Positions 1-64,000 of a stretch of DNA of 64,000 bases are shown here, piece after piece. The stretch covers positions 1 through 64,000 of the forward strand of contig PKDQ01000023.1 of the NCBI GenBank assembly GCA_002862645.1. The letters are read 5' to 3'. The position numbers were made by a program, and so were the translations under genes. Position 1 is the first letter of the stretch; each line of letters opens with the position of its first letter. The notes beneath the pieces were generated by a model that made no database searches, was not told where the DNA came from, and saw only the letters and a program-made list of their open reading frames with translations. The stretch is from Flavobacteriaceae bacterium. Its GTDB lineage: Bacteria; Bacteroidota; Bacteroidia; Flavobacteriales; Flavobacteriaceae.

Positions 1-1493
1 TGAAAATAAATACACTTTTAATCGGCTTAATATTTACCCTAATGGCAACTTCTTGTACAGACGGATCTCCTGAAATAAACGTATATGAGACTTCAGAAAG
101 CGGAAATAAGCTAACGCAAGTACATGACTTTAAAACTCTAGAAGCCCCTTCGACCATTACCTTGGACACCTCTAAGGAACTCCAAACCATTACAGGTTTT
201 GGGGGAGCTTTTACAGAATCATCTGCATATCTGCTCAATCAGGTAAGCAAAGCGAATAGAGACAAAATTTTAAAAGCATATTTCGCAAAAGATGGCGCGC
301 GCTATTCACTTGCACGCACGCACATGAATTCATGTGACTTCTCGCTCAACAACTACTCTTACACGCCTGTTGCAGGTGACAAGGAGCTCCTTCATTTTTC
401 AATTGAAGAAGACAAAGACGATTTGATACCTATGATCCAAGATGCCATGGCTATTTCTGAAGATGGTTTTAGGCTTTTCGCTTCTCCTTGGACAGCTGTG
501 CCTTGGATGAAAGACAACAACAATTGGATTGGAGGGAAACTGCTTCCTGAATACTACGACACTTGGGCTTTATTCTTTTCCAAATATGTTGATGCTTACA
601 AAGATCAGGGCATTGATATTTGGGGCTTTACTGTTGAAAATGAACCCCATGGGAACGGCGAAAATTGGGAAAGCATGCATTATTCACCCGAAGAAATGAC
701 TCATTTTGTGCAGCATTTCCTCGGACCAAAACTAGAAGCTGATGGCAAAGGAGATTTGGTTATTTTGGGTTATGATCAAAACCGAGAAGGCCTAAAGGAA
801 TGGGTAGATGTAATGTACCAAGATGAGGCCTCATCCAAATATTACGATGGAACTGCTGTACACTGGTATGAGAGCACTTACGACTATTTCTCAGAAGAGT
901 TGCAATACGCACACCAAAAGGCACCCAACAAGTATTTGATTCAAACCGAAGCTTGCATAGACGCAGAAGTTCCTGTGTGGCAAGACGACAATTGGTATTG
1001 GAAGAAAGAAGCCACAGACTGGGGGTATGACTGGCGAGAAGCAGAAAAAAAATACCTACATCCCAAGTATGCGCCAGCAAACCGCTATGCTAGAGATATT
1101 ATTGGTTGCCTTAACAATTGGGTTGACGGATGGGTAGATTGGAATATGGTATTGGATACCATGGGAGGTCCGAACTGGGCAAATAACTGGTGTATTGCAC
1201 CCGTAATAGTCGATACCGAGAAGGATGAAGTTTACTTCACACCACTCTATTACATCATGGCGCACTTTAGTAAGTTTATTCGACCATACGCCAAAGTAAT
1301 TGATGCCCATAAAACCGATTCGGAATTGATGGTTACTGCTGTTAAAAATCCAGATGGGAGTATTGCTGTTGTAGTCTTTAATGAAGGGAAGATAGCTAAG
1401 AGTTTTGAGTTAAAACTAGGTGACATTTTAAAAAATATTTCGATAAGCCCTCAAGCTATTCAGACAATAACCCTTTCAAATCAAGCATTGTGA
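1..1493 (+). CDS. GH30 family beta-glucanase/glucosidase, lipoprotein (first base outside window)
   Basis: Secreted glycoside hydrolase of family GH30; flavobacterial members in laminarin loci remove beta-1,6-linked glucose. The frame is open from base 3, and an A just before the window would make an ATG. That start gives a lipoprotein signal peptide (MKINTLLIG...) with a lipobox ending MATSC, so the ATG at 42 is probably internal and the full protein is about 497 residues. Numbered from the inferred start, the acid/base is Glu215 in VENEP and the nucleophile is Glu317 in QTEAC, both typical of GH30. A C-terminal beta domain (about 420-497) follows the barrel. The stop overlaps the GTG start of the MFS fusion, so the genes are translationally coupled. 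Family call is strong; exact linkage specificity is inferred. Confidence 0.88.
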   Translation, partial: KINTLLIGLIFTLMATSCTDGSPEINVYETSESGNKLTQVHDFKTLEAPSTITLDTSKELQTITGFGGAFTESSAYLLNQVSKANRDKILKAYFAKDGARYSLARTHMNSCDFSLNNYSYTPVAGDKELLHFSIEEDKDDLIPMIQDAMAISEDGFRLFASPWTAVPWMKDNNNWIGGKLLPEYYDTWALFFSKYVDAYKDQGIDIWGFTVENEPHGNGENWESMHYSPEEMTHFVQHFLGPKLEADGKGDLVILGYDQNREGLKEWVDVMYQDEASSKYYDGTAVHWYESTYDYFSEELQYAHQKAPNKYLIQTEACIDAEVPVWQDDNWYWKKEATDWGYDWREAEKKYLHPKYAPANRYARDIIGCLNNWVDGWVDWNMVLDTMGGPNWANNWCIAPVIVDTEKDEVYFTPLYYIMAHFSKFIRPYAKVIDAHKTDSELMVTAVKNPDGSIAVVVFNEGKIAKSFELKLGDILKNISISPQAIQTITLSNQAL

Positions 1494-3844
1494 AAAGTGG
1501 TTCACACATCGTTCAGCCTAAAAAAGTTCCTATGGGCCAAAAGATTGCTTTTGGTTTCGGGATGTTAGCCAATCAAATGTTCCCGGCCATATTAGGGATT
1601 TTTATGGTTGTATTGGTGCAAGACTTAGGTTTTCCTGGATGGATGTGGTCGTTAATTTACTTTTTTCCGAGAATATTTGATTCTATTACAGACCCAATTA
1701 TGGGCTTTATATCAGATAATACAAAATCAAAGTGGGGAAGACGTAGACAGTATGTTTTGGCAGGTGGTGTTCTTATGGGGATTGCCTATATTTTTATGTG
1801 GCAACTTTTTAAAGAAAATTCACTTGAATATAACTTTTGGTATTTCTTTTTCTGGTCCATTTTATTTTACCTAGGGCTCACCCTATTTAGTGTTCCTTAT
1901 GTAGCTATGGGCTATGAGATGAGCGATGACTTTCACGAACGTACAAGCATTATGGCCATTGCTCAATGGATTGGTCAATGGGCTTGGGTAATTGCCCCAT
2001 GGTTTTGGGTAATTATGTATGATCCAGAATGGTTCCCCTCGGCAGATGTAGCTGTACGAGAACTTGCCATTTGGGTTGCTATTCCTTGTGCTGTTTGCGC
2101 CATGATACCTGCAATATTTATAAAAAGTAAGTCAACTGTTAATGAGGACTACGAACCCCTAAACAGCGCCAACATTGGCAATAGTCTTCTAAAGATTTAT
2201 CACAGTTTTGTGGAAGCTTTTAAAATCAAAGAATTTAGAAAATTATGTGGCGCCACATTTTTAATTTTCAACGCATTTAATACCGTTGCAGCACTCACTT
2301 TTTTTGTTATCGTGTACAAGCTCTTTAATGGTGATGCGGAAGCAAGCGGTATTTGGGTTTCTCTTTTTGGCTGCTTGGGTGCATTAGGTACCACTTTTAT
2401 CGTAATACCCATCGTCACATGGATGTCAAAGAAGTTTGGCAAGAAAAGGGCATTTTTGTTGGCACAAGGCATTTCTGTTATAGGATATGCCATGCTTTGG
2501 TTTTTATTTGTTCCAGGAAAGCCATGGATGTATATAATAGCCCTTCCGTTTTTCTCTTTTGGCATAGGAAGTTTGTTCACCATCATGATGTCCATGACTG
2601 CCGATGTAATTGATGTAGACGAACTAAACACAGGTTTGCGTAGAGAGGGAATCTTTGGCGCCATTTATTGGTGGATGGTCAAAGTCGGTTTTGCTATTGC
2701 TGGCGCACTAAGTGGTGTTATTATCGCATTTGTTGGCTTTAATCCAGACCTTGCCACAACAGAACAGGAATCTGCCGTTAACGGATTACATGCCTTCTTC
2801 TGTTTCTTCCCTTTGGCGGGAACGCTTTTTGCTATGTACATCATGAGAAACTATAGTATTGATGAAACGCGGGCAAATGAAATCAGACAACAAATAAAAG
2901 CGCGTAAAGCCGCACCTAAAGCTCTTGTATCGTATTACAAACAAGGAAAAATTAAGGAATTTACCGATGCTAATTTTAACAAGTCATTGGAGGGAGATAT
3001 TGATTTCAGTGGCCTAGCTAAAAATACCCAAGCCAAGCTATTCAAAGAGACCTTAGCAAATGGGCTTCATGGATTGTGCTTTAGCCCCTACAGAGAGAAC
3101 CAAAACATTGGCCACAAACTTTCGAAAACACAAATTAACGAGCGTATGGACATAGTAGCACCTTACACCAAGTGGATTCGTTCGTTTTCTTGTACAAAAG
3201 GCAATGAGTTTATAACTCAGGCTGCAAAAGCGAGGGGGTTAAAAACAATGGTAGGTGCTTGGATAGGAGCTGATGCCGAGGAAAACAAGAAAGAAATCGA
3301 CGCCTTGATCAAGCTTGTCAAAAACGACCAAGTAGATATCGCGGTTGTGGGTAATGAGGCTTTGATGCGAGATGAGCTCAGCGAAGCACAAATAATGGAT
3401 TATATCGCTCAAGTTAAGAAGGCAAACCCAAAGGTTCAGGTCGGGTATGTTGATGCCTACTACGAATTTATTCAACGGCCAAAGCTGGTTGATGCCTGTG
3501 ATGTAATTTTAATAAATTGTTATCCATTTTGGGAGGGATCAACTATCGAATCTTCCACGGCTTATTTAAAAGAAATGCATGAAGCTACAAGTAATGTGGC
3601 CAAGAACAAACCCATTATTATAAGCGAGACAGGATGGCCTAATCAAGGTGAACGTGTCGAAGCAGCAATTCCCACAGCGTCAAATGCTGCACAGTATTTT
3701 GTGAATGTAAATCTCTGGGCCAAACAAGCACAAATACCCTTGTTTTACTTTTCCTCATTTGACGAGTCTTGGAAAGTTCACCACGAAGGAGACGTAGGTG
3801 CACGTTGGGGTATTTGGGACAAGAACGAAAAATTAAAACACTAA
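1490..3844 (+). CDS. MFS (GPH-type) sugar symporter fused to a C-terminal GH17 beta-glucanase domain
   Basis: 784-residue fusion. Residues about 10-465 form a 12-helix glycoside-pentoside-hexuronide type cation symporter, with the family signature DSITDP...GFISDNTKSKWGRRR after helix 2. After a basic linker (about 470-490), residues about 495-784 are a complete GH17 domain with acid/base Glu623 (VGNEAL) and nucleophile Glu713 (ISETGWP). GPH transporters have both termini in the cytoplasm, so the hydrolase should face the cytosol. It would act on imported beta-1,3-gluco-oligosaccharides as they arrive. The start is GTG inside the GH30 stop (GTGA overlap). The GH17 part is clearly homologous, roughly half identical by eye, to the next gene, which suggests tandem duplication followed by fusion. 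Substrate is inferred from context. Confidence 0.88.
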   Translation: MKSGSHIVQPKKVPMGQKIAFGFGMLANQMFPAILGIFMVVLVQDLGFPGWMWSLIYFFPRIFDSITDPIMGFISDNTKSKWGRRRQYVLAGGVLMGIAYIFMWQLFKENSLEYNFWYFFFWSILFYLGLTLFSVPYVAMGYEMSDDFHERTSIMAIAQWIGQWAWVIAPWFWVIMYDPEWFPSADVAVRELAIWVAIPCAVCAMIPAIFIKSKSTVNEDYEPLNSANIGNSLLKIYHSFVEAFKIKEFRKLCGATFLIFNAFNTVAALTFFVIVYKLFNGDAEASGIWVSLFGCLGALGTTFIVIPIVTWMSKKFGKKRAFLLAQGISVIGYAMLWFLFVPGKPWMYIIALPFFSFGIGSLFTIMMSMTADVIDVDELNTGLRREGIFGAIYWWMVKVGFAIAGALSGVIIAFVGFNPDLATTEQESAVNGLHAFFCFFPLAGTLFAMYIMRNYSIDETRANEIRQQIKARKAAPKALVSYYKQGKIKEFTDANFNKSLEGDIDFSGLAKNTQAKLFKETLANGLHGLCFSPYRENQNIGHKLSKTQINERMDIVAPYTKWIRSFSCTKGNEFITQAAKARGLKTMVGAWIGADAEENKKEIDALIKLVKNDQVDIAVVGNEALMRDELSEAQIMDYIAQVKKANPKVQVGYVDAYYEFIQRPKLVDACDVILINCYPFWEGSTIESSTAYLKEMHEATSNVAKNKPIIISETGWPNQGERVEAAIPTASNAAQYFVNVNLWAKQAQIPLFYFSSFDESWKVHHEGDVGARWGIWDKNEKLKH

Positions 3845-3847
3845 ATC

Positions 3848-4759
3848 ATGTCATACAGAGAAGGTAAAGACTTTAGTCTAAAGGCACTTGAATATAAGTC
3901 GTACAAAGGAGTCAATTTTGACTCCTATTCAAATAATGAATTAGAGAGCCTGTGGCGTAAAACCCTCAAATCGGGCATGCATGGCATTTGCTTTAGTATG
4001 TACGAAGACGGTCAAGAGCCTGGAGATACAATCACTGAAGCTCAAGTTGAAAGACGCATTAAGATTTTAAAGCCTTATTCCAAATGGATACGTTCATTTT
4101 CGTGCATTGAAGGAAATGAACACATTCCTAGACTAGCCCATAAACACGGCCTGAAAACTATGGTAGGTGCTTGGTTGAGCGATGACGATGAAAAAAATGA
4201 AGAGGAAATCAATGCACTCATAGCTTTAGCAAACGAAGGATGTGTAGACATTGCCGCTGTTGGCAACGAAGTGCTTTACAGAAATGATCTTTCTCTTGAA
4301 GCACTTTTAGATTTTATGAAACGTGTTCGAGCAGCAATACCAGAACATATTCCAGTAGGCTATGTAGATGCCTATTATGAATTTTCGGTACACCCTGAAC
4401 TTGTGGAACATTCGGATGTAATATTGTCGAACTGCTATCCCTTTTGGGAAGGCTGTCCAGAAGAGTATGCATTAAATCATATGCAACAAATGTATGGGCA
4501 GGCCATGGACGCAGCAAAAGGGAAAAAAGTAATTATTACCGAAACAGGATGGCCTGGTAAAGGCGAGTCATTGAAAGCTGCCGATCCAGGCGAGGAACAC
4601 GCCACGAAATATTTTATCAACACGCAGGCTTGGGCTAAAAAAGCCAACATAGACGTATTTTATTTTTCATCTTTTGATGAGTCCTGGAAAGTAGGACCAG
4701 AGGGAGAAGTAGGTGCCTATTGGGGACTTTGGGATAAAAATGAAAAGTTAAAATTTTAG
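3848..4759 (+). CDS. GH17 beta-1,3-glucan hydrolase, no signal peptide
   Basis: 303-residue GH17 enzyme expected to hydrolyse beta-1,3-glucans or oligosaccharides. The catalytic pair is visible: Glu141 in VGNEVLYR (acid/base) and Glu232 in TETGWPGKGE (nucleophile). The substrate-binding stretches KWIRSFSC, VGYVDAYYEF and YFSSFDESWK are shared with the GH17 domain of the preceding transporter fusion. The N terminus is polar (MSYREGKDFS), with no signal peptide or lipobox, so the protein should stay in the cytoplasm. It starts 3 bases after the fusion gene stop and closes the operon GH30, MFS-GH17, GH17. Having two cytosolic GH17 units may provide different chain-length or branch preferences; that is inference. 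Confidence 0.88.
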   Translation: MSYREGKDFSLKALEYKSYKGVNFDSYSNNELESLWRKTLKSGMHGICFSMYEDGQEPGDTITEAQVERRIKILKPYSKWIRSFSCIEGNEHIPRLAHKHGLKTMVGAWLSDDDEKNEEEINALIALANEGCVDIAAVGNEVLYRNDLSLEALLDFMKRVRAAIPEHIPVGYVDAYYEFSVHPELVEHSDVILSNCYPFWEGCPEEYALNHMQQMYGQAMDAAKGKKVIITETGWPGKGESLKAADPGEEHATKYFINTQAWAKKANIDVFYFSSFDESWKVGPEGEVGAYWGLWDKNEKLKF

Positions 4760-4842
4760 ACCTGTTTAATTTTTTTCTGCGAACGAGCGGTCTTACCTAT
4801 GAATAGTCTTTTAGACAATGCACAAGAAGTGTATCTTTGAGG

Positions 4843-5331
4843 ATGCGTTTCTGTTATTTGCTTTTTTTCGTTGTGTTGGTTGGTTGTACACAAAAACAGC
4901 CTCCTCTTTCTTCAGACAAGGCTGTTATAGTCGATACCCTTATTCAAAAAACACCCCTTAAAATACCTGTTGCAAGACAGGAATTAAATTGGTCGAACGT
5001 ATTGGCGTTAATGGAGTCTTTGCACGAAATTCCTTCTGACCAACGTGCTATTACCCTTAAAAACATCAAAGCGGAAGCCATTAAATTAAATAGGCAACCC
5101 TGGCCAAAAGACTGGGATACCAAGCCTATTCGTGCACGTTTTAATGTATTTGTAACCCATGTGAGTATCGCTGCAGACCAGCGTCTAGGGGATGCTGCAC
5201 TCGAAGAACAAAGCCTAGCCATTAATAAGATGAAAACAAGTTGGGATATATTTTCCGACCTAATCAGCGGCGATACTATGTTAACGGGCTTCAACCCCAC
5301 AATCAGCCAACCGATAAGAAAAACCGAATAG
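4843..5331 (+). CDS. Small hypothetical lipoprotein
   Basis: Not recognised. The protein of about 162 residues begins with a short hydrophobic segment and a lipobox (VLVGC) at about residues 13-17, so it is probably a lipid-anchored periplasmic or outer-membrane protein. The rest is mostly helical and charged. The open frame extends to a TTG at 4837, but the ATG at 4843 sits directly before the signal peptide and is preferred. It follows the GH17 operon by about 80 bases but shows no carbohydrate-binding features. Its last 51 bases overlap the 3' end of the opposite-strand epimerase-like gene. Confidence 0.65.
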   Translation: MRFCYLLFFVVLVGCTQKQPPLSSDKAVIVDTLIQKTPLKIPVARQELNWSNVLALMESLHEIPSDQRAITLKNIKAEAIKLNRQPWPKDWDTKPIRARFNVFVTHVSIAADQRLGDAALEEQSLAINKMKTSWDIFSDLISGDTMLTGFNPTISQPIRKTE

Positions 5332-6096
5332 CGCAGCGCTGCAGCTATCCAGTACCATTTTGTTTCGCTTGCTTCCTGTTGTTGCAAATGAAGGAAGTGG
5401 AAGCTTTAGACGTTCAGCGGCTAGGTTATAAAAATCAACTCTTTTCTGATGAACTGGACTAACACAATGAAGCGTTTTCCCCCAATGTCCGTCCTCAATT
5501 ATGGCCATTAAAAAACGCACGACGTCTTCTTGATGAACCAGATTTGTTGGTGCTTGTGGTGCTGGTATATTCGTTCTGCCAGCAAGCTGTTTAACGGGAT
5601 GCCTATCGCTCCCAACCAGTCCACCCAACCTTACAATTGTTGCATGATTTGCAGCAGTTTGAATTAATTTCTCTGCTTCCAAAAGTTGTTGTCCGCTTAA
5701 ACCATCCGGTTCAGGGATGCTTTTTTCATGCACCACTCCTTGCGAAGCACCAAACACTGCTATACTACCGAGCAATACTAGCTCACATGATGGATGTTGT
5801 GTAAGGGCTGTCACAAGTATTTTTATACGATTTGCATAGTTGGCTTTAGGATTTTTTCTCAACCCTGGAGGGAATGCAATAACAAGGGTGTCAACTTCAT
5901 CTAGAAAGGCATTTACGTTTCCAATAATAGCTTCGTTGCTGAGCTTAATCAAGAACGGTTCGATATTGAGATTACGTAAGTCTTCTAGACCGTTTTTGTT
6001 CGTGACACTTCCACGAACATGATGCCCTTGGGCTATAAGCGATTGGGCAAGTGCTTTCCCCAACCATCCACATCCCATAATAGCTATCTTTTTCAT
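5281..6096 (-). CDS. NAD(P)-binding SDR/epimerase family protein (YeeZ-like)
   Basis: 271-residue atypical short-chain dehydrogenase/epimerase. The N terminus carries the Rossmann motif MGCGWLGKAL, and the segments VIAFPPGLR and LLGSIAVFGASQG follow the pattern of the YeeZ/NAD-dependent epimerase group. Substrate is unknown for this family. The gene converges with the small lipoprotein gene, and their 3' ends overlap by 51 bases, which is long for a convergent pair. A flavobacterial promoter lies just upstream at 6102-6130. The function call is family-level only. Confidence 0.75.
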   Translation of the reverse strand: MKKIAIMGCGWLGKALAQSLIAQGHHVRGSVTNKNGLEDLRNLNIEPFLIKLSNEAIIGNVNAFLDEVDTLVIAFPPGLRKNPKANYANRIKILVTALTQHPSCELVLLGSIAVFGASQGVVHEKSIPEPDGLSGQQLLEAEKLIQTAANHATIVRLGGLVGSDRHPVKQLAGRTNIPAPQAPTNLVHQEDVVRFLMAIIEDGHWGKTLHCVSPVHQKRVDFYNLAAERLKLPLPSFATTGSKRNKMVLDSCSAALFGFSYRLADCGVEAR

Positions 6097-6101
6097 TATT
6101 G

Positions 6102-6130
6102 TAAATGTATCTTTTTTGAGGACAATTCAA
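6102..6130 (-). promoter_or_regulatory. Predicted flavobacterial promoter for the epimerase-like gene
   Basis: On the minus strand a TTG (6128-6130) is followed after 18 bases by TACATTTA (6102-6109). This is one mismatch from the TAnnTTTG element known in Bacteroidota, and lies a few bases upstream of the ATG at 6094-6096. Confidence 0.5.
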
Positions 6131-6174
6131 AGATCAAAAAATTTTCCTTATCTTTTGTTCAATAAAACATAAAC

Positions 6175-6639
6175 ATGCCTATTAAAAGTTTTCAAGCAGC
6201 ACGTCAAAAGCTCATTCCAAAGCGGAGGAAATCTCTTTTGGTACGTGACTATATGACGCGTGACTTGATTACGTTTTACCCACAGCAATCTATCCTTGAG
6301 GTAATGCGTATTCTTATCCGCAATAAAATCTCTGGTGGACCTGTTTTGGACGATATGTCTAGATTGGTTGGAATTATATCTGAGGCAGACTGCATTAAGC
6401 ACCTTTCCGAAAGCAAGTATTTTAATCAGCCTTTTTTTGATCGTAAGGTAGTGCAGAGTATGTCAGAGAATCCAGACATAATAGAAGCAGATAAAACGAT
6501 TTTTGATGCTGCTACGTTGTTTCATAAGACCAACCGCCGTAGGCTTCCAGTCTTAGAGCAGGGGAGGCTGGTAGGGCAAATAAGTAGGCAAGATGTTGTT
6601 AAAGCAGCTTTGTTGTTGCGCAGTCAGCGGTGGCGCTAG
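6175..6639 (+). CDS. CBS-domain pair protein
   Basis: 154-residue cytoplasmic protein that is essentially one CBS-domain pair (Bateman module). The first repeat starts near residue 24 (VRDYMTRDLITF...) and ends at GIISEADCIKHL. The second starts near 88 (VVQSMSENPDIIEADKTIF) and ends at LVGQISRQDVVKA. CBS pairs bind adenosine nucleotides and act as energy sensors; no effector domain is attached here, so the partner is unknown. It stands alone, 31 bases before ssb on the same strand. Confidence 0.85.
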   Translation: MPIKSFQAARQKLIPKRRKSLLVRDYMTRDLITFYPQQSILEVMRILIRNKISGGPVLDDMSRLVGIISEADCIKHLSESKYFNQPFFDRKVVQSMSENPDIIEADKTIFDAATLFHKTNRRRLPVLEQGRLVGQISRQDVVKAALLLRSQRWR

Positions 6640-6670
6640 CGGAACAAATAACCTATAAAAACCCCTTATC

Positions 6671-6997
6671 ATGAGGACCATTCATAATAGTGTTATGTTA
6701 ATCGGACACATAGGCGACAACCCAGAAGAAGTAAAATTAGATTCCAAAAAAAAGTTAACGGCCTTTTCCATAGCTACCAATCTTCATTATAAAAATAAAG
6801 ATGGCCAAGCTATTGAAAAAACGCAATGGCATCGCATTGTTGCGTGGAATAAGCTAGCTGAAATATGCCTCGAACACCTAAATAAAGGAAGTCATGTAGC
6901 ATGTCGCGGCCATTTGGAATATCGCGAATATGAAACCAAGTCTGGTGAAAAAAGACGTGCTGCTGAAATTCATTTAGATGAAATGCAACGGCTTTAA
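6671..6997 (+). CDS. ssb: Single-stranded DNA-binding protein, short form
   Basis: 108-residue OB-fold protein. The signature segments SVMLIGHIGDNPE, FSIATN, TQWHRIVAWNKLAEI and GSHVACRGHLEYREYE match bacterial SSB. The protein stops right after the OB fold (EIHLDEMQRL) and lacks the linker and acidic C-terminal tip (DDDIPF-like) through which SSB recruits replication and repair proteins. It may therefore be an auxiliary paralogue, with the main SSB elsewhere. Its stop abuts, without any gap, the stop of the convergent deacetylase-like gene. Confidence 0.88.
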   Translation: MRTIHNSVMLIGHIGDNPEEVKLDSKKKLTAFSIATNLHYKNKDGQAIEKTQWHRIVAWNKLAEICLEHLNKGSHVACRGHLEYREYETKSGEKRRAAEIHLDEMQRL

Positions 6998-7900
6998 TCA
7001 GTCGTAAATATCTGCTGCAATTCGATAGGTATTGGCGTGTGCCTCAACGACTATATTTACATCTGGTGCATAGCCACCACCCATGCTACATTGCACAGGA
7101 ATGTTACGTTCACAGCATGCGGATAGAACCATTTCATCCCTTTTTTTAGCCCCCTCAAGCGTAAGAGACAAGCGTCCGAGTTTGTCCTCATGTAGCACAT
7201 CTACACCCGACAGGTAAAATACAAAGTCAGGCTGGAAGTCCTTTACCAAATTAAGTAGCGTTTCTTCCAGTATACTCAGGTATGCGATATCTTGCATATT
7301 ATCTGCTAATGGTATATCTAAATCACTGCGTTCTTTATGAAAAGGATAGTTTGCTTTGCCGTGAACCGAAAATGTAAATACGGCCGGATTATTTTGAAAT
7401 AGTACTGCTGTGCCATTTCCTTGATGAACATCCAAATCGATAATTAAGATTCTTCGCGCAAACTTGTTGTCCAATAGGTAGTTTGCTGCAATGGCTTGGT
7501 CGTTAAGCAAACAAAATGCCTCTCCACGGTCATAAAAGGCGTGGTGTGTCCCCCCCGCAATATTAAAGGCAATGCCATTTTCAAGTGCAAAAGTGCACCC
7601 TTCCAATGTACCTTGTGCAATGACACACTCTCGCTCAATGAGCTCAGTTGACAGCGGAAAGCCAATGCGGCGCGCCTCTTTTTTCGGAAGTGACAAGGCC
7701 TTTAGCTGCTTGTAATAGTTCTGGCAATGTGTTCGTGTAATAAGTGAATCTGCAATTCGCGTAGGCGCAAAAAACTGTTCTTTATAGCACGTCCCTTCTA
7801 AGAGCAGCTGCTGAGGTAACAATTCATACTTGGCCATAGGAAAACGATGACCTTTTGGTAAGGGGTGCGCGTAAATAGGGTGATGGGCAATGCGAATCAT
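6998..7900 (-). CDS. Histone deacetylase-like (AcuC/HdaH family) amidohydrolase
   Basis: About 300-residue arginase-fold zinc hydrolase of the histone deacetylase superfamily. Visible elements are the paired histidines and tyrosine region GGTHHAFYDRGEAFC, the metal ligands in DLDVHQGNG, and the aspartate in LSGVDVLHEDKLG. Bacterial members deacetylate small molecules or acetyl-lysine; the substrate here is unknown. An open frame reaches a GTG at 7906, but the ATG at 7900 is preferred. A consensus TATATTTG element lies at 7906-7913, so the transcript may be nearly leaderless. Confidence 0.85.
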   Translation of the reverse strand: MIRIAHHPIYAHPLPKGHRFPMAKYELLPQQLLLEGTCYKEQFFAPTRIADSLITRTHCQNYYKQLKALSLPKKEARRIGFPLSTELIERECVIAQGTLEGCTFALENGIAFNIAGGTHHAFYDRGEAFCLLNDQAIAANYLLDNKFARRILIIDLDVHQGNGTAVLFQNNPAVFTFSVHGKANYPFHKERSDLDIPLADNMQDIAYLSILEETLLNLVKDFQPDFVFYLSGVDVLHEDKLGRLSLTLEGAKKRDEMVLSACCERNIPVQCSMGGGYAPDVNIVVEAHANTYRIAADIYD

Positions 7901-8213
7901 TGCCACAAATATAGGCCTTACCCTTTTTTAAATATTTTTAAAATATATCCTAGAGAAATTAGCTAAACACCAAATATAAAAAGTGAACTGAGAATTCCTA
8001 CGTCAGAATCTAGTGTAAAGATATTTTCACAAAAGGAATAATAGTCTACTTCTAAAAAAGTAAGTTACAGAAAAGAAAGACTGGTTACTAACGTATCGAA
8101 AACTAGCACTATTTTGTACAAAACAGGGTCCTTAATATAACGATTTGGAATTACAAACATAAATTTATTTTGAATTCTGAGTATAATATTTAACATATTT
8201 AGAAAGGAGAGTA
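7901..8213. other. AT-rich intergenic region without a supported gene
   Basis: About 310 bases between two genes transcribed leftward. The right half would be the 3' flank of metG; the left end holds the deacetylase promoter element (7906-7913). One 31-codon minus-strand frame (8065-8160, MFVIPNRYIKD...) is open, but it is too short to call and has no recognised relative. I found no coding remnant of the missing MetG C-terminal domain here. Confidence 0.4.
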
Positions 8214-9887
8214 CTAAGCGGTAAGCTTTTCTAGCTGAGCAGCAATTTCTTCATCTTCTATTTTTTCAAAAAGGAGATCGGGTTCACCAAGTGTGTGCTT
8301 GCTTTTAACAGAAATTCCATCTTTCAAACTATCCCAACATACAGCCTTATCCAACTTTAACATTTCTCTAAGTTTTTGGGCAGTATGCGGCAAAAAGGGT
8401 TCGGAAAGTATAGCCAATCCAGCCGCTATTTGTAAGGCAGTATGCATGATGGTTGCTACGCGCTCTGGGTTTGTTTTGATAAGCTTCCAAGGTTCTTCGT
8501 CAGCCAAATACTTATTACCCAAACGTGCTAATTGCATCATTTCTTGACAGGCAGCACGAAACTTATATTGACCAATTAATTTCCCAATTTTCAATGGGGT
8601 AGCCGCAAGTGTTTTGAGGGTTTCTGTATCAACGGGGCTGTATTCATTGGGTTCAGGAACTACGCTTTCATAATATTTCTTTATCAAGACCATTACTCTA
8701 TTGATAAAGTTACCAAAAATGGCTACCAGTTCGCTGTTGTTTCGCGTCTGAAAATCATGCCATGTGAAGTCGTTGTCTTTGGTTTCTGGTGCGTTTGCGG
8801 TAAGGACATAGCGCATTACATCTTGCTTGTTTGGAAAATCTTCAAGGTATTCATGCAGCCACACCGCCCAATTTTTTGAGGTTGAAAGCTTTTGACCTTC
8901 TAGGTTTAGAAATTCATTTGCAGGCACATTTTTTGGAAGTATATAGCTGCCCATTGCTTTTAGTACGGCTGGAAAAATAATGCAATGGAATACGATGTTG
9001 TCTTTTCCAATAAAGTGAACCAGTTCGGTATTTTCATCTTTCCAATAGGGCGCCCAGTCTTTCCCTTCTTTTGCTGCCCATTCTTTTGTGGCAGAGATAT
9101 ATCCGATAGGTGCATCAAACCACACGTAGAGTACTTTGTTTTCACCCCCATCAACGGGCACTGGAATCCCCCATGATAAGTCACGGGTTACGGCTCTGGG
9201 TTTAAGTCCGTCATCAAGCCATGATTTAACTTGCCCCAACACATTTGGTTTCCAATCGTTTTGATGCCCCTCCAATATCCATGATCGTAAAAACGTCTCA
9301 TATCGATCTAGGGGTAAATACCAATGTTTGGTTGTTTTAAGGCTAGGGGTTTCACCCGAAATCGCTGATTTTGGGTCGATCAAATCGTTGGCGTTAAGCG
9401 AACTTCCACAAGATTCGCATTGATCGCCATAAGCTTCTGGGTTACTACATTTTGGGCAGGTACCTACTACATATCTATCTGCCAAAAATTGGTCTTCTTT
9501 AGCATCATAAAATTGATCGGTAGTTTGGGTTTCAAACCCATCCTTTTCATGAATTGTTTTGAAAAATTCTTGTGCTGCTTCGTGGTGCACTTTGCTGGAG
9601 GTCCTGCCGTAGTAATCAAAAGAAATACCAAAATCACTAAAGGCTTTGTCGATAATATTGTGGTACTTATCTATAACTTCCTTGGGTGTTATGCCGTCCT
9701 TTTTGGCCTTCATCGAAATGGCTACACCGTGTTCATCACTACCACAAATAAACAAAACCTCTTCTCCTTTTATGCGCAGGTAGCGCGCATAGATATCTGC
9801 AGGAACATATACCCCGGCCAAGTGGCCAATATGAATAGGACCATTGGTGTATGGAAGTGCAGCGGTTATGGTGTGGCGTTTGCTCAT
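8214..9887 (-). CDS. metG: Methionyl-tRNA synthetase, short form
   Basis: 557-residue class I aminoacyl-tRNA synthetase that charges tRNA-Met. The HIGH-type motif is [12 protein letters not shown] near the N terminus. The zinc knuckle [19 protein letters not shown] and the KMSKS-like loop [10 protein letters not shown] are present, followed by the helical anticodon-binding domain. Most flavobacterial MetG proteins carry a further C-terminal EMAPII-type tRNA-binding domain of about 110 residues. This protein ends at [12 protein letters not shown], with nothing resembling that domain in the following 300 bases. Core enzymes without the appendage are functional in other bacteria, so this is likely a real short form. 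Confidence 0.93.
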
Positions 9888-9903
9888 AAATAATTTATGG
9901 AAA

Positions 9904-9937
9904 CAAAAATAGGGATTTTATACCCTAACTTACCCAA
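9904..9937 (-). promoter_or_regulatory. Predicted metG promoter
   Basis: Minus strand: TTG (9935-9937), a 23-base spacer, then TATTTTTG (9904-9911), an exact TAnnTTTG match about 17 bases upstream of the metG ATG. The spacer is at the long end of the known range. Confidence 0.5.
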
Positions 9938-9973
9938 GGCTTTTTATCTTTAATTATCTCAAATCCTAAAATT

Positions 9974-10330
9974 ATGAATGCCCTTGATAAAGGCAAGGAT
10001 GGTGAAGATATGGCTTGTACCTATTTAAAAACTCAGGGTTACCGCATTAAGAGCCGTAATTTCTACTATCAAAAAGCCGAACTTGACATCGTTGCATCTA
10101 AAGATAACAAACTCGCCATTGTGGAAGTTAAATGGCGTCTCTCAGATTTTTATGGATCTCCCGAAACATTTGTAACTCCTAAAAAACGCAAGCTATTGGC
10201 TCGTGCCGCTGATTTTTATGTGCAGAAGTTTAATTGGCAAGGGGAAACACGTTTTGATATCATCAGTATTGTAGGCCAACCACCAAATCACAGCCTTACG
10301 CATATTAAGCAGGTGTTTTATTTTGTTTAG
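9974..10330 (+). CDS. YraN/UPF0102 family predicted nuclease-fold protein
   Basis: 118-residue member of the UPF0102 (YraN) family, which has a Holliday-junction-resolvase-like endonuclease fold. The conserved N terminus (GEDMACTYLKTQGYRI), the ELDIVA aspartate and the IVEVKWR glutamate/lysine of the PD-(D/E)XK-like core are all visible. Cellular role is unknown in most bacteria. It stands alone between metG (divergent) and the HTH/ACT protein. Confidence 0.88.
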   Translation: MNALDKGKDGEDMACTYLKTQGYRIKSRNFYYQKAELDIVASKDNKLAIVEVKWRLSDFYGSPETFVTPKKRKLLARAADFYVQKFNWQGETRFDIISIVGQPPNHSLTHIKQVFYFV

Positions 10331-10365
10331 AATGTTATAATTATAACAGCTTGTTGAATTATTAA

Positions 10366-10373
10366 TATCTTTG
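10366..10373 (+). promoter_or_regulatory. Minus-7 element upstream of the HTH/ACT-like gene
   Basis: TATCTTTG is an exact TAnnTTTG match 17 bases before the ATG at 10391. No well-spaced TTG is obvious upstream. Confidence 0.4.
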
Positions 10374-10390
10374 TGAAATAATTATAGATC

Positions 10391-11050
10391 ATGAAAACCA
10401 TTGCCGCCGCCGTGGAGGCCCATATTAAGTCAAAGCCTTTTTTGATTAGCGCACTTACCCAAGGGATTATTAACCTCACATCTCTCTCTAGAATCATGCA
10501 AGAAGAGATACAGGCACAAACCCAAAAGCCCGTACATACAGGTGCCATTGTCATGGCCCTTAAACGCCTGTCTACAGATTTGGAGTTTCGTCACTCACAT
10601 AAAATCATCAAGACCTTAAAAAATATTGGAAACATTACCGTTCGTTCTGCACTTACTGACTACAACTTTAAAGTATCAGACACCTTGCTTGCAGCCCAAG
10701 CCAAACTCCTTTCCCATTTGCAATTATCAAGTGAAAACTTTTATACCTCTTCAAGGGGTGTGCATGAGTGTAATATAGTTGTCAGCCAACATTTGGCGCC
10801 CATGGTTGACAAGCATCTTGCCCAAGAACTTTGCTTGCACAAAGAAGAAAATTTATCTTCAATCACCCTAAAGCTACCGACTGAGAACGTAGCCATTCCT
10901 GGGATTTATTACTTTGTTTTTCAGCGGTTATCGTGGGAGGGAATAAACATTTACGAGGTAATATCTACGTCAAATGAATTTACCATCCTCGTTAACGATG
11001 CCCAAGTTGACAAGGCTTTTAGAGTCGTGAAAGACCTCAAGCAACTGTAG
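10391..11050 (+). CDS. HTH plus ACT-like domain protein (often labelled aspartate kinase by similarity)
   Basis: 219-residue protein. Residues about 10-65 look like a winged-helix/HTH segment (SALTQGIINLTSLSRIMQEE...). Two ACT-like regulatory segments follow: about 80-140, and about 155-219 with the ACT signature PGIYYFVFQRLSWEGINIYEVIS and a final VNDAQVDKAFRVVKDL. There is no kinase domain, so an aspartate-kinase label carried over from the ACT part would be wrong. An amino-acid-sensing regulator is a reasonable inference. A true aspartate kinase gene lies nearby at 14964. The 3' end overlaps mfd by 14 bases in a convergent arrangement. Confidence 0.6.
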   Translation: MKTIAAAVEAHIKSKPFLISALTQGIINLTSLSRIMQEEIQAQTQKPVHTGAIVMALKRLSTDLEFRHSHKIIKTLKNIGNITVRSALTDYNFKVSDTLLAAQAKLLSHLQLSSENFYTSSRGVHECNIVVSQHLAPMVDKHLAQELCLHKEENLSSITLKLPTENVAIPGIYYFVFQRLSWEGINIYEVISTSNEFTILVNDAQVDKAFRVVKDLKQL

Positions 11051-14000
11051 GCATTTGTAGTTTTTGCAATAAGGCCATGGCATTTTCTATAGCGGCTACA
11101 TCGTTGATTACCAATACCAATCTGTGTTTTTCTTTAGTTGTTTTTTCTTTTAGCTGCGCGTTACCTAGGCTTCCTAATTTCCCGAGCATATATTGAAAGG
11201 CAGGCGCCTGGTAGAAGTCACTTTCTGGGCTGGCTTCAAACGTACAAATGCATTTTTGCTTTTTAAATACAATTTTTTCAAATCCCAAGGCTGCACCGAG
11301 CCATTTGAAACGTACACTTTCAAAAAGGGCTAATGTTGGCTCAGGCAAGTTGCCAAATCTATCCTTTAACGCATATCCAAAAGCAGCGAGTTCGTCTTCT
11401 GTCTTTAGCGTGGAAAGCGCTTGGTATTGTGCCATCCTTTCTTTTACATTATTGATATACTCTGATGGGAAAAAGACCTCAATATCTGTATCTAAAACGA
11501 GTTCTTTTGGTTTGGGTTTTTGATTGGGATATAAAGCCTTAAACTCATTTTGTTGTAATTCCTCAATGGCATCTTTTAGTATTTTTTGGTAGGTTTCAAA
11601 TCCAATATCATTGATAAAGCCGCTTTGTTCGCCACCCAATAAATCACCAGCACCTCTTATTTCTAAGTCTTTCATAGCAATTTGAAAACCAGCACCTAGG
11701 GCGGTGTATTGACTTATGGCTTCCATGCGTTTTCGGGCATCGGGTGTGAGTACTGAAAATGGAGGTGTGATAAAATAGCAAAACGCCTTTTTGTTGCTTC
11801 TTCCAACACGGCCTCGCATCTGATGCAAATCGCTAAGACCAAAATTGTTTGCATTATTGATGAAAATGGTATTGGCATTAGGAACGTCCAAACCGCTCTC
11901 AATAATAGTTGTGGCTACCAATACATCAAATTCTCCTGCAATGAAACCAAGCATTAACTTTTCTAATGTATTTCCTTGAAGTTGGCCGTGTGCAGTTGCA
12001 ATGCGCGCATCAGGCACGAGGCGCTGAATTACTGCTGAAACTTCTTTAATATTATCAATTCGGTTGTGCACAAAAAACACTTGGCCTCCACGTTGCAATT
12101 CGTAAATAACGGCATCCCGAATTTGAACCTCGTTCCAAGTCAGCACCTGACTTTCAATGGGGTGGCGGTTGGGTGGTGGGGTATTGATAATCGATAAGTC
12201 TCTAGCTGCCATAAGACTAAACTGAAGAGTCCTTGGAATGGGTGTGGCGGTTAGCGTGAGTACATCTACATGTTCTTTAAGTGCACGCAACTTTTCCTTA
12301 ACGCCAACCCCAAACTTTTGCTCTTCATCAACTATTAAGAGCCCAAGATCTTTAAAAGAAACTGATTTTCCAACCAGTTGATGCGTGCCAATGACAATGT
12401 CAATGGTGCCACTGTCAATGCCTGCTAATACTTCCTTTTTCTGTTTTGCACTTCTAAAGCGGTTGAGATAATCCACGGTCACTGGAAAATCTTTCAGCCG
12501 ATTAGTAAAGGTGTTGTGGTGTTGAAAAGCTAGAATGGTTGTAGGCACCAACACAGCTACTTGTTTGCCATTGTCAACAGCCTTAAATGCAGCTCTAATA
12601 GCTACTTCTGTTTTACCAAATCCAACATCACCACAAACCAATCGATCCATGGGTTTATGGTCTTCCATATCTTGTTTAACGGCTTCTGTGGCGGTCCGCT
12701 GATCTGGGGTGTCTTCAAAAACAAAAGAAGCTTCTAGCTCATGTTGCAAATAGGTGTCAGGTCCAGAAGAGAAACCTTTGTTCATGCGTCTTTTGGCGTA
12801 GACATTAATAAGGTTAAAGGCAATTTCTTTAACGCGTTTTTTGGTTTTTTGCGTGATTTTCTTCCATGCACCAGAACCTAATTTATATATTTTGGGTGCT
12901 GCACCGTCCTTTCCATTGTACTTCGAAATTTTATGGAGTGAGTGAATACTCACATATAGAATATCTCTATCCCCATAAAAAAGTTTGATTGCGTCTTGTG
13001 TTTTTCCCTCAACATCTATGCGCTGTAGACCTCCAAAAGTTCCAATACCATGATCGATATGCGTCACGTAATCGCCGACCTCTAACTCTGTCAATTCATT
13101 TAGAGACAATGCTTGTTTTTTGGCGTAGCCATTTTTTAACCTGAATCTGTGATAGCGTTCAAAAAGCTGATGGTCAGTATAACAGACAACATGCTCATCT
13201 TCATCTATAAACCCTTGAAATAGGGGTGCCACCCAACAATGAAAAGACGTTTCAGGCGCAAGTTCCTCTACAATTTGACCGAGTCGTTTTTTTTGTGCCT
13301 CAGAAGCACAAAATACGTGATTGACAACCTGCTTTTCCGTGTTTTCGTTTAAGTGCGTAACAAACCAATCGAATTTACGCTGAAAATGCGGCTGGGGTTG
13401 GCATTCAAAAACCACAGCATTGTCTTTGCTTGTTGAAGTAAAATGCACTTGTTTGTGTACAGCTAAATTTTGCTCAAATGCTTTTCCGTCCACAAAAAGT
13501 GCATTGGGCCGTAACCGCTTAATTTCACCAGAAAGCGCCGCATATGATTTTTCTGCGTGTTCGTATAAATGGTCTAATGAAGTTTGAATAGCACTCGTAT
13601 TTTGTACACAAATCAAACTTTCTCTTGCTATGAATGATAACAGGGATTGTCGCTTTTCGTCTAGTTCTTTTTGTTCAATATTGGCCAAGACGTGTATGGC
13701 GCTCAAGGCTTGAGTTGAACGCTGACTGGTTATGTCAAAACTGCGAATGGTGTCAATTTCATCGCCAAAAAATTCAATGCGAAAGGGTTCTTCATGGCTG
13801 TAAGAGTGCACATCCAAAATACCCCCACGAACGGCAAATTCACCAGGTTCTGAAACAAAGTCTACCCGCCTAAAACCAAAGTCAAACAGCGTCTCGTTAA
13901 CAAAATCAATACTCAACTCATCTCCCTTTTTTATGGATAAGGTTTTGTGCTGTAATTCTTTTGGGGTTAACACTTGTTCTGAAAGCGCCTCTGGATATGT

Positions 14001-14366
14001 AATGACGAGCTGCCTAGGGTTGTTTTTGATTTTTTGAAGCACCTTTGCTCTCATCAATACATTGGCATTTTCCGTTTCTTCAGTCGCATAGGGACGTTGG
14101 TAACTCGATGGAAAAAAAAAGGGGGCATCAGCAAGTAATACCTCCAAGTCATTTAGGTAATAGGCCGCTTCTTCTTTGTCGTTGAGTACCCAAACTAAAG
14201 TGGCGTTGTGTTGTTCGAACAACGACTTGACTAAAAAGCTATGTTTTGACCCAACAAGACCAGCAGCAAATACGCTACCATAGTCTAAAGCGCTTTGGTA
14301 AACGGCTCTAAATTGAGAATTGTTTTGATACAGAACGGGAAGTTCGTTCACGTGTTTTTTTGACAA
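11037..14366 (-). CDS. mfd: Transcription-repair coupling factor Mfd
   Basis: 1109-residue SF2 translocase that removes stalled RNA polymerase and recruits UvrA. Visible parts are the UvrB-like N-terminal region with FVSEPGEFAVRGGILDV, and the RNA-polymerase-interaction domain beginning at GDYVTHIDHGIG. RecG-like motor motifs follow: CGDVGFGKTEVA (Walker A), DEEQKFG (DEEQ box), TLTATPIPRT and QMRGRVGRS. A C-terminal UvrA-masking D7 domain ends the protein. The longest frame starts at a TTG (14366) that overlaps a TATTTTTG promoter-like element (14364-14371). The GTG at 14351 could therefore be the true start. Confidence 0.95.
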   Translation of the reverse strand: MSKKHVNELPVLYQNNSQFRAVYQSALDYGSVFAAGLVGSKHSFLVKSLFEQHNATLVWVLNDKEEAAYYLNDLEVLLADAPFFFPSSYQRPYATEETENANVLMRAKVLQKIKNNPRQLVITYPEALSEQVLTPKELQHKTLSIKKGDELSIDFVNETLFDFGFRRVDFVSEPGEFAVRGGILDVHSYSHEEPFRIEFFGDEIDTIRSFDITSQRSTQALSAIHVLANIEQKELDEKRQSLLSFIARESLICVQNTSAIQTSLDHLYEHAEKSYAALSGEIKRLRPNALFVDGKAFEQNLAVHKQVHFTSTSKDNAVVFECQPQPHFQRKFDWFVTHLNENTEKQVVNHVFCASEAQKKRLGQIVEELAPETSFHCWVAPLFQGFIDEDEHVVCYTDHQLFERYHRFRLKNGYAKKQALSLNELTELEVGDYVTHIDHGIGTFGGLQRIDVEGKTQDAIKLFYGDRDILYVSIHSLHKISKYNGKDGAAPKIYKLGSGAWKKITQKTKKRVKEIAFNLINVYAKRRMNKGFSSGPDTYLQHELEASFVFEDTPDQRTATEAVKQDMEDHKPMDRLVCGDVGFGKTEVAIRAAFKAVDNGKQVAVLVPTTILAFQHHNTFTNRLKDFPVTVDYLNRFRSAKQKKEVLAGIDSGTIDIVIGTHQLVGKSVSFKDLGLLIVDEEQKFGVGVKEKLRALKEHVDVLTLTATPIPRTLQFSLMAARDLSIINTPPPNRHPIESQVLTWNEVQIRDAVIYELQRGGQVFFVHNRIDNIKEVSAVIQRLVPDARIATAHGQLQGNTLEKLMLGFIAGEFDVLVATTIIESGLDVPNANTIFINNANNFGLSDLHQMRGRVGRSNKKAFCYFITPPFSVLTPDARKRMEAISQYTALGAGFQIAMKDLEIRGAGDLLGGEQSGFINDIGFETYQKILKDAIEELQQNEFKALYPNQKPKPKELVLDTDIEVFFPSEYINNVKERMAQYQALSTLKTEDELAAFGYALKDRFGNLPEPTLALFESVRFKWLGAALGFEKIVFKKQKCICTFEASPESDFYQAPAFQYMLGKLGSLGNAQLKEKTTKEKHRLVLVINDVAAIENAMALLQKLQMPTVA

Positions 14367-14467
14367 AAATACAAAGTAGTTGGCGTGTCAGCCTCAAGAA
14401 CGTTATTTTTTAAACAAATTAGTACTTTCCTGTGAGGGAATTACACCCCAATATTCGTTAGAGTTAT

Positions 14468-14475
14468 TACATTTG
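14468..14475 (+). promoter_or_regulatory. Minus-7 promoter element upstream of the GNAT gene
   Basis: TACATTTG, an exact match to the Bacteroidota TAnnTTTG element, 7 bases before the ATG at 14483. The leader must be very short. Confidence 0.45.
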
Positions 14476-14482
14476 CCACCCG

Positions 14483-14977
14483 ATGGATAATCTAATCATT
14501 CGTAATGCCACCAAGAGCGACGTGCCTGCCATACTCGGCCTGATTCAAGAGTTGGCAACATTTGAGCGTGAAGCGGATGCTGTAGCAGTTACAGAAGCAG
14601 AACTTCTGCAGGACGGTTTTGGTGAAGGCCCAGCGTTTGGCTGCTTTGTAGCTACCATTGAAAATAAGGTAGTTGGTATTGCCTTGTATTATCCTTGCTA
14701 TTCTACCTGGAAAGGTAAGTCTTGGCATTTGGAAGATTTGATAGTAACGGAACCTCACAGAGGAAAAGGAATCGGATTTGCGTTATTAAAGAAATTTATC
14801 TTTTTTGCCCATAACACGGGAGCACGTCGAATCCAATGGGTGGTATTGGAATGGAATACCCCCGCAATTAATTTTTATGAAAAACAAGGTGCGTCAACAC
14901 TGTCTGACTGGAACATAACTCAAATGACAGAAGGTACCATGCAAAAATTTATAGCAGAACAAGATGCGGGTATTTAA
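14483..14977 (+). CDS. GNAT family N-acetyltransferase
   Basis: 164-residue GNAT acetyltransferase of the diamine acetyltransferase-like branch. It has the acetyl-CoA binding motif A (VTEPHRGKGIGFALLKKF) and the preceding WHLEDLIV strand, followed by WNTPAINFYEKQGA. The donor is acetyl-CoA; the acceptor is unknown, and a polyamine or small amine would fit the branch. Its 3' end overlaps the start of lysC by 14 bases, so the two are co-transcribed. Confidence 0.85.
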   Translation: MDNLIIRNATKSDVPAILGLIQELATFEREADAVAVTEAELLQDGFGEGPAFGCFVATIENKVVGIALYYPCYSTWKGKSWHLEDLIVTEPHRGKGIGFALLKKFIFFAHNTGARRIQWVVLEWNTPAINFYEKQGASTLSDWNITQMTEGTMQKFIAEQDAGI

Positions 14978-16214
14978 ATTTGGAGGAGCTTCGGTAAAAG
15001 ATGGAGAAGGCGTAATTAATGTCGTAAAGGTGCTTACTGAAATGGGTCATGAGGACACACTAGTTGTTGTTTCGGCTATGGGGAAGTCTACCAATGCTTT
15101 TGAAGGAGTTGTTGATGCCTATTTCGAAAACCCAGATTCATGTAAGGCTGCCTTGCACGAACTGGAAATGTTTCACCAAGAGATAGTGGAGACGCTATTT
15201 AATGGCGAACGTGGACCTGTTACCGAACGGGTGAAAAACCTGTGTGCTCAATGCGAGACTTTTTTAGCCAACAACCGTTCGCCACACAGGGCATTTGTTT
15301 ACGACCAAGTGGTAAGCTTTGGTGAGTTGTTATCAACTTCCATTATTTGTGCTTATTTAAACCATGTAGGCATTGCAGCAGAGTGGGTTGACGCACGAAG
15401 CTGCATCAAAACGGACAACTTCTACCGTAGTGCACACCTCAATTGGGAGCAAACCCAAGCGGCCATTCAAGACCAAATTCAAGGGAATGTATTAAAAGTT
15501 ACCCAAGGATTTATTGCCTCCGACGAAAACAATTTTACCACCACCTTGGGTAGAGAGGGTTCAGATTATTCTGCTGCCATATTTGCTTATTGTATGGGTG
15601 CAACAGATGTTACGATATGGAAAGATGTAAAAGGCGTTTTGAATGCCGACCCACGCGTGTTTGATAAAACACAATTACTTGAGCATATTTCATATCAAGA
15701 GGCCATAGAGCTTGCTTTTTACGGGGCATCTGTAATTCATCCGAAAACGCTGCAGCCCCTCCAAAGAAAAGAAATCCCCCTTTATGTCAAATCCTTTTTA
15801 AACCCAAAACAAAAAGGCACTAAAGTGGGCAAAGGAGTGCGTATGCAGCCCGAAATTCCATGTTATATTGTTAAAAAGGGCTTATCGCTATTGCGCCTGT
15901 CAACACGAGATTTTTCTTTTGTAGTGGAAGACAACATCAGCTATATATTTAAGCTTCTTCATGAACATAAGATGTCGGTTGATGTAATTCAAAATTCCGC
16001 CATCAGTTTCTCGGTTTGCGTGCAAGACAAGTATCGCAATATGGCTGCCTTACTTCTTTCATTACGATCACGCTTTGACGTAAAACACACACCTGATGTA
16101 TCCCTTCATACGATCCGTCATTTTGAGGAAAATTCCGCAGCATCTCTACTGAAATCAAAAGATCTTGTGCTCGAACAACGAACATCTACCACCCTACAAT
16201 TGGTGTTAAAATAA
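14964..16214 (+). CDS. lysC: Aspartate kinase (monofunctional)
   Basis: 416-residue aspartokinase, first step of the lysine/threonine/methionine and diaminopimelate pathways. The N-terminal kinase motif is VFKFGGASVKD and the catalytic-site segment is TTLGREGSDYSAA. DVTIWKDVKGVLNADPR and the GASVIHPKTLQP segment are canonical. The C-terminal 120 residues form the ACT regulatory region, so feedback inhibition is expected. It overlaps the upstream GNAT gene and is followed 26 bases later by the aminolipid acyltransferase gene. Confidence 0.92.
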   Translation: MRVFKFGGASVKDGEGVINVVKVLTEMGHEDTLVVVSAMGKSTNAFEGVVDAYFENPDSCKAALHELEMFHQEIVETLFNGERGPVTERVKNLCAQCETFLANNRSPHRAFVYDQVVSFGELLSTSIICAYLNHVGIAAEWVDARSCIKTDNFYRSAHLNWEQTQAAIQDQIQGNVLKVTQGFIASDENNFTTTLGREGSDYSAAIFAYCMGATDVTIWKDVKGVLNADPRVFDKTQLLEHISYQEAIELAFYGASVIHPKTLQPLQRKEIPLYVKSFLNPKQKGTKVGKGVRMQPEIPCYIVKKGLSLLRLSTRDFSFVVEDNISYIFKLLHEHKMSVDVIQNSAISFSVCVQDKYRNMAALLLSLRSRFDVKHTPDVSLHTIRHFEENSAASLLKSKDLVLEQRTSTTLQLVLK

Positions 16215-16240
16215 CTATATTTGGAAAATACGCATCCCCA

Positions 16241-17992
16241 ATGCCTCTAGTATATCCTAAAGATGTTGCCTTTGCCCTTGGACTGTCCAAAATTGGATTT
16301 CTAGGGCGCTTTATTGCCCGTATTGTAATGTGGTTTTTGCGCCTACATAAAATCAACACCATTTATGACCGTTGTGTTGCAAATAGCGATGAAGCCCACT
16401 TTACCTCCTCACTTTTGTATCAATTTAAAGCAAACTATCAAATAAGCTCTTCGGACCTCAAGCGTATTCCATCCAAAGGTCCTGTGGCGCTTGTTTCAAA
16501 TCATCCCTTGGGAGGATTGGATGGCATTATGCTCATACATTTATTGCAAGACGTACGTCCCGATTCTAAGTTGATAGTAAACTTCATATTGGAGCGTGTT
16601 ACCCTACTTAAAAAATGGTTTATAGGCGTGAACCCCTTTGACGATAGCTTGACTTCAAAATCAAGTATAGGTGGATTTAGACAGGTATTACGCCACCTTG
16701 AAAGTGGCGGTCTATTTGCGGTTTTCCCCGCGGGTGAAGTAGCTTCAAAAGTAAAAAGACAGGTACCCATTGATCCCATTTGGAATATCGCAACCATGCG
16801 CTTGATTCAACGCGTCAAAGTACCAGTTGTGCCCATTTATTTTCATGCAAGAAACAGTCCTTTATTTTATCGATTGGCCAAGATTCACCATCTGCTGCGC
16901 ACCGCTAGGCTACCTGCCGAATTATTGACACAACGTCAACGAAGTATTACCATTCGTATAGGAAAACCCATTGCTGTAAAAGATCAAGAGAATCACCCAT
17001 CTGTTCAAGATTACACCGATTTTGTGAGGCGTAAACTATACCTGCTTTCGAACATTTATGAGCATAAGTCCATTCTCAAACGTGTGCAAGGCCCTCTAAA
17101 GCGAAAAAACAATAAAGTGATGCCAATTGCTCCTGCGGCGTCCACTTCATCATTAGAGCGTGAACTCATCAATCTTAAAGATAACGACAAATCACTACTG
17201 GTTTCAAAAGACTATGAGCTGTATTTAACACCCTCAGATATGATACCAAACATATTGACAGAAATTGGACGGCAGCGAGAGCTTGCTTTTAGGTCTGTTG
17301 GCGAGGGAACGAACAAGTCCTTAGATTTGGATGATTATGACAACGATTACCTACATCTTTTTTTGTGGGATCATAAAGCCCGTGCCTTGGTAGGCGCTTA
17401 TAGATTGGGCTTGGGTAAGCAGTTGATGGACACACACGGCATTTCAGGGTTTTATTTGTCTGAATTGTTCAAGTTTGAGCCTGAAATCATACATATGTTT
17501 AGCAACAGCATAGAACTTGGAAGGGCCTTTGTCTCACAAAAATATCAACAGCGGCCTATGCCACTTTTCTTGCTTTGGAAGGGCATTATTCACGCCACTT
17601 TGCGCTATCCAGAATACGATTACTTAATGGGCAGTGTTAGCATCAGCAATCAGTTTTCTAAATTCACCAAATCCCTTATGATTGAGTTTATACGCTCCCA
17701 TTATTACGATCCCTATTTGGCGCAATACATCACCCCAAAAAAAGAATTTAAAGTAAAGCTTGACGATGCAGACAAAGAATTTATATTTGATGAAACTTCA
17801 GCAGACTTGAACAAGTTTGATAAATTAATTGATGAGGTAGAACCCGGCGCATTGCGGTTGCCGGTGCTTATCAAAAAGTACATCAAACAAAATGCTCGAG
17901 TAGCTTCTTTTAATGTAGACCCTCTTTTTAACAATGCCATTGACGGGTTGATGTACATCAAAATTAAAGACATACCATATCCAGTGCAGTGA
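16241..17992 (+). CDS. Fused PlsC-type / GNAT-type acyltransferase (OlsF-like aminolipid synthase)
   Basis: 583-residue bifunctional acyltransferase. The N-terminal half (about 1-290) is a PlsC-like O-acyltransferase with the HX4D motif SNHPLGGLDG and the FPAGEVAS segment. The C-terminal half (about 310-560) is a hemolysin/OlsB-like N-acyltransferase (GAYRLGLGKQ, ELGRAFVSQKYQQRP, LMGSVSIS). This fusion is the architecture of OlsF, known from Flavobacterium and Serratia for ornithine-lipid synthesis, and is related to glycine-lipid synthases of Bacteroides. The amino-acid headgroup here (ornithine or glycine) cannot be told from sequence. It is probably membrane-associated, and its promoter may be shared with lysC. 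Confidence 0.82.
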   Translation: MPLVYPKDVAFALGLSKIGFLGRFIARIVMWFLRLHKINTIYDRCVANSDEAHFTSSLLYQFKANYQISSSDLKRIPSKGPVALVSNHPLGGLDGIMLIHLLQDVRPDSKLIVNFILERVTLLKKWFIGVNPFDDSLTSKSSIGGFRQVLRHLESGGLFAVFPAGEVASKVKRQVPIDPIWNIATMRLIQRVKVPVVPIYFHARNSPLFYRLAKIHHLLRTARLPAELLTQRQRSITIRIGKPIAVKDQENHPSVQDYTDFVRRKLYLLSNIYEHKSILKRVQGPLKRKNNKVMPIAPAASTSSLERELINLKDNDKSLLVSKDYELYLTPSDMIPNILTEIGRQRELAFRSVGEGTNKSLDLDDYDNDYLHLFLWDHKARALVGAYRLGLGKQLMDTHGISGFYLSELFKFEPEIIHMFSNSIELGRAFVSQKYQQRPMPLFLLWKGIIHATLRYPEYDYLMGSVSISNQFSKFTKSLMIEFIRSHYYDPYLAQYITPKKEFKVKLDDADKEFIFDETSADLNKFDKLIDEVEPGALRLPVLIKKYIKQNARVASFNVDPLFNNAIDGLMYIKIKDIPYPVQ

Positions 17993-18038
17993 AACCTGTT
18001 TTAGAAGAATTTCAGGCTTCTCTTGAGCAAAAAACCTA

Positions 18039-18461
18039 TCACAACAAATAGGATGCTGCAAAGTTTTTACAATAGGCTTTAATTTCGTCTCGAGTTGCAG
18101 CAAAAGCTGCATGGATTTCATCTTCGTTTTCAGAAACAAGCTTCGATGGATCTGTAAAATTATGATGCCAGCGCTGTGCTTTTTCACTTGGGATATGGGG
18201 ACAGTTTTGTTGCGCATGATCACAAACTGTTATGATGTGATCAAAGGCGATTTCTGCATATTCATCTATATGGTTTGACGTGTTTTTGCTGATGTCAACA
18301 CCTGCTTCTTGCATGATGCTAACCGCCCTGGGGTTTAATCCATGGGTTTCAATGCCGGCACTGTAAACCGAGACATTTTGACCGCCAAAAAGCTGCATAT
18401 ACCCGTGTGCCATTTGACTTCTACATGAATTTCCAGTACAGAGAATTAAGATATTTATCAT
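18039..18461 (-). CDS. arsC: Thioredoxin-type arsenate reductase / low-molecular-weight phosphatase family
   Basis: 140-residue protein with the LMW-PTP signature Cys8-TGNSC-Arg14 (CX5R). A second redox pair, Cys79 and Cys86, is spaced as in the thioredoxin-coupled arsenate reductases, and the TDPS aspartate is present. These residues support reduction of arsenate to arsenite by a triple-cysteine relay. No arsenite efflux pump or ArsR repressor lies beside it, so the gene is isolated from an ars operon. A pure phosphatase role is possible but would not need Cys79/Cys86. Confidence 0.82.
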   Translation of the reverse strand: MINILILCTGNSCRSQMAHGYMQLFGGQNVSVYSAGIETHGLNPRAVSIMQEAGVDISKNTSNHIDEYAEIAFDHIITVCDHAQQNCPHIPSEKAQRWHHNFTDPSKLVSENEDEIHAAFAATRDEIKAYCKNFAASYLL

Positions 18462-18513
18462 AGTGTGCTAAATAACAGTTATTTCAACAATAAAAGGGTT
18501 TCTCAAAGTTAAA

Positions 18514-19464
18514 TTAACTTAAAAAATGGCCTCTATCTTTCAGTTGCTTTAGCTTAAATAGGATTACTTCGCTCAATCGCAGATGGCTTTGTGTGGTCCA
18601 ACCTGCAACATGCGGGGTGAAAATAACCTGATCACTTGCTGTTAAAAATGCCCAATCGTTAGACTGCGTCACACGTAAATCAAAAGCATTAGTTTCTACA
18701 TCAAGCACATCCAAGCAAGCTCCTTTTACTTTGTTGGCTTTTAGTCCTTTAACCAGGTGTTCAACAACCACTTGATTGCCACGTGCGGTATTGATAAGCC
18801 AAAATGGCTTTTTCATACTTTCAATAAATGCGTTGTTTACGTATTGCTGCGTAATCTCGTTCAGGGGGAGGTGAATGCTAATAACATCCGCTTGATCACA
18901 AATTGCTCTAAGCGGCACTTGGGTGGCATATTCATCTCCCATTTTATCTAGAATGTCGTAACACAAAACACGAACGTCAAAGCCAGCCAATTTACGCGCA
19001 AACTGCTTGCCGGTATGTCCATAGCCAATGATACCTATAGTTTTTCCGCCTAATTCTTCACCTCGATTTGCTTCTCTTTGCCACTTTCCTTTGCGTACTT
19101 CTTTGTCGCCTTGCGGTAATTTGTTCAGTAGGCTTAACAGCATGCCTAATGCGTGTTCGCCAACAGAAGGACTGTTGCCTTCTGGTGCAGCCACTACCTT
19201 AACGCCCATTGCTGCTGCTGCTTTGAGATCAATATTTTCCAAACCTGAACCTACACGCGCAATAAATTTTAAGTTTTTGGCTTTTTGTAAAAAGGGCTCG
19301 TCAATGGAGAATCTACTCCTAAGCACGATGCCGTGATATTGGGCAATGTCTTGAGCGATAGCTTCTTTTGAAGATAAGGTGTCTACAATATTTTCAAACC
19401 CCAAAACGGTCAATTGTTCTACGAGAATGGGATGGTTTTCGTCTAGGTGTAAAATACGCATCAT
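18514..19464 (-). CDS. D-isomer 2-hydroxyacid dehydrogenase (phosphoglycerate dehydrogenase-like)
   Basis: 316-residue NAD-dependent dehydrogenase. The Rossmann motif is GIIGYGHTG, the catalytic arginine sits in NTARGNQ, and the acid/base histidine is in TPHVAGWT. It lacks the C-terminal ACT domain of classical SerA, so it could make 3-phosphohydroxypyruvate for serine synthesis or act on another 2-hydroxyacid. The start (ATGATG) lies one base after the mgtE stop, indicating an operon rsmA-mgtE-dehydrogenase. Confidence 0.83.
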   Translation of the reverse strand: MMRILHLDENHPILVEQLTVLGFENIVDTLSSKEAIAQDIAQYHGIVLRSRFSIDEPFLQKAKNLKFIARVGSGLENIDLKAAAAMGVKVVAAPEGNSPSVGEHALGMLLSLLNKLPQGDKEVRKGKWQREANRGEELGGKTIGIIGYGHTGKQFARKLAGFDVRVLCYDILDKMGDEYATQVPLRAICDQADVISIHLPLNEITQQYVNNAFIESMKKPFWLINTARGNQVVVEHLVKGLKANKVKGACLDVLDVETNAFDLRVTQSNDWAFLTASDQVIFTPHVAGWTTQSHLRLSEVILFKLKQLKDRGHFLS

Positions 19465-19465
19465 G

Positions 19466-20824
19466 CTAAAAGCCTAAAATGACCTTGGCAATATAGAAGA
19501 ACAGAAAAATGCCAAAAATATCGTTGCTTGTCGTGATAAAAGGTCCCGTGGCAATGGCCGGATCAATATTATTACGATCTAGAATGATGGGCACAAAAGT
19601 TCCCACTAATGCCGAGACCACAATTACACATAACATAGACAAGGCAATGGTAAGGCTAACGGAAGTTTCAAGGCCTGTAAAATACCCAAATATGAGTAAG
19701 AGTGTACTCAGGGCAACTCCGTTTATAAGGCTAAGCCCCACTTCTTTTATCAATCGATTAAATAGACTTCCTTTAACAATATCATTTGCTAAACCTTGTA
19801 CAATAATGGCCGATGATTGTACTCCAACATTCCCTGCCATTGCCGCTATTAGGGGCGTAAAGAAGAAAAGGGTTTTGTAGGATGGGTGCTGCATTACTTG
19901 CTCAAAGCCTTCTAAAATGAACACACTGCCCAAACCGCCAATAAGGCCTAAAATCAACCATGGCAAACGCGCTCGTGTTAGTTCAACTATGCTGTCATCA
20001 GCTTCAACGTCAGAGGCAATACCAGCTGCCAACTGGTAGTCTTTGTCTGCTTCATATTTGATGAAATCTACAATATCATCAATTGTAATTCTGCCGAGTA
20101 ATTTTTTTTCATCGTCTACAACGGGAACCGCTTCCAAATCGTATTTAGCCATAAGCTTGGCAACTTCTTCGCCTTGTTCGCTGATATTGACGTAATCAAC
20201 TTTAGGAATAAAAACGCTTTTGGCCTTGGCCTTTTCATTTGCGGTAAGTAAATCTTTTAGGGACAGACGTCCTATTAGAACATTTTCATCGTCAACCACA
20301 TAAATCGAATGTACTCTTTTGACTTCTGATGCTTGTGTTCGCATCTCGCGTACACATTTTGTAATCGACCAATTTTCATTGACCTTGACCAATTCTTTTG
20401 CCATCAATCCACCTGCTGAGTCTTCGTCATAGGTAAGTAGTTCTTGGATATCTTGAACCCGCTCTTCGTCTTCTATTTGTGCAATTACTTCGGCCTGTCG
20501 TTTTTCGGGAAGCTCTGCAATCAAATCAACGGCATCATCGGTATCGAGCTCCTCTACCTCCTCAGCAATTTCCTTAACCGAAAGCAATTCAAGTATGGAC
20601 TCTCGAATATCTTCGTCTACTTCTGTTAATACGTCTGAGGTTTTTTCAGAATCGAGCAGTTTGATTAAATAAATTCCCTCATCAATTGAGAGTTCATCAA
20701 CAATCTCGGCTAAATCGGCATAGTGGTATTCACCAGCCCGCTTTTTTAGTGCATTGGCATTGCGCTGCTCAATATCGCTTTTGAATTGCGATAGGATTTC
20801 GTCATTGAGTTGAAAAGGTGTCAT
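19466..20824 (-). CDS. mgtE: Magnesium transporter MgtE
   Basis: 452-residue Mg2+ channel. It has the MgtE N domain (residues about 20-130, with [16 protein letters not shown]), then a CBS-domain pair (about 135-260, [20 protein letters not shown] and [12 protein letters not shown]). Five transmembrane segments follow (about 285-450), carrying the conserved pore segments [13 protein letters not shown] and [12 protein letters not shown]. The cytosolic domains close the pore when Mg2+ is high. The start overlaps the end of rsmA by 23 bases. Confidence 0.95.
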
Positions 20825-21584
20825 CAGCTATTTTTTGTGTCAACAATATAAATTCCGATACACCCAAGCGTTCTGGGCGTTCATCAAAGATACTATCTTC
20901 TTTTAAACTTGCCGAAAGCCCAAAGGATTTTAGGCTATTTCGCAAGGTTTTTCGCCGTTGTTGAAAGGCTGTTTTGACCACCCTAAAAAAGAGTTTGTCA
21001 TCACAGGGCAATGCATAGTCTGATTTGCGCTTCAATCGGATAATAGCAGAAGCTACTTTTGGGGGTGGTTCAAAAACAAATCGCGACACATTAAACAAGT
21101 ATTCTGTCTCGTAGAAAGCCTGGGTTAATACCGATAAAATCCCATAGGCTTTACTACCCGGTTTTTCACAGATGCGCGCTGCAACCTCTTTTTGAAACAT
21201 GCCCGCAAATTCGGGTACTCGTGTTCTTTGTTCAATTACCCGAAATAAAATTTGACTGGAAATATTATATGGAAAGTTTCCAATAACAGCTAGCTGCGTA
21301 TCAAATTGATCGGCAAGGGATATTTTTAAAAAATCACCCTCCAAGATTCGATCTTCTAATTGGCTGAAATGCGTCTTGAGGTAGCTAACGGATTCGGGAT
21401 CAATTTCAATTACGTGCGTGGTAAATGGTTTTTCCAGCAGGTATTGGGTAAGTACGCCCATTCCTGGACCAACTTCGAGCACATTATCAAAACCCACTCC
21501 AGACAGAGTATTGGCAATGTTTTGCGCAATGTTTAGGTCGGTTAAAAAGTGCTGTCCGAGGTATTTTTTTGGGCGAACACTCAT
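20802..21584 (-). CDS. rsmA: 16S rRNA (adenine1518/1519-N6,N6)-dimethyltransferase
   Basis: 260-residue KsgA/RsmA, which dimethylates two adjacent adenines in helix 45 of 16S rRNA. SAM-binding motif I ([11 protein letters not shown]) and the catalytic [11 protein letters not shown] are present; the N terminus [11 protein letters not shown] is characteristic. A longer open frame reaches 21692, but the ATG at 21584 gives the usual family start and overlaps the upstream stop as ATGA. Member of the serS-DUF4286-rsmA-mgtE run. Confidence 0.94.
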
Positions 21585-21898
21585 GTGTATGACTTCAAAA
21601 ACTCTAACCGACTTGCAAAAGCCACCCAATCTTGAGGAAAAACACGATATAGTTTTTGCAATACCAGTTGATGGCCAATTTCTTTTACCCAACGCAAATG
21701 CTCAGGCTCTGGGCAATAGAATTGCATACTAAAGGTGGTTCCTTTAACAGGCTCAACCCCATCTACAAACTCAACACGCAACAAGTCTATTTGTTGTACG
21801 TTTTTGGCAATCTCGGGCAGTAACTCTTTATCAACGTGCGTTGCCCAATCTTTTTCAATATTGGGCTCAACGATAAAGGTGATGTTATAAATCTGCAT
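21581..21898 (-). CDS. DUF4286 family protein
   Basis: 105-residue protein of the small Bacteroidota family DUF4286 ([18 protein letters not shown]...). It has a ferredoxin-like alpha/beta pattern and no known function. The frame opens further upstream inside serS, but the ATG at 21898, one base after the serS stop, is the expected start. Its stop overlaps the rsmA start (ATGA), so it is translated between serS and rsmA in one transcript. That suggests a translation-related role (inference). Confidence 0.75.
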
Positions 21899-21899
21899 A

Positions 21900-23171
21900 T
21901 CAGTTGATGATGTCAAACCCAGTGTAGGGTACAAGTGCTTTCGGTATATGTATGCCATCATGCTTTTGATGGTTTTCCAACAGTCCTGCTACAATACGCG
22001 GTAGGGCAAGGGCACTTCCGTTGAGTGTATGCGCCAGTTGCTTTTTACCATCTTTCCCTTTATAGCGTAGCTTTAATCTATTGGCTTGAAAGGATTCAAA
22101 ATTAGATACAGAGCTCACTTCCAGCCAGCGATTTTGCGCTGCAGAAAACACCTCAAAATCATATGTTAAGGCAGCAGTAAAACCTAGGTCCCCCCCACAA
22201 AGGCGTAGTATGCGATAAGGCAAATCCAAGGAAGCCAAAAGTGTTCCTACATGATCTACCATTTCGTCAAAGGCAGCATAAGATTTATCAGGATGTGATA
22301 TACGTACCACTTCAACTTTGTCAAACTGGTGCAGGCGGTTAAGTCCGCGTACATGTGCGCCATAGCTTCCTGCCTCACGTCTAAAACACGGGGTATAGGC
22401 TGTGAGTTTAACAGGTAATGCATCTTCATGGATTAAGCTGTCACGGTATAGGTTTGTTACGGGCACTTCGGCAGTTGGGATTAGGTATAAGTCATCCTCT
22501 GTAATGTGATACATTTGCCCTTCTTTATCGGGTAATTGCCCAGTACCTAAGCCAGAGGATTCATTTACCAAATGGGGTACTTGAACTTCCCCATAGCCAG
22601 CAGCTGTATTAAAATCTAAGAAATAATTGATTAGTGCACGTTGTAGTTTGGCACCCTTTCCCGTATAAACGGGAAACCCAGCGCCTGTGATTTTTGCACC
22701 TAATTCAAAGTCAATAAGCTTGTATTTTTTTGCCAATTCCCAATGTGGCAATGCCGCATCGCCTAAGGTTGGGATATTTCCTTTTTGAAGAACTTCTTCG
22801 TTGTCTTGATCAGAGCTACCACTTGGAACACTTGGGTGCGGAATGTTGGGCAGCTGATAGAGTACTTCTTGTAACTGGTTAGAGACTTCTTGTAAGGTGT
22901 CTTGAAGTTCTTTTGAGCTGGCCTTAAGTGCAGCAGAATTTTGTTTTTTAGCAGTTGCTTCTTCGCTAGCCCCTTGTTTGAATAGCTGTCCAATTTCTTT
23001 GGCAATGGCATTGGCTTGTGCTAGGGTTTGGTCAAGTGTTGCTTGGGTAGCACGTCGTTTTTCGTCCAAGGAAAGCAATGTCGTTAATTGAGGCGCCGCA
23101 TCGATGTTGCGTTTTTGCAACCCAGCCACCACTTGGTCAAAATGTTCACGAACGTGTGCAGGAATCAGCAT
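21900..23171 (-). CDS. serS: Seryl-tRNA synthetase
   Basis: 423-residue class II synthetase. An N-terminal coiled-coil arm (about 28-105, rich in Lys, Glu, Gln) binds the long variable arm of tRNA-Ser. The catalytic part has LIPTAEVPVTNLY (motif-1 region), TPCFRREAGSYG (motif 2) and GSALALPRIVAGLLEN (motif 3). A TACCTTTG element on the minus strand (23186-23193) lies 14 bases upstream, inside the end of ribF, so serS may have its own promoter besides read-through from ribF. Confidence 0.95.
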   Translation of the reverse strand: MLIPAHVREHFDQVVAGLQKRNIDAAPQLTTLLSLDEKRRATQATLDQTLAQANAIAKEIGQLFKQGASEEATAKKQNSAALKASSKELQDTLQEVSNQLQEVLYQLPNIPHPSVPSGSSDQDNEEVLQKGNIPTLGDAALPHWELAKKYKLIDFELGAKITGAGFPVYTGKGAKLQRALINYFLDFNTAAGYGEVQVPHLVNESSGLGTGQLPDKEGQMYHITEDDLYLIPTAEVPVTNLYRDSLIHEDALPVKLTAYTPCFRREAGSYGAHVRGLNRLHQFDKVEVVRISHPDKSYAAFDEMVDHVGTLLASLDLPYRILRLCGGDLGFTAALTYDFEVFSAAQNRWLEVSSVSNFESFQANRLKLRYKGKDGKKQLAHTLNGSALALPRIVAGLLENHQKHDGIHIPKALVPYTGFDIIN

Positions 23172-23182
23172 AATCGTATTTT

Positions 23183-24118
23183 TTACAAAGGTAAAGTTTT
23201 GTACTCAGTCAGAATAAAATCCTTGTCTTTTTCCAACTGTAGTTGTAAGTCTGCCATAGAATCAAATTTTACTTCGTCTCTAACTCGATCCATTAAAGCC
23301 ACTTGCAGCCGTTGGTCATACACGTTGCCAGACCAATTGATGATGTGCAGTTCTATGCTTTGCTGTTGGCCGTTTACTGTGGGATTTGTACCAATATTCA
23401 TCATCCCCAAATACCATTTGTTTGCGATGTTCACTTGCGCGGTGTAAACCCCTTCTTTAGGGATGATTTTATATCGATTTTCCACCGAGATGTTGGCTGT
23501 TGGAAACCCAATGGTTCTCCCTTTTTTGTGTCCTTTAACCACAGTGCCTGTGAGCATAAAGGGGTGGCCCAAATAGGCGTTTGCCGTTGTGATCTCGCCT
23601 GCGGATAAAGCCATCCTAATTTTGGTTGAGCTTATGGAAATATTATCCAATTGCTGGGGATTGATTTGGGTAACGCCAAAATCATATATATTTCCGAAAT
23701 GCTCGAGGTCATCTACAGCAGCTGCGCGGTTTTTTCCAAAGCGGTGGTTGTGGCCAATGACAATTTCTTTGGTATTGAGCAGTTTGAGTAGCATGGCTTC
23801 AACGTATGCCGCAGCACTCAATTGTGAAAAGCTTTTGGTAAAAGGATGCACCACTACATGGTTTAGGCCATGGCGCCCTAGAGTCGCAGCACGTTCTTCT
23901 AATGTTTGAATAAGCGGCATAGGCGCGTTGGGCTGAAGTACTTTCCTAGGATGTGGATCAAATGTCAATAACACCGATGCAAGCCCTGATTTTTTTGCTT
24001 TCTCAACCACCTGCGTAATGATTTCTTGATGTCCTAAGTGTACGCCGTCAAAAGTACCCACGGTAACTATGGTTTTTTTTGAAGTTGTAAACGTAGCGCT
24101 GTTTCTAATGATACTCAT
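23183..24118 (-). CDS. ribF: Bifunctional riboflavin kinase / FAD synthetase
   Basis: 311-residue RibF that makes FMN and then FAD from riboflavin. The N-terminal FAD-synthetase (nucleotidyltransferase) domain shows VGTFDGVHLGHQ and the VIGHNHRFG segment. The C-terminal riboflavin kinase domain shows GHKKGRTIGFPTANI and PKEGVYTAQV. The start overlaps the pth stop by 4 bases (ATGA-type coupling), and serS begins 11 bases after its stop. Confidence 0.95.
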   Translation of the reverse strand: MSIIRNSATFTTSKKTIVTVGTFDGVHLGHQEIITQVVEKAKKSGLASVLLTFDPHPRKVLQPNAPMPLIQTLEERAATLGRHGLNHVVVHPFTKSFSQLSAAAYVEAMLLKLLNTKEIVIGHNHRFGKNRAAAVDDLEHFGNIYDFGVTQINPQQLDNISISSTKIRMALSAGEITTANAYLGHPFMLTGTVVKGHKKGRTIGFPTANISVENRYKIIPKEGVYTAQVNIANKWYLGMMNIGTNPTVNGQQQSIELHIINWSGNVYDQRLQVALMDRVRDEVKFDSMADLQLQLEKDKDFILTEYKTLPL

Positions 24119-24747
24119 GCGGAGTCTAGGGCGTTTCCATTAAACGTATTCATGGCATTTGACGCACCATCTCCCACAAAAGACAAACTTGCCTGTGCTG
24201 CTTTGTCTAGACCAAAAGGGAGTAAGTTGGCCTCGTCTTTTGCCCATGGTTGCAGAACAAAATCAACTTGCTTACCCCTGCCAAAGGCTGAGCCAATTCC
24301 AAAACGCAGTCTTGCATAGGCTATTGTATTTAGTTGGTCACAAACATCTTGTAGACCATTGTGCCCTCCTGCAGATCCTTTTTGTCGCATTCTCAAGGTT
24401 CCGAAGTCCAAGTGGATGTCGTCTGTAATGACCAATATATTTTTTAGGGGAATGTTCTTTTGTTTCATCCAGTAGCGTACGGCTTTACCGCTTCTATTCA
24501 TAAAGGTACTGGGCTTTAATAGGTAAACTGTTTTTCCTTTATGCCTAAAATGGGCTAGGTCGCCTAGGCGGAGGGTTTCGAAAGGTACTTCCTTTTGCTT
24601 TGCTAATTCGTCGAGCACCTCAAATCCGATATTATGTCGGGTACCGCTGTATTCGGGACCTATATTACCCAAACCAACAAGCATAAAAGATTTCATAGCC
24701 GTTTCATTTTTTTTGGCTGATGAAAAAAAAGGAATGCGAAGTTTCAT
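24115..24747 (-). CDS. pth: Peptidyl-tRNA hydrolase
   Basis: About 200-residue Pth that releases peptides from drop-off peptidyl-tRNA. The conserved core VGLGNIGPEYSGTRHNIGF contains the catalytic His and Asn, followed by PSTFMNRSGKAV and the DDIHLDFG and GSAGGHNGLQ segments. The frame starts at 24747 with a basic 17-residue extension. A start at the internal ATG just before KSFMLVGLGN (24696) would match the usual length. Sits upstream of, and coupled to, ribF. Confidence 0.93.
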   Translation of the reverse strand: MKLRIPFFSSAKKNETAMKSFMLVGLGNIGPEYSGTRHNIGFEVLDELAKQKEVPFETLRLGDLAHFRHKGKTVYLLKPSTFMNRSGKAVRYWMKQKNIPLKNILVITDDIHLDFGTLRMRQKGSAGGHNGLQDVCDQLNTIAYARLRFGIGSAFGRGKQVDFVLQPWAKDEANLLPFGLDKAAQASLSFVGDGASNAMNTFNGNALDSA

Positions 24748-24756
24748 CAGTGTAAA

Positions 24757-24795
24757 AATAAAAAAAGCATCCCAGTGTTTCGTAAGATGCTTTAT
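24757..24795 (-). terminator. Rho-independent terminator after rplY
   Basis: Inverted repeat GATGCTTT (24786-24793) and AAAGCATC (24764-24771) with a 14-base loop. Read on the minus strand it is followed by a run of T from 24763 down. It lies 21 bases past the rplY stop and separates prs-rplY from pth-ribF. Confidence 0.75.
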
Positions 24796-24815
24796 AAAAT
24801 TGATTTATTTTAATT

Positions 24816-25460
24816 CTATTCTTCAGCAGAAGCGCCTTCTTCAGTACTTCCTTCAGCACCTTGCTCAGCTCCTTCTTCAGCACCTTCCACTTCATCTTCG
24901 ATTTTAAGTGAAACTCTGGAAGTACGTACTTGACATACAACGGTGTTGTCTGGGTGTAAGAATTTAAATTTTTCATCAGCAACTTCTGTAACATACAACT
25001 TGTCTCCAAGCTCAAGTTCAGAAATATCTGCTTCGATTTCGTCAGGCAAATTGGCTGGTAAAGCCCGAACTTTTAGCTTACGCTTGTTACGACTTAATAC
25101 CCCACCTGAGTTAAGTACACCTGGCGCTGCTCCTCTAATCACAACAGGAATATTCATAGAAACTTCCTTGTCGTCAAATAATTGATAAAAGTCGATGTGT
25201 AAAATTTTATCAGATACAGGATGAAACTGAATGTCCTGCAAAATGGCATTAAACGTTCCGTTATCGCCTAGGTCGATAACCACCGTATGCGCATTAGGTG
25301 TATATACTAGCTTGGCAAACGCTCTTTCGTCTGCAGCAAAGTGCACTGGCGTTTCCCCTCCGTATAATACGCAAGGAACCTCTCCAGCATTACGTAGGGC
25401 TTTGGTAGCTACCTTGCCCACGCTTTCTCTTTCAGATCCGTTGATGGTAATTGATTTCAT
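24816..25460 (-). CDS. rplY: 50S ribosomal protein L25 (CTC form)
   Basis: 214-residue long-form L25/general stress protein CTC that binds 5S rRNA. The N-terminal L25 domain (about 1-90, with [16 protein letters not shown] and LHIDFYQL) is followed by the TL5/CTC C-terminal beta domain (about 95-180). An acidic tail rich in Glu, Ala and Gly (about 185-214) ends the protein. It begins 12 bases after the prs stop and shares its transcript. Confidence 0.93.
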
Positions 25461-25472
25461 ATTTTTTGTTTA

Positions 25473-26414
25473 TTACATGATAAATTTGCTTGAGATAGAC
25501 TCGTTGTGGTGTACATTATACATCACATCAGCAAACAATTGAGCACAGCTCAATACTTTAATTTTTTTACTCTTTTTCGCAAGTGGTATAGAGTTGGTTA
25601 CGATGAGTTCAGATAATTGTGATGCTTCAACACGTTCGTAAGCTTCACCTGAAAGTAGGGGGTGTGTACAGACAGCACGTACGCTCTTGGCGCCACGTTC
25701 CATCATAAGATCGGCAGCACGCGTAAGTGTTCCTGCGGTATCGACCATGTCATCTACCAATACAACATTTTTACCTTTCACATCTCCAATGAGCTCCATA
25801 TGCGAAATGATGTTGGCTTTTTTGCGTTGTTTGTAGCAGATAACAACATCGCTTTCTAAAAACCGTGAATAAGCATATGCTCTTTTCGAACCGCCCATAT
25901 CTGGTGAAGCTATGGTAAGGTCGTCAAGAGTTAGTGACTTGAGGTAAGGTAAAAACAATGAGGATGCAAATAAATGATCTACGGGTTTTTCAAAGAACCC
26001 TTGGATTTGATCGGCGTGCAAATCCATGGTGATGATGCGTGTAGCACCAGCTGTTTCTAACAATTTGGCTACTAACTTTGCGCCTATCGGAACTCTTGGC
26101 TTGTCTTTGCGGTCTTGTCTTGCCCAACCAAAATAAGGCATTACGGCAGTAATATGTCGTGCTGAAGCGCGTTTTGCGGCATCCAACATAAGTAACATTT
26201 CCATCAAATTATCTGAAGTGGGATTGGTGGAACCTATTATAAAGATACGTGATCCACGAACCGATTCTTCGAAAGAAGGTTGGTATTCACCATCGCTATA
26301 GCGGGTAAATAATACATTGCCTATGGGGATGCCGTATTGTTTAGCAATTTCCTTTCCTAGGACTTGAGTTTGCGAGCACGCAAATATCTTAGATTCGATG
26401 GTTGTTTTTCCCAT
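25473..26414 (-). CDS. prs: Ribose-phosphate pyrophosphokinase
   Basis: 313-residue PRPP synthetase, which supplies PRPP for nucleotide, histidine and tryptophan synthesis. The PRPP-binding loop VVLVDDMVDTAGTL, the flexible-loop region SDVVICYKQR and the DLHADQIQGFF segment are present. The frame extends upstream to 26492, but the ATG at 26414 gives the standard N terminus and length and sits just downstream of a TACATTTG promoter element. First gene of the prs-rplY operon. Confidence 0.95.
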   Translation of the reverse strand: MGKTTIESKIFACSQTQVLGKEIAKQYGIPIGNVLFTRYSDGEYQPSFEESVRGSRIFIIGSTNPTSDNLMEMLLMLDAAKRASARHITAVMPYFGWARQDRKDKPRVPIGAKLVAKLLETAGATRIITMDLHADQIQGFFEKPVDHLFASSLFLPYLKSLTLDDLTIASPDMGGSKRAYAYSRFLESDVVICYKQRKKANIISHMELIGDVKGKNVVLVDDMVDTAGTLTRAADLMMERGAKSVRAVCTHPLLSGEAYERVEASQLSELIVTNSIPLAKKSKKIKVLSCAQLFADVMYNVHHNESISSKFIM

Positions 26415-26423
26415 AGTTTTTTG

Positions 26424-26460
26424 TGCGGGCTGCAAATGTAGGAATTTATTTGAGCCCGCA
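26424..26460 (-). promoter_or_regulatory. prs promoter flanked by an 8-bp inverted repeat
   Basis: The minus-strand element TACATTTG (26433-26440) lies between perfect inverted repeats TGCGGGCT (26424-26431) and AGCCCGCA (26453-26460). The arms are 21 bases apart and GC-rich in an AT-rich region. The arrangement fits an operator around the minus-7 element; the spacing is too long for a tight terminator. Function is not known. Confidence 0.45.
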
Positions 26461-26481
26461 TAAATGCTTGGCCGTTTTTTC

Positions 26482-26513
26482 TTGGCAAGCATTAAAAATA
26501 TTGGCTACATTTA
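26482..26513 (+). promoter_or_regulatory. Predicted promoter of tRNA-Leu(CAA)
   Basis: TTG at 26482-26484, a 21-base spacer, then TACATTTA (26506-26513), one base from TAnnTTTG and 10 bases before the mature tRNA end. Confidence 0.5.
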
Positions 26514-26523
26514 CCTCCCTTAA

Positions 26524-26605
26524 GCCTCGGTGGCGGAATTGGTAGACGCGCCGGATTCAAAATCCGGTTCTGCAAGGAGTGTGGGTTCGATTCCCACCCG
26601 AGGTA
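26524..26605 (+). tRNA. tRNA-Leu (anticodon CAA)
   Basis: 82-nt class II tRNA. The acceptor GCCTCGG pairs with CCGAGGT (last pair G-U). The anticodon stem CCGGA/TCCGG encloses loop TTCAAAA, giving anticodon CAA for UUG codons. A long variable arm and the T-arm GTGGG-TTCGATT-CCCAC follow. The 3' CCA is not encoded. A terminator follows at once. Confidence 0.96.
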
Positions 26606-26608
26606 CTT

Positions 26609-26636
26609 AGCCCAGCATAACGTTGGGCTTTTTTAT
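26609..26636 (+). terminator. Rho-independent terminator after tRNA-Leu(CAA)
   Basis: Stem AGCCCA (26609-26614) and TGGGCT (26624-26629) with a 9-base loop, followed by a T run. Confidence 0.75.
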
Positions 26637-26690
26637 TTCAATCCTGGCCTGAGTTTGGCTAAGGCGCGCCTGAACAACTATTCTGTGCAG

Positions 26691-27839
26691 CTATTTTGGA
26701 ACTGTAGCCCACCACACGGAACTGGGCTCAGGCAATTTGTCAATCCTAATAGGTGCGCCTATTTTTGGCGAAACTATTGGAATGCCGAGTGTTCTGGCTT
26801 TTTTTCGAATCTGCAATACGGGTGCAGTCCAGGCATGCGATGACAGTTTGAATGCACCCCAATGAATGGGCATAATTGCTTTGGCTTTTAAATCCAGCCC
26901 TGCTTGTGCGCTTTCGTCTGGGAACATGTGAATATCTGGCCACATGGTATTGTATTGACCACATTCAATCAACGCAAGGTCAAAAGGTCCATAAGTTTCC
27001 CCAATTTGCGCAAAGTGCTTTCCGTATCCGCTGTCCCCGCTAAAGTATATGTTCGCATCCTTAGATGTTATCACCCATGAACTCCATAATGTACTTTTGC
27101 GATTGTTGAATTTTCTACCCGAAAAATGCTGTGCCGGGGTACATGTCAATTTAATGTTCTTAAAAGCAGTTGCTTCCCACCAGTCTTTTTCATGGATTTT
27201 TGCACTGCTGACTCCCCAAGCTTCCAAATGGACGCCAACTCCTAGTGGGACAAAATAAGCGTCTACCTTGTCCTTTAACTTTAAAATAGATGTATAGTCT
27301 AAATGATCATAGTGGTCGTGTGAGATAATGACAGCGTCTATCTTAGGAAGGTTTTCTATTTCAATGGGTAATTCGTTGCTAAAGCGTTTGCCTCCCAACC
27401 ATGGATGAGGGGCTGGCACATCACCAAACATGGGGTCGATGAGAATAATAGAACCATCCATATGCATCAAAAACGTGGAATGCCCAAACCAATATAATTT
27501 GGTCCCATCTGCTGAAGCGGTAATGTCCGTTGTGTCTATTTTTTGAACTGCTATGTTTTGTTCAGGAACTCCGTTTTCAACTTTTTTAAAAAATAAATTT
27601 CGAATAATTTTCAGGACTTTACTTAGGCTAAAATCTTTTGCAGTTTCTCTGTTTTGATTGTGGAAAACACCATTCTCGAACTGTCTGGAATCTACATATT
27701 GCTCTTGTCGTTCCTCGGTTACAGCCCCTCCAAAAGAAGGATAAAAAGCTATAAAGAGTTGAAAGGTAACAACCACTATGATAAGCAATACTCCAACATA
27801 TAATACCATCCTACCTATTAGTGATTTTATTTTTTTCAA
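26691..27839 (-). CDS. Membrane-anchored metallo-beta-lactamase-fold hydrolase (NAPE-PLD-like)
   Basis: 382-residue protein. An N-terminal hydrophobic anchor (about 10-34) is followed by a metallo-beta-lactamase domain of the NAPE-phospholipase-D-like branch. Metal ligands are in SHDHYDHLD, PAQHFSGR, FSGDSGYG and the terminal PIHWGAF. Family members hydrolyse N-acyl-phosphatidylethanolamines or related phosphodiesters; the substrate here is inferred only at that level. It probably faces the periplasm. It sits between tRNA-Leu(CAA) and an integrase remnant. Confidence 0.8.
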   Translation of the reverse strand: MKKIKSLIGRMVLYVGVLLIIVVVTFQLFIAFYPSFGGAVTEERQEQYVDSRQFENGVFHNQNRETAKDFSLSKVLKIIRNLFFKKVENGVPEQNIAVQKIDTTDITASADGTKLYWFGHSTFLMHMDGSIILIDPMFGDVPAPHPWLGGKRFSNELPIEIENLPKIDAVIISHDHYDHLDYTSILKLKDKVDAYFVPLGVGVHLEAWGVSSAKIHEKDWWEATAFKNIKLTCTPAQHFSGRKFNNRKSTLWSSWVITSKDANIYFSGDSGYGKHFAQIGETYGPFDLALIECGQYNTMWPDIHMFPDESAQAGLDLKAKAIMPIHWGAFKLSSHAWTAPVLQIRKKARTLGIPIVSPKIGAPIRIDKLPEPSSVWWATVPK

Positions 27840-27890
27840 TTCGGTGTACCTTGTAAGCGTTTAGCTTGCTAAGATAAGTAAGTAACCTAA

Positions 27891-28073
27891 GGTTCCATAT
27901 ATGGTATTATGGCATCTCGCTGGGTGCTTAGGCATTCTTATGCCATGCACCAAATCGAAAAGGGCGTCAACATCAGGTATGCGCAAGCGTTATTAGGGCA
28001 CAACTCCATCAAAATTACAGAGTTGTATGCGCATGTGCCAAAATTTCAAAAAACAACATTGCAAGTCCGCTAG
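27891..28073 (+). pseudogene. Tyrosine recombinase (integrase) C-terminal remnant
   Basis: A 60-codon open stretch, bounded upstream by TAA at 27888, translates to the last part of a XerD-like/phage integrase catalytic domain. LRHSYAMH matches the conserved LRHSFATH, followed by QALLGHNSIKITELYAHV with the second active-site His and the nucleophilic Tyr. The residue normally His in the HxxR motif is Trp (WVLR). The N-terminal three quarters of the protein is absent, so this is a dead remnant of an integrated element. It lies 13 bases from umuD and about 1.3 kb from tRNA-Leu(CAA). Confidence 0.8.
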
Positions 28074-28086
28074 ATCATTTGTAGCC

Positions 28087-28521
28087 TTATACCGTTTTCA
28101 GCACATGGGTGACTATCCCCCAAATGATAAGCTCATTGTCTTCGGTTACTTGTAAGGGCTTGTACTGTTCGTTTTCGGGCATCAGCCAGACGCAGTCTTC
28201 AGCTACTTTGAGGCGCTTTACCGTAAACTCCCCATCCACAAAGCACACGGCAATTTTGCCGTCTTGGGGTTCCAAGCTCCGGTCAATGACAAGCAAATCG
28301 CCATCGTCCAGTCCTGCGCCCACCATAGATTGTCCCGCCACGCGCGCATAGAATGTAGCGGCTTTGTTTTTAACCACAGCCTTGTCAAGGCTTATGCGTA
28401 CTTCTTTAAAGTCGTCTGCAGGTGAGGGAAAGCCTGCAGAAATACCTTCGCCCGCCAGCCAAACATCGGCTTCGTTGTTGGTGTCGGGGCTATAAAAATG
28501 GAGGGTTGTTGCTTTTTTCAT
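28087..28521 (-). CDS. umuD: UmuD-like SOS mutagenesis peptidase (S24)
   Basis: 144-residue LexA-fold protease subunit of DNA polymerase V. The self-cleavage site is Ala29-Gly30 (ISAGFPSP), the catalytic serine is Ser65 (GQSMVGAG) and the lysine is Lys102 (FTVKRL). RecA-stimulated cleavage activates the polymerase in the UmuDC system. It overlaps umuC by 4 bases as the downstream partner, the reverse of the enterobacterial umuD-umuC order. Confidence 0.92.
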   Translation of the reverse strand: MKKATTLHFYSPDTNNEADVWLAGEGISAGFPSPADDFKEVRISLDKAVVKNKAATFYARVAGQSMVGAGLDDGDLLVIDRSLEPQDGKIAVCFVDGEFTVKRLKVAEDCVWLMPENEQYKPLQVTEDNELIIWGIVTHVLKTV

Positions 28522-29783
28522 CTTACCGTAATAATATCGTGAATGTCTGTGGTGTAACGTGGCGATAAGTGGGCTTGTTTCATTTTAAAAGTTCTGCTCA
28601 GATCTTGGTTGGCAAGTTTGATTTTATGTGGACCATACTTGCGATGCAGTTGATCGATGCGTTGCATCAGCGCCTCATGACGGCTATCTTCCCCATCAAA
28701 CAAAGTGAACTGTTGGGCTGTCTTGGGTATAATTCCCGTAACTATCACCCCAGCTTTTTTATACTGAATACCGTCTTTGAAAATATGCTCTAATCCCTTT
28801 AGGGCATATTTGCTAATGGTCAAGTTCGACTGGGAGGCAAAAGGCATGGTAACCAACATACCGTTGCGGTATTGTGGCAAGTCGGGCATAAACGGATTGC
28901 TGCGGACAAAAACATAAAGGGCATGACAACTGCTCCCTTGCTTGCGTAGCTTTTCGGCGCAAAGCGTTGCATAGGTCGATATGCGTTCGCGTAGTTCTTC
29001 ATAGGAAGTAATAAGGGATTCGAAACTGCGGGTGGTAGCGATGGCTTTTTTAGGAGCAGCAATCATTTCCATGGGAATGGTGGCGGTTCCTTCCAAATCT
29101 TTTTTGAGGCGAAGCCCCACGATGCTCAGTTGCTTACGCACCCAATCGTCGCTGAGTTGGGTAAAGTCATAGGCGGTTTTCACTTCGTTCAGTGCGAGCC
29201 TACGCGCGTGTTTGCGGCCAATGCCCCAAACGTCTGCAATGGGCAGCCACTTCAGTGCCTTAATGCGCTTTTCTTCTGAGTTAATAACATAGACACCGTT
29301 GGTTCTGTCGGCGAATTTTTTGGCCACACGGTTGGCTACTTTAGCAAGGCCCTTGCTGGGACCAAGTCCAATGCTAACAGGCATTCCAGTCCATTTGCCT
29401 ACACGCTTGCGCATTTGTTGTGCATAAGCTTCCATATCATAATGCTCGAAGCCATCAAAATGTAAAAATGCCTCGTCAATGCTGTACACTTCCACTTCGG
29501 GCGTAAACTGACGTAAGACCTCCATCACACGTTGGCTTATGTCCCCATAGAGCGGATAGTTAGACGAAAAAACCTGAACCTTGTGCTGCCTAAAAAAAGA
29601 CAAAAATTGGTGCGCGGGCGCCCCCATGGGTAGTCCAAGGGCTTTGGCCTCGTTACTGCGCGCAATTACACAACCGTCATTGTTGGACAAAATAGCTATA
29701 GGCTTGTCGTTTAATGTGGGTTGAAAAATGCGCTCACAAGAAGCGTAGAAGTTGTTACAATCGACTAAAGCAAACACATTCAA
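28518..29783 (-). CDS. umuC: Y-family translesion polymerase UmuC
   Basis: 421-residue catalytic subunit of polymerase V. The N terminus VDCNNFYASCERIF and the catalytic YSIDEAFLHFDGF provide the acidic residues; the HhH region follows (GIGRKHARRL). A C-terminal little-finger domain and a UmuC-type tail are present. It forms an SOS operon with umuD. The adjacent integrase remnant suggests this operon may have arrived with a mobile element. Confidence 0.94.
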   Translation of the reverse strand: MNVFALVDCNNFYASCERIFQPTLNDKPIAILSNNDGCVIARSNEAKALGLPMGAPAHQFLSFFRQHKVQVFSSNYPLYGDISQRVMEVLRQFTPEVEVYSIDEAFLHFDGFEHYDMEAYAQQMRKRVGKWTGMPVSIGLGPSKGLAKVANRVAKKFADRTNGVYVINSEEKRIKALKWLPIADVWGIGRKHARRLALNEVKTAYDFTQLSDDWVRKQLSIVGLRLKKDLEGTATIPMEMIAAPKKAIATTRSFESLITSYEELRERISTYATLCAEKLRKQGSSCHALYVFVRSNPFMPDLPQYRNGMLVTMPFASQSNLTISKYALKGLEHIFKDGIQYKKAGVIVTGIIPKTAQQFTLFDGEDSRHEALMQRIDQLHRKYGPHKIKLANQDLSRTFKMKQAHLSPRYTTDIHDIITVR

Positions 29784-29853
29784 AACTACATTTTTTTACT
29801 ATACAATTAACTAGTTTTTTTCAACGAAATCATACGTTAATAAATGCAAATGC

Positions 29854-29871
29854 AGTACATTTGTTTAGTAC
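29854..29871. promoter_or_regulatory. sucA minus-7 element inside an AGTAC direct repeat
   Basis: TACATTTG (29856-29863) is an exact TAnnTTTG match 20 bases before the sucA ATG. It overlaps two copies of AGTAC (29854-29858 and 29867-29871) spaced 13 bases apart, start to start. Because GTAC is self-complementary, the pair also reads as an inverted repeat. It lies between divergent umuC and sucA and could be a regulator site; no regulator is identified. Confidence 0.35.
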
Positions 29872-29883
29872 AATTACTCCTAA

Positions 29884-32622
29884 ATGGACAAGTATTCGTT
29901 TCTCAATGCAGCCCATACGGCTCATTTTGCGCAGCTTTACGACCAATACCTCATAAACCCTGATAGCGTAGAGCCCAGCTGGCGTGCCTTTTTCCAAGGA
30001 TTTGACTTTGGTGTAGAAAATAGCGCTGAATATGCCGGCGATAATGTTCCTGAAGCTGTTCTCAAAGAATTTCGTGTCGTAAAACTTATTGACGGTTACC
30101 GTGGAAGTGGACACCTTTTTACGCGTACCAACCCAGTACGAGAGCGTAGAAAATACAAACCTACCCTTGCCATTGAAAATTTTGGATTGACCCATGAAGA
30201 CCTCGATACGGTATTTTCTGCTGGTGAAATCATAGGGGTTGGTCCAGCAAAACTGGCTGATATCATTGTGCACTTGGAGCGTATCTACTGCGAATCCATA
30301 GGCTTGGAGTATATGTTTATCCGTCATCCGCAACGTGTAAACTGGATTCAAAAATGGATCAATAAGAATGGCAACCACCCCAACTTTAGCAATGACGAGA
30401 AAAAGCATATCCTTAAAAAACTAAACGAAGCTGTTGCTTTTGAGAGTTTTTTACACACCAAATATGTAGGCCAAAAACGCTTTTCTCTAGAGGGAGGCGA
30501 AACGCTTATTCCGGCCTTAGATGCGCTTATTGAAGGCGCCGCCAAAGAAGGAGTGGAAGAATTTGTGGTAGGGATGGCGCACCGTGGTCGTCTTAATACC
30601 TTGACCAATATTTTCGGCAAGCCTGCACAAGATATTTTCAGCGAGTTTGACGGTAAAGACTATGAAGAGGAGGTCTTTGACGGCGACGTTAAGTATCACT
30701 TAGGGTGGACTTCAAAACGACAAACGGATGCTGGTTTTCAAGTAAACATGAATATTGCGCCCAATCCCTCTCACCTTGAAGCAGTCAATGCTGTGGTGGA
30801 AGGCATTACACGTGCCAAACAAGATAACAACTACAATGGGGACACGCGAAAAGTAATGCCCATTCTTATTCATGGGGATGCTGCTATTGCAGGTCAGGGG
30901 GTTGTATATGAAGTGATGCAAATGGCACAACTCGACGGCTACAGAACCGGGGGAACTATTCACATAGTGGTCAATAATCAAATAGGCTTTACCACCAATT
31001 ATCTCGATGGGCGTTCAAGTACCTATTGTACAGACGTTGCCAAAGTCACCCTTTCACCCGTCTTGCACGTAAATGCTGACGACGCAGAGGCAGTGGTACA
31101 TGCCATGCATTTTGCTTTGGCCTATCGCAACCGCTTTTCACGGGATGTATTTATCGATTTGCTTGGTTATAGAAAATACGGTCATAATGAAGGGGATGAA
31201 CCACGGTTTACACAACCTAAATTATATAAGGCCATTGGTAAACACAAAAATCCGCGTGATATTTATGCTGCCAAGCTGATGTCTAGAGGTGTGATTACTC
31301 AAGATGTTTTAGATGAAATGGAAACGACCTACAAAGAAACACTTGAAGAGAAACTTGAGGATGCACGATTGGCTTCCAACACGGTGATCACGCCATTTAT
31401 GCAAGATCAATGGACAGGATATCAACGCGCCAAGCAAAAAGACATGCTTCAGCCTGTTGACACCTCCATTGAACTCAAAAAGCTGGATGCCATTGCAGCT
31501 TCGCTTACGGAACTACCTTCAGACAAAAAATTCTTGCGCAAAACAGAGCGTTTGGTAAAAGACCGCAAGGCCATGTATTTTGAGCGCAATCAATTGGATT
31601 GGGCTATGGGTGAGCTATTGGCTTATGGCGCCTTACTCTCAGAAAGGCATGATGTGCGAATTTCTGGACAGGATGTTGAGCGCGGTACCTTTTCACATCG
31701 ACATGCGGTAATGAAAGTCGAAGATTCTGAAGAAGAGGTTGTGCTTTTAAACAGCCTAAACAAATCCCAAGGACGCTTTAACATCTTCAACTCTTCCTTA
31801 TCCGAATATGGCGTTATGGGCTACGATTATGGCTTTGCCATGGCCAGTCCAAATGCCCTGATCATTTGGGAAGCGCAGTTTGGAGACTTTAGTAACGGCG
31901 CACAAATTATGATTGACCAATACCTGTCTTCTGCCGAAGACAAATGGAAAATGCAGAACGGCTTGGTGTTGTTCCTTCCGCACGGGTATGAAGGTCAGGG
32001 CGCAGAGCACTCCTCGGCACGAATGGAGCGCTATTTACAGCTTTGTGCTAAAGACAATATGTTTGTGGCTGATGTTACCACGCCAGCCAACTTATTCCAT
32101 ATGTTACGCCGACAGCTTAAATCATCATATAGAAAACCGTTGGTCGTATTTACGCCAAAAAGTTTGTTGCGACACCCAATGGCCGTTTCTTCAAAAGAAG
32201 CCTTGGCAACAGGTCAGTTTATGCCCTTGATTGACGATGAAAGTGTTCAAGTAAAAACGGTAAAAACACTGGTGTTGTGTACCGGTAAGTTTTACTATGA
32301 CTTGCTCGACGCTCGGACAGCTAAAAAACGCCATGATGTAGCCCTTGTAAGGTTAGAACAACTCTTTCCATTACCAAAAATAGAATTAGAAGGGCTGTTT
32401 GAAAAGTATGTCGATGCCGAATTGGTTTGGGCACAAGAAGAGCCACGCAACATGGGTGCTTATGGACATTTGCTATTGCACTTACCTCAAGCACGTGATT
32501 TTCGTGTTGCTTCACGCCGTTTTTATGGTGCGCCTGCGGCGGGCAGTTCAACGCGATCTAAGCGAAGACATCAAGAAGTTATTGAGTACGTATTTGATAA
32601 AACCAAAGACAATATGCGCTAG
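29884..32622 (+). CDS. sucA: 2-oxoglutarate dehydrogenase E1 component
   Basis: 912-residue thiamine-diphosphate-dependent E1 subunit of the TCA-cycle 2-oxoglutarate dehydrogenase complex. It has the N-terminal E2-binding segment (YDQYLINPDSVEPSWRAFF), the active-site region GMAHRGRLNTL, the ThDP-binding HGDAAIAGQGVVYE...NNQIGFTT, and the C-terminal transketolase-like domain ending SKRRHQEVIEYVF. Its usual partner sucB follows, but only after an intervening opposite-strand gene. Confidence 0.96.
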   Translation: MDKYSFLNAAHTAHFAQLYDQYLINPDSVEPSWRAFFQGFDFGVENSAEYAGDNVPEAVLKEFRVVKLIDGYRGSGHLFTRTNPVRERRKYKPTLAIENFGLTHEDLDTVFSAGEIIGVGPAKLADIIVHLERIYCESIGLEYMFIRHPQRVNWIQKWINKNGNHPNFSNDEKKHILKKLNEAVAFESFLHTKYVGQKRFSLEGGETLIPALDALIEGAAKEGVEEFVVGMAHRGRLNTLTNIFGKPAQDIFSEFDGKDYEEEVFDGDVKYHLGWTSKRQTDAGFQVNMNIAPNPSHLEAVNAVVEGITRAKQDNNYNGDTRKVMPILIHGDAAIAGQGVVYEVMQMAQLDGYRTGGTIHIVVNNQIGFTTNYLDGRSSTYCTDVAKVTLSPVLHVNADDAEAVVHAMHFALAYRNRFSRDVFIDLLGYRKYGHNEGDEPRFTQPKLYKAIGKHKNPRDIYAAKLMSRGVITQDVLDEMETTYKETLEEKLEDARLASNTVITPFMQDQWTGYQRAKQKDMLQPVDTSIELKKLDAIAASLTELPSDKKFLRKTERLVKDRKAMYFERNQLDWAMGELLAYGALLSERHDVRISGQDVERGTFSHRHAVMKVEDSEEEVVLLNSLNKSQGRFNIFNSSLSEYGVMGYDYGFAMASPNALIIWEAQFGDFSNGAQIMIDQYLSSAEDKWKMQNGLVLFLPHGYEGQGAEHSSARMERYLQLCAKDNMFVADVTTPANLFHMLRRQLKSSYRKPLVVFTPKSLLRHPMAVSSKEALATGQFMPLIDDESVQVKTVKTLVLCTGKFYYDLLDARTAKKRHDVALVRLEQLFPLPKIELEGLFEKYVDAELVWAQEEPRNMGAYGHLLLHLPQARDFRVASRRFYGAPAAGSSTRSKRRHQEVIEYVFDKTKDNMR

Positions 32623-32648
32623 TACATTCGCATCCATTCTCAATTGTT

Positions 32649-33947
32649 TTATGGGAGCGTATACCCAAAGCTAAATACAAGTGGAATAGCTACTCCAGCA
32701 TTTTGCGTAAATATGTTTCCGTTTGAGTAATGCATTATTTTTACATCCAGGTTATATTGCTTAGATGACCCGAAAAAGGCCCCTATACCCATAAAATCTT
32801 GATATGTAAACTCAGTTCCAGTTTTGATTCCATCAATGGTAGATTTTGAAATATATGTTGGCCCAATCACAGAATAGTTGGTGTAGAAATCCATTCCTTT
32901 GGTTCTAAATAAATAAAATCGCAATACAGGAAAAATGGAGAGGGCATAAAGAGATGATTTCCTTACTGTATCGAAAAAAGTAAAACTTACGCCCCAATCT
33001 AAAGAAAAATATTGTTTAGTTCGGAAAGCAGTTCGTTGATATGTTAACGAAAAAACAGATTTAGCTAAAACGTCTCCATGCCAGAAAATAGGGATTCCAA
33101 GACTCTCATAATTGCCAGCCTTTGCTTTTGCAGAAAAAAAACGGTTTGTAAAAAAACCTAAATTTCCCGATCCATATCCAATATTAACAAACTGTTTTGG
33201 AAAAAAATATGACTTATCCGAAAGGTATTTTTCAGCTAAATTTTTTGGAACCTGTTTTAAATTATATTTAGCTCCAAACGTAGACTGTAAGGTATAGGGT
33301 TGATTATTTGATATTGATTCAGGAAGATAAGTTGTCATTAACATTAAGTCCCATTTTTCATTGAGTCTGTATTGGATGCCTGTTCCTAAAACGCTTGAAA
33401 TATATCGCACGCTCTCATATATAGGCGTATCATTATTATAAATACCAACCCTTGAAGTATTTGCTACACCAAGTTCTATAAGAAAATCTGTTTTTTTAAA
33501 AACATTAATATTTTGTTTTAATGAAATTGTCCATGCATTTACCCAAACAGAGCTTTCTTGCCCTTTGTACTCAATATCTTTAAACGAGAACCATGAGGCT
33601 GGTCTGATCACACCAAACTGTAAAGCCATATTGTTGCTAAGCTTATACCCTAAAAGTAAACGGCCTGAAAAAGCATTCATTTTTGTTCCAGATGAAGTAT
33701 AGCCTTCTTTTAAATTTTCATTTGAATAGGGGTAATAAATTCCACCAAAATTAAAGCTGAAATATGACTTTGATAGAAAAGGGGAAAGCTCTGATTTCAA
33801 TCTTATATTATGTGCCTCCTGTGCTGTAATTGTATGTGATGTAATTATAAAAACCAGAAAATAAAACCAGAATTTAACACGTGTTAGGAATAAAAATATC
33901 GTATTCAACATTAAACTTGTTGTTTGGTTTTTTCTCAAAAAGATCAT
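32649..33947 (-). CDS. Outer-membrane acyloxyacyl hydrolase / lipid A deacylase (PagL-like)
   Basis: 432 residues, with a signal peptide ending near TITAQ (start at 33947, or the ATG at 33911). The body is a series of aromatic-ended beta strands, as in an outer-membrane barrel. The C-terminal strands carry HYSNGNIF...NAGVAIP, matching the PagL active site (His-x-Ser-Asn), which removes an acyl chain from lipid A. At about twice the length of PagL it has an extra N-terminal barrel-like part. The gene is visibly more AT-rich than its neighbours and sits between sucA and sucB on the other strand, which suggests insertion by transfer. Function is inferred from the short motif. Confidence 0.6.
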   Translation of the reverse strand: MIFLRKNQTTSLMLNTIFLFLTRVKFWFYFLVFIITSHTITAQEAHNIRLKSELSPFLSKSYFSFNFGGIYYPYSNENLKEGYTSSGTKMNAFSGRLLLGYKLSNNMALQFGVIRPASWFSFKDIEYKGQESSVWVNAWTISLKQNINVFKKTDFLIELGVANTSRVGIYNNDTPIYESVRYISSVLGTGIQYRLNEKWDLMLMTTYLPESISNNQPYTLQSTFGAKYNLKQVPKNLAEKYLSDKSYFFPKQFVNIGYGSGNLGFFTNRFFSAKAKAGNYESLGIPIFWHGDVLAKSVFSLTYQRTAFRTKQYFSLDWGVSFTFFDTVRKSSLYALSIFPVLRFYLFRTKGMDFYTNYSVIGPTYISKSTIDGIKTGTEFTYQDFMGIGAFFGSSKQYNLDVKIMHYSNGNIFTQNAGVAIPLVFSFGYTLP

Positions 33948-34101
33948 TATTTACTAAAATTTATATTGAATATGTAATTCACATTATTAAATAAACTTAA
34001 AAAAAATTGGGAACGAAAGGTTTTATAGTATTAATTTTATGAAATATTTCAACTTTTGAATTATTTATTATAATGAATATTCTTCATAACAATTAGAGTT
34101 T

Positions 34102-35304
34102 ATGATTTTAGAAATGAAAGTGCCCTCACCCGGTGAATCCATATCGGAAGTAGAAATAGCTGAATGGTTAGTTAGTGATGGTGATTATGTAGAAAAAGAT
34201 CAAACCATTGCTGAAGTTGATTCGGATAAGGCTACCCTTGAGCTCCCTGCTGAAGAGAGTGGGATCATCACACTTAAGGCAGAAGAAGGCGACGCCATTG
34301 CCGTAGGTGCCGTAGTGTGCTATATAGACACCGCCGCTGCAAAACCAGAAGGACAGCACATAAAATCGGCCCCACCCAAGGCGCCTATATCACAAAATAC
34401 TGCAACAGCTGCCCCTTCTCAAACAAGCTATGCTACTGGAACAGCTTCACCAGCAGCACGAAAAATTATTGCTGAAAAAGGCATAGATACCGCAGCCATT
34501 ACAGGTACTGGTCGTGATGGGCGTATTACAAAAGAAGACGCTATCAATGCTGTTCCTTCAATGGGGACCCCTTCAGGCGACAGACCCACTTCGAGTAAAA
34601 AAATGTCTATGCTACGAAGAAAAGTAGCAGAGCGCTTAGTAGCTGCCAAAAATGAAACGGCCATGCTCACCACATTTAATGAGGTTAATATGTCGCCTAT
34701 TTTTACGTTGCGTAATGCGCACAAAGAAGCCTTTAAAGCAAAGCACGACGTTGGACTTGGGTTTATGAGTTTTTTCACAAAAGCCGTAGTTCGTGCCCTA
34801 AAAGAATTTCCAGACGTAAACTCCATGATTGATGGCAACAAACAAATCTTGCATGACTATTGCGATATCAGTGTTGCCGTTTCAGGACCTAAAGGACTCA
34901 TGGTTCCTGTAGTTCGAAGTGCAGAAGCCATGAATTTTAAAGAAATTGAAATTGAAATTAAGCGTTTGGCCATTCGTGCTCGTGATGGACAAATCACGGT
35001 TGATGAAATGACAGGCGGAACCTTTACCATTTCAAATGGAGGGGTTTTTGGCTCTATGCTTTCGACGCCAATTATCAATCCACCGCAGTCAGCAATTTTG
35101 GGGATGCACAATATCCTTCAACGTCCAATTGCAGTTGATGGAAAAGTTGAAATTCACCCTATGATGTATGTGGCTCTTTCTTATGATCACCGCATTATCG
35201 ATGGGCGTGAGAGTGTAGGCTTTTTGGTAGCAGTTAAAGAAGCACTAGAAGATCCTATTGCACTGCTTATGGATGGTGATGCTAAAAAAGCATTGGAAAT
35301 TTAA
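34102..35304 (+). CDS. sucB: Dihydrolipoyllysine-residue succinyltransferase (E2 of 2-oxoglutarate dehydrogenase)
   Basis: 400-residue E2. The lipoyl domain has Lys43 in the DSDKA lipoylation motif. A Pro/Ala-rich linker leads to the E3-binding domain (about 112-150, [14 protein letters not shown]...[11 protein letters not shown]). The catalytic acyltransferase domain (about 170-400) has the SYDHRIIDG histidine near the end. Its stop codon interlocks with that of the opposite-strand nfu gene in the four bases TTAA (35301-35304). The preceding 150 bases are strongly AT-rich. Confidence 0.96.
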
Positions 35305-36173
35305 CCGTTAATCGCCACTACTTGCTCCACCTTTCCGGGAAGCATTTCGCGCATCATGGTTTCGATGCCATTCTTTAGTGTGAAGGTAGACGATGGACAT
35401 CCACTACAAGCCCCCTGCAAGACTACATGTACGGCCTTGGCTTCTTCATCAAACGATTGAAACACAATATTCCCACCATCTGATGCTACGGCTGGCTTAA
35501 TGTACTCATCCAAGATACGTACGATTTCCTGTTCCGTTGGGCCGTAGTTGACCTCCGCATTTGCTGTTTCCTGAGAAACTGGGCTAAACCCAGGAGACAA
35601 AACAGGCTTATTTTCTGCAATGTATTCTCGTATAAAAGTGCGCAGCTGTTGAACTACTTCTTCCCAGGTTGAGATATCATATTTAGTAATGGACACAAAG
35701 TTTTCGTCCATATAAACCTCTTTGACAAAAGGGAAGTGAAACAAGGCTTGGGCTAGAGGCGCCTCTTTGGTTGTGTCAATGGAACTAAATTCCACACTGG
35801 CAGGCACTAGCTTTTTGTTTGCTACAAACTTCATAACGGCAGGGTTGGGGGTACTTTCGGCATAAACACTAGCCGGAGCTGCTTTTTTCGTTTTTGTGAT
35901 TTCACCACTGTCGGCAAGATATTTTTCAAGTTGCTCAAGTACTTCATCTTGTACATCGCTCCATTCCACAATGGGAAAACGCTCCAAGGTTAATTGGGTA
36001 CCGTTGAGCGATACAGCCTTGACAAACGGCAAGTAAAACAATTGCTGCGCTAAAGGAACTTCAGCAGCTTCTGAAACATTATTAAATGTATAGACACGCT
36101 CAACAAGTGGGGTTTCGGTACTAAAAACGAGTAAATCTGGATTGTCAGACGGCAAAATGCGAAATCGGCTCAT
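35301..36173 (-). CDS. NifU/Nfu family iron-sulfur scaffold with tandem Nfu_N domains
   Basis: About 290 residues. Two Nfu N-terminal domains in tandem (about 1-90 and 105-190, the second beginning [14 protein letters not shown]) are followed by a C-terminal NifU domain. The CxxC cluster ligand is in [10 protein letters not shown]. It would assemble or deliver [4Fe-4S] clusters, plausibly to lipoate- or TCA-related enzymes. The frame extends to an ATG at 36188; the internal ATG at 36173 ([11 protein letters not shown]) resembles the usual family start. Shares its stop with sucB in TTAA. Confidence 0.87.
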
Positions 36174-36244
36174 AAATTTTTTATGCAAAAATACGTATTA
36201 GAACTGTAGTAGTGTGCACACATTAGATTTTTGTATTTTGCAGT

Positions 36245-36757
36245 ATGCTGATCAAAACCATCTTGGACCACACGCCTTCTTATGGAGAAAATTGTTTTTT
36301 TGCTGACAACGCTACTCTCATTGGAGATGTGGTCATGGGCGATTCTTGCTCGGTTTGGTTTCAGGCAGTAGTCCGTGGCGATGTACACCGTATTCGCATA
36401 GGGAACCATGTCAATATCCAAGACGGGGCTGTTATTCACGCGACCTATAAGACAGCTCCAACTACCATTGGGAATAATGTTTCTATTGGGCACAATGCCA
36501 TTGTACACGGTTGCACCATTCACGATAACGTATTGGTTGGAATGGGTGCAATCATTATGGATGACGCTGTTGTGGAATCCAACTGCATTATTGCCGCTGG
36601 GGCGGTAGTGACCAAAAATTCCATAGTACCGTCTGGAGCGGTGTTTGGAGGTATGCCTGCCAAAAAGATTAAAGACACATCCCCCGAACTGATTTCAGGA
36701 GAAATAGCACGTATTGCAAAAAATTACAGCCTGTATGCAAGCTGGTTTAAGGACTAA
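36245..36757 (+). CDS. Gamma-carbonic-anhydrase-like hexapeptide protein
   Basis: 170-residue left-handed beta-helix protein of the gamma-CA/YrdA group. Metal-binding histidines are visible in the repeats INIQDGAVIHATY, SIGHNAIVHGC and MGAII. Repeats I-G-D/N-x-V run from about residue 20 to 140, with a C-terminal helix. Activity may be carbonic anhydrase or an unknown acyl transfer. The stop interlocks with the murI stop in CTAA (36754-36757). Confidence 0.88.
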   Translation: MLIKTILDHTPSYGENCFFADNATLIGDVVMGDSCSVWFQAVVRGDVHRIRIGNHVNIQDGAVIHATYKTAPTTIGNNVSIGHNAIVHGCTIHDNVLVGMGAIIMDDAVVESNCIIAAGAVVTKNSIVPSGAVFGGMPAKKIKDTSPELISGEIARIAKNYSLYASWFKD

Positions 36758-37527
36758 ATTTCCACCTGACTAACTTGCTCAACACCAAAAGATTTCCAGA
36801 CGTCAAATTTCGGAGAAGTAGTGCTGTAATAGGTGGCAGTACCTCCGCTTGAATTGCGGAGGTTGTGTAAGTCTAGTAGTCTATGCGTTTGTTTGGCAAC
36901 CGCAGTGCTGCAATCCACAATGGTTACATGTTTTGGAAGTATTTTTTTTAGGGTATGCGTTAGAAAAGGGTAGTGGGTACACCCAAGGACCAAGTGGTCA
37001 ATGGGTTTTTCTAGCATAGGGGATAGGATTTCTCGCAGTTGTTTTTCAGTTGCTTCGCTAGCTTCCTTGCCTTTTTCCACCAAAGCAACTAATCCGTACC
37101 CCACTTGACTTATTACTTCGAGGCCTTGGGTATAATCTTGTGACGTTGTTTGAAAAAGCGTACTGGTAAGAGTTCCAGCAGTTGCCAATACACCTATAAC
37201 ACCCGTATGACTGCCAAGTGCTGCTGGCTTAATGGCAGGTTCAATGCCCACAAAAGGCATCGAAAAGTGTGCCCTAAGGTGCGCAATGGCATTGGTTGTA
37301 GCCGTGTTACAGGCCACCACAATTAGTTTACAATCTTGAGCGACCAACCAATTGGTGATGGCTACGGCACGTGCCGTAATTGTTTCTTTTGATTTTTCTC
37401 CATAGGGGGTATAGGCTTGGTCGGCGACATATATAAAGCCCTCATCAGGGAGCATTTCTTTAAGTGCATTAAGTACAGATAATCCACCTACTCCAGAATC
37501 AAAAACACCAATGGGTTTAGAACGCAT
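36754..37527 (-). CDS. murI: Glutamate racemase
   Basis: 257-residue racemase that makes D-glutamate for peptidoglycan. The N terminus IGVFDSGVGGLSVL has the catalytic Asp-Ser, and the two catalytic cysteines lie in VVACNTATTNA and VLGCTHYPFL. It ends the outer-membrane biogenesis run (bamA-ompH-ompH-murI), separated from it by a terminator hairpin. Confidence 0.95.
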   Translation of the reverse strand: MRSKPIGVFDSGVGGLSVLNALKEMLPDEGFIYVADQAYTPYGEKSKETITARAVAITNWLVAQDCKLIVVACNTATTNAIAHLRAHFSMPFVGIEPAIKPAALGSHTGVIGVLATAGTLTSTLFQTTSQDYTQGLEVISQVGYGLVALVEKGKEASEATEKQLREILSPMLEKPIDHLVLGCTHYPFLTHTLKKILPKHVTIVDCSTAVAKQTHRLLDLHNLRNSSGGTATYYSTTSPKFDVWKSFGVEQVSQVEI

Positions 37528-37537
37528 GCTTAAAAAT

Positions 37538-37570
37538 AAAAAAACTGCCTCGAAAGGAGGCAGTTTTTTA
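37538..37570 (-). terminator. Strong terminator hairpin between ompH and murI
   Basis: Perfect 11-base stem: AAAACTGCCTC (37541-37551) and GAGGCAGTTTT (37557-37567), with a GAAAG loop, flanked by A and T runs on the two sides. It can act in both directions; it lies just past the ompH stop on the minus strand. Confidence 0.85.
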
Positions 37571-37592
37571 GCGATAATATGTTATAAGGGGT

Positions 37593-38096
37593 TTAGATGC
37601 CTAAGGTTTTCTTAACGTCAGGCGCAAGGTCTTTACCTTCAGCCATCAATAATGCACCACCAAGACTTGCATCAACTACGTAGTCAAAACCTTGTGCTTT
37701 GGCAACTTCTTGCACCTTAGCACGTGCATTTTCAATAATAGGACGCAACAGGTCTGCTTGCTTCTTTTGGATGTCTTGAGAAGCCGTTTGACGGAACTGT
37801 TGGATGTTTTGCTCCATACCAGCTAGTTCTTGTTGACGGGCCTGATTGGTTACGTCTGTTTGATTTTCAGCTTCAGCAGAATACGTTTGCAACTTGGTTT
37901 GGTATTCCTTTATAGAAGCTTCGATTTCCGTTTGGTAATCTTTTTCTAGTTTTTGTACTTCTTCTTGCGCAGCAATTACACTTGGCATTTCGCTTATGAG
38001 CTTTTGGAAGTCTAGGTGTGCCACTTTACTTTGAGCATAAGTTGCACTGCTAAGCATTAATATTACAGTTAGTAATAGAATAGATAAATATTTCAT
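37593..38096 (-). CDS. OmpH/Skp family periplasmic chaperone
   Basis: 167-residue Skp-like protein. The signal peptide is MKYLSILLLTVILMLSSATYAQ; the OmpH start KVAHLDFQKLISEMP and a long helical, Gln/Glu/Lys-rich tentacle (about 40-130) follow. It holds unfolded outer-membrane proteins in the periplasm on their way to BamA. It is intact, unlike the second OmpH gene 10 bases upstream. Confidence 0.9.
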   Translation of the reverse strand: MKYLSILLLTVILMLSSATYAQSKVAHLDFQKLISEMPSVIAAQEEVQKLEKDYQTEIEASIKEYQTKLQTYSAEAENQTDVTNQARQQELAGMEQNIQQFRQTASQDIQKKQADLLRPIIENARAKVQEVAKAQGFDYVVDASLGGALLMAEGKDLAPDVKKTLGI

Positions 38097-38105
38097 TTTG
38101 TTGAG

Positions 38106-39042
38106 TTAATTAAATGTTACTTTTTTTTGTTGTGCTTGTTTGCGTTTTTCTTCAAATTCTTTTTTTCTTATTTCAAGTTCTTTTAGCCGTTCTTTTTTAC
38201 GTTTGGCTAGCGCCTCTTCTTTTTCTTTTTTCTTACGTGCGACTTCGGCTTCACGTTCTTGCTTTCTACGCTCGAGTTCAGCTTTCTTCGCCGCTTGTTT
38301 TTCTTCTGAGGTTAGGTCAGAAGTTGCCTCTTTTTTGGCCCCCCCCCCCCGATCTTCTAGCCTCTTTTTTACGCTGAAGCTCAGCTTTTCTTTCTTCAAG
38401 AAGCTTTAGGCGTTCGGCCCTTTGCTGCTCTATTTTTTTCTTTCTCTCGTCTAAAGATGGATTTGAGCGTTCTTTGCGTTCTTCTTTTTTGCTTTCTGCC
38501 AAAAAAGCTTGTGCTTTTTTCTTGTCTTCAATTTCTAAGTATCGAATAACAAGGTCGCTAATATCGTATTTTTTTTCAGAATGTAACACAAGAATATCAG
38601 CAGTACTATCAAAAACATAATTTAGTTTTCGGTCAGTAGCAATTTCTCTTATGGATGTCAGTATTTCATCCTGGGCGGGTTGTGCTAATAACAGCTTTTG
38701 TTTAATCCAATCGCCCTCAACTCCAAAACGTTGCTCAACGTATTGATCTAGTTTGTCCTGTTCAAAGGCAATATCATCTTCGCGTTCTTCAGCGATTTCT
38801 TCTGTAAGCAGCGGTCTCTCGATTTCAAGGGCCTTTCTTTGCTCATCTAATTCTTTTTGCTTTATGTCAATTTCGTTACGCCATGATACAATTTTGGCTT
38901 CTAAGTCTTGACTAGATTCAGAGAAGCCGCTATGTGCTGCTAAAACTTTGTCTATATCCAAAAACCCTATCCTCACATTGCGTTGCGCATATGTAAGGCC
39001 TATTACAAAAAAGCATAACATCAAGGAACAAAAAAAACGCAT
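38106..39042 (-). pseudogene. OmpH/Skp-like gene split by a 12-base homopolymer (frameshift or phase-variable)
   Basis: Signal peptide (MRFFCSLMLCFFVIGLTYAQ, start 39042), then the OmpH core (RIGFLDIDKVLAAHSGF) and a long charged coiled coil. Codons up to 38351 read in one frame. In the minus-strand run of 12 G (38339-38350) the frame is lost and translation ends at 38317, giving about 241 residues. The continuing Lys/Glu/Arg-rich tail (KEATSDLTSEEKQAAKKAE...) is open in the next frame to 38106. Eleven or fourteen G would join the two into one protein of about 311 residues. The tail keeps coiled-coil composition on both sides, so it is one gene. Switch or sequencing error cannot be told from one read-out. 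Confidence 0.8.
38339..38350. repeat. Homopolymer of 12 C (12 G on the coding strand)
   Basis: Twelve consecutive C in an AT-rich genome, inside the coding region of the second OmpH gene. It is the longest G/C homopolymer I noticed in the window and lies exactly where the reading frame breaks. Confidence 0.9.
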
Positions 39043-39053
39043 TTGCTTCTTTA

Positions 39054-41606
39054 TTAGAATTGTTGCCCTATTATAAAGTGTGTTTCCCATCCGTTGGGAT
39101 TTAAGTCATTTGGTACCTCGCTATCAAACCCATATCCAAAATCTATGCCTAACAAGCCAAATGCGGGCATAAAAATTCGGACACCAAAGCCTGCTGAGCG
39201 CTTACTATCAAACGGATTAAACGCACGAAAATTGTCATAACCATTACCTGCTTCTAAAAAACTTAAAGCATAAATAGACGCACTTGGTTTTAATGTAATG
39301 GGGTAACGCAGTTCAAGCGAGAATTTATTATAAACTGTTGAACCATCTCTACTGGATAACGATTGGTTTTCGTAGCCTCTAAGCGCAATAGTTTCTCTTC
39401 CATCCATGGCATATTGTTGTAGCCCATCGCCCCCTAAGAAGTAGCGTTCAAAGGGAATATTACCTCTATCGGGATTGTATGCTCCTAAAAAACCAAATTC
39501 AGCATGAGTGCGCAATATTAATTTATCAATTATGCGGGTATACCAAGTACCTTCAAAGTTTAATTTATAATACTCTAACCACTTAAAGCGTTCTTGATCA
39601 ATTTTAGCTTGGTCAGGATTGCCATTTGCATCTTGATACGCAGCTAAGTTTTTCAAATTGCCATAATCCATATTATTTACCAATGAATATGGGAAAGTGA
39701 GTTTAGCACCTATCGTAAATGAAGAGCCGCCAACGGGAAATATGGGATTTGTATAGGTGTTATTTCTAGATAAGGCTATGGCGTAAAACAAGTTGTTTGA
39801 AACCCCATCTCCGAAAGTAAACAACCCTGTATAATAGTTGTTTAAGTCAAAGTATTGGTAACCTATTGTTTGAGAAAGCGTAAAGTAATCGTCAGGAACC
39901 TGTAGGCGTTTGGCCAAACCAAAGTTGATACCACGAATTTTAAAATATTGAGATTTATCTGCCAACCCTGTCATATAGTTATAGCGGTACTGGGTAGTTT
40001 GCGAAATAGAGGTCGAAAAACGCACGGGCTGCTCTCCACCTAGCCAAGGTTCTGAAAACGAGAAGCTGTACGTTTCAAAGAAGCGACTCGCTTGAAGACG
40101 CAGCGCCAACTGTTGTCCGTCACCCATAGGCACTGGCTTATATTCTTTCTTGTTAAAAATGTTGCGCATGGAAAAGTTATTAAACGAAAGCCCTAGGGTT
40201 CCAATAAATCCACCGCCACCATAACCACCTTGTAGTTCAATTTGGCTAGCCCCTTTTTCTACCAAGCCGTATTCAATATCAACAGTCCCGGCGTTGGGGT
40301 CCACATCCTTAAAGTCAGGCGATATTTGCTCAGGATCAAAAAAGCCCAATTGCCCTAACTCACGAACCGAGCGTACCACTTTATCTTTGCTGTAGAGTTC
40401 GCCCGGGCGTGTACGAATTTCTCTGTAAATAACGTGGTCGTTTGTTCTGTCATTACCTCTAACACTAATCCTATTAAAATAGGCAGGCTTGCCTTCTGTA
40501 ATACGAATTTCGAAGTTAATGGTGTCATTTGCAGCACTTACCTCAACAGGATTTATGCTGGAGAATAAGTAACCGTTGTTTTGGTATAGGTTTGTGAGGT
40601 CTTCACCATCTGGTTTGGTTTGATCTGCAATACGCTTACGTAACAACACCCCATTGTACGTATCACCAGATTTAATACCCAGTACTCTTCTAAGTTGTGC
40701 GTCACTATAAACGGAATTACCAATAAAATCAACATCGCCGAAGTAATACTTGTCGCCTTCTTGAACGTTGATAACAACATCAATCTTGTTGTCGTCTATA
40801 CTGATGCTGTCGGAAAGGATTCGGGCATCTCGATAGCCTTTTTCTTTGTAGAAATCCAGCAGTTTCTTGAGGTCTTCTTCATAATCAGCCTCAATATACT
40901 TTGAACGTTTCCAAAAGCGGCCTGGGAATTCTAACCTTGTATTTTTAATTTTTTTACGAAGTTTTTTGGATTTATAAACTTCATTGCCCTTAAAAGTAAT
41001 GGAGCGTACCTTTACGCGGTCACCTCGATCAACAGAAACCAACATTTTTTGATTGTTCACAGCTGTCGTATCGGTCTTGGTGTCTATGGTTACTTTGGTG
41101 TTTAAAAAACCTTCTTTTTTGTATTTGTTTTCAATGTAGTTTTTGGTAGTAGAAAGGAAGTTCTTACTGAGTTTTTTTCCTTTTTTAATGTCTGTGTCTT
41201 TGACAATAGTCTCGATTTTACCTTTTTTGATCCCTTTGATGGTGTAGTCAGAAAGCGTGGGTAATTCTTGAATGTAAAGTTCCAAATCAGCTACTTCACC
41301 ATCTAAATTTGTGATAAAAAACTCAATATCACTAAAAAGCTCAAGCTTCCATAACTTATTAATGGTAGCGCTAATTTCTTCGCCAGGAATTTGAATGCGT
41401 TGGCCTTTTTTAAGACCGGTATATGCCACAACCGTTTGTGGGCTAAAACTCTTTACGCCAGTAACATTAATTTCTCCAAGTTCATAAAACTTACCTTTAT
41501 CATAGGCATTTTCTTGCGCGTTGGCTTGATTGAAACCAAACAGCACAATACACAAAATAAGGGGAAGGAGTAAACAGTTACGTAAGTTGCTCGCTTGTTT
41601 TTCCAA
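39054..41606 (-). CDS. bamA: Outer-membrane protein assembly factor BamA
   Basis: 850-residue Omp85. The signal peptide is about 1-31 (ending NQANAQ), followed by POTRA domains (about 40-440, with repeated GN/YxxAQLRR-type segments) and a C-terminal 16-strand barrel. The barrel closes with FGYGFDSE...GWETHFIIGQQF, and the conserved SVGF/VRG-type loop appears as IALRGYENQSL. Core of the machine that inserts outer-membrane barrels. It overlaps uppS by 29 bases and is followed by the two OmpH chaperone genes. Confidence 0.95.
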   Translation of the reverse strand: MEKQASNLRNCLLLPLILCIVLFGFNQANAQENAYDKGKFYELGEINVTGVKSFSPQTVVAYTGLKKGQRIQIPGEEISATINKLWKLELFSDIEFFITNLDGEVADLELYIQELPTLSDYTIKGIKKGKIETIVKDTDIKKGKKLSKNFLSTTKNYIENKYKKEGFLNTKVTIDTKTDTTAVNNQKMLVSVDRGDRVKVRSITFKGNEVYKSKKLRKKIKNTRLEFPGRFWKRSKYIEADYEEDLKKLLDFYKEKGYRDARILSDSISIDDNKIDVVINVQEGDKYYFGDVDFIGNSVYSDAQLRRVLGIKSGDTYNGVLLRKRIADQTKPDGEDLTNLYQNNGYLFSSINPVEVSAANDTINFEIRITEGKPAYFNRISVRGNDRTNDHVIYREIRTRPGELYSKDKVVRSVRELGQLGFFDPEQISPDFKDVDPNAGTVDIEYGLVEKGASQIELQGGYGGGGFIGTLGLSFNNFSMRNIFNKKEYKPVPMGDGQQLALRLQASRFFETYSFSFSEPWLGGEQPVRFSTSISQTTQYRYNYMTGLADKSQYFKIRGINFGLAKRLQVPDDYFTLSQTIGYQYFDLNNYYTGLFTFGDGVSNNLFYAIALSRNNTYTNPIFPVGGSSFTIGAKLTFPYSLVNNMDYGNLKNLAAYQDANGNPDQAKIDQERFKWLEYYKLNFEGTWYTRIIDKLILRTHAEFGFLGAYNPDRGNIPFERYFLGGDGLQQYAMDGRETIALRGYENQSLSSRDGSTVYNKFSLELRYPITLKPSASIYALSFLEAGNGYDNFRAFNPFDSKRSAGFGVRIFMPAFGLLGIDFGYGFDSEVPNDLNPNGWETHFIIGQQF

Positions 41607-42315
41607 ATCTACGTTCTCTTTTTAGATAACTATTAATTGCTTGGTGAAGCTCATACTCATCGAACTCTGGCCACATTACATCTGTAAAGTACAGTTCAGC
41701 ATAAGCGATTTGCCATAAAAGAAAATTACTTATGCGAACTTCGCCGCTGGTACGGATGAGTAAATCTACATCAGGCAAATGTTGCGTGTAAAGATGCTCA
41801 TTTATTATGATTTCATCAATATTTTCAATGTTAATTGTGCTATTTTTAACTTTTTTACTAATATCAATAATAGCTTGCTTGATTTCCTCACGTGCGCCAT
41901 AGCTAAGTGCTAAGGTTAAATTTGTACCCGTATTTATTTGTGTTTTTTCAATAACTTCTGCTAATTCCTCACGCACTTTTTTAGGTAGTTTATCCAAAGA
42001 ACCAATAGCCGATAGGCGAATGTTATTCTTTGTCATACGTCGTAATTCGTGACGAAGATTTCGCACCAAAAGTGACATAAGCGTGGAAACTTCTGTCTTT
42101 GGACGGTTCCAGTTTTCAGTAGAAAAGGCATAAAGCGTAAGGTGTTTAATACCTAATTTTGCAGCTGCTTCGACTGTTTTTCGAACTGCTTTTGCGCCTG
42201 CCTCATGACCACGCAAACGATTTTTACCTTGCTGTTGTGCCCAACGTCCATTACCATCCATAATAACAGCAATGTGTTGCGGCAATTCATCGGAATTAAA
42301 TTCTTGTAAGTTCAT
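41578..42315 (-). CDS. uppS: Isoprenyl transferase (undecaprenyl diphosphate synthase)
   Basis: 245-residue cis-prenyltransferase making the C55 carrier lipid for peptidoglycan and polysaccharide. The catalytic start AVIMDGNGRWA has the essential Asp and the NGR. The GHEAG, LYAFSTENWNRP and C-terminal LLIRTSGEVRISNFL motifs are canonical. The ATG at 42315 is preferred over the longer frame to 42348. It lies 4 bases after the DUF6089 stop. Confidence 0.94.
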   Translation of the reverse strand: MNLQEFNSDELPQHIAVIMDGNGRWAQQQGKNRLRGHEAGAKAVRKTVEAAAKLGIKHLTLYAFSTENWNRPKTEVSTLMSLLVRNLRHELRRMTKNNIRLSAIGSLDKLPKKVREELAEVIEKTQINTGTNLTLALSYGAREEIKQAIIDISKKVKNSTINIENIDEIIINEHLYTQHLPDVDLLIRTSGEVRISNFLLWQIAYAELYFTDVMWPEFDEYELHQAINSYLKRERRFGKTSEQLT

Positions 42316-42319
42316 TTTC

Positions 42320-43027
42320 TTAATCTCTACAACATGGAAGTCTCCCAAAGCCGTAAGTTATTGAAATCCCTGTAAACACAAGCCAATCACTGCTTAAACT
42401 TGTTGAAAATTGTTCAGCAGTAGGTTTTTTTTCAAGATTAGGGAAGCTTCCATCTAAATTGTCGCTAAAGGTAAATTGAGGTCGCACTTCTGCAGCCAAA
42501 ATCCATGATTTGCCAAAGTTAAACTTCACGCCCACTCCAAAAGGGATGCCAACGGTCACTACTTTTCCTGAAGCACGAGATGATGGTACAGATGGATCAA
42601 AATAAACATCCTGAATAATCATGCGGTTTACACCTGCATGAATGTAGGGGGTCCATGAAAACCCAAACTCACCAACGGGAAGGTTTACATAATTAATTTC
42701 AATCGCAGCACCTAGCGTAGAATAGTCGTTGGAAAAGGAAAGAGGGGAGGGCGACCGCTGCAAGCGATCTAATTCTGAAGCATTTAGATCATTTCCACTT
42801 AATTTTCCTCTGCTGTACATGACACGAAGCCCAATGCGCTCATTATAATTGCGTTTATAAATAAGACCTATTTCAAGATGTCTAGGCTGAATGAGTTGGG
42901 TGCTTCCTATTTCACCAACATAATTTACACCACCAACATTGATGCCAAACTCATGCCTTTGAGCAGTGCTAAAACTACTCACAAGAACAAACAATGCAAT
43001 CCAAAACCAAATACGCCTATTGATCAT
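42320..43027 (-). CDS. DUF6089 family outer-membrane beta-barrel protein
   Basis: 235-residue exported protein. The signal peptide is MINRRIWFWIALFVLVSSFS (start at 43027), then repeated amphipathic strands such as HEFGINVGGVNYVGEIG and a final GITYGFGRL strand. This is typical of the DUF6089 outer-membrane barrel family conserved next to uppS-bamA in Bacteroidota. No enzymatic motif; role unknown. A longer frame to 43147 overlaps nadK and is not favoured. Confidence 0.8.
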   Translation of the reverse strand: MINRRIWFWIALFVLVSSFSTAQRHEFGINVGGVNYVGEIGSTQLIQPRHLEIGLIYKRNYNERIGLRVMYSRGKLSGNDLNASELDRLQRSPSPLSFSNDYSTLGAAIEINYVNLPVGEFGFSWTPYIHAGVNRMIIQDVYFDPSVPSSRASGKVVTVGIPFGVGVKFNFGKSWILAAEVRPQFTFSDNLDGSFPNLEKKPTAEQFSTSLSSDWLVFTGISITYGFGRLPCCRD

Positions 43028-43064
43028 TTTCTTACATGAAAACTGAAAAGCACAAGCTTTATTG

Positions 43065-43934
43065 TTAATTGCGCTTATCTTGTCCCCAAAGAAGCTTGTT
43101 TCGCAAGGTATCAAAAAAGCCATGTGTATTAGATCGTATAAAGACAATGGGGTTATTTGCCTTTTTGATACTAATAGTGATGTTCATCGGCACAGAAAAG
43201 AGTCGGGTATCTAGAGAAATGAGATGAGAGTCTCCTCTGCCTTCAACGTGAATTTTTATTTCAACATCATCAGCAACAACGAGCGGTCTAACGTTGAGGT
43301 TATGTGGTGCGATCGGGGTTAAGACTAAACTTTTTGCTTCTGGGGCGATAATGGGTCCGCCACTACTCAAGGAATATCCAGTGGATCCTGTTGGAGTAGC
43401 TACGACCAAACCATCAGCCCAGTAGAGATTCACATAGGCATCATTGACTTGGGTGTTGATGGTAACCATTGAGGTTGTGTTTTCACGGCTTAAAGAAATT
43501 TCATTTAAGGCCAATGGAAATTCATTTAGTTCGGCAACAGCAGGTGTTGTTTTGATTTCAAGTACACTTCGTTCTTCTGTTACGTAGTTTTTGGCCATGA
43601 TATCATGAAGCATGGCTTCCATTTCGTCGGGTTGAATGGTTGCTAAAAAGCCAAGGCGGCCAGTATTGACCCCAATCAAAGGTATTTTTGATTCACGGAT
43701 GTAATACAAGGCACGCAATACGGTCCCATCTCCACCAACAGCAAAAAAAACAGCTGTTTTTGGGTCTAAGTCTTTATGAGAATCAAATGGGGTTGCAGCA
43801 GTATTAGGAATATGTTGCAACAATTCTTTTTCCACTTGAATACCAGCGCCTTTACTCTCAAAAAAACCAACAATTTCCCCAGCTATTTTTAAAGATGCTG
43901 CGTCGTGAACCAAGCTGTATAAAGCTACTTTCAT
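43065..43934 (-). CDS. nadK: NAD kinase
   Basis: 289-residue kinase that makes NADP+ from NAD+. The conserved GGDGTVLRA loop is followed by GVNTGRLGFLA, the NE...TTS-type segment LNEISLSREN, and TGSTGYSLSSGGPII. It opens the minus-strand cluster nadK-DUF6089-uppS-bamA and diverges from pdxJ. Confidence 0.95.
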   Translation of the reverse strand: MKVALYSLVHDAASLKIAGEIVGFFESKGAGIQVEKELLQHIPNTAATPFDSHKDLDPKTAVFFAVGGDGTVLRALYYIRESKIPLIGVNTGRLGFLATIQPDEMEAMLHDIMAKNYVTEERSVLEIKTTPAVAELNEFPLALNEISLSRENTTSMVTINTQVNDAYVNLYWADGLVVATPTGSTGYSLSSGGPIIAPEAKSLVLTPIAPHNLNVRPLVVADDVEIKIHVEGRGDSHLISLDTRLFSVPMNITISIKKANNPIVFIRSNTHGFFDTLRNKLLWGQDKRN

Positions 43935-43938
43935 ACTG

Positions 43939-43985
43939 CAAAGTTAGACCAAAATGCTCAAAGGGACATTATTGTGTTATTTTTG
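43939..43985. promoter_or_regulatory. Divergent promoter elements for nadK and pdxJ
   Basis: Minus strand TAACTTTG (43939-43946) lies 5 bases upstream of nadK. Plus strand TATTTTTG (43978-43985) lies 13 bases upstream of the pdxJ ATG. Both match TAnnTTTG exactly. Confidence 0.5.
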
Positions 43986-43998
43986 CATAAAAAGCGGC

Positions 43999-44718
43999 AT
44001 GACAAAGCTTAGTGTGAACATCAATAAAATAGCCACCCTGCGCAACGCAAGAGGAGGCGATCAGCCAAATATTTTACAAGTTGCTAAAGACGCACAAGCA
44101 TTTGGCGCACAAGGAATTACTGTTCACCCTAGGCCCGACGAGCGACATATTACCTATCAAGATGCCCAAGAATTACCCACTGTTATCACTACCGAATTTA
44201 ATATTGAAGGAAACCCCATTCCAAAATTTATAGATATGGTATGCGCCATTAAACCCGATCAAGTGACTTTGGTGCCAGATGCTCCAGATGCCATTACTTC
44301 CAATGCAGGTTGGGATACGGTGGCCAATCGTGCATTCCTACAAGAAGTTGTTCAAGAATTTAAGCAACATGGCATTCGCACGTCCATATTTTTAGATCCC
44401 GATGCGGTACAAGTGGAAGCTGCTGTCAGAACAGGCACAGACCGTATTGAGCTCTATACACAAGCGTATGCTGAAGCGTATCCACTAGACCCTGCAAAAG
44501 CCATAGCACCATTTGTAGATGCTGCTACAAAAGCACAAGAAGTTGGACTAGGCCTTAATGCCGGCCACGACTTGAGCTTACACAATATCGCATTTTTCGC
44601 CCAACAATTACCTGGATTATTAGAAGTGTCTATTGGACATGCCCTTATTTGCGAGTCTTTGTACTATGGTCTTGAGAACGTCATTAACCAATACATAGCC
44701 AAGCTATCGACGCACTAG
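43999..44718 (+). CDS. pdxJ: Pyridoxine 5'-phosphate synthase
   Basis: 239-residue TIM-barrel enzyme that forms pyridoxine 5'-phosphate, the last ring-closing step of DXP-dependent vitamin B6 synthesis. Characteristic segments are LSVNINKIATLRNARGG, VHPRPDERHI, LVPDAPDAITSNAGW and GLNAGHDLSLHNI. The ATG at 43999 follows a consensus promoter; an upstream in-frame ATG at 43954 would overlap that promoter. The last codons overlap the open frame of the next gene. Confidence 0.94.
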   Translation: MTKLSVNINKIATLRNARGGDQPNILQVAKDAQAFGAQGITVHPRPDERHITYQDAQELPTVITTEFNIEGNPIPKFIDMVCAIKPDQVTLVPDAPDAITSNAGWDTVANRAFLQEVVQEFKQHGIRTSIFLDPDAVQVEAAVRTGTDRIELYTQAYAEAYPLDPAKAIAPFVDAATKAQEVGLGLNAGHDLSLHNIAFFAQQLPGLLEVSIGHALICESLYYGLENVINQYIAKLSTH

Positions 44719-45476
44719 TTCACAGCACCATTATTGGCCAGGGTGAAAGTCTAATCATATTACACGGCTTTTTGGGGATGTCAGACAATTGGCGCACCCA
44801 TGCCAAATTTTGGTCGACTCAATATGAAGTACATGCCATTGATCAGCGCAACCACGGAAAAAGCTTTCACAGCCAAGAGTTCAATTACGATTTAATGGCT
44901 GCGGATATTATTGCCTATATGGATGAGCGCAATATCCCACAAGCTATTGTACTTGGTCACTCCATGGGTGGTAAAACAGCCATGAACTTGGCGCTTCAAT
45001 ACCCCACTCGCGTTTCCAAACTCATTGTCGCTGACATAGCACCCAAAAAATATGACATTGACACCAAATTTTCAAACATTATAAAGGGGCTTTTGCACCT
45101 CCATAATTTGACCCTTCAATCAAGAACCGAAGCGGACACGTTGCTTATGCCTTTTGTTCAAGAAATGGGCGTTCGCCAATTTTTACTTAAAAATCTAACC
45201 TGGACAGAACAAAAAACCCTTAGCCTTCGTTGTAATATTGAAGTAATGCAACACAAGTTCAAAGAAATCGGTGCTGCACCAACTGGATTGCCTTACACTG
45301 GAAAGACGCTGTTTTTGGCAGGAAAACAGTCTGATTATGTGTTGCAAACAGATATGACATCCATACATGATCTTTTCCCAAGGGCTTCATTACATTGGGT
45401 TGCCAATGCGGGGCATTGGCTTCATGCCGAAAACCCCAAAGGATTTACCATAGCCTTGCAAGATTTCTTAAGTTAA
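44706..45476 (+). CDS. Alpha/beta-fold hydrolase with unusual start
   Basis: Esterase/epoxide-hydrolase-like alpha/beta hydrolase of the YbfF type. It has the oxyanion segment LHGFLGMSDNW, nucleophile elbow LGHSMGGKTA and terminal histidine NAGHWLHAENP. The frame is open from 44688, and the family's first strand and HGF motif (GEGxSLIILHGFLG type) lie upstream of the first conventional start, TTG at 44772. That TTG would delete an essential part of the fold. No ATG, GTG or TTG exists between 44688 and 44772, only ATA, ATC and ATT codons. I give 44706 (ATC, overlapping pdxJ) as an approximate start. A rare start codon, a coupled frameshift from pdxJ, or a sequence error could explain it. Confidence 0.72.
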   Translation: MDALVHSTIIGQGESLIILHGFLGMSDNWRTHAKFWSTQYEVHAIDQRNHGKSFHSQEFNYDLMAADIIAYMDERNIPQAIVLGHSMGGKTAMNLALQYPTRVSKLIVADIAPKKYDIDTKFSNIIKGLLHLHNLTLQSRTEADTLLMPFVQEMGVRQFLLKNLTWTEQKTLSLRCNIEVMQHKFKEIGAAPTGLPYTGKTLFLAGKQSDYVLQTDMTSIHDLFPRASLHWVANAGHWLHAENPKGFTIALQDFLS

Positions 45477-45495
45477 TGCGCCCTTTAACATTACT

Positions 45496-45525
45496 TTGAC
45501 CTTGCTTAAAAATAGCCTACTTTTG
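45496..45525 (+). promoter_or_regulatory. Predicted promoter of tig
   Basis: TTG (45496-45498), a 19-base spacer and TACTTTTG (45518-45525): a full flavobacterial consensus, 11 bases before the tig ATG. Confidence 0.65.
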
Positions 45526-45536
45526 CCAGCTATTAA

Positions 45537-46859
45537 ATGAAAAAAATGAACGTAACGCGAAAAGACGTAGATGCACTAAATGCAGTGATTTCCGTTGATA
45601 TTAATCAAGAAGACGTAGCCCCCAAAGTGGAGCAAGTATTAAATGACTACCGCAAGCGCGCTGATATTCCCGGTTTTAGAAAAGGGAATGTGCCCATGGG
45701 AGTTATCAAAAAGCAATACGGCCAAGCTGTTATGGTTGATGAGGTAAACAAGATGTTACAATCGTCCCTGAACGACTTCCTCAATGAAGAAAAGATTTCT
45801 ATTTTAGGCAACCCATTACCCGTTCCTGTAGATAATATTGATTGGGATGCCGCCGCCTTTTCTTTTGATTTTGAACTGGGCTTGACGCCAGAAGTGGAGG
45901 TAAAACTTCCCAACCGAAAAGCAGTTACACGATATGAAATTCAAGCAGACGAAAAGTTTGTGAACGAACAATTGGTACGCCTTCAGAAACAATACGGCGC
46001 CATTGTTCCTACCAATGACGTAACTACTGATACAGAATTGACCGTTGGTGTTTCTTATGAGGGTAGTGCCGATCAAAAAAGTGCCACATTTACGGTCAGC
46101 GAGCTAAAAAGCAAGAAAGCCCTCAACGCCTTCAAAAAGGCTACGATTGGCGAAGTGGTTGAATTTTCAACCAAAGGCTTGTTTAAAGAAGAGCATGTAT
46201 TGCGTCGTGTAATGGAAACACTTCCAGAAAAAGCAGTAACACTTTCGCTTACCCTACAAGAGCGTAACAACCGCACTTTAGCCGATTTAGATCAAGATTT
46301 TTTTGATAAAGTATTTGGTAAAGATGCTGTGAAGTCTGCTACAGACTGTAAGGAAAAACTCAAAGCAGATGCCATGGGTCATTTTGAAACACAAGCCAAT
46401 CAAAAGTTTGTCAACGATATGACTGAACATTTGATTGACAACACCAAGTTTTCGCTGCCAGCAGCGTTCTTAAAAAAATGGATGCAAACAGTAGGTGAAA
46501 ACCCAATAACAGAAGAGGAAGCCGAAGCAGAATACGCCAAATCAGAACGTGGCTTACGCTACCAATTGATTGAATCAAAACTTATGCAAGAGCACAACCT
46601 TCAAATCACTAGAGAAGAAGTGGAAACATACGCTAAAGACTCGATTAAAAACCAAATGGTGCAATATGGTCGTACAGACATTCAGGATGAAGAACTCACA
46701 GAAATAGCAGGACGTATTTTGGGCAACCAAGAAGAAGTAAAACGCATGTCCGATCAAGTGATGAGTGAGAAAATGCGACAGTTGTTTTTGGAAAAAGGCA
46801 ACATCAAAGTCAAGAAACTATCTTATGACGACTTTATCAAACAAGCGTACAAAAAATAA
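45537..46859 (+). CDS. tig: Trigger factor
   Basis: 440-residue ribosome-associated chaperone. The N-terminal ribosome-binding domain includes PGFRKGNVP, a variant of the usual GFRxGxxP loop. A reduced PPIase-like domain lies at about 155-240, and the helical C-terminal chaperone arms follow to KLSYDDFIKQAYKK. It precedes clpP and clpX on the same strand, the common tig-clpP-clpX arrangement. Confidence 0.93.
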   Translation: MKKMNVTRKDVDALNAVISVDINQEDVAPKVEQVLNDYRKRADIPGFRKGNVPMGVIKKQYGQAVMVDEVNKMLQSSLNDFLNEEKISILGNPLPVPVDNIDWDAAAFSFDFELGLTPEVEVKLPNRKAVTRYEIQADEKFVNEQLVRLQKQYGAIVPTNDVTTDTELTVGVSYEGSADQKSATFTVSELKSKKALNAFKKATIGEVVEFSTKGLFKEEHVLRRVMETLPEKAVTLSLTLQERNNRTLADLDQDFFDKVFGKDAVKSATDCKEKLKADAMGHFETQANQKFVNDMTEHLIDNTKFSLPAAFLKKWMQTVGENPITEEEAEAEYAKSERGLRYQLIESKLMQEHNLQITREEVETYAKDSIKNQMVQYGRTDIQDEELTEIAGRILGNQEEVKRMSDQVMSEKMRQLFLEKGNIKVKKLSYDDFIKQAYKK

Positions 46860-46888
46860 TCGCTATATTTAACTTAGAACTTTAGGAC

Positions 46889-47548
46889 ATGGATTACGGA
46901 AAAGAATTTAAAAAGTACGCTACCAAGCATCACGGGATAAACTCTATGTATTACGATGAATTGGTCAGTAGCCTAACGCCTTATATCATTGAGGAGCGTC
47001 AATTGAATGTGGCCCAAATGGACGTATTTTCACGTCTGATGATGGACCGTATTATTTTTCTTGGAACAGGCATTAACGACAGCGTTGCGAATATCATTCA
47101 GGCGCAATTGCTGTTTTTAGAAAGCACCGATAAAACTAAAGATATCCAAATTTACATCAACTCCCCTGGGGGTAGTGTATATGCCGGTTTGGGGATCTAT
47201 GATACCATGCAGTTTATTAATCCTGACGTAGCTACCATTTGTACGGGGATTGCTGCCTCAATGGCGGCTGTATTATTGTGCGCTGGACAAGACGGAAAAC
47301 GCTCGGGCCTGCCTCACTCACGTGTGATGATCCACCAGCCACTAGGTGGTGCACAAGGACAAGCATCTGACATTGAAATTACAGCTCGTGAGATCTTAAA
47401 GCTTAAAAAAGAATTGTACGAAATCATTGCCAAGCACAGTAACCAAACGTATGATAAGGTCTATGAAGACTCTGACCGTGATTACTGGATGAAGGCCTTA
47501 GAAGCCAAGGAATATGGCATGATCGACGAGGTATTAACAAGAAACTAG
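46889..47548 (+). CDS. clpP: ATP-dependent Clp protease proteolytic subunit
   Basis: 219-residue serine peptidase that forms the tetradecameric Clp barrel. The catalytic Ser is in GIAASMAAV, the His in HSRVMIHQPLGG, and the Asp in the SDRDYWM region. The N-terminal segment with IFLGTGINDSVAN is also conserved. Its stop directly abuts the clpX ATG. Confidence 0.95.
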   Translation: MDYGKEFKKYATKHHGINSMYYDELVSSLTPYIIEERQLNVAQMDVFSRLMMDRIIFLGTGINDSVANIIQAQLLFLESTDKTKDIQIYINSPGGSVYAGLGIYDTMQFINPDVATICTGIAASMAAVLLCAGQDGKRSGLPHSRVMIHQPLGGAQGQASDIEITAREILKLKKELYEIIAKHSNQTYDKVYEDSDRDYWMKALEAKEYGMIDEVLTRN

Positions 47549-48775
47549 ATGGAGGAAGAATTGAATTGTTCTTTTTGTGGACGCAAAAAAGCCGAGACCA
47601 AACTTTTGGTCGCAGGACTAAATGCGCACATTTGCGAACGCTGTGTTGACCAAGCTGTTGGCATTATTCAAGAAGAAACCACGCATTCCGAAAACACGCC
47701 CAATAAAGCGGATTTTTTACTTAAAAAACCCAAGCAAATCAAAGCCTTTTTGGACGATTATGTCATTGGGCAGGAGCATGCCAAAAAAGTACTTTCTGTT
47801 GCGGTATACAACCATTACAAACGACTCAACCAAAACGCTCATAACGACGTAGAAATTGAAAAAAGCAATATTATTATTGCTGGCCGTACAGGAACGGGCA
47901 AAACACTATTGGCCAAGACCATTGCCAAGATGCTGCAAGTGCCTATTGCCATTGTTGACGCAACCGTACTTACTGAAGCAGGTTATGTGGGTGAAGATGT
48001 AGAAAGTATTTTAACACGATTGCTTCAAGCTGCTGATTACGATCAGCAGAAAGCGGAGCGTGGTATTGTTTTTATCGATGAGATTGATAAGATTACTCGT
48101 AAAAGCGACAACCCTTCCATAACACGCGATGTTTCTGGAGAGGGTGTTCAGCAAGCGCTTTTAAAATTACTTGAAGGGACTGTGGTTAACGTACCACCCA
48201 AAGGTGGCCGTAAACATCCCGATCAAAAGTTTGTCGAAATCAATACCGAGCACATATTGTTTATTGCTGGAGGGGCATTTGATGGAGTTGAGCGCCATAT
48301 TGCCAAACGCATGAATATGCAAGCGGTAGGTTACAGCACTGCAGCCAAGCGCAAATCGGTTATGGAAGAGGACTTGCTGGCACATATCACACCATCAGAC
48401 CTCAAGGACTTTGGACTTATACCTGAAATTATTGGACGTCTTCCTGTGCTTACCCACATGAATCCATTGGATGAAAAAGCGCTGCGAGAAATATTAACGG
48501 CTCCTAAAAATGCATTGGTAAAACAGTATCAACATCTTTTTGATTTGGATGGAGTTGCGTTGACTTTTACGCCAACAGCTCTGGACTTTATTGTGGACCA
48601 AGCGGTACAGTATGCTTTGGGCGCAAGAGGACTGCGTTCCTTGTGTGAGGCCATCCTTACGGACGCCATGTATGAACTTCCCAGCACCAACACTACTGAG
48701 CTGAAAATCACCAAACGCTATGCCGAAAATAAATTGAGCGTTGTTCAAGTCAATCAGCTTAAGGCGGCTTCTTAA
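47549..48775 (+). CDS. clpX: ATP-dependent Clp protease ATP-binding subunit ClpX
   Basis: 408-residue AAA+ unfoldase that feeds ClpP. The N-terminal zinc-binding domain has CSFCGRKK...[10 protein letters not shown]. Walker A is [11 protein letters not shown], where the usual GPTGTGKT proline is Arg. Walker B is GIVFIDEID, the GYVGEDVES pore-loop region follows, and sensor-2 lies in YALGARGLR. It starts immediately after clpP. Confidence 0.95.
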
Positions 48776-48859
48776 CATAAAGCCAATTAGACTTTCCTTA
48801 CACTAAAACTCGCCACGGGCATACAGCTGTCTTTTAGTAAAAAGTATTTAATTGCCTGA

Positions 48860-50371
48860 CTAAACTTGCCCCAGCAACTCATCCAAATACTCACGAGTGT
48901 TAGATAGTCGTGGCACTTTGTGCTGGCCTCCAATTTTTCCTTTTTGCTTGAGCCATTTGTAAAAGGTTTTAGGCTTGGCAATATGTAACTTAAGTGGCAT
49001 AAGCGTTATGTTTTTATAGCGCTTGGCCTCGTAGTCTGAGTTTAGGGCTTGCAACTGCTTGTCCAAATCTTCGGCAAAAGCAGCAGCATCTTTTGGTGGT
49101 GTCTTAAATTCTATTAGCCACTCGTGCCCGCCCTTTTCTGAGCCTTCCATAAAAATGGGTGCGGCCGTATAATCCACCAATTGCACATGGTGACGTTGGC
49201 ACACCAACTCAAGTGCTTTATTTGCATTTTCGATCACCAGCTCCTCCCCAAATACATTGATAAAGTGTTTGGTTCTGCCCGTTATTTTAAAACGATAAGG
49301 CACAATGGAGGTAAAGCGAATGGTATCGCCAATGTGATAGCGCCACAGCCCCGCATTGGTAGAAATAATCACGGCATATTGGGTGCCGACCACTACGTCA
49401 GATAATGGGATTACTTTTTCGTCTGGAGTACCATAGTTTTTCATATCTATAAATTCATAGAAAATTCCATAGTCAAGCATCAGCAATAGCTCGTCAGAAT
49501 TCAGTTGGTCTTGCACCCCAAAAAAGCCTTCTGATGCATTGTACAGCTCAACATAATAAATAGCATCACTTGGCAGTAGGGCTTTATACTGCTCTTTGTA
49601 GGGCATAAAGTTTACGCCCCCGTGAAAATATACTTCCATATTAGGCCATACATCCAAAATGTTATCTCGTCCAGTTTCTGCCAATACCTTTTGCAGCAGT
49701 ACCAACATCCATGAAGGAACGCCTGCCATACTACGAATATCTTCTCTTAAAGTTTCATCTACAATAGCTTTTATTTTGGTTTCCCACTCCGCCATGAGGG
49801 ATACTTTTTGACTTGGAGCACTTACCATTTCCGCCCAAAGGGGTAGATTATCGATCATGATAGCCGACAAATCGCCAAAATAAGAGTTGTTTTCTTCATA
49901 AATTTCTTTGCTGCCACCCAAGCGCAATGCTTTGCCTTGAAATACACTTGACTGTTCGTTGTTTTTAAAATAGAGACTCACCATGTCTTTGCCTCCCTTA
50001 AAGTGACAGTCTTCTAAAGATTCATCTGAGATAGGAATAAACTTGCTTTTGGCATTGGTCGTACCGCTCGATTTGGCGTACCATTTGATAGGTGTAGGCC
50101 AAAATATATTTTGCTCCCCTCGCCGGCAGCGTTCAATCATGGGTGCTATTTCTTCATAGGTGCGTACTGGAACTTGGTTAGCAAAGTCTTCATATTGGTG
50201 TATATCTGCAAAGCCAAACTGCTTACCGACTTCTGTTTTTTTTGCCGTTTGCAACAAGCTCGTCAGTTCATCACGCTGGACTTCGTTGGGATATTTGATG
50301 AAAAGCTCAATGTCATGAACCCTTTTTTTAAGAAGCCATGAAACAACAGTATGTAGTAGTGGTATTGCCAT
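48860..50371 (-). CDS. GH3 family acyl-adenylating protein
   Basis: 503-residue bacterial member of the GH3 (auxin-responsive promoter) family, an ANL-type acyl-acid amido synthetase fold. The ATP-binding signature is AKSSGTTNAKSKFIP, followed by YNASEGFFGVQ and the YRIGDTIRF-like segment YHIGDTIRF. Plant enzymes conjugate jasmonate or auxin to amino acids; bacterial substrates are not established. Divergent from the DUF2797 gene with a 32-base gap, so the promoters must overlap. Confidence 0.82.
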   Translation of the reverse strand: MAIPLLHTVVSWLLKKRVHDIELFIKYPNEVQRDELTSLLQTAKKTEVGKQFGFADIHQYEDFANQVPVRTYEEIAPMIERCRRGEQNIFWPTPIKWYAKSSGTTNAKSKFIPISDESLEDCHFKGGKDMVSLYFKNNEQSSVFQGKALRLGGSKEIYEENNSYFGDLSAIMIDNLPLWAEMVSAPSQKVSLMAEWETKIKAIVDETLREDIRSMAGVPSWMLVLLQKVLAETGRDNILDVWPNMEVYFHGGVNFMPYKEQYKALLPSDAIYYVELYNASEGFFGVQDQLNSDELLLMLDYGIFYEFIDMKNYGTPDEKVIPLSDVVVGTQYAVIISTNAGLWRYHIGDTIRFTSIVPYRFKITGRTKHFINVFGEELVIENANKALELVCQRHHVQLVDYTAAPIFMEGSEKGGHEWLIEFKTPPKDAAAFAEDLDKQLQALNSDYEAKRYKNITLMPLKLHIAKPKTFYKWLKQKGKIGGQHKVPRLSNTREYLDELLGQV

Positions 50372-50403
50372 TTTGGGTATATTGTTGAACGAAAATACAA
50401 ATT

Positions 50404-51192
50404 ATGTTTCAAGGTGTACTGACCAAAATGCAAACGGAATTTAAAAGCCCCATAGACTACTACTTGGCCTTTAAAGATTCCTTTGTTCATGTCAACCGTT
50501 TTTTAGAAAAAGAAGTACATATTGTTCACACAGGCACCCAGTGCCTTAATTGCTCACAGCCTAAAGAAATTTTTCGTCAGGGGTTTTGCAAGTCTTGTTT
50601 TTTTGAAACACCAAGTGCTGGAGAATGGATCATGAAACCTGAGCTCAGCAAAGCCCACTTGGGCATTGAAGATCGGGATTTGGTATACGAGCGAAAGGTG
50701 CAATTGCAACCTCACATTGTTTATTTTGCTGTTTCGAGTGGACTTAAAGTGGGCGTAACACGTGATACCCAAGTGCCTACTCGTTGGATTGACCAAGGGG
50801 CTCACCAAGCCCTTCCCATTGTGGAGGTCCCCAACCGCTATTTAGCAGGCATAACAGAGGTGGCATTAAAAGCCTATTTCAATGATAAAACAAACTGGCG
50901 TATCATGCTACAAAACAAAGGAGAGGCTTTGGATTTGGTAGCCGAGCGAGCCGCCTGTATTGCCAAATTACCATCTGAAGTACAGCCTTATGTAGTGCAG
51001 GACTCGCCCATATTTATTGACTTTCCCGTAGCTCGTTTTCCCGAAAAAGTCAAAAGCTTAGGCCTTACCAAAACCCCTGAATACTCGGGAGTGCTTAAGG
51101 GGATTAAAGGCCAGTATTGGATTTTTGAAGACGATACGGTTTGGAATGTACGGGGGCATGAAGGGCACGTAGTTGACATTTCATTGCACTAA
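50404..51192 (+). CDS. DUF2797 family protein
   Basis: 262-residue DUF2797 protein. An N-terminal zinc-knuckle pattern CLNCSQPKEIFRQGFCKSCF (about 48-67) is followed by a central part (VYFAVSSGLKVGVTRDTQVPTRWIDQGAHQA) that recalls the GIY-YIG nuclease fold. Function is unknown. The stop codon is interlocked with the rluF stop in CTAA (51189-51192). Confidence 0.8.
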   Translation: MFQGVLTKMQTEFKSPIDYYLAFKDSFVHVNRFLEKEVHIVHTGTQCLNCSQPKEIFRQGFCKSCFFETPSAGEWIMKPELSKAHLGIEDRDLVYERKVQLQPHIVYFAVSSGLKVGVTRDTQVPTRWIDQGAHQALPIVEVPNRYLAGITEVALKAYFNDKTNWRIMLQNKGEALDLVAERAACIAKLPSEVQPYVVQDSPIFIDFPVARFPEKVKSLGLTKTPEYSGVLKGIKGQYWIFEDDTVWNVRGHEGHVVDISLH

Positions 51193-51914
51193 CCATCATA
51201 GGTTTTTTTTGATGCTGCAATCAGTCGGTTGATTTCCGCCAACTCTTTGGTGGTCAGGTCGCGCCACTTTCCCTTGCCAACATCTAGGGTTACGTTCATG
51301 ATACGTACTCTTTTTAGGCGTACCACACGGTAGCCCAAACACTCACACATACGTCTGATTTGTCTATTAAGTCCTTGGGTGAGGATGATGCGAAATTCAC
51401 GCTCATGTGTTTGCTTAACCACACAAGGCCTTGTGACCGTATCAAGTATGGGAACGCCTTTACCCATTTTATCCACAAAGTTTTTGGTGATGGGTTTGTT
51501 AACCGTCACCACATATTCCTTTTCGTGGTTGTTGCGCGAACGTAAGATTTTATTGACGATATCTCCGTCATTGGTTAAAAAAATAAGTCCTTCCGAGGGT
51601 TTGTCCAAACGCCCTACAGGGAATATACGGTTTGGGTAATTTATGTAGTCAATGATGTTGTCTTTTTCCACTTTGGTATCTGTTGTACAAACAATACCTA
51701 CTGGCTTATTAAAAGCAATATAGACTGGCTTTTCAGTCTTTTTACCCACCTTTTCGCCGTCAACGGCTACTTGGTCTTGGGGACTTACTTTCATGCCCAT
51801 TTCTACGGGCTTTCCATTAACGGTAATGCGCCCTTGCTCAATCAGTTTATCTGCAGCGCGACGGGAGCAAAAACCAATCTCACTTAGGAATTTATTAATG
51901 CGAACAGCTTCCAT
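51189..51914 (-). CDS. rluF: 23S rRNA pseudouridine synthase, RluF/RluB type
   Basis: 241-residue pseudouridine synthase. The N-terminal S4 RNA-binding domain (about 4-60, INKFLSEIGFCSRRAADKLI) is followed by the RsuA/RluB/E/F catalytic domain with the catalytic Asp in GRLDKPSEGL and the GLNRQIRRMCE motif. RluF modifies U2604 of 23S rRNA in E. coli; the exact target here is not certain. One base separates it from the upstream transporter gene. Confidence 0.9.
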   Translation of the reverse strand: MEAVRINKFLSEIGFCSRRAADKLIEQGRITVNGKPVEMGMKVSPQDQVAVDGEKVGKKTEKPVYIAFNKPVGIVCTTDTKVEKDNIIDYINYPNRIFPVGRLDKPSEGLIFLTNDGDIVNKILRSRNNHEKEYVVTVNKPITKNFVDKMGKGVPILDTVTRPCVVKQTHEREFRIILTQGLNRQIRRMCECLGYRVVRLKRVRIMNVTLDVGKGKWRDLTTKELAEINRLIAASKKTYDG

Positions 51915-51915
51915 A

Positions 51916-52611
51916 TCAATCTAGATGAATTTCTTCCCCTACTTTAAGATCAAAACGGCGACGAATCAGCCAAACAAAAAAATACAAGAAAGGGGTATCT
52001 ATGGCGGCTACTAAAACTTTAAAAATTATACTAGACACCACCAATCCCCAAAACAGTTCCCAGGGCAATACTTGAAACGAGCATAAAAGCAAAATAACTG
52101 TGGTGGAATCGATAATTTGTGAACTAAAGGTGGAGAAGTTATTGCGCAGCCATAAATGTTTACCTTGTGTAAGGTTCTTCCAATAGTGATAGATGCGAAT
52201 GTCTACAAACTGCGCCGATAGGTAAGCTATCATGGAAGCCAATACCGCCAAGGGCGATAAGGCAAATACCCTATGGAACGTAGCATCATCTATAGGGGAA
52301 CTATCAATGGCGGGTACAACCCCAGCCAACAATAGAATCCCAATCGAAAAAAAGGATGCAAATATGCCAGCCACTACTACTTGATTGGCACTTTTTTTGC
52401 CAAAAATTTCGGAAATAATATCTGTGATTAAAAAGGTGATGGGGTAGGGCAGTATGCCTACAGATAATTCAAAGATGGGCATTCCAAGGACTTCCCAATC
52501 AAAAGGACGCCAATAAAAAAACTTCTGAAAAATCAGATTAGAGACCACCAATGAGGTGATGAATAAGGCGGCCAAATATAAATAAAGCTTTCGTGCAGCT
52601 GGCCTATGCAT
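51916..52611 (-). CDS. Queuosine precursor transporter (VUT/YhhQ family)
   Basis: 231-residue integral membrane protein of the COG1738/YhhQ family with about six hydrophobic segments. The family signature PYPITFLITDIISEIFGKKSANQVV is present near residues 55-80. E. coli YhhQ imports queuosine precursors such as preQ0/preQ1. Located between sppA (abutting) and rluF (1-base gap), so the three are one operon, two of them linked to RNA modification. Confidence 0.88.
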   Translation of the reverse strand: MHRPAARKLYLYLAALFITSLVVSNLIFQKFFYWRPFDWEVLGMPIFELSVGILPYPITFLITDIISEIFGKKSANQVVVAGIFASFFSIGILLLAGVVPAIDSSPIDDATFHRVFALSPLAVLASMIAYLSAQFVDIRIYHYWKNLTQGKHLWLRNNFSTFSSQIIDSTTVILLLCSFQVLPWELFWGLVVSSIIFKVLVAAIDTPFLYFFVWLIRRRFDLKVGEEIHLD

Positions 52612-54366
52612 CTAGTTCACATTTAGTGTGTAGGGTAGGCGTGCTTGAATTTGATTTGCAGGGTTTTCTAAGGCTTCTATACCCTGGGTCCACAAGGAAA
52701 TTTCAGGAGGCAATTGGGTTCTTAATTTCCCAAAAGGCCCGCCAAGAAGTCCTTCTAATATACTTTCTAAATCGTCGTCAAATTTAGGATATGTGGTTAG
52801 TCTGTAGTCTTCGATTTCGGCAAGTGCAGCTGCTCGTTCCAAGGCGAGGTCAAGACCACCAAGATGATCTACCAACCCAATGGCATTAGCTTCTACTCCA
52901 GACCAAACGCGACCTTGTGCAATTTTATGTACCTCTTCTTTGGTCATGCCTCGACCTTCGGCAACACGCGTTAAAAAGGTTTGGTAAACTTGGTTGATGC
53001 CTGCTTTGATTTCGTTTCTCGTGCTGTTGTTCAAGCGTTCAAAAGGCGAATACTGCAGTGCTTGTTTGTTGGTGGTAACTTGCTCTGCATTGATGCCCCA
53101 ACGCTTTGACAAACGATTGATATTGGGCAAAACCCCCAAAACCCCAATAGATCCCGTAATAGTTGTGGGTTCTGCGACAATTTCGTGAGCATTTGCAGCG
53201 ATATAATAACCTCCTGAGGCGGCCACATTACCCATAGAAACCACCACTTTCTTTGTTTCTTTTAGGTGTTCTATTTCCTCCCAAATAAGCTCAGAAGCCA
53301 AAGCGCTTCCACCAGGTGAGTTTATACGCAGCACAACCGCTTTAATATTTTTCTTTTTGCCAATCTTCTTAAGGGCTTTAATCATTTTTTCTTGCCCAAT
53401 CATTTCTGTTCCACCCTCACCGTAAATAATTTCACCTTGAGCGTATAACACAGCAATGCGGTTGCTGCCTTTACCTTCTTTGCGACCGGCAATGCTCATG
53501 TAATCAACGAAATTGGTCGTTTCCACTTCATCATCATCAAAACGCGATGTTAGTTTTTCTTTATAACTTCGTCTTGTGGTAATTCCGTCTATAAGTGATG
53601 AGGAAATGGCTTTTTGTGCATTTGCACCTGCAAGGTTGTCGGCATGTGTATCGAGAATTTTTTCAGACAAACCTCTACTTGTGGCAATATCTCCCAATAA
53701 TGTATCCCATATATCATCCATATAAGACTGAATTTGGGTGCGGTTTTCCTTACTCATATAATCGTTAAGAAAAGGTTCAACAGCACTTTTGTATTTGCCA
53801 CTTCGAATGACCTCCATACTTATTCCGGACTTTTCTTGGGCAGATTTGTAGTATAGAATTTCAGCGCTTAACCCACGAAAGTCAACACTGCCCTCTGGGT
53901 GCAGAAAAATAGAGTCTGCAACAGATGCGAGATAATAATCTAATTGGCTGTAGTAGTCTGCGTAGGCATAAATAAATTTACCACTTTCTTTAAATGCCAC
54001 TAAGGCTTTTCTGAGCGTGTGCATGTTTGAAATCCCACCCATTGCAGAGATGTTTTGAATGCTAATTCCAGATACAAGATCGTCTTTTGCTGCGTTTTCA
54101 ATTGCAGGAATTATGTTATTTAATCCATAGGCTTCAGGATCTATTTCCAAAGCGCTTGCAAAAGAAAAGCTTTGTGGCTCTCGGTCTTGAATCGGTAACC
54201 CCATATCAAACTCCAAAACCGTATTTTTTTCTAATTCGACGGCATCTCCCTCTTCGTCCATAAGGGCAACTGATCCTGCCAAAAAGACGAGCATAAAAAC
54301 AAAAAGTAGACCAAGCGCGATAAAGGTCCCAATAGCTGAACTGATAAGATTTTTAAAGAAACTCAT
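52612..54366 (-). CDS. sppA: Signal peptide peptidase SppA, 67K type
   Basis: 584-residue membrane-anchored serine peptidase that clears cleaved signal peptides. An N-terminal transmembrane segment (about 8-35) is followed by two tandem SppA/ClpP-like domains. The catalytic Ser is in NVAASGGYYIA in the second domain, and the catalytic Lys in the first domain region (RSGKYKSAVEPF). The stop abuts the start of the transporter gene. Confidence 0.92.
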   Translation of the reverse strand: MSFFKNLISSAIGTFIALGLLFVFMLVFLAGSVALMDEEGDAVELEKNTVLEFDMGLPIQDREPQSFSFASALEIDPEAYGLNNIIPAIENAAKDDLVSGISIQNISAMGGISNMHTLRKALVAFKESGKFIYAYADYYSQLDYYLASVADSIFLHPEGSVDFRGLSAEILYYKSAQEKSGISMEVIRSGKYKSAVEPFLNDYMSKENRTQIQSYMDDIWDTLLGDIATSRGLSEKILDTHADNLAGANAQKAISSSLIDGITTRRSYKEKLTSRFDDDEVETTNFVDYMSIAGRKEGKGSNRIAVLYAQGEIIYGEGGTEMIGQEKMIKALKKIGKKKNIKAVVLRINSPGGSALASELIWEEIEHLKETKKVVVSMGNVAASGGYYIAANAHEIVAEPTTITGSIGVLGVLPNINRLSKRWGINAEQVTTNKQALQYSPFERLNNSTRNEIKAGINQVYQTFLTRVAEGRGMTKEEVHKIAQGRVWSGVEANAIGLVDHLGGLDLALERAAALAEIEDYRLTTYPKFDDDLESILEGLLGGPFGKLRTQLPPEISLWTQGIEALENPANQIQARLPYTLNVN

Positions 54367-54427
54367 AATTTTAATGGTATTTTCTCAAAGATACATGTTT
54401 CACAATTCTTTTCATCATTTTTGTAGT

Positions 54428-55561
54428 ATGTCAATTGTTTACATTTCTATTGGGAGTAATATGAGCGATCGCTTTGGATATTTGCAGCAGGGCGTAGATG
54501 CAGCCTCAGTTTTGGGCGATATTGTAGGACTTTCCTCGGTTGTAGAAACCCCCGCCATTGGCTTTGAAGGCAGCCCCTTTTTAAACGCCTGCTTTGCTGT
54601 AGAAACAGCACTTGCCCCTGCTGTGGTTATGCAAAAGCTTCTCGAAATTGAGCAGTCACATGGAAGGTCTCGTAAGCCAGGAAAAGGCTATCAAAACCGA
54701 ACCTTGGATTTGGATATGATTTTTTACGATGATTTTGAAATAGATACTCCACAACTCAAAGTGCCGCACCCAGCTATGGCACAAAGACGATTTGTGCTAC
54801 AGCCGCTTTCTGAAATTGCGCCCAACAAGCAGCATCCGCATTACCAAAAATCAACTCAAGCACTGCTGGAAGCATGTGAAGATAACACACTGCTCAGCCT
54901 TCACGAGATGCAACTGCGGCACCCCATTTATGCGCCACTAAGTTCGCATACGTTTATCTGTGTGGAAGGAATTATTGGGTGTGGAAAAACAACCCTGACA
55001 AAAATGTTGGCGAAAAAGCTGGGTTATAAAACCATTGAAGAACGATTTGCAGAAAACCCATTTTTACCCAAATTTTATAGGAATCCAAAACGGTATGCCT
55101 TCCCGTTGGAATTGTCGTTTCTTGCCGATCGATTTAACCAAATAAATGACGAATCTGAACAACTGGATTTATTTCAGTCAGGGTTTGTGGCAGACTACCA
55201 CATAAGCAAGTCGCTGGTATTTGCCCGAAACACCCTAAACGAAGACGAGTATCCTCTTTTTCATCAATTGTATGCGTTGATGTCTAAGAGTGCTAACCGG
55301 CCCACCCTTTGCATATATCTTCGTCTAACACCCGAGCGAGCCCAGGCCAATATCAAAAAAAGAGGAAGGAGCTATGAACAAAATATCGGAACAGATTATT
55401 TGGAAAAATTAGCCAAAGGATACGATCAGCACCTTCCGTTTTTACAACAACGCATGCAAGTAGTGTCGGTAGATATTACTGATTTGGATTTTGTATTAAA
55501 TCCCGAGGACTTGGTTAACTTGTTAGCAAATATCAATGCGCAGCTGGGCGCAGCTGGATAA
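54428..55561 (+). CDS. folK: FolK - deoxynucleoside kinase fusion
   Basis: 377-residue two-domain protein. Residues about 1-160 are 2-amino-4-hydroxy-6-hydroxymethyldihydropteridine pyrophosphokinase (YISIGSNMSDR, NRTLDLDMIFYDD, PHPAMAQRRFVL). Residues about 172-377 are a dCK/dGK-type deoxynucleoside kinase with P-loop EGIIGCGKTT and the arginine-rich YLRLTPERAQANIKKRGR lid. Folate synthesis and nucleoside salvage are thus fused; the same fusion occurs in other Bacteroidota. The ATG at 54428 gives the normal FolK start; the longer frame to 54374 is not favoured. The last 29 bases overlap the opposite TrmH gene. Confidence 0.9.
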   Translation: MSIVYISIGSNMSDRFGYLQQGVDAASVLGDIVGLSSVVETPAIGFEGSPFLNACFAVETALAPAVVMQKLLEIEQSHGRSRKPGKGYQNRTLDLDMIFYDDFEIDTPQLKVPHPAMAQRRFVLQPLSEIAPNKQHPHYQKSTQALLEACEDNTLLSLHEMQLRHPIYAPLSSHTFICVEGIIGCGKTTLTKMLAKKLGYKTIEERFAENPFLPKFYRNPKRYAFPLELSFLADRFNQINDESEQLDLFQSGFVADYHISKSLVFARNTLNEDEYPLFHQLYALMSKSANRPTLCIYLRLTPERAQANIKKRGRSYEQNIGTDYLEKLAKGYDQHLPFLQQRMQVVSVDITDLDFVLNPEDLVNLLANINAQLGAAG

Positions 55562-56072
55562 AAAAATGCCACAATACTACTCCGGCAGAAGTAGCCACAT
55601 TTAAAGAGTGTTTAGTCCCTAATTGCGGAATCTCAATCGCTGCACCACAAGCATTAATCACTTCTTGCGAAACCCCCTGTACTTCATTGCCAATAACCAA
55701 TACCAGTGTTTGATCTGGCACCGCAGTTACTTGATCTAAAAATACTGCGCCTTTAACTTGTTCAACAGCAAAGCTGTTGGCGCCAGCCTCACGTAGCTTA
55801 CCCACCACGTCTGCAGCAGAAGCCTCTTGTCGCCAAGCAACACTTTCCGTAGCGCCCAATGCCGTTTTGTGAATGTCTTTGTGTGGTGGAGTAGGTGTGA
55901 TGCCACAGATTATTATTTCTGCAATACGAAAAGCATCGGCAGTACGGAAAATAGCACCTACATTATTTCGGCTTCGAATGTTGTCGAGCACCAATACAAT
56001 ATTAGTTTTTGGGGCCGCTTTAAAAGCGGTTGTGCTCAATCTGTTGAGCTCTTCCATGGTCCATTTTCGCAT
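55533..56072 (-). CDS. TrmH/SpoU family RNA 2'-O-methyltransferase
   Basis: 179-residue SPOUT-fold methyltransferase. Motif 1 is NIRSRNNVGAIFRTADAF (conserved Asn and Arg), motif 2 is LVIGNEVQGVS, and motif 3 is IEIPQLGTKHSLNVATSAGV. It forms 2'-O-methyl nucleotides in tRNA or rRNA; the target is not clear. Only the catalytic domain is present, without the N-terminal L30-like domain of rRNA enzymes. Convergent overlap with folK of 29 bases. Confidence 0.88.
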   Translation of the reverse strand: MRKWTMEELNRLSTTAFKAAPKTNIVLVLDNIRSRNNVGAIFRTADAFRIAEIIICGITPTPPHKDIHKTALGATESVAWRQEASAADVVGKLREAGANSFAVEQVKGAVFLDQVTAVPDQTLVLVIGNEVQGVSQEVINACGAAIEIPQLGTKHSLNVATSAGVVLWHFFIQLRPAAH

Positions 56073-56135
56073 GTGTCAAAGGTAGGGATTGTGTTTGGCT
56101 AAAAAATGTAAATTAGCCATAACTAATATTTCGCT

Positions 56136-58715
56136 TTGTCTGCCAAGAAAAAAACAAAAGAAACGCCTTTGATGAAGCAGTATAATCAAATCAAGGCAAA
56201 GTATCCTGACGCACTGCTTCTTTTTCGCATAGGCGATTTCTATGAGACCTTTGGACAAGACGCCGTTAAGGCAGCCCGTATTTTAGGGATTTTATTGACC
56301 AATCGAGGCGCAGGAAGTACGAGTGAGACCGAATTAGCAGGCTTCCCTCATCATTCTTTACATACGTATTTACCAAAGCTGGTTCGTGCTGGACAGCGTG
56401 TCGCGATTTGCGATCAGTTGGAAGATCCCAAACTCACCAAAAAAATTGTAAAACGAGGCGTAACCGAATTGGTTACCCCTGGCGTAACGCTGACAGAAGG
56501 GGTATTGGAAGCTAAAAGCAATAACTTCTTAGGCGCGCTTTATACTCAAAACGACTCCTTAGGTTTTGCTTATTTGGATATTTCAACCGGAGAGTTTCAA
56601 TGGGCACAAGGTGCCCTTTCTGAAATCAGTGCCTTGTTACAACAGCTTGAAGTAAAGGAGTTGTTGGTTTCCAAACCACAGCGTAAGGCCATTGCAGCAT
56701 TGATGGGTGATAGCCTTCCTTTTTTTGTGTTAGAAGACTGGGTTTTTCAAACGGAATACACTGCCGAAAAGCTGATGCAACACTTTGGTGTCAAAACCCT
56801 TAAGGGCTTTGGCTTTGACGGTGCTGACTTGGGCATGATTGCTGCAGGAGTAGTGCTTCATTATTTGTCTGAAACCGAACACGCCAAGCTTGGTCATTTG
56901 GTACAACTCAAACACCACAACCCAAAGCAACAAGTTTGGATGGATCGCTTCACGGTAAGAAATTTAGAGCTTATTTCACCCAACGCCCCAGAAGCCATAA
57001 CCCTTTTGGAAGTGGTGGATCACACAGCTACTGCCATGGGCGGTCGCTTGTTGCGCCGTTGGATTACAGCACCCATAACAGATGTAGCTCTCATTGAAAA
57101 AAGATTGGATGTCGTACGCTTTTTTAAGGAACACCCGGGACTTCACCAACAGGTTTTGTTCTGTCTCAAAGAGGTTATGGACATAGAAAGACTGGCCGCC
57201 AAAGTAGCTACGGGACGTATTAACCCAAGAGAAGTAAACGCATTGAGTCTTGCATTGATGCAAACCACTACCATAACTAGGTTGTTGTCCGATGCTGATC
57301 CAGTGGCTCCTTTATTGGCTACTATAGATGAAAGTCAGGCTATTACAAATCACATAGGCACTTGGCTTGCTGCAGAAGCTCCTACTCAGTTGGGAAAAGG
57401 GCAGACCATTGCCGCGAGCGTTTCTGCTGAATTAGATGAGTTGCGTGCATTAGCACAAGGGGGTCGCAATACTTTGGACGCCATGTTGGAACGCGAATCA
57501 GCGCGTACGGGAATTCCATCACTCAAAATCGCATTTAACAACGTATTTGGATACTACATAGAGGTGCGTAATCTGCATAAGGACAAAGTGCCTGAAGAGT
57601 GGGTTCGCAAACAAACCTTGGTCAATGCAGAGCGTTATATCACGGACGAATTAAAGACCTATGAAACAAAAATTCTAGGCGCTGAAGAGCGTATTGCTGT
57701 TTTGGAGCAACAGCTTTTTCAGGAGCTAATCGTTTATTTGACCCCTCACATTCAATCGTTTCAAAACACTGCCCGTGGTATTGCACAGCTAGACGTATTA
57801 CACGGTTTTACTACCCTGGCTATCAAAGAAAACTATTGCCGTCCTAAGTTTGTAACCCACACTTCACTTGAGATTGTTCAAGGGCGTCACCCCGTTATTG
57901 AGCAGCAGTTACCCCCCGAAAGCCCTTATATTCCAAATGATGTATATCTTGATAACGATACCCAGCAAATCATCATGATTACAGGCCCTAATATGTCGGG
58001 TAAGTCTGCTATTTTGCGGCAAACAGCCCTAATCGTCTTAATGGCACAAATGGGAAGTTATGTGCCTGCTTTAGAGGTGCGTCTGGGGGTTGTAGACAAG
58101 CTTTTTACTCGTGTGGGCGCCAGTGATAATATTTCTAAGGGGGAATCAACTTTTATGGTAGAAATGCATGAAACGGCAGCTATTATGAATAACATATCAG
58201 CGCGCAGCTTGATATTGTTAGATGAAATTGGACGCGGGACCAGCACTTATGACGGGATTTCGATTGCATGGGCATTGGCCGAGTTTGTACACGAACACCC
58301 TACCCATCCCAAAACACTTTTTGCCACACACTATCATGAATTAAACGAAATGTCGTCACAATTTGATCGGATAATGAATTTTAATGTTTCGGTACAGGAA
58401 ACGGCTGAAGATGTATTGTTTTTACGCAAGCTAGTACCGGGGGGAAGCGCACATAGTTTTGGCATACACGTCGCCAAAATGGCGGGGATGCCCAGGTGGA
58501 TTTTGGAACGCGCTAAAGAGATGTTACAGCAATTGGAGGCCTCAAGGCAGGCAGCAGAGTCGGGTGAAGACCATTTACAGTTAAGTATGTTTCAGCTAGA
58601 CGATCCCTTATTAGAAGATTTACGCAAACAAATATTGGATTTAAATATTGACGAATTGACCCCAGTTGATGCCTTAATGCAACTTAACGATCTCAAAAGA
58701 AAACTAAGCAAATAG
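56136..58715 (+). CDS. mutS: DNA mismatch repair protein MutS
   Basis: 859-residue mismatch sensor. Domain I contains the mismatch-intercalating FYETFG motif (about residue 38), then the connector, lever and clamp domains. The C-terminal ATPase has Walker A TGPNMSGKSAILRQ, Walker B LLDEIGRGTSTYDG and the ATHYHEL motif. The start is TTG at 56136; no ATG lies nearby in frame until residue 13, which would trim the conserved TPLMKQYNQIK start. Followed by tRNA-Gly. Confidence 0.95.
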   Translation: MSAKKKTKETPLMKQYNQIKAKYPDALLLFRIGDFYETFGQDAVKAARILGILLTNRGAGSTSETELAGFPHHSLHTYLPKLVRAGQRVAICDQLEDPKLTKKIVKRGVTELVTPGVTLTEGVLEAKSNNFLGALYTQNDSLGFAYLDISTGEFQWAQGALSEISALLQQLEVKELLVSKPQRKAIAALMGDSLPFFVLEDWVFQTEYTAEKLMQHFGVKTLKGFGFDGADLGMIAAGVVLHYLSETEHAKLGHLVQLKHHNPKQQVWMDRFTVRNLELISPNAPEAITLLEVVDHTATAMGGRLLRRWITAPITDVALIEKRLDVVRFFKEHPGLHQQVLFCLKEVMDIERLAAKVATGRINPREVNALSLALMQTTTITRLLSDADPVAPLLATIDESQAITNHIGTWLAAEAPTQLGKGQTIAASVSAELDELRALAQGGRNTLDAMLERESARTGIPSLKIAFNNVFGYYIEVRNLHKDKVPEEWVRKQTLVNAERYITDELKTYETKILGAEERIAVLEQQLFQELIVYLTPHIQSFQNTARGIAQLDVLHGFTTLAIKENYCRPKFVTHTSLEIVQGRHPVIEQQLPPESPYIPNDVYLDNDTQQIIMITGPNMSGKSAILRQTALIVLMAQMGSYVPALEVRLGVVDKLFTRVGASDNISKGESTFMVEMHETAAIMNNISARSLILLDEIGRGTSTYDGISIAWALAEFVHEHPTHPKTLFATHYHELNEMSSQFDRIMNFNVSVQETAEDVLFLRKLVPGGSAHSFGIHVAKMAGMPRWILERAKEMLQQLEASRQAAESGEDHLQLSMFQLDDPLLEDLRKQILDLNIDELTPVDALMQLNDLKRKLSK

Positions 58716-58717
58716 TA

Positions 58718-58749
58718 TTGCGTAGAAAACATAGATTTTCTTACATTTG
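58718..58749 (+). promoter_or_regulatory. Predicted promoter of the tRNA-Gly/tRNA-Leu pair
   Basis: TTG (58718-58720), 21-base spacer, TACATTTG (58742-58749), 10 bases before tRNA-Gly. Same geometry as the promoter of tRNA-Leu(CAA) at 26482-26513. Confidence 0.6.
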
Positions 58750-58759
58750 CGTTCCAATT

Positions 58760-58831
58760 GCGAAAGTAGCTCAGGGGTAGAGCATCACCTTGCCAAGGTG
58801 AGGGTCGCGGGTTCAAATCCCGTCTTTCGCT
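58760..58831 (+). tRNA. tRNA-Gly (anticodon GCC)
   Basis: 72-nt tRNA. The acceptor GCGAAAG pairs with CTTTCGC. The anticodon stem TCACC/GGTGA encloses loop TTGCCAA, giving anticodon GCC. T-arm CGGG-TTCAAAT-CCCG. CCA is not encoded. Confidence 0.96.
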
Positions 58832-58839
58832 CTTTTTTT

Positions 58840-58925
58840 GCTCGAGTGGTGGAATTGGTAGACACGTTGGACTTAAAATCCAATGAGCAGTAATGTTCGT
58901 GCGGGTTCAAGTCCCGCCTCGAGTA
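58840..58925 (+). tRNA. tRNA-Leu (anticodon UAA)
   Basis: 86-nt class II tRNA with a long variable arm. The acceptor GCTCGAG pairs with CTCGAGT (final G-U). The anticodon stem TTGGA/TCCAA encloses loop CTTAAAA, giving anticodon UAA. T-arm GCGGG-TTCAAGT-CCCGC. Eight bases after tRNA-Gly, so one transcript is likely. Confidence 0.96.
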
Positions 58926-59338
58926 CTAAACGGGAGATAATCATAAGATTGTTTCTCGTTTTGTTTTCATACGATTGTAATACACTGATAATTTGTGCAA
59001 CAAGTTAAAAATTTTTAAAACTTGTTTCGAAGTCTGACTTTTTAGGTAATTTAAATGTAGTGTCTCAATACAGAAATGATTTATTTCATTTTAGAAATAA
59101 ATTAGATTTTGAAGAAAAACCGTTTAAGGATCTAATTAAAGACTTAACATATTGAAGAAAGTAATTTACATTCTACACGAATATTAGCTTTTTCAAGAAC
59201 AGTTAATTGTTGACTGCATACACCACATTCAATATTCGATTAATCGTTTTCTGTTTTATACGACATCATGTATTGCCATATATTTAACTTTTAGTTAATT
59301 CAATAATTTGTAATTTTATGTTAAAATAAATTTTAACA
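58926..59338. other. AT-rich non-coding stretch with hairpins and a coding remnant
   Basis: 413 bases after the tRNA pair. 58927-58966 can form an imperfect hairpin ending in T-rich sequence, a weak terminator for the tRNAs. 58999-59026 is an 8-base inverted repeat (AACAAGTT/AACTTGTT) around an A/T core. A short frame with protein-like composition follows (see the remnant entry). 59156-59338 is AT-rich leader sequence with nothing else recognised. Confidence 0.4.
59009..59155 (+). pseudogene. Possible 3' remnant of an unidentified gene
   Basis: A 48-codon open stretch without a start codon, ending in TGA at 59153. The segment SQYRNDLFHFRNKLDFEE and PFKDLIKDLTY has protein-like composition and a believable helical pattern, unlike random AT-rich sequence. 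I do not recognise a family. It may be the tail of a gene lost when this accessory region formed. Confidence 0.3.
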
Positions 59339-59863
59339 ATGAAGCAAATAGCAGTAATACTTATATCTCTAATTGTATTAGGGTGTACAAATAATGGAGT
59401 AGTCGTGAATTTTGATGATGATAAATCTAGTGCCATAAGACAGCATTTTCAGCATTATCTCAACAACGATATGGACGGATTGAAATCCCTTTGGTCTACG
59501 GAACTACAAGTTTTCTTAAACAGTAATGAAGCCATCTCTTTAGAGGACCTTGTTGGGCTTTTAGGAGCGCAACATGACACTTTTTCTATTGAGATGCAAT
59601 GGGGCAGCAAACAAGACATAGGTGCTTGGGTAGAAACCACCAGTTATCCAGGCGGTGATGCATATGATGCAGTAACAGTTACGCAAACATGGTTTAATTG
59701 GATAGCAACAAGTAAGCTCACAGGCGAAACCATCAACATGCCGGCACATATTAGCTTTATGTGGGGTGATGATGGAAAAATCGCAGCGGAATATCATATG
59801 TATGATACTACTCAAATGGTTGCGGGCATTGAAGCAGCACAAGCTGCTGCAATGATGGAGTAG
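59339..59863 (+). CDS. NTF2-like (SnoaL-type) lipoprotein, hypothetical
   Basis: 174-residue exported protein with a signal peptide and lipobox (LIVLGC, lipidated Cys about residue 16). The rest has the cone-shaped NTF2/SnoaL pattern: an initial helix (SSAIRQHFQHYLNNDMDGLKSLWS), then long strands such as AVTVTQTWFNWIA and HISFMWGDDGKIAAEYHMYD. No catalytic signature is apparent; function unknown. It stands alone, with a repeat element and a hairpin terminator after its stop. Confidence 0.65.
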   Translation: MKQIAVILISLIVLGCTNNGVVVNFDDDKSSAIRQHFQHYLNNDMDGLKSLWSTELQVFLNSNEAISLEDLVGLLGAQHDTFSIEMQWGSKQDIGAWVETTSYPGGDAYDAVTVTQTWFNWIATSKLTGETINMPAHISFMWGDDGKIAAEYHMYDTTQMVAGIEAAQAAAMME

Positions 59864-59942
59864 GCTTAAAAGTAAAAAAAGCAACAAAAATCAATCATTA
59901 ACACCAAAGCTAATCAACGAACTTTCTCAATAAAGTTAACGC

Positions 59943-59963
59943 TTGTTTCGAAAATAGCTCAAT
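59943..59963 (+). repeat. 21-bp repeat, copy 1 (TTGTTTCGAAAATAGnTCAAT)
   Basis: Lies 80 bases after the NTF2-like gene and 13 bases before a hairpin. Copy 2 at 61275-61295 differs at one base; similarity continues weakly about 16 bases upstream. A 10-base core (TTGTTTCGAA) also occurs at 59022-59031. Confidence 0.6.
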
Positions 59964-59975
59964 GGGGTGTAAGAT

Positions 59976-60017
59976 TATCCTCAAGAATAATTTATTGTTT
60001 TTGGGGATATTTTTTTT
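59976..60017 (+). terminator. Terminator after the NTF2-like lipoprotein gene
   Basis: Stem TATCCTCAA (59976-59984) with TTGGGGATA (60001-60009, one G-U), inner AATAA/TTATT pairing, then eight T. Confidence 0.6.
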
Positions 60018-60072
60018 CTTATCATATTCCAACATAATGTCTATTTTCGTTAATTTTATAAATAAATGATTC

Positions 60073-61227
60073 ATGAGTAGACATATAAATTCCATATTTA
60101 GCGTATGTCTTTTTTTTATGATTTCACTTCTAGTAGGTTGTAGTAAGGAACCGCCAGAAGCTGTTGAGAGCTCACCATTAGAAACCTTAGGATTAAGGGA
60201 TTATGCATCTGCAAAAGGAAAATTTATTGGGAACTTGATGCGCGATGGCATGTTTGAAAACGAGCAGGTAAATGGAGGTTCAACAGATAAAATTTTAAGA
60301 ACAGAGTACAACGCAATTGTTTTAGGAAATAAAATGAAGATGTCTAACCTGCTGCGAAACCGCCCACAAGATCCTTTTAACATTAAAATTACTGATATAA
60401 ATACTGGAAACATAAACAAGTTTGTCGCGTATGCCGATAAGCATCAAATGCGTAAACGTGGTCATGTTATGATATGGTACAAACAAATTCCTTCTTGGCT
60501 TGAAGCGGAAGCACCAAATTGGACTGCCCAGCAAGTTTATGATTTTTCTAAGTCCTATATTCTTGCATTATCTTCATATTCGGCTGGGAAAATTGATGAA
60601 TGGGATGTAATCAATGAAGCGATAACCAATAATGATTTTCGTAGAAATACTTGGTATGATATTGTAAGCACTCAAGCAAATGATGATGGCGAAGTAGGAT
60701 TTCAGTCCTATTTCTCACATTTATTCAAGTGGGCTAGACAATCCGATACTGCTGCTGAATTATTTTACAACGATTACAATATTGAACCTTTCGGGACTTC
60801 CAAAAATAATTTTATGCGCAACTTAGTAAAAGAACTTAAGTCAACACATGCTGCTCCAATTGATGGAGTAGGCCTACAAGGACATTTTAAACTTGATCAA
60901 GTAACGGAACAATTTGTTGCTAAAGTGGGTCAAACCATAGACGACTTAGGAGCTGCAGGATTTACTGTTAATATAACGGAGCTCGACATTAGAATATGTG
61001 CTGGGGATAATGGTAACATACAAACGCAAAAGGATGCATACAAAAGAATTGTGTCAACTGCTTTTAATCGTGAAAATTGTAATACCGTCCTTATTTGGGG
61101 GTCTTCTGACAATGATAGTTGGATAAACACGCATTATGAAGGGTGTGGTCAAGCAACTCCTCATGATGAAAATTATACGAGTAAACCAGCTTATTTTGGC
61201 ATAAAAGAAGCATTGATGGAATTGTAA
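60073..61227 (+). CDS. GH10 endo-beta-xylanase, lipoprotein
   Basis: 384-residue GH10 enzyme that would cut beta-1,4- (or mixed-linkage) xylan. The signal peptide ends in the lipobox LLVGC, so it is lipid-anchored and probably surface-exposed or periplasmic. The barrel runs from about residue 45 to 380: substrate motif KRGHVMIWYKQIPSWL, acid/base Glu182 in WDVINEAI, nucleophile Glu303 in ITELDIR, and the C-terminal VLIWGSSDNDSWI. No carbohydrate-binding module and no SusC/D pair is nearby, so it may depend on uptake systems elsewhere. It lies between two copies of the 21-bp repeat, next to the GH16 gene. Confidence 0.9.
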   Translation: MSRHINSIFSVCLFFMISLLVGCSKEPPEAVESSPLETLGLRDYASAKGKFIGNLMRDGMFENEQVNGGSTDKILRTEYNAIVLGNKMKMSNLLRNRPQDPFNIKITDINTGNINKFVAYADKHQMRKRGHVMIWYKQIPSWLEAEAPNWTAQQVYDFSKSYILALSSYSAGKIDEWDVINEAITNNDFRRNTWYDIVSTQANDDGEVGFQSYFSHLFKWARQSDTAAELFYNDYNIEPFGTSKNNFMRNLVKELKSTHAAPIDGVGLQGHFKLDQVTEQFVAKVGQTIDDLGAAGFTVNITELDIRICAGDNGNIQTQKDAYKRIVSTAFNRENCNTVLIWGSSDNDSWINTHYEGCGQATPHDENYTSKPAYFGIKEALMEL

Positions 61228-61274
61228 TCAACTTTAATCACAAATTGCTGAGCATATTCAAAAAAGTAAGTGAT

Positions 61275-61295
61275 TGTTTCGAAAATAGGTCAATA
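61275..61295 (+). repeat. 21-bp repeat, copy 2
   Basis: 48 bases after the GH10 stop; 20 of 21 bases match copy 1 at 59943-59963. It is again followed by a hairpin with a T run, so the element seems to belong to gene 3' ends. Confidence 0.6.
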
Positions 61296-61307
61296 ATATG
61301 TACAGTT

Positions 61308-61344
61308 GAACCTTTAATCTTTTTTGGTTGGAGGTTTATTTTTT
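61308..61344 (+). terminator. Weak terminator after GH10
   Basis: Seven-pair stem TGAACCT (61308-61314) with AGGTTTA (61332-61338, one G-U), 17-base T-rich loop, followed by TTTTTT. Confidence 0.45.
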
Positions 61345-61462
61345 AATAACGACTATATAAAAACGTATTTTATTAGTTATAAGTATTTAAGATTTATTTA
61401 AATAGGAAGGGATCTAAATTATGTGTTAAGCTATTAAACAATAATCGCGTTAACCCCATGCA

Positions 61463-63181
61463 TTAGTTTAAAATTACCTTATTTACTTTTTCGAAATTAT
61501 CTCCAGTCACTTTGACAAGGCAAACACCCGGCGATTGTTGTATTGAAACAGACTCTTTAGTACGAAAAGGATGATATTTTGACAAGATACGCCCAGTTAA
61601 ATCGTAAACCACAATTTTATTGATGACATTAGCAGTCTCAACATAAAACTGACCAGTTGAGGGATTGGGATATATGCTAATTTCAACATTTTGATTGTCA
61701 ATGACAGCTGATGAAAGCGGTTGTAATTCATAAACACGGACATAATCGATTTCCATAATGTCAGAGATAAAGTCATCTGAGATAGTACCACCTAATTGTC
61801 CTCCCATGGCAATATTTAATAAGATAAAGTGTTCATTGTCAAAATAGGGATTTTGCGCATTATTAAGCGTATGAAACACCGTGCCGTCGACCGATAGCTC
61901 AATGGTTTCTGCACTCCAATCCATAGCATATACATGCCAGCTGCTATCTGTGTTAGACACACTTAGGTAGTTGAAGGTATATGTGTGGTTGCCATTACTA
62001 TCTGGAAAGTGAAAGGCACCAGATGTTATGGACTTATTTGAGTCTTGTTCCATGATGTCGATTTCACCACAAGTTGGCCATGCAGTATCGCCATATCCTT
62101 GCGTTTGCCAATAAGCACCATTTTCACTGATATTTTTACCCAAGGTCCAAATGGCTGGCCATGTGCCTTGTGCTGCAGGTAACTTTGCTCTTACCTCCAC
62201 ACGTCCATATTTATATGCGTATTTTGAATTGAGGCGTGCAGCAGTATATTGTTTCGTAGAGCCACTTGTTGGATCTCGATAGCTTTCTCTTATGGCTTTA
62301 ATTTTTAACGAGCCATTATTAACATAGGAATTTTCAATTCGAGCGGTATAATGCTGCACCTCTCCATTAAACCAACTAGAGCCAACAGGAGGGTAAGTCT
62401 GATGGTGCCATTTTGAAGTATTTGGCGCACCAGTATAATCAAACTCATCGTTCCACACCAAGTTATACGCACTCTCTTTGAAGTTTATGGTGTATGTTTG
62501 GGTAGTGCTACCATCTGCAGAAGTTACGTTTATAGTTGTTGTTCCCGGGAGGAACTGTGCGTTTGTAATAGTGTAATTCGCATTTGAATTTGCAGTGGTT
62601 ACACTTACGATGGGCACGCTACTTACGCCTGGCTGCAGCAAATAATCATAGTTGTATTGATTACTTGAAAAAGCAGTAAACGCATTGCCGTTGATTAAAA
62701 TATTAGAAACGGAAGCGTTGTTTGTTGCAGCTTCACCATAGACTTCAAATTCAAAAATGCTGTATCCGTATTGTATATTTCCAATAGTGGTACGTTGGGT
62801 GCCATACATTCTTATGTAACGTGCGTTTTGCCCATTCAAATTAAAAACATCTGTCCCGCCATTTCCGCTAGTTATGCTTGAAGCTGTTGTCCATTGTTGT
62901 TTGTCGTTGGAAAGCTGAATTTGATATTGCGTTGCATATGCAGCCTCCCAGTCAATTTCAACCCTATTCAAAGCGTAAGTTGTAGCCAAATCGACAATTA
63001 TAAATTGTGGGTCAGAAAAATCACTTTCCCAGCGTGTGGATTGATTACCATCGACAGCAAAAGCACCTTGATTGTTGTCTCTAATACTACTTGTAGTTAT
63101 GGATTTTTGCAATGCTATATTTTGGGCAAATAATGAAGTAAAAGATAGCAGTAACAGGCAATATATTGGATATGTTTTCAT
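61463..63181 (-). CDS. Secreted GH16 laminarinase with discoidin and cadherin-like domains and T9SS tail
   Basis: 572-residue multidomain enzyme. Order: signal peptide (1-20, ends SLFAQ); F5/8C-discoidin-like sugar-binding domain (about 22-150); cadherin-like beta-sandwich (about 155-237); GH16 catalytic domain (about 240-490); and a C-terminal type IX secretion sorting domain (about 500-572, beginning ISIYPNPSTGQF). The GH16 active site is GEIDIME: nucleophile Glu373, Asp375, acid/base Glu378. This ExDxxE spacing with a beta-bulge is typical of laminarinases (endo-beta-1,3-glucanases). The enzyme should be released or attached at the cell surface, complementing the GH30/GH17 operon at the left edge. 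A hairpin sits in its leader (63214-63229). Confidence 0.9.
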   Translation of the reverse strand: MKTYPIYCLLLLSFTSLFAQNIALQKSITTSSIRDNNQGAFAVDGNQSTRWESDFSDPQFIIVDLATTYALNRVEIDWEAAYATQYQIQLSNDKQQWTTASSITSGNGGTDVFNLNGQNARYIRMYGTQRTTIGNIQYGYSIFEFEVYGEAATNNASVSNILINGNAFTAFSSNQYNYDYLLQPGVSSVPIVSVTTANSNANYTITNAQFLPGTTTINVTSADGSTTQTYTINFKESAYNLVWNDEFDYTGAPNTSKWHHQTYPPVGSSWFNGEVQHYTARIENSYVNNGSLKIKAIRESYRDPTSGSTKQYTAARLNSKYAYKYGRVEVRAKLPAAQGTWPAIWTLGKNISENGAYWQTQGYGDTAWPTCGEIDIMEQDSNKSITSGAFHFPDSNGNHTYTFNYLSVSNTDSSWHVYAMDWSAETIELSVDGTVFHTLNNAQNPYFDNEHFILLNIAMGGQLGGTISDDFISDIMEIDYVRVYELQPLSSAVIDNQNVEISIYPNPSTGQFYVETANVINKIVVYDLTGRILSKYHPFRTKESVSIQQSPGVCLVKVTGDNFEKVNKVILN

Positions 63182-63213
63182 TAATATAAATCGCTTAAAA
63201 ATAGCTAAATAAT

Positions 63214-63229
63214 ACAGCTTTAGAGCTGT
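63214..63229. other. Short hairpin in the GH16 leader
   Basis: ACAGCT (63214-63219) and AGCTGT (63224-63229) with loop TTAG; in the plus direction it is followed by TTTT. It could be an operator half-site pair for the GH16 gene or a weak terminator facing the helicase gene. It is short enough to be chance. Confidence 0.3.
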
Positions 63230-63244
63230 TTTTCACACTTATGG

Positions 63245-63273
63245 TTGTCTTCAAACTATTTAGGTTACATTTG
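63245..63273 (+). promoter_or_regulatory. Predicted promoter of the DEAD-box helicase gene
   Basis: TTG (63245-63247), 18-base spacer, TACATTTG (63266-63273), 9 bases before the ATG at 63283. Confidence 0.6.
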
Positions 63274-63282
63274 CCACTTCTT

Positions 63283-64000
63283 ATGACAGATTTTTCATCT
63301 TTGGGAATTGATCCCAAACTACTAGAGGCCATCGATGCCTTAGGTTTTCAATCGCCCACTGACGTTCAGCAAAAAGCCGTGCCCATTCTTTTAGAAAAGG
63401 AAACGGATATAGTAGTACTCGCCCAGACAGGAACTGGTAAAACAGCTGCTTTTGGGTTGCCCATGCTTCAAAAAATAGACACAAACAGCAGAACGACTCA
63501 AGGACTTGTAATTGCACCCACGCGAGAATTGTGCATACAAATAAGCAAAGAACTTATCAAGTATGCTTCAGCCATTAAAGGCTTGAATATAGTCCCGATA
63601 TATGGTGGAGCAAGCATCAACGACCAGGCTAAGGCAGTCAAAAAAGGGGCTCAAGTTTTGGTGGCAACACCAGGCCGTATGCAGGATATGATGCGTAGAA
63701 AATACATCAACATATCTTCTATTGCCTTCTGTATTTTGGACGAAGCCGATGAGATGCTAAACATGGGCTTTAAAGAAGACATCACAAATATTCTTTCACA
63801 TACACCAAACGACAAACAAACATGGTTGTTCTCCGCCACCATGCCCAAAGAAGTGGCGCGCATAGCGAAAGAATTTATGCACAACCCGATAGAAATTACA
63901 GTTGGCACCAAGAATTCGGCTTCCACAAACATCAACCACGAGTATTATTTGGTAAGCGGTCGTGAACGATACAATTTATTAAAACGACTCTCAGACACCC
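63283..64000 (+). CDS. DEAD-box ATP-dependent RNA helicase (3' end outside window)
   Basis: The frame from ATG 63283 stays open to the window edge (239 codons). Motifs in order: Q-motif region SPTDVQQKAVP, Walker A AQTGTGKTAA, Ia PTRELCIQI, Ib TPGR, DEAD box LDEADEMLNMGF and motif III FSATMP, then the linker to the second RecA domain (EYYLVSGRERYN). The order fits the RhlE/CsdA/DbpA-type helicases used for cold adaptation and ribosome assembly; the missing C terminus prevents a subfamily call. Confidence 0.92.
   Translation, partial: MTDFSSLGIDPKLLEAIDALGFQSPTDVQQKAVPILLEKETDIVVLAQTGTGKTAAFGLPMLQKIDTNSRTTQGLVIAPTRELCIQISKELIKYASAIKGLNIVPIYGGASINDQAKAVKKGAQVLVATPGRMQDMMRRKYINISSIAFCILDEADEMLNMGFKEDITNILSHTPNDKQTWLFSATMPKEVARIAKEFMHNPIEITVGTKNSASTNINHEYYLVSGRERYNLLKRLSDT

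Follow-up and report, generated by a model that had tools for sequence, protein, structure and literature searches.

Among the closest described counterparts of the protein considered here is FbGH17B (FORMB_24740, AOR29491.1) of Formosa sp. Hel1_33_131, an MFS-GH17 fusion reported by Unfried et al. in 2018 (PMC6246565), whose GH17 part frees glucose from debranched laminarin in assay, with its exo action coming from this single study; the same source calls the fusion common in marine Flavobacteriia. A 2023 study (PMC10108472) found a GH17-MFS fusion in most of the variant-1 laminarin loci of bloom MAGs, expressed in the bloom, and lists SAR92, Luminiphilus and SAR86 MAGs with loci of this kind; in both papers laminarin loci belong to the most highly expressed loci of bloom bacteria. 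Unlike these, MlGH17B of Muricauda lutaonensis (PMC11005184) is an unfused transglycosylase, without a signal and encoded beside an MFS gene. Two solved structures complete the picture, namely MelB (PDB 4m64, 8t60), a transporter without a hydrolase domain, and RmBgt17A of Rhizomucor miehei (PDB 4wtp), a GH17 transglycosylase with no transporter joined in the solved chain.

The window, i.e., the whole stretch of 64,000 nucleotides analyzed from a Flavobacteriaceae bacterium (contig PKDQ01000023.1), codes for an MFS-GH17 fusion with intact catalytic residues. The original prediction knew of no characterized fusion of this kind; this was mistaken, given the 2018 description and assay of FbGH17B (PMC6246565) and the further fusions of 2023 (PMC10108472), and the protein is a new member of a known fusion, in a small-genome Flavobacteriaceae genus. 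What our analysis adds is: (i) a separate lineage of fused GH17 domains; (ii) unfused transporters nested among the fused ones; (iii) a decayed remnant of a lost GH17 domain; (iv) a second type of fused transporter; (v) a difference at the +1 subsite. The features of the locus are:

3–1493, plus strand: GH30 enzyme, of the beta-1,6-glucosidase type going by its relatives (Pfam Glyco_hydro_30, 3e-74); the ORF is open to base 3, its 5' end being cut by the contig start.
1490–3844, plus strand: MFS(GPH)-GH17 fusion gene, one ORF of 784 aa; its GTG start at 1490 overlaps the GH30 stop, and its own stop ends at 3844.
1490–2911, plus strand: GPH/MelB-type symporter part, residues 1–474, with 12 TM helices and a short cytosolic helix (predicted).
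2912–3070, plus strand: residues 475–527, comprising the linker and the beginning of the GH17 part.
3071–3841, plus strand: GH17 domain, a TIM barrel spanning approximately residues 528–784; its model fits 4wtp.
3356–3358, plus strand: Glu623, proton donor, in a GNE motif; Glu in 95/95 fused domains.
3365–3367, plus strand: Met626, equivalent of MlGH17B Tyr136 (the +1 subsite platform for transglycosylation, a role taken from PMC11005184).
3626–3628, plus strand: Glu713, nucleophile, in a SETGWP motif; Glu in 77/78 fused domains, with one gap (truncated frame).
3779–3784, plus strand: His764-His765, equivalent of MlGH17B Gly274-Ser275 (loop beside the +1 subsite; MlGH17B numbered after its published loop sequence and Table 3 of PMC11005184).
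3848–4759, plus strand: standalone GH17, 303 aa, without a signal, sharing 51% identity with the fused domain and keeping the Tyr (Tyr144).

By description, FbGH17B shares with this protein an N-terminal 12-helix MFS and a C-terminal GH17 domain, a GH30 in its cluster, which also contains GH17A, and a Met at the place of MlGH17B Tyr136 (PMC11005184); it differs in coming from another organism. The fusions of the North Sea variant-1 PULs can likewise be likened by description, with GH17 and MFS joined in laminarin loci (PMC10108472). MlGH17B instead resembles the standalone gene at 3848–4759 in its GH17 subgroup, its retained Tyr, its want of a signal and its MFS neighbor.

Both halves are recognizable in the single frame, as the original prediction had it: Pfam places MFS_2 over residues 21–459 (E 1e-63, 215.8 bits against a gathering score of 27) and Glyco_hydro_17 over residues 708–783 (E 9.8e-12, 45.5 bits against 28.2). 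Since the score of the NCBIfam GPH model TIGR00792 (181.9 bits) falls under its cut-off of 231.35, we class the transporter part as MFS_2/MelB-like rather than as a member of TIGR00792. The two catalytic glutamates lie at exactly the residues that had been claimed, and Glu713 aligns with the position at which 4wtr, an active-site mutant of the GH17 glucanosyltransferase from Rhizomucor miehei, carries Ala instead of the native residue. The source genome is fragmentary, with 35 contigs, and one might suspect an error of assembly or frame behind the fusion; however, many independent genomes show the same join at the same place, on which ground we reject an artefact as vanishingly improbable. Nine of the 100 relatives searched, the own genome counted, contain a full-length match with no internal stop, and a search for the combined architecture across named genomes found it recurring, with 69 of 80 loci fused in one ORF, a proportion that favors fused copies as these were the 80 top-ranked loci out of at least 565. 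Among the loci listed, the fused state spans Bacteroidota, Balneolota and betaproteobacterial records, and many loci carry the transporter and GH17 as separate genes. Several candidate fusions were set aside as separate genes: G022, G059 and G015, in each of which one internal stop had been noted; a 1121-aa frame in G423, by its ORF list; and, of the 1020–1045-aa frames noted in G050, G060 and other genomes, the only two inspected (G060 and G050), again by the ORF list. A second copy in the own genome (C29, 87%) was not accepted as a true paralog; its nearest relative is the G014 copy, and it may reflect a strain mixture.

The AlphaFold model of the 784-aa protein (mean pLDDT 87.4) comprises 12 TM helices and a TIM barrel, with a pTM of 0.60 that leaves the relative placement of the two domains unfixed. 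The fold of the transporter part matches MFSD2A and inward-facing MelB (Z 35.5–36.9); with MelB it shares 12 helices, and D64 (bases 1679–1681) and D68 (1691–1693), invariant in the set A1, are the equivalents of MelB D55 and D59, at 15% identity in the structural alignment. Coupling to a cation would be in keeping with this sequence and fold. The GH17 part matches 4wtp (Z 31.1 over 251 residues; 28% identity), sharing the barrel, both glutamates and equivalents of Trp157 and Glu158, and differing in having Met where RmBgt17A has Tyr102. As to the side of the membrane on which this domain sits, Unfried et al. (PMC6246565) speak of simultaneous cleavage and transport, with the side not clearly stated in the part concerned, and a periplasmic GH17 domain could feed the transporter from outside. 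Against this, the number of helices is even, no 13th helix was found past residue 475 (maximum hydropathy 0.83), Lys/Arg sums, with the tails counted in, reach 26.1 on the N-terminal side versus 2.4 on the opposite side, and the inner loops alone, without the tails, are the richer in Lys/Arg in 58/58 aligned fusions; further, standalone relatives have no hydrophobic start. We therefore reject the periplasmic placement as highly improbable on the predicted topology: by the predicted 12 helices and the positive-inside rule, both termini and the GH17 domain are cytosolic, as had been proposed.

The neighborhood is that of laminarin use, again as anticipated, with the GH30 gene immediately upstream; the contig begins there, so SusC/D lie outside the view. 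By a simple and crude rule of our own, a hydrophobic N-terminal segment is present in 0/102 relatives of the standalone GH17, versus 73/89 GH30 and 33/38 GH17A-like ORFs, at least two of the listed GH17A-like positives starting at an internal Met; lipobox motifs are found in only 42/89 and 10/38 of these ORFs, respectively. Relatives of the GH30 start MKTN..MATSC, a lipoprotein-like signal. These counts suggest that periplasmic enzymes seem to stay in the pathway: the idea that the fusion changes the usual picture of periplasmic saccharification holds as an extension of that picture and not as its overturning. The GH30 of Muricauda is predicted to be cytoplasmic (PMC13188888), which makes debranching before import less than certain. 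A GH149 beta-1,3-glucan phosphorylase is encoded in the locus of a sister genome, and two pieces matching it are present in the own genome, away from this contig.

Hence, we advance the following as the likely role of the protein: it would constitute the inner-membrane import step of a variant-1-type laminarin locus, with hydrolysis by GH17 in the cytosol. The MFS part, as a GPH-type cation symporter, would bring debranched beta-1,3-gluco-oligosaccharides in from the periplasm. On its short linker (50–61 residues between equivalent positions in 58 aligned fusions), the GH17 domain would then hydrolyze the imported oligosaccharides at the cytosolic face, with glucose as the probable product, as for FbGH17B; the remainder would be handled in the cytosol by the adjoining standalone GH17 and the GH149 phosphorylase of such loci. 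The GH17 part very probably cuts algal sugar fragments inside the cell, its particular substrate and exo action, like the cation coupling of the transporter, being inferred. Laminarin represents a very large marine carbon flow, and a transporter that bears a hydrolase on its cytosolic side would show how cells sustain the import of oligosaccharides.

The relatives of the fused domain raise the alternative that it is mainly a transglycosylase, which would turn what is imported into larger or branched glucan and so rebuild or trap the oligosaccharides. Its best solved relative, 4wtp, is a glucanosyltransferase; MlGH17B, 53% identical to FbGH17B, has this activity, and the paper describing it allows that FbGH17B may have a transferase activity that escaped detection (PMC11005184). 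Moreover, of the three residues to which transfer is ascribed, Trp681 and Glu682 are retained in 95/95 fused domains. Against it, FbGH17B releases glucose (PMC6246565), and the Tyr/Trp/Glu trio of the aglycone subsites is incomplete in this protein, with Met626 in place of the Tyr. In the alignment, this position has Tyr in only 5/95 fused domains versus 123/138 standalone ones (with Leu in 15/138 of the latter), such that the fused domains differ around the +1 subsite by a change from Tyr to Met or Leu. This change predicts hydrolysis over transglycosylation, and we regard a mainly transferring enzyme as unlikely. When fusion and loss of the Tyr are compared over independent pairs, only one such pair is available and there is hence no statistical support, so the Tyr signature is to be read as a clade-level difference.

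Returning to the favored reading of a cytosolic hydrolase, its state has changed repeatedly between fused and unfused. The fused GH17 lineage is distinct from that of the adjoining standalone GH17, unfused transporters nest among the fused ones in the transporter tree, and one sister genome retains a decayed remnant of a lost GH17 domain; such loss with the transporter kept implies that the coupling of transport and cleavage is not essential. These repeated switches, together with the separate genes of many loci, speak for the view that the fusion is a mere convenience of co-expression, the tether having no kinetic effect. Set against this are the wide phyletic spread of the fused state and a second type of GPH transporter, about 40% identical, in whose tree the GH17 fusion turns up at three points. 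We hold the convenience view to be possible but rather doubtful. Tethering might channel the substrate or, as the original prediction supposed, hinder back-flux, but it may only fix stoichiometry and place. Tentatively, and with more doubt than confidence, we consider a cytosolic GH17 exo-hydrolase with a remodeled +1 subsite, held at the inner mouth of two distant GPH types, the transporter half having been exchanged several times; if true, the coupling of import and first cleavage was itself selected, and this is a modular machine of transporter and hydrolase, not an isolated case of fusion. The comparative set of fused and unfused forms, one fossilized loss and two transporter types offers natural controls for the effect of tethering.

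The tree of the second transporter type used all 36 of its retained members and only 17 of the first type. Rows L062, L064 and L139 (copies of L034, L035 and L040) were removed and, later, L155, L160, L168, L182 and L184 as duplicate stretches; transporter rows under 370 aligned residues and GH17 rows under 200 aa (five rows) or 240 aligned residues were excluded. For the GH17 tree, 80 of 254 domains were used, and it was rooted by a third GH17 type on a very long branch (to either side of the root, 3.56 changes per column); so rooted, the fused domains do not form one clade, and a group of seven is placed next to the standalone clade with a support of 92. This group unites five type-1 and two type-2 fusions, with the Tyr present in four of the former and one of the latter.

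Contig and window begin together, within the tail of a laminarin locus, and genes of housekeeping type lie beyond the small ORF that closes the following list:

3-1493, GH30, its start cut off by the contig end
1490-3844 (+), MFS-GH17 fusion gene, its GTG start overlapping the GH30 stop
3848-4759, standalone GH17, directly after the fusion gene
4837-5331, small ORF with a lipoprotein-like start (VVLVGCTQ), directly 3' of the locus and also present in the sister genome G006; no Pfam match

The GTG is an ATG at the same position in G006 and in the genome's own second copy. The fusion comprises MFS_2 (residues 21-459) and Glyco_hydro_17 (708-783) domains, and the catalytic Glu623 and Glu713 lie exactly where the original prediction placed them. 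Its claim that no such fusion had been characterised falls to earlier reports. FbGH17B (FORMB_24740) of Formosa sp. Hel1_33_131 carries its GH17 module C-terminal to an MFS transporter of 12 helices; the module is active only on debranched laminarin, with the oligosaccharide products leading to glucose. Unfried et al. 2018 (PMC6246565), who described it, termed the fusion common in marine Flavobacteriia and at that time were aware of no other bacteria with a transporter-CAZyme fusion of this sort. In 2023, GH17-MFS fusions were reported in most variant-1 laminarin PULs expressed by North Sea MAGs, with SAR92, Luminiphilus and SAR86 MAGs listed among the owners of such PULs (PMC10108472). The fusion is thus real and well conserved, but already described; what this analysis adds, on its evolution and its active site, allows the idea of transporter-hydrolase coupling to be put as specific tests.

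MFS-GH17 fusions are widespread: 69 of 80 named-genome loci (the best 80 of at least 565, biased toward good full-length matches) are fused in a single ORF. Among the matches listed, fused loci belong to Flavobacteriaceae, Weeksellaceae, Saprospiraceae, Lewinellaceae, Haliscomenobacteraceae, Cyclobacteriaceae, Flammeovirgaceae, Microscillaceae and Balneolaceae. They also occur in six betaproteobacteria-titled records (two Rubrivivax, two Comamonadaceae, AAP65 and one uncultured), five of them MAGs or uncultured, whose individual labels may be wrong. One Comamonadaceae fusion (locus L136) neighbors GH1, GH16, both smaller GH17 types and a LacI-like regulator scoring below model cut-offs. A full-length match without internal stop was found in nine of 100 relatives searched, own genome included, across four genera. 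In the family-level set of 395 genomes, complete to 90% or more apart from the own genome, a relative at E 1e-120 occurs in 102, a full-length stop-free match in at least 26, own genome included, and a second transporter type fused to GH17 in three more; these counts are lower bounds, only two candidates having been scored per genome. In the class-level set of 296 genomes, a relative at 1e-80 occurs in 19 and a full-length stop-free match in seven, own genome included; G249 and G314 add two genomes in which the fusion is of the second transporter type.

How did fused and unfused forms arise? A quick tree of the transporter parts (114 rows, some of them long, and many forks open) shows eight shifts of the label, at least five of these on well-supported branches; unfused transporters from Polaribacter, Algibacter, Croceivirga and sister species lie nested within fused ones. 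On the GH17 side, one branch with support 93 parts 77 fused from 100 standalone domains (FastTree, 177 domains). The simplest reading of these trees would be a single old fused lineage that repeatedly lost its GH17 domain. Fifteen of the 20 unfused transporters of the window's type are accompanied in their stretch by a full-sized standalone GH17; beside the remaining five there is none, or there are fragments, or the contig ends. The sister genome G006 appears to retain the trace of one such loss:

L058:9540-9735, decayed fusion-junction remnant after an intact transporter

Here the transporter terminates at a stop. The next 80 or so bases still align to the fusion junction, though with gaps and mismatches (alignment score 85, against a maximum of 47 in 200 shuffles), and beyond them comes the sequence that lies 3' of the standalone gene in the window (82, shuffled maximum 44); the two GH17 units have been deleted in between. 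This evidence comes from one fragmentary assembly. In sister species of the window's genus, four unfused transporters (L041, L045, L059, L060), 61-67% identical to the window's, sit on a long branch, as if from faster evolution or outside acquisition. At L046:8514-10879 (G004) a frame change within the GH17 part splits the fusion gene, either an assembly error or a pseudogene.

The second type is a GPH paralogue that shares about 40% identity with the transporter of the window; it is unfused in 32 of 36 cases. The four fusions are:

L143 (G249), second-type GH17 fusion
L165 (G639), second-type GH17 fusion
L171 (G411), second-type GH17 fusion
L142 (G314), second-type GH17 fusion

These occupy three places among unfused relatives in the transporter tree, and their grouping is rejected (AU p 2.6e-25; quick tree, constrained group defined by the fusion label). 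Their GH17 domains fall outside the standalone clade, in two places among or beside the type-1 fused domains. Together, the two trees indicate that fused GH17 of this kind joined, or exchanged, its transporter several times. The available portions of the laminarin papers cited here hold no report of this.

The active sites set the two forms apart. MlGH17B of Muricauda lutaonensis is described as an unfused transglycosylase, 53% identical to the FbGH17B module, which has Met in place of its Tyr136; the equivalent Tyr102 of Rhizomucor RmBgt17A, mutated to Ala, abolished transglycosylation, and docking put Gly274 and Ser275 of MlGH17B next to the +1 subsite (PMC11005184). The residue at the Tyr136 place is Leu in 56, Met in 25, Tyr in 5, His in 5 and another in 4 of the fused domains (n=95), and Tyr in 123 and Leu in 15 of the standalone ones (n=138). 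The Gly274 place is His, Arg or Gln in 73/95 fused and Gly in 131/138 standalone domains; the Ser275 place is His or Gln in 72/95 fused and mostly Ala, Asp, Pro or Ser in standalone domains, Ser itself in only 14/138. Both sets share Trp681, Glu682 and the donor Glu623 without exception. Both states meet in the window's operon, as Met626 of the fusion and Tyr144 of the adjoining standalone GH17. From this split we predict that the membrane-bound fused GH17 would be a hydrolase and the free cytosolic standalone GH17 a transglycosylase; the split itself is one clade-level difference with exceptions rather than independent events.

A cytosolic fused domain, as originally proposed, is supported by the predicted topology. 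The model, based on an alignment of 58 fusions (A1; mean pLDDT 87.4), has 12 membrane helices, a short helix past helix 12, a weak linker at residues 476-479 and a TIM barrel; the relative placing of the halves cannot be read from it because pTM is 0.60. MFSD2A and inward-facing MelB fit the front half (Z 35.5-36.9), where D64 and D68 align to MelB D55 and D59; the GH17 glucanosyltransferase 4wtp fits the rear half (Z 31.1, rmsd 1.9 over 251 residues). The matches were also run by Foldseek. With loop limits hand-set from the model of a single protein and the short loop 4-5 having zero Lys/Arg, the N-terminal side, tails included, averages 26.1 Lys/Arg versus 2.4 opposite (58 sequences), and inner loops remain richer in 58/58 fusions with tails excluded. 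A hydropathy scan found no membrane-strength stretch past residue 475. Judged by a plain hydropathy rule instead of SignalP, which lets through some false positives starting at an internal Met, hydrophobic N-terminal segments occur in 0/102 standalone GH17 relatives, 33/38 GH17A-like ORFs and 73/89 GH30 ORFs, with lipoboxes in 10/38 and 42/89 of the latter two. Taken together, these features make a cytosolic GH17 domain most likely. A Muricauda GH30 is predicted to be cytoplasmic, which counts against a wholly periplasmic debranching step (PMC13188888).

The own genome holds a second MFS-GH17 copy (L051, contig C29:1-6151), its protein 87% identical and closest to that of sister G014. An ORF 5' of it has a GH17A-like beginning and a GH30-like end, as though the two genes had been brought together by a deletion, and a GH3 lies 3'; the locus is either strain mixture or a rearranged second locus. 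A 218-aa ORF (L042:6110-6763, G060), without Pfam or NCBIfam match, lies between a second-type GPH transporter and a standalone GH17; the G060 transporters are closest to those of an Algibacter record. Finally, the standalone GH17 is adjoined in several loci by a third type of GH17, which is short at about 310-340 aa, is 25-30% identical and has no hydrophobic start; among others, it is found at:

L065:9239-10192, third GH17 type
L107:9454-10413, third GH17 type
L136:5896-6906, third GH17 type
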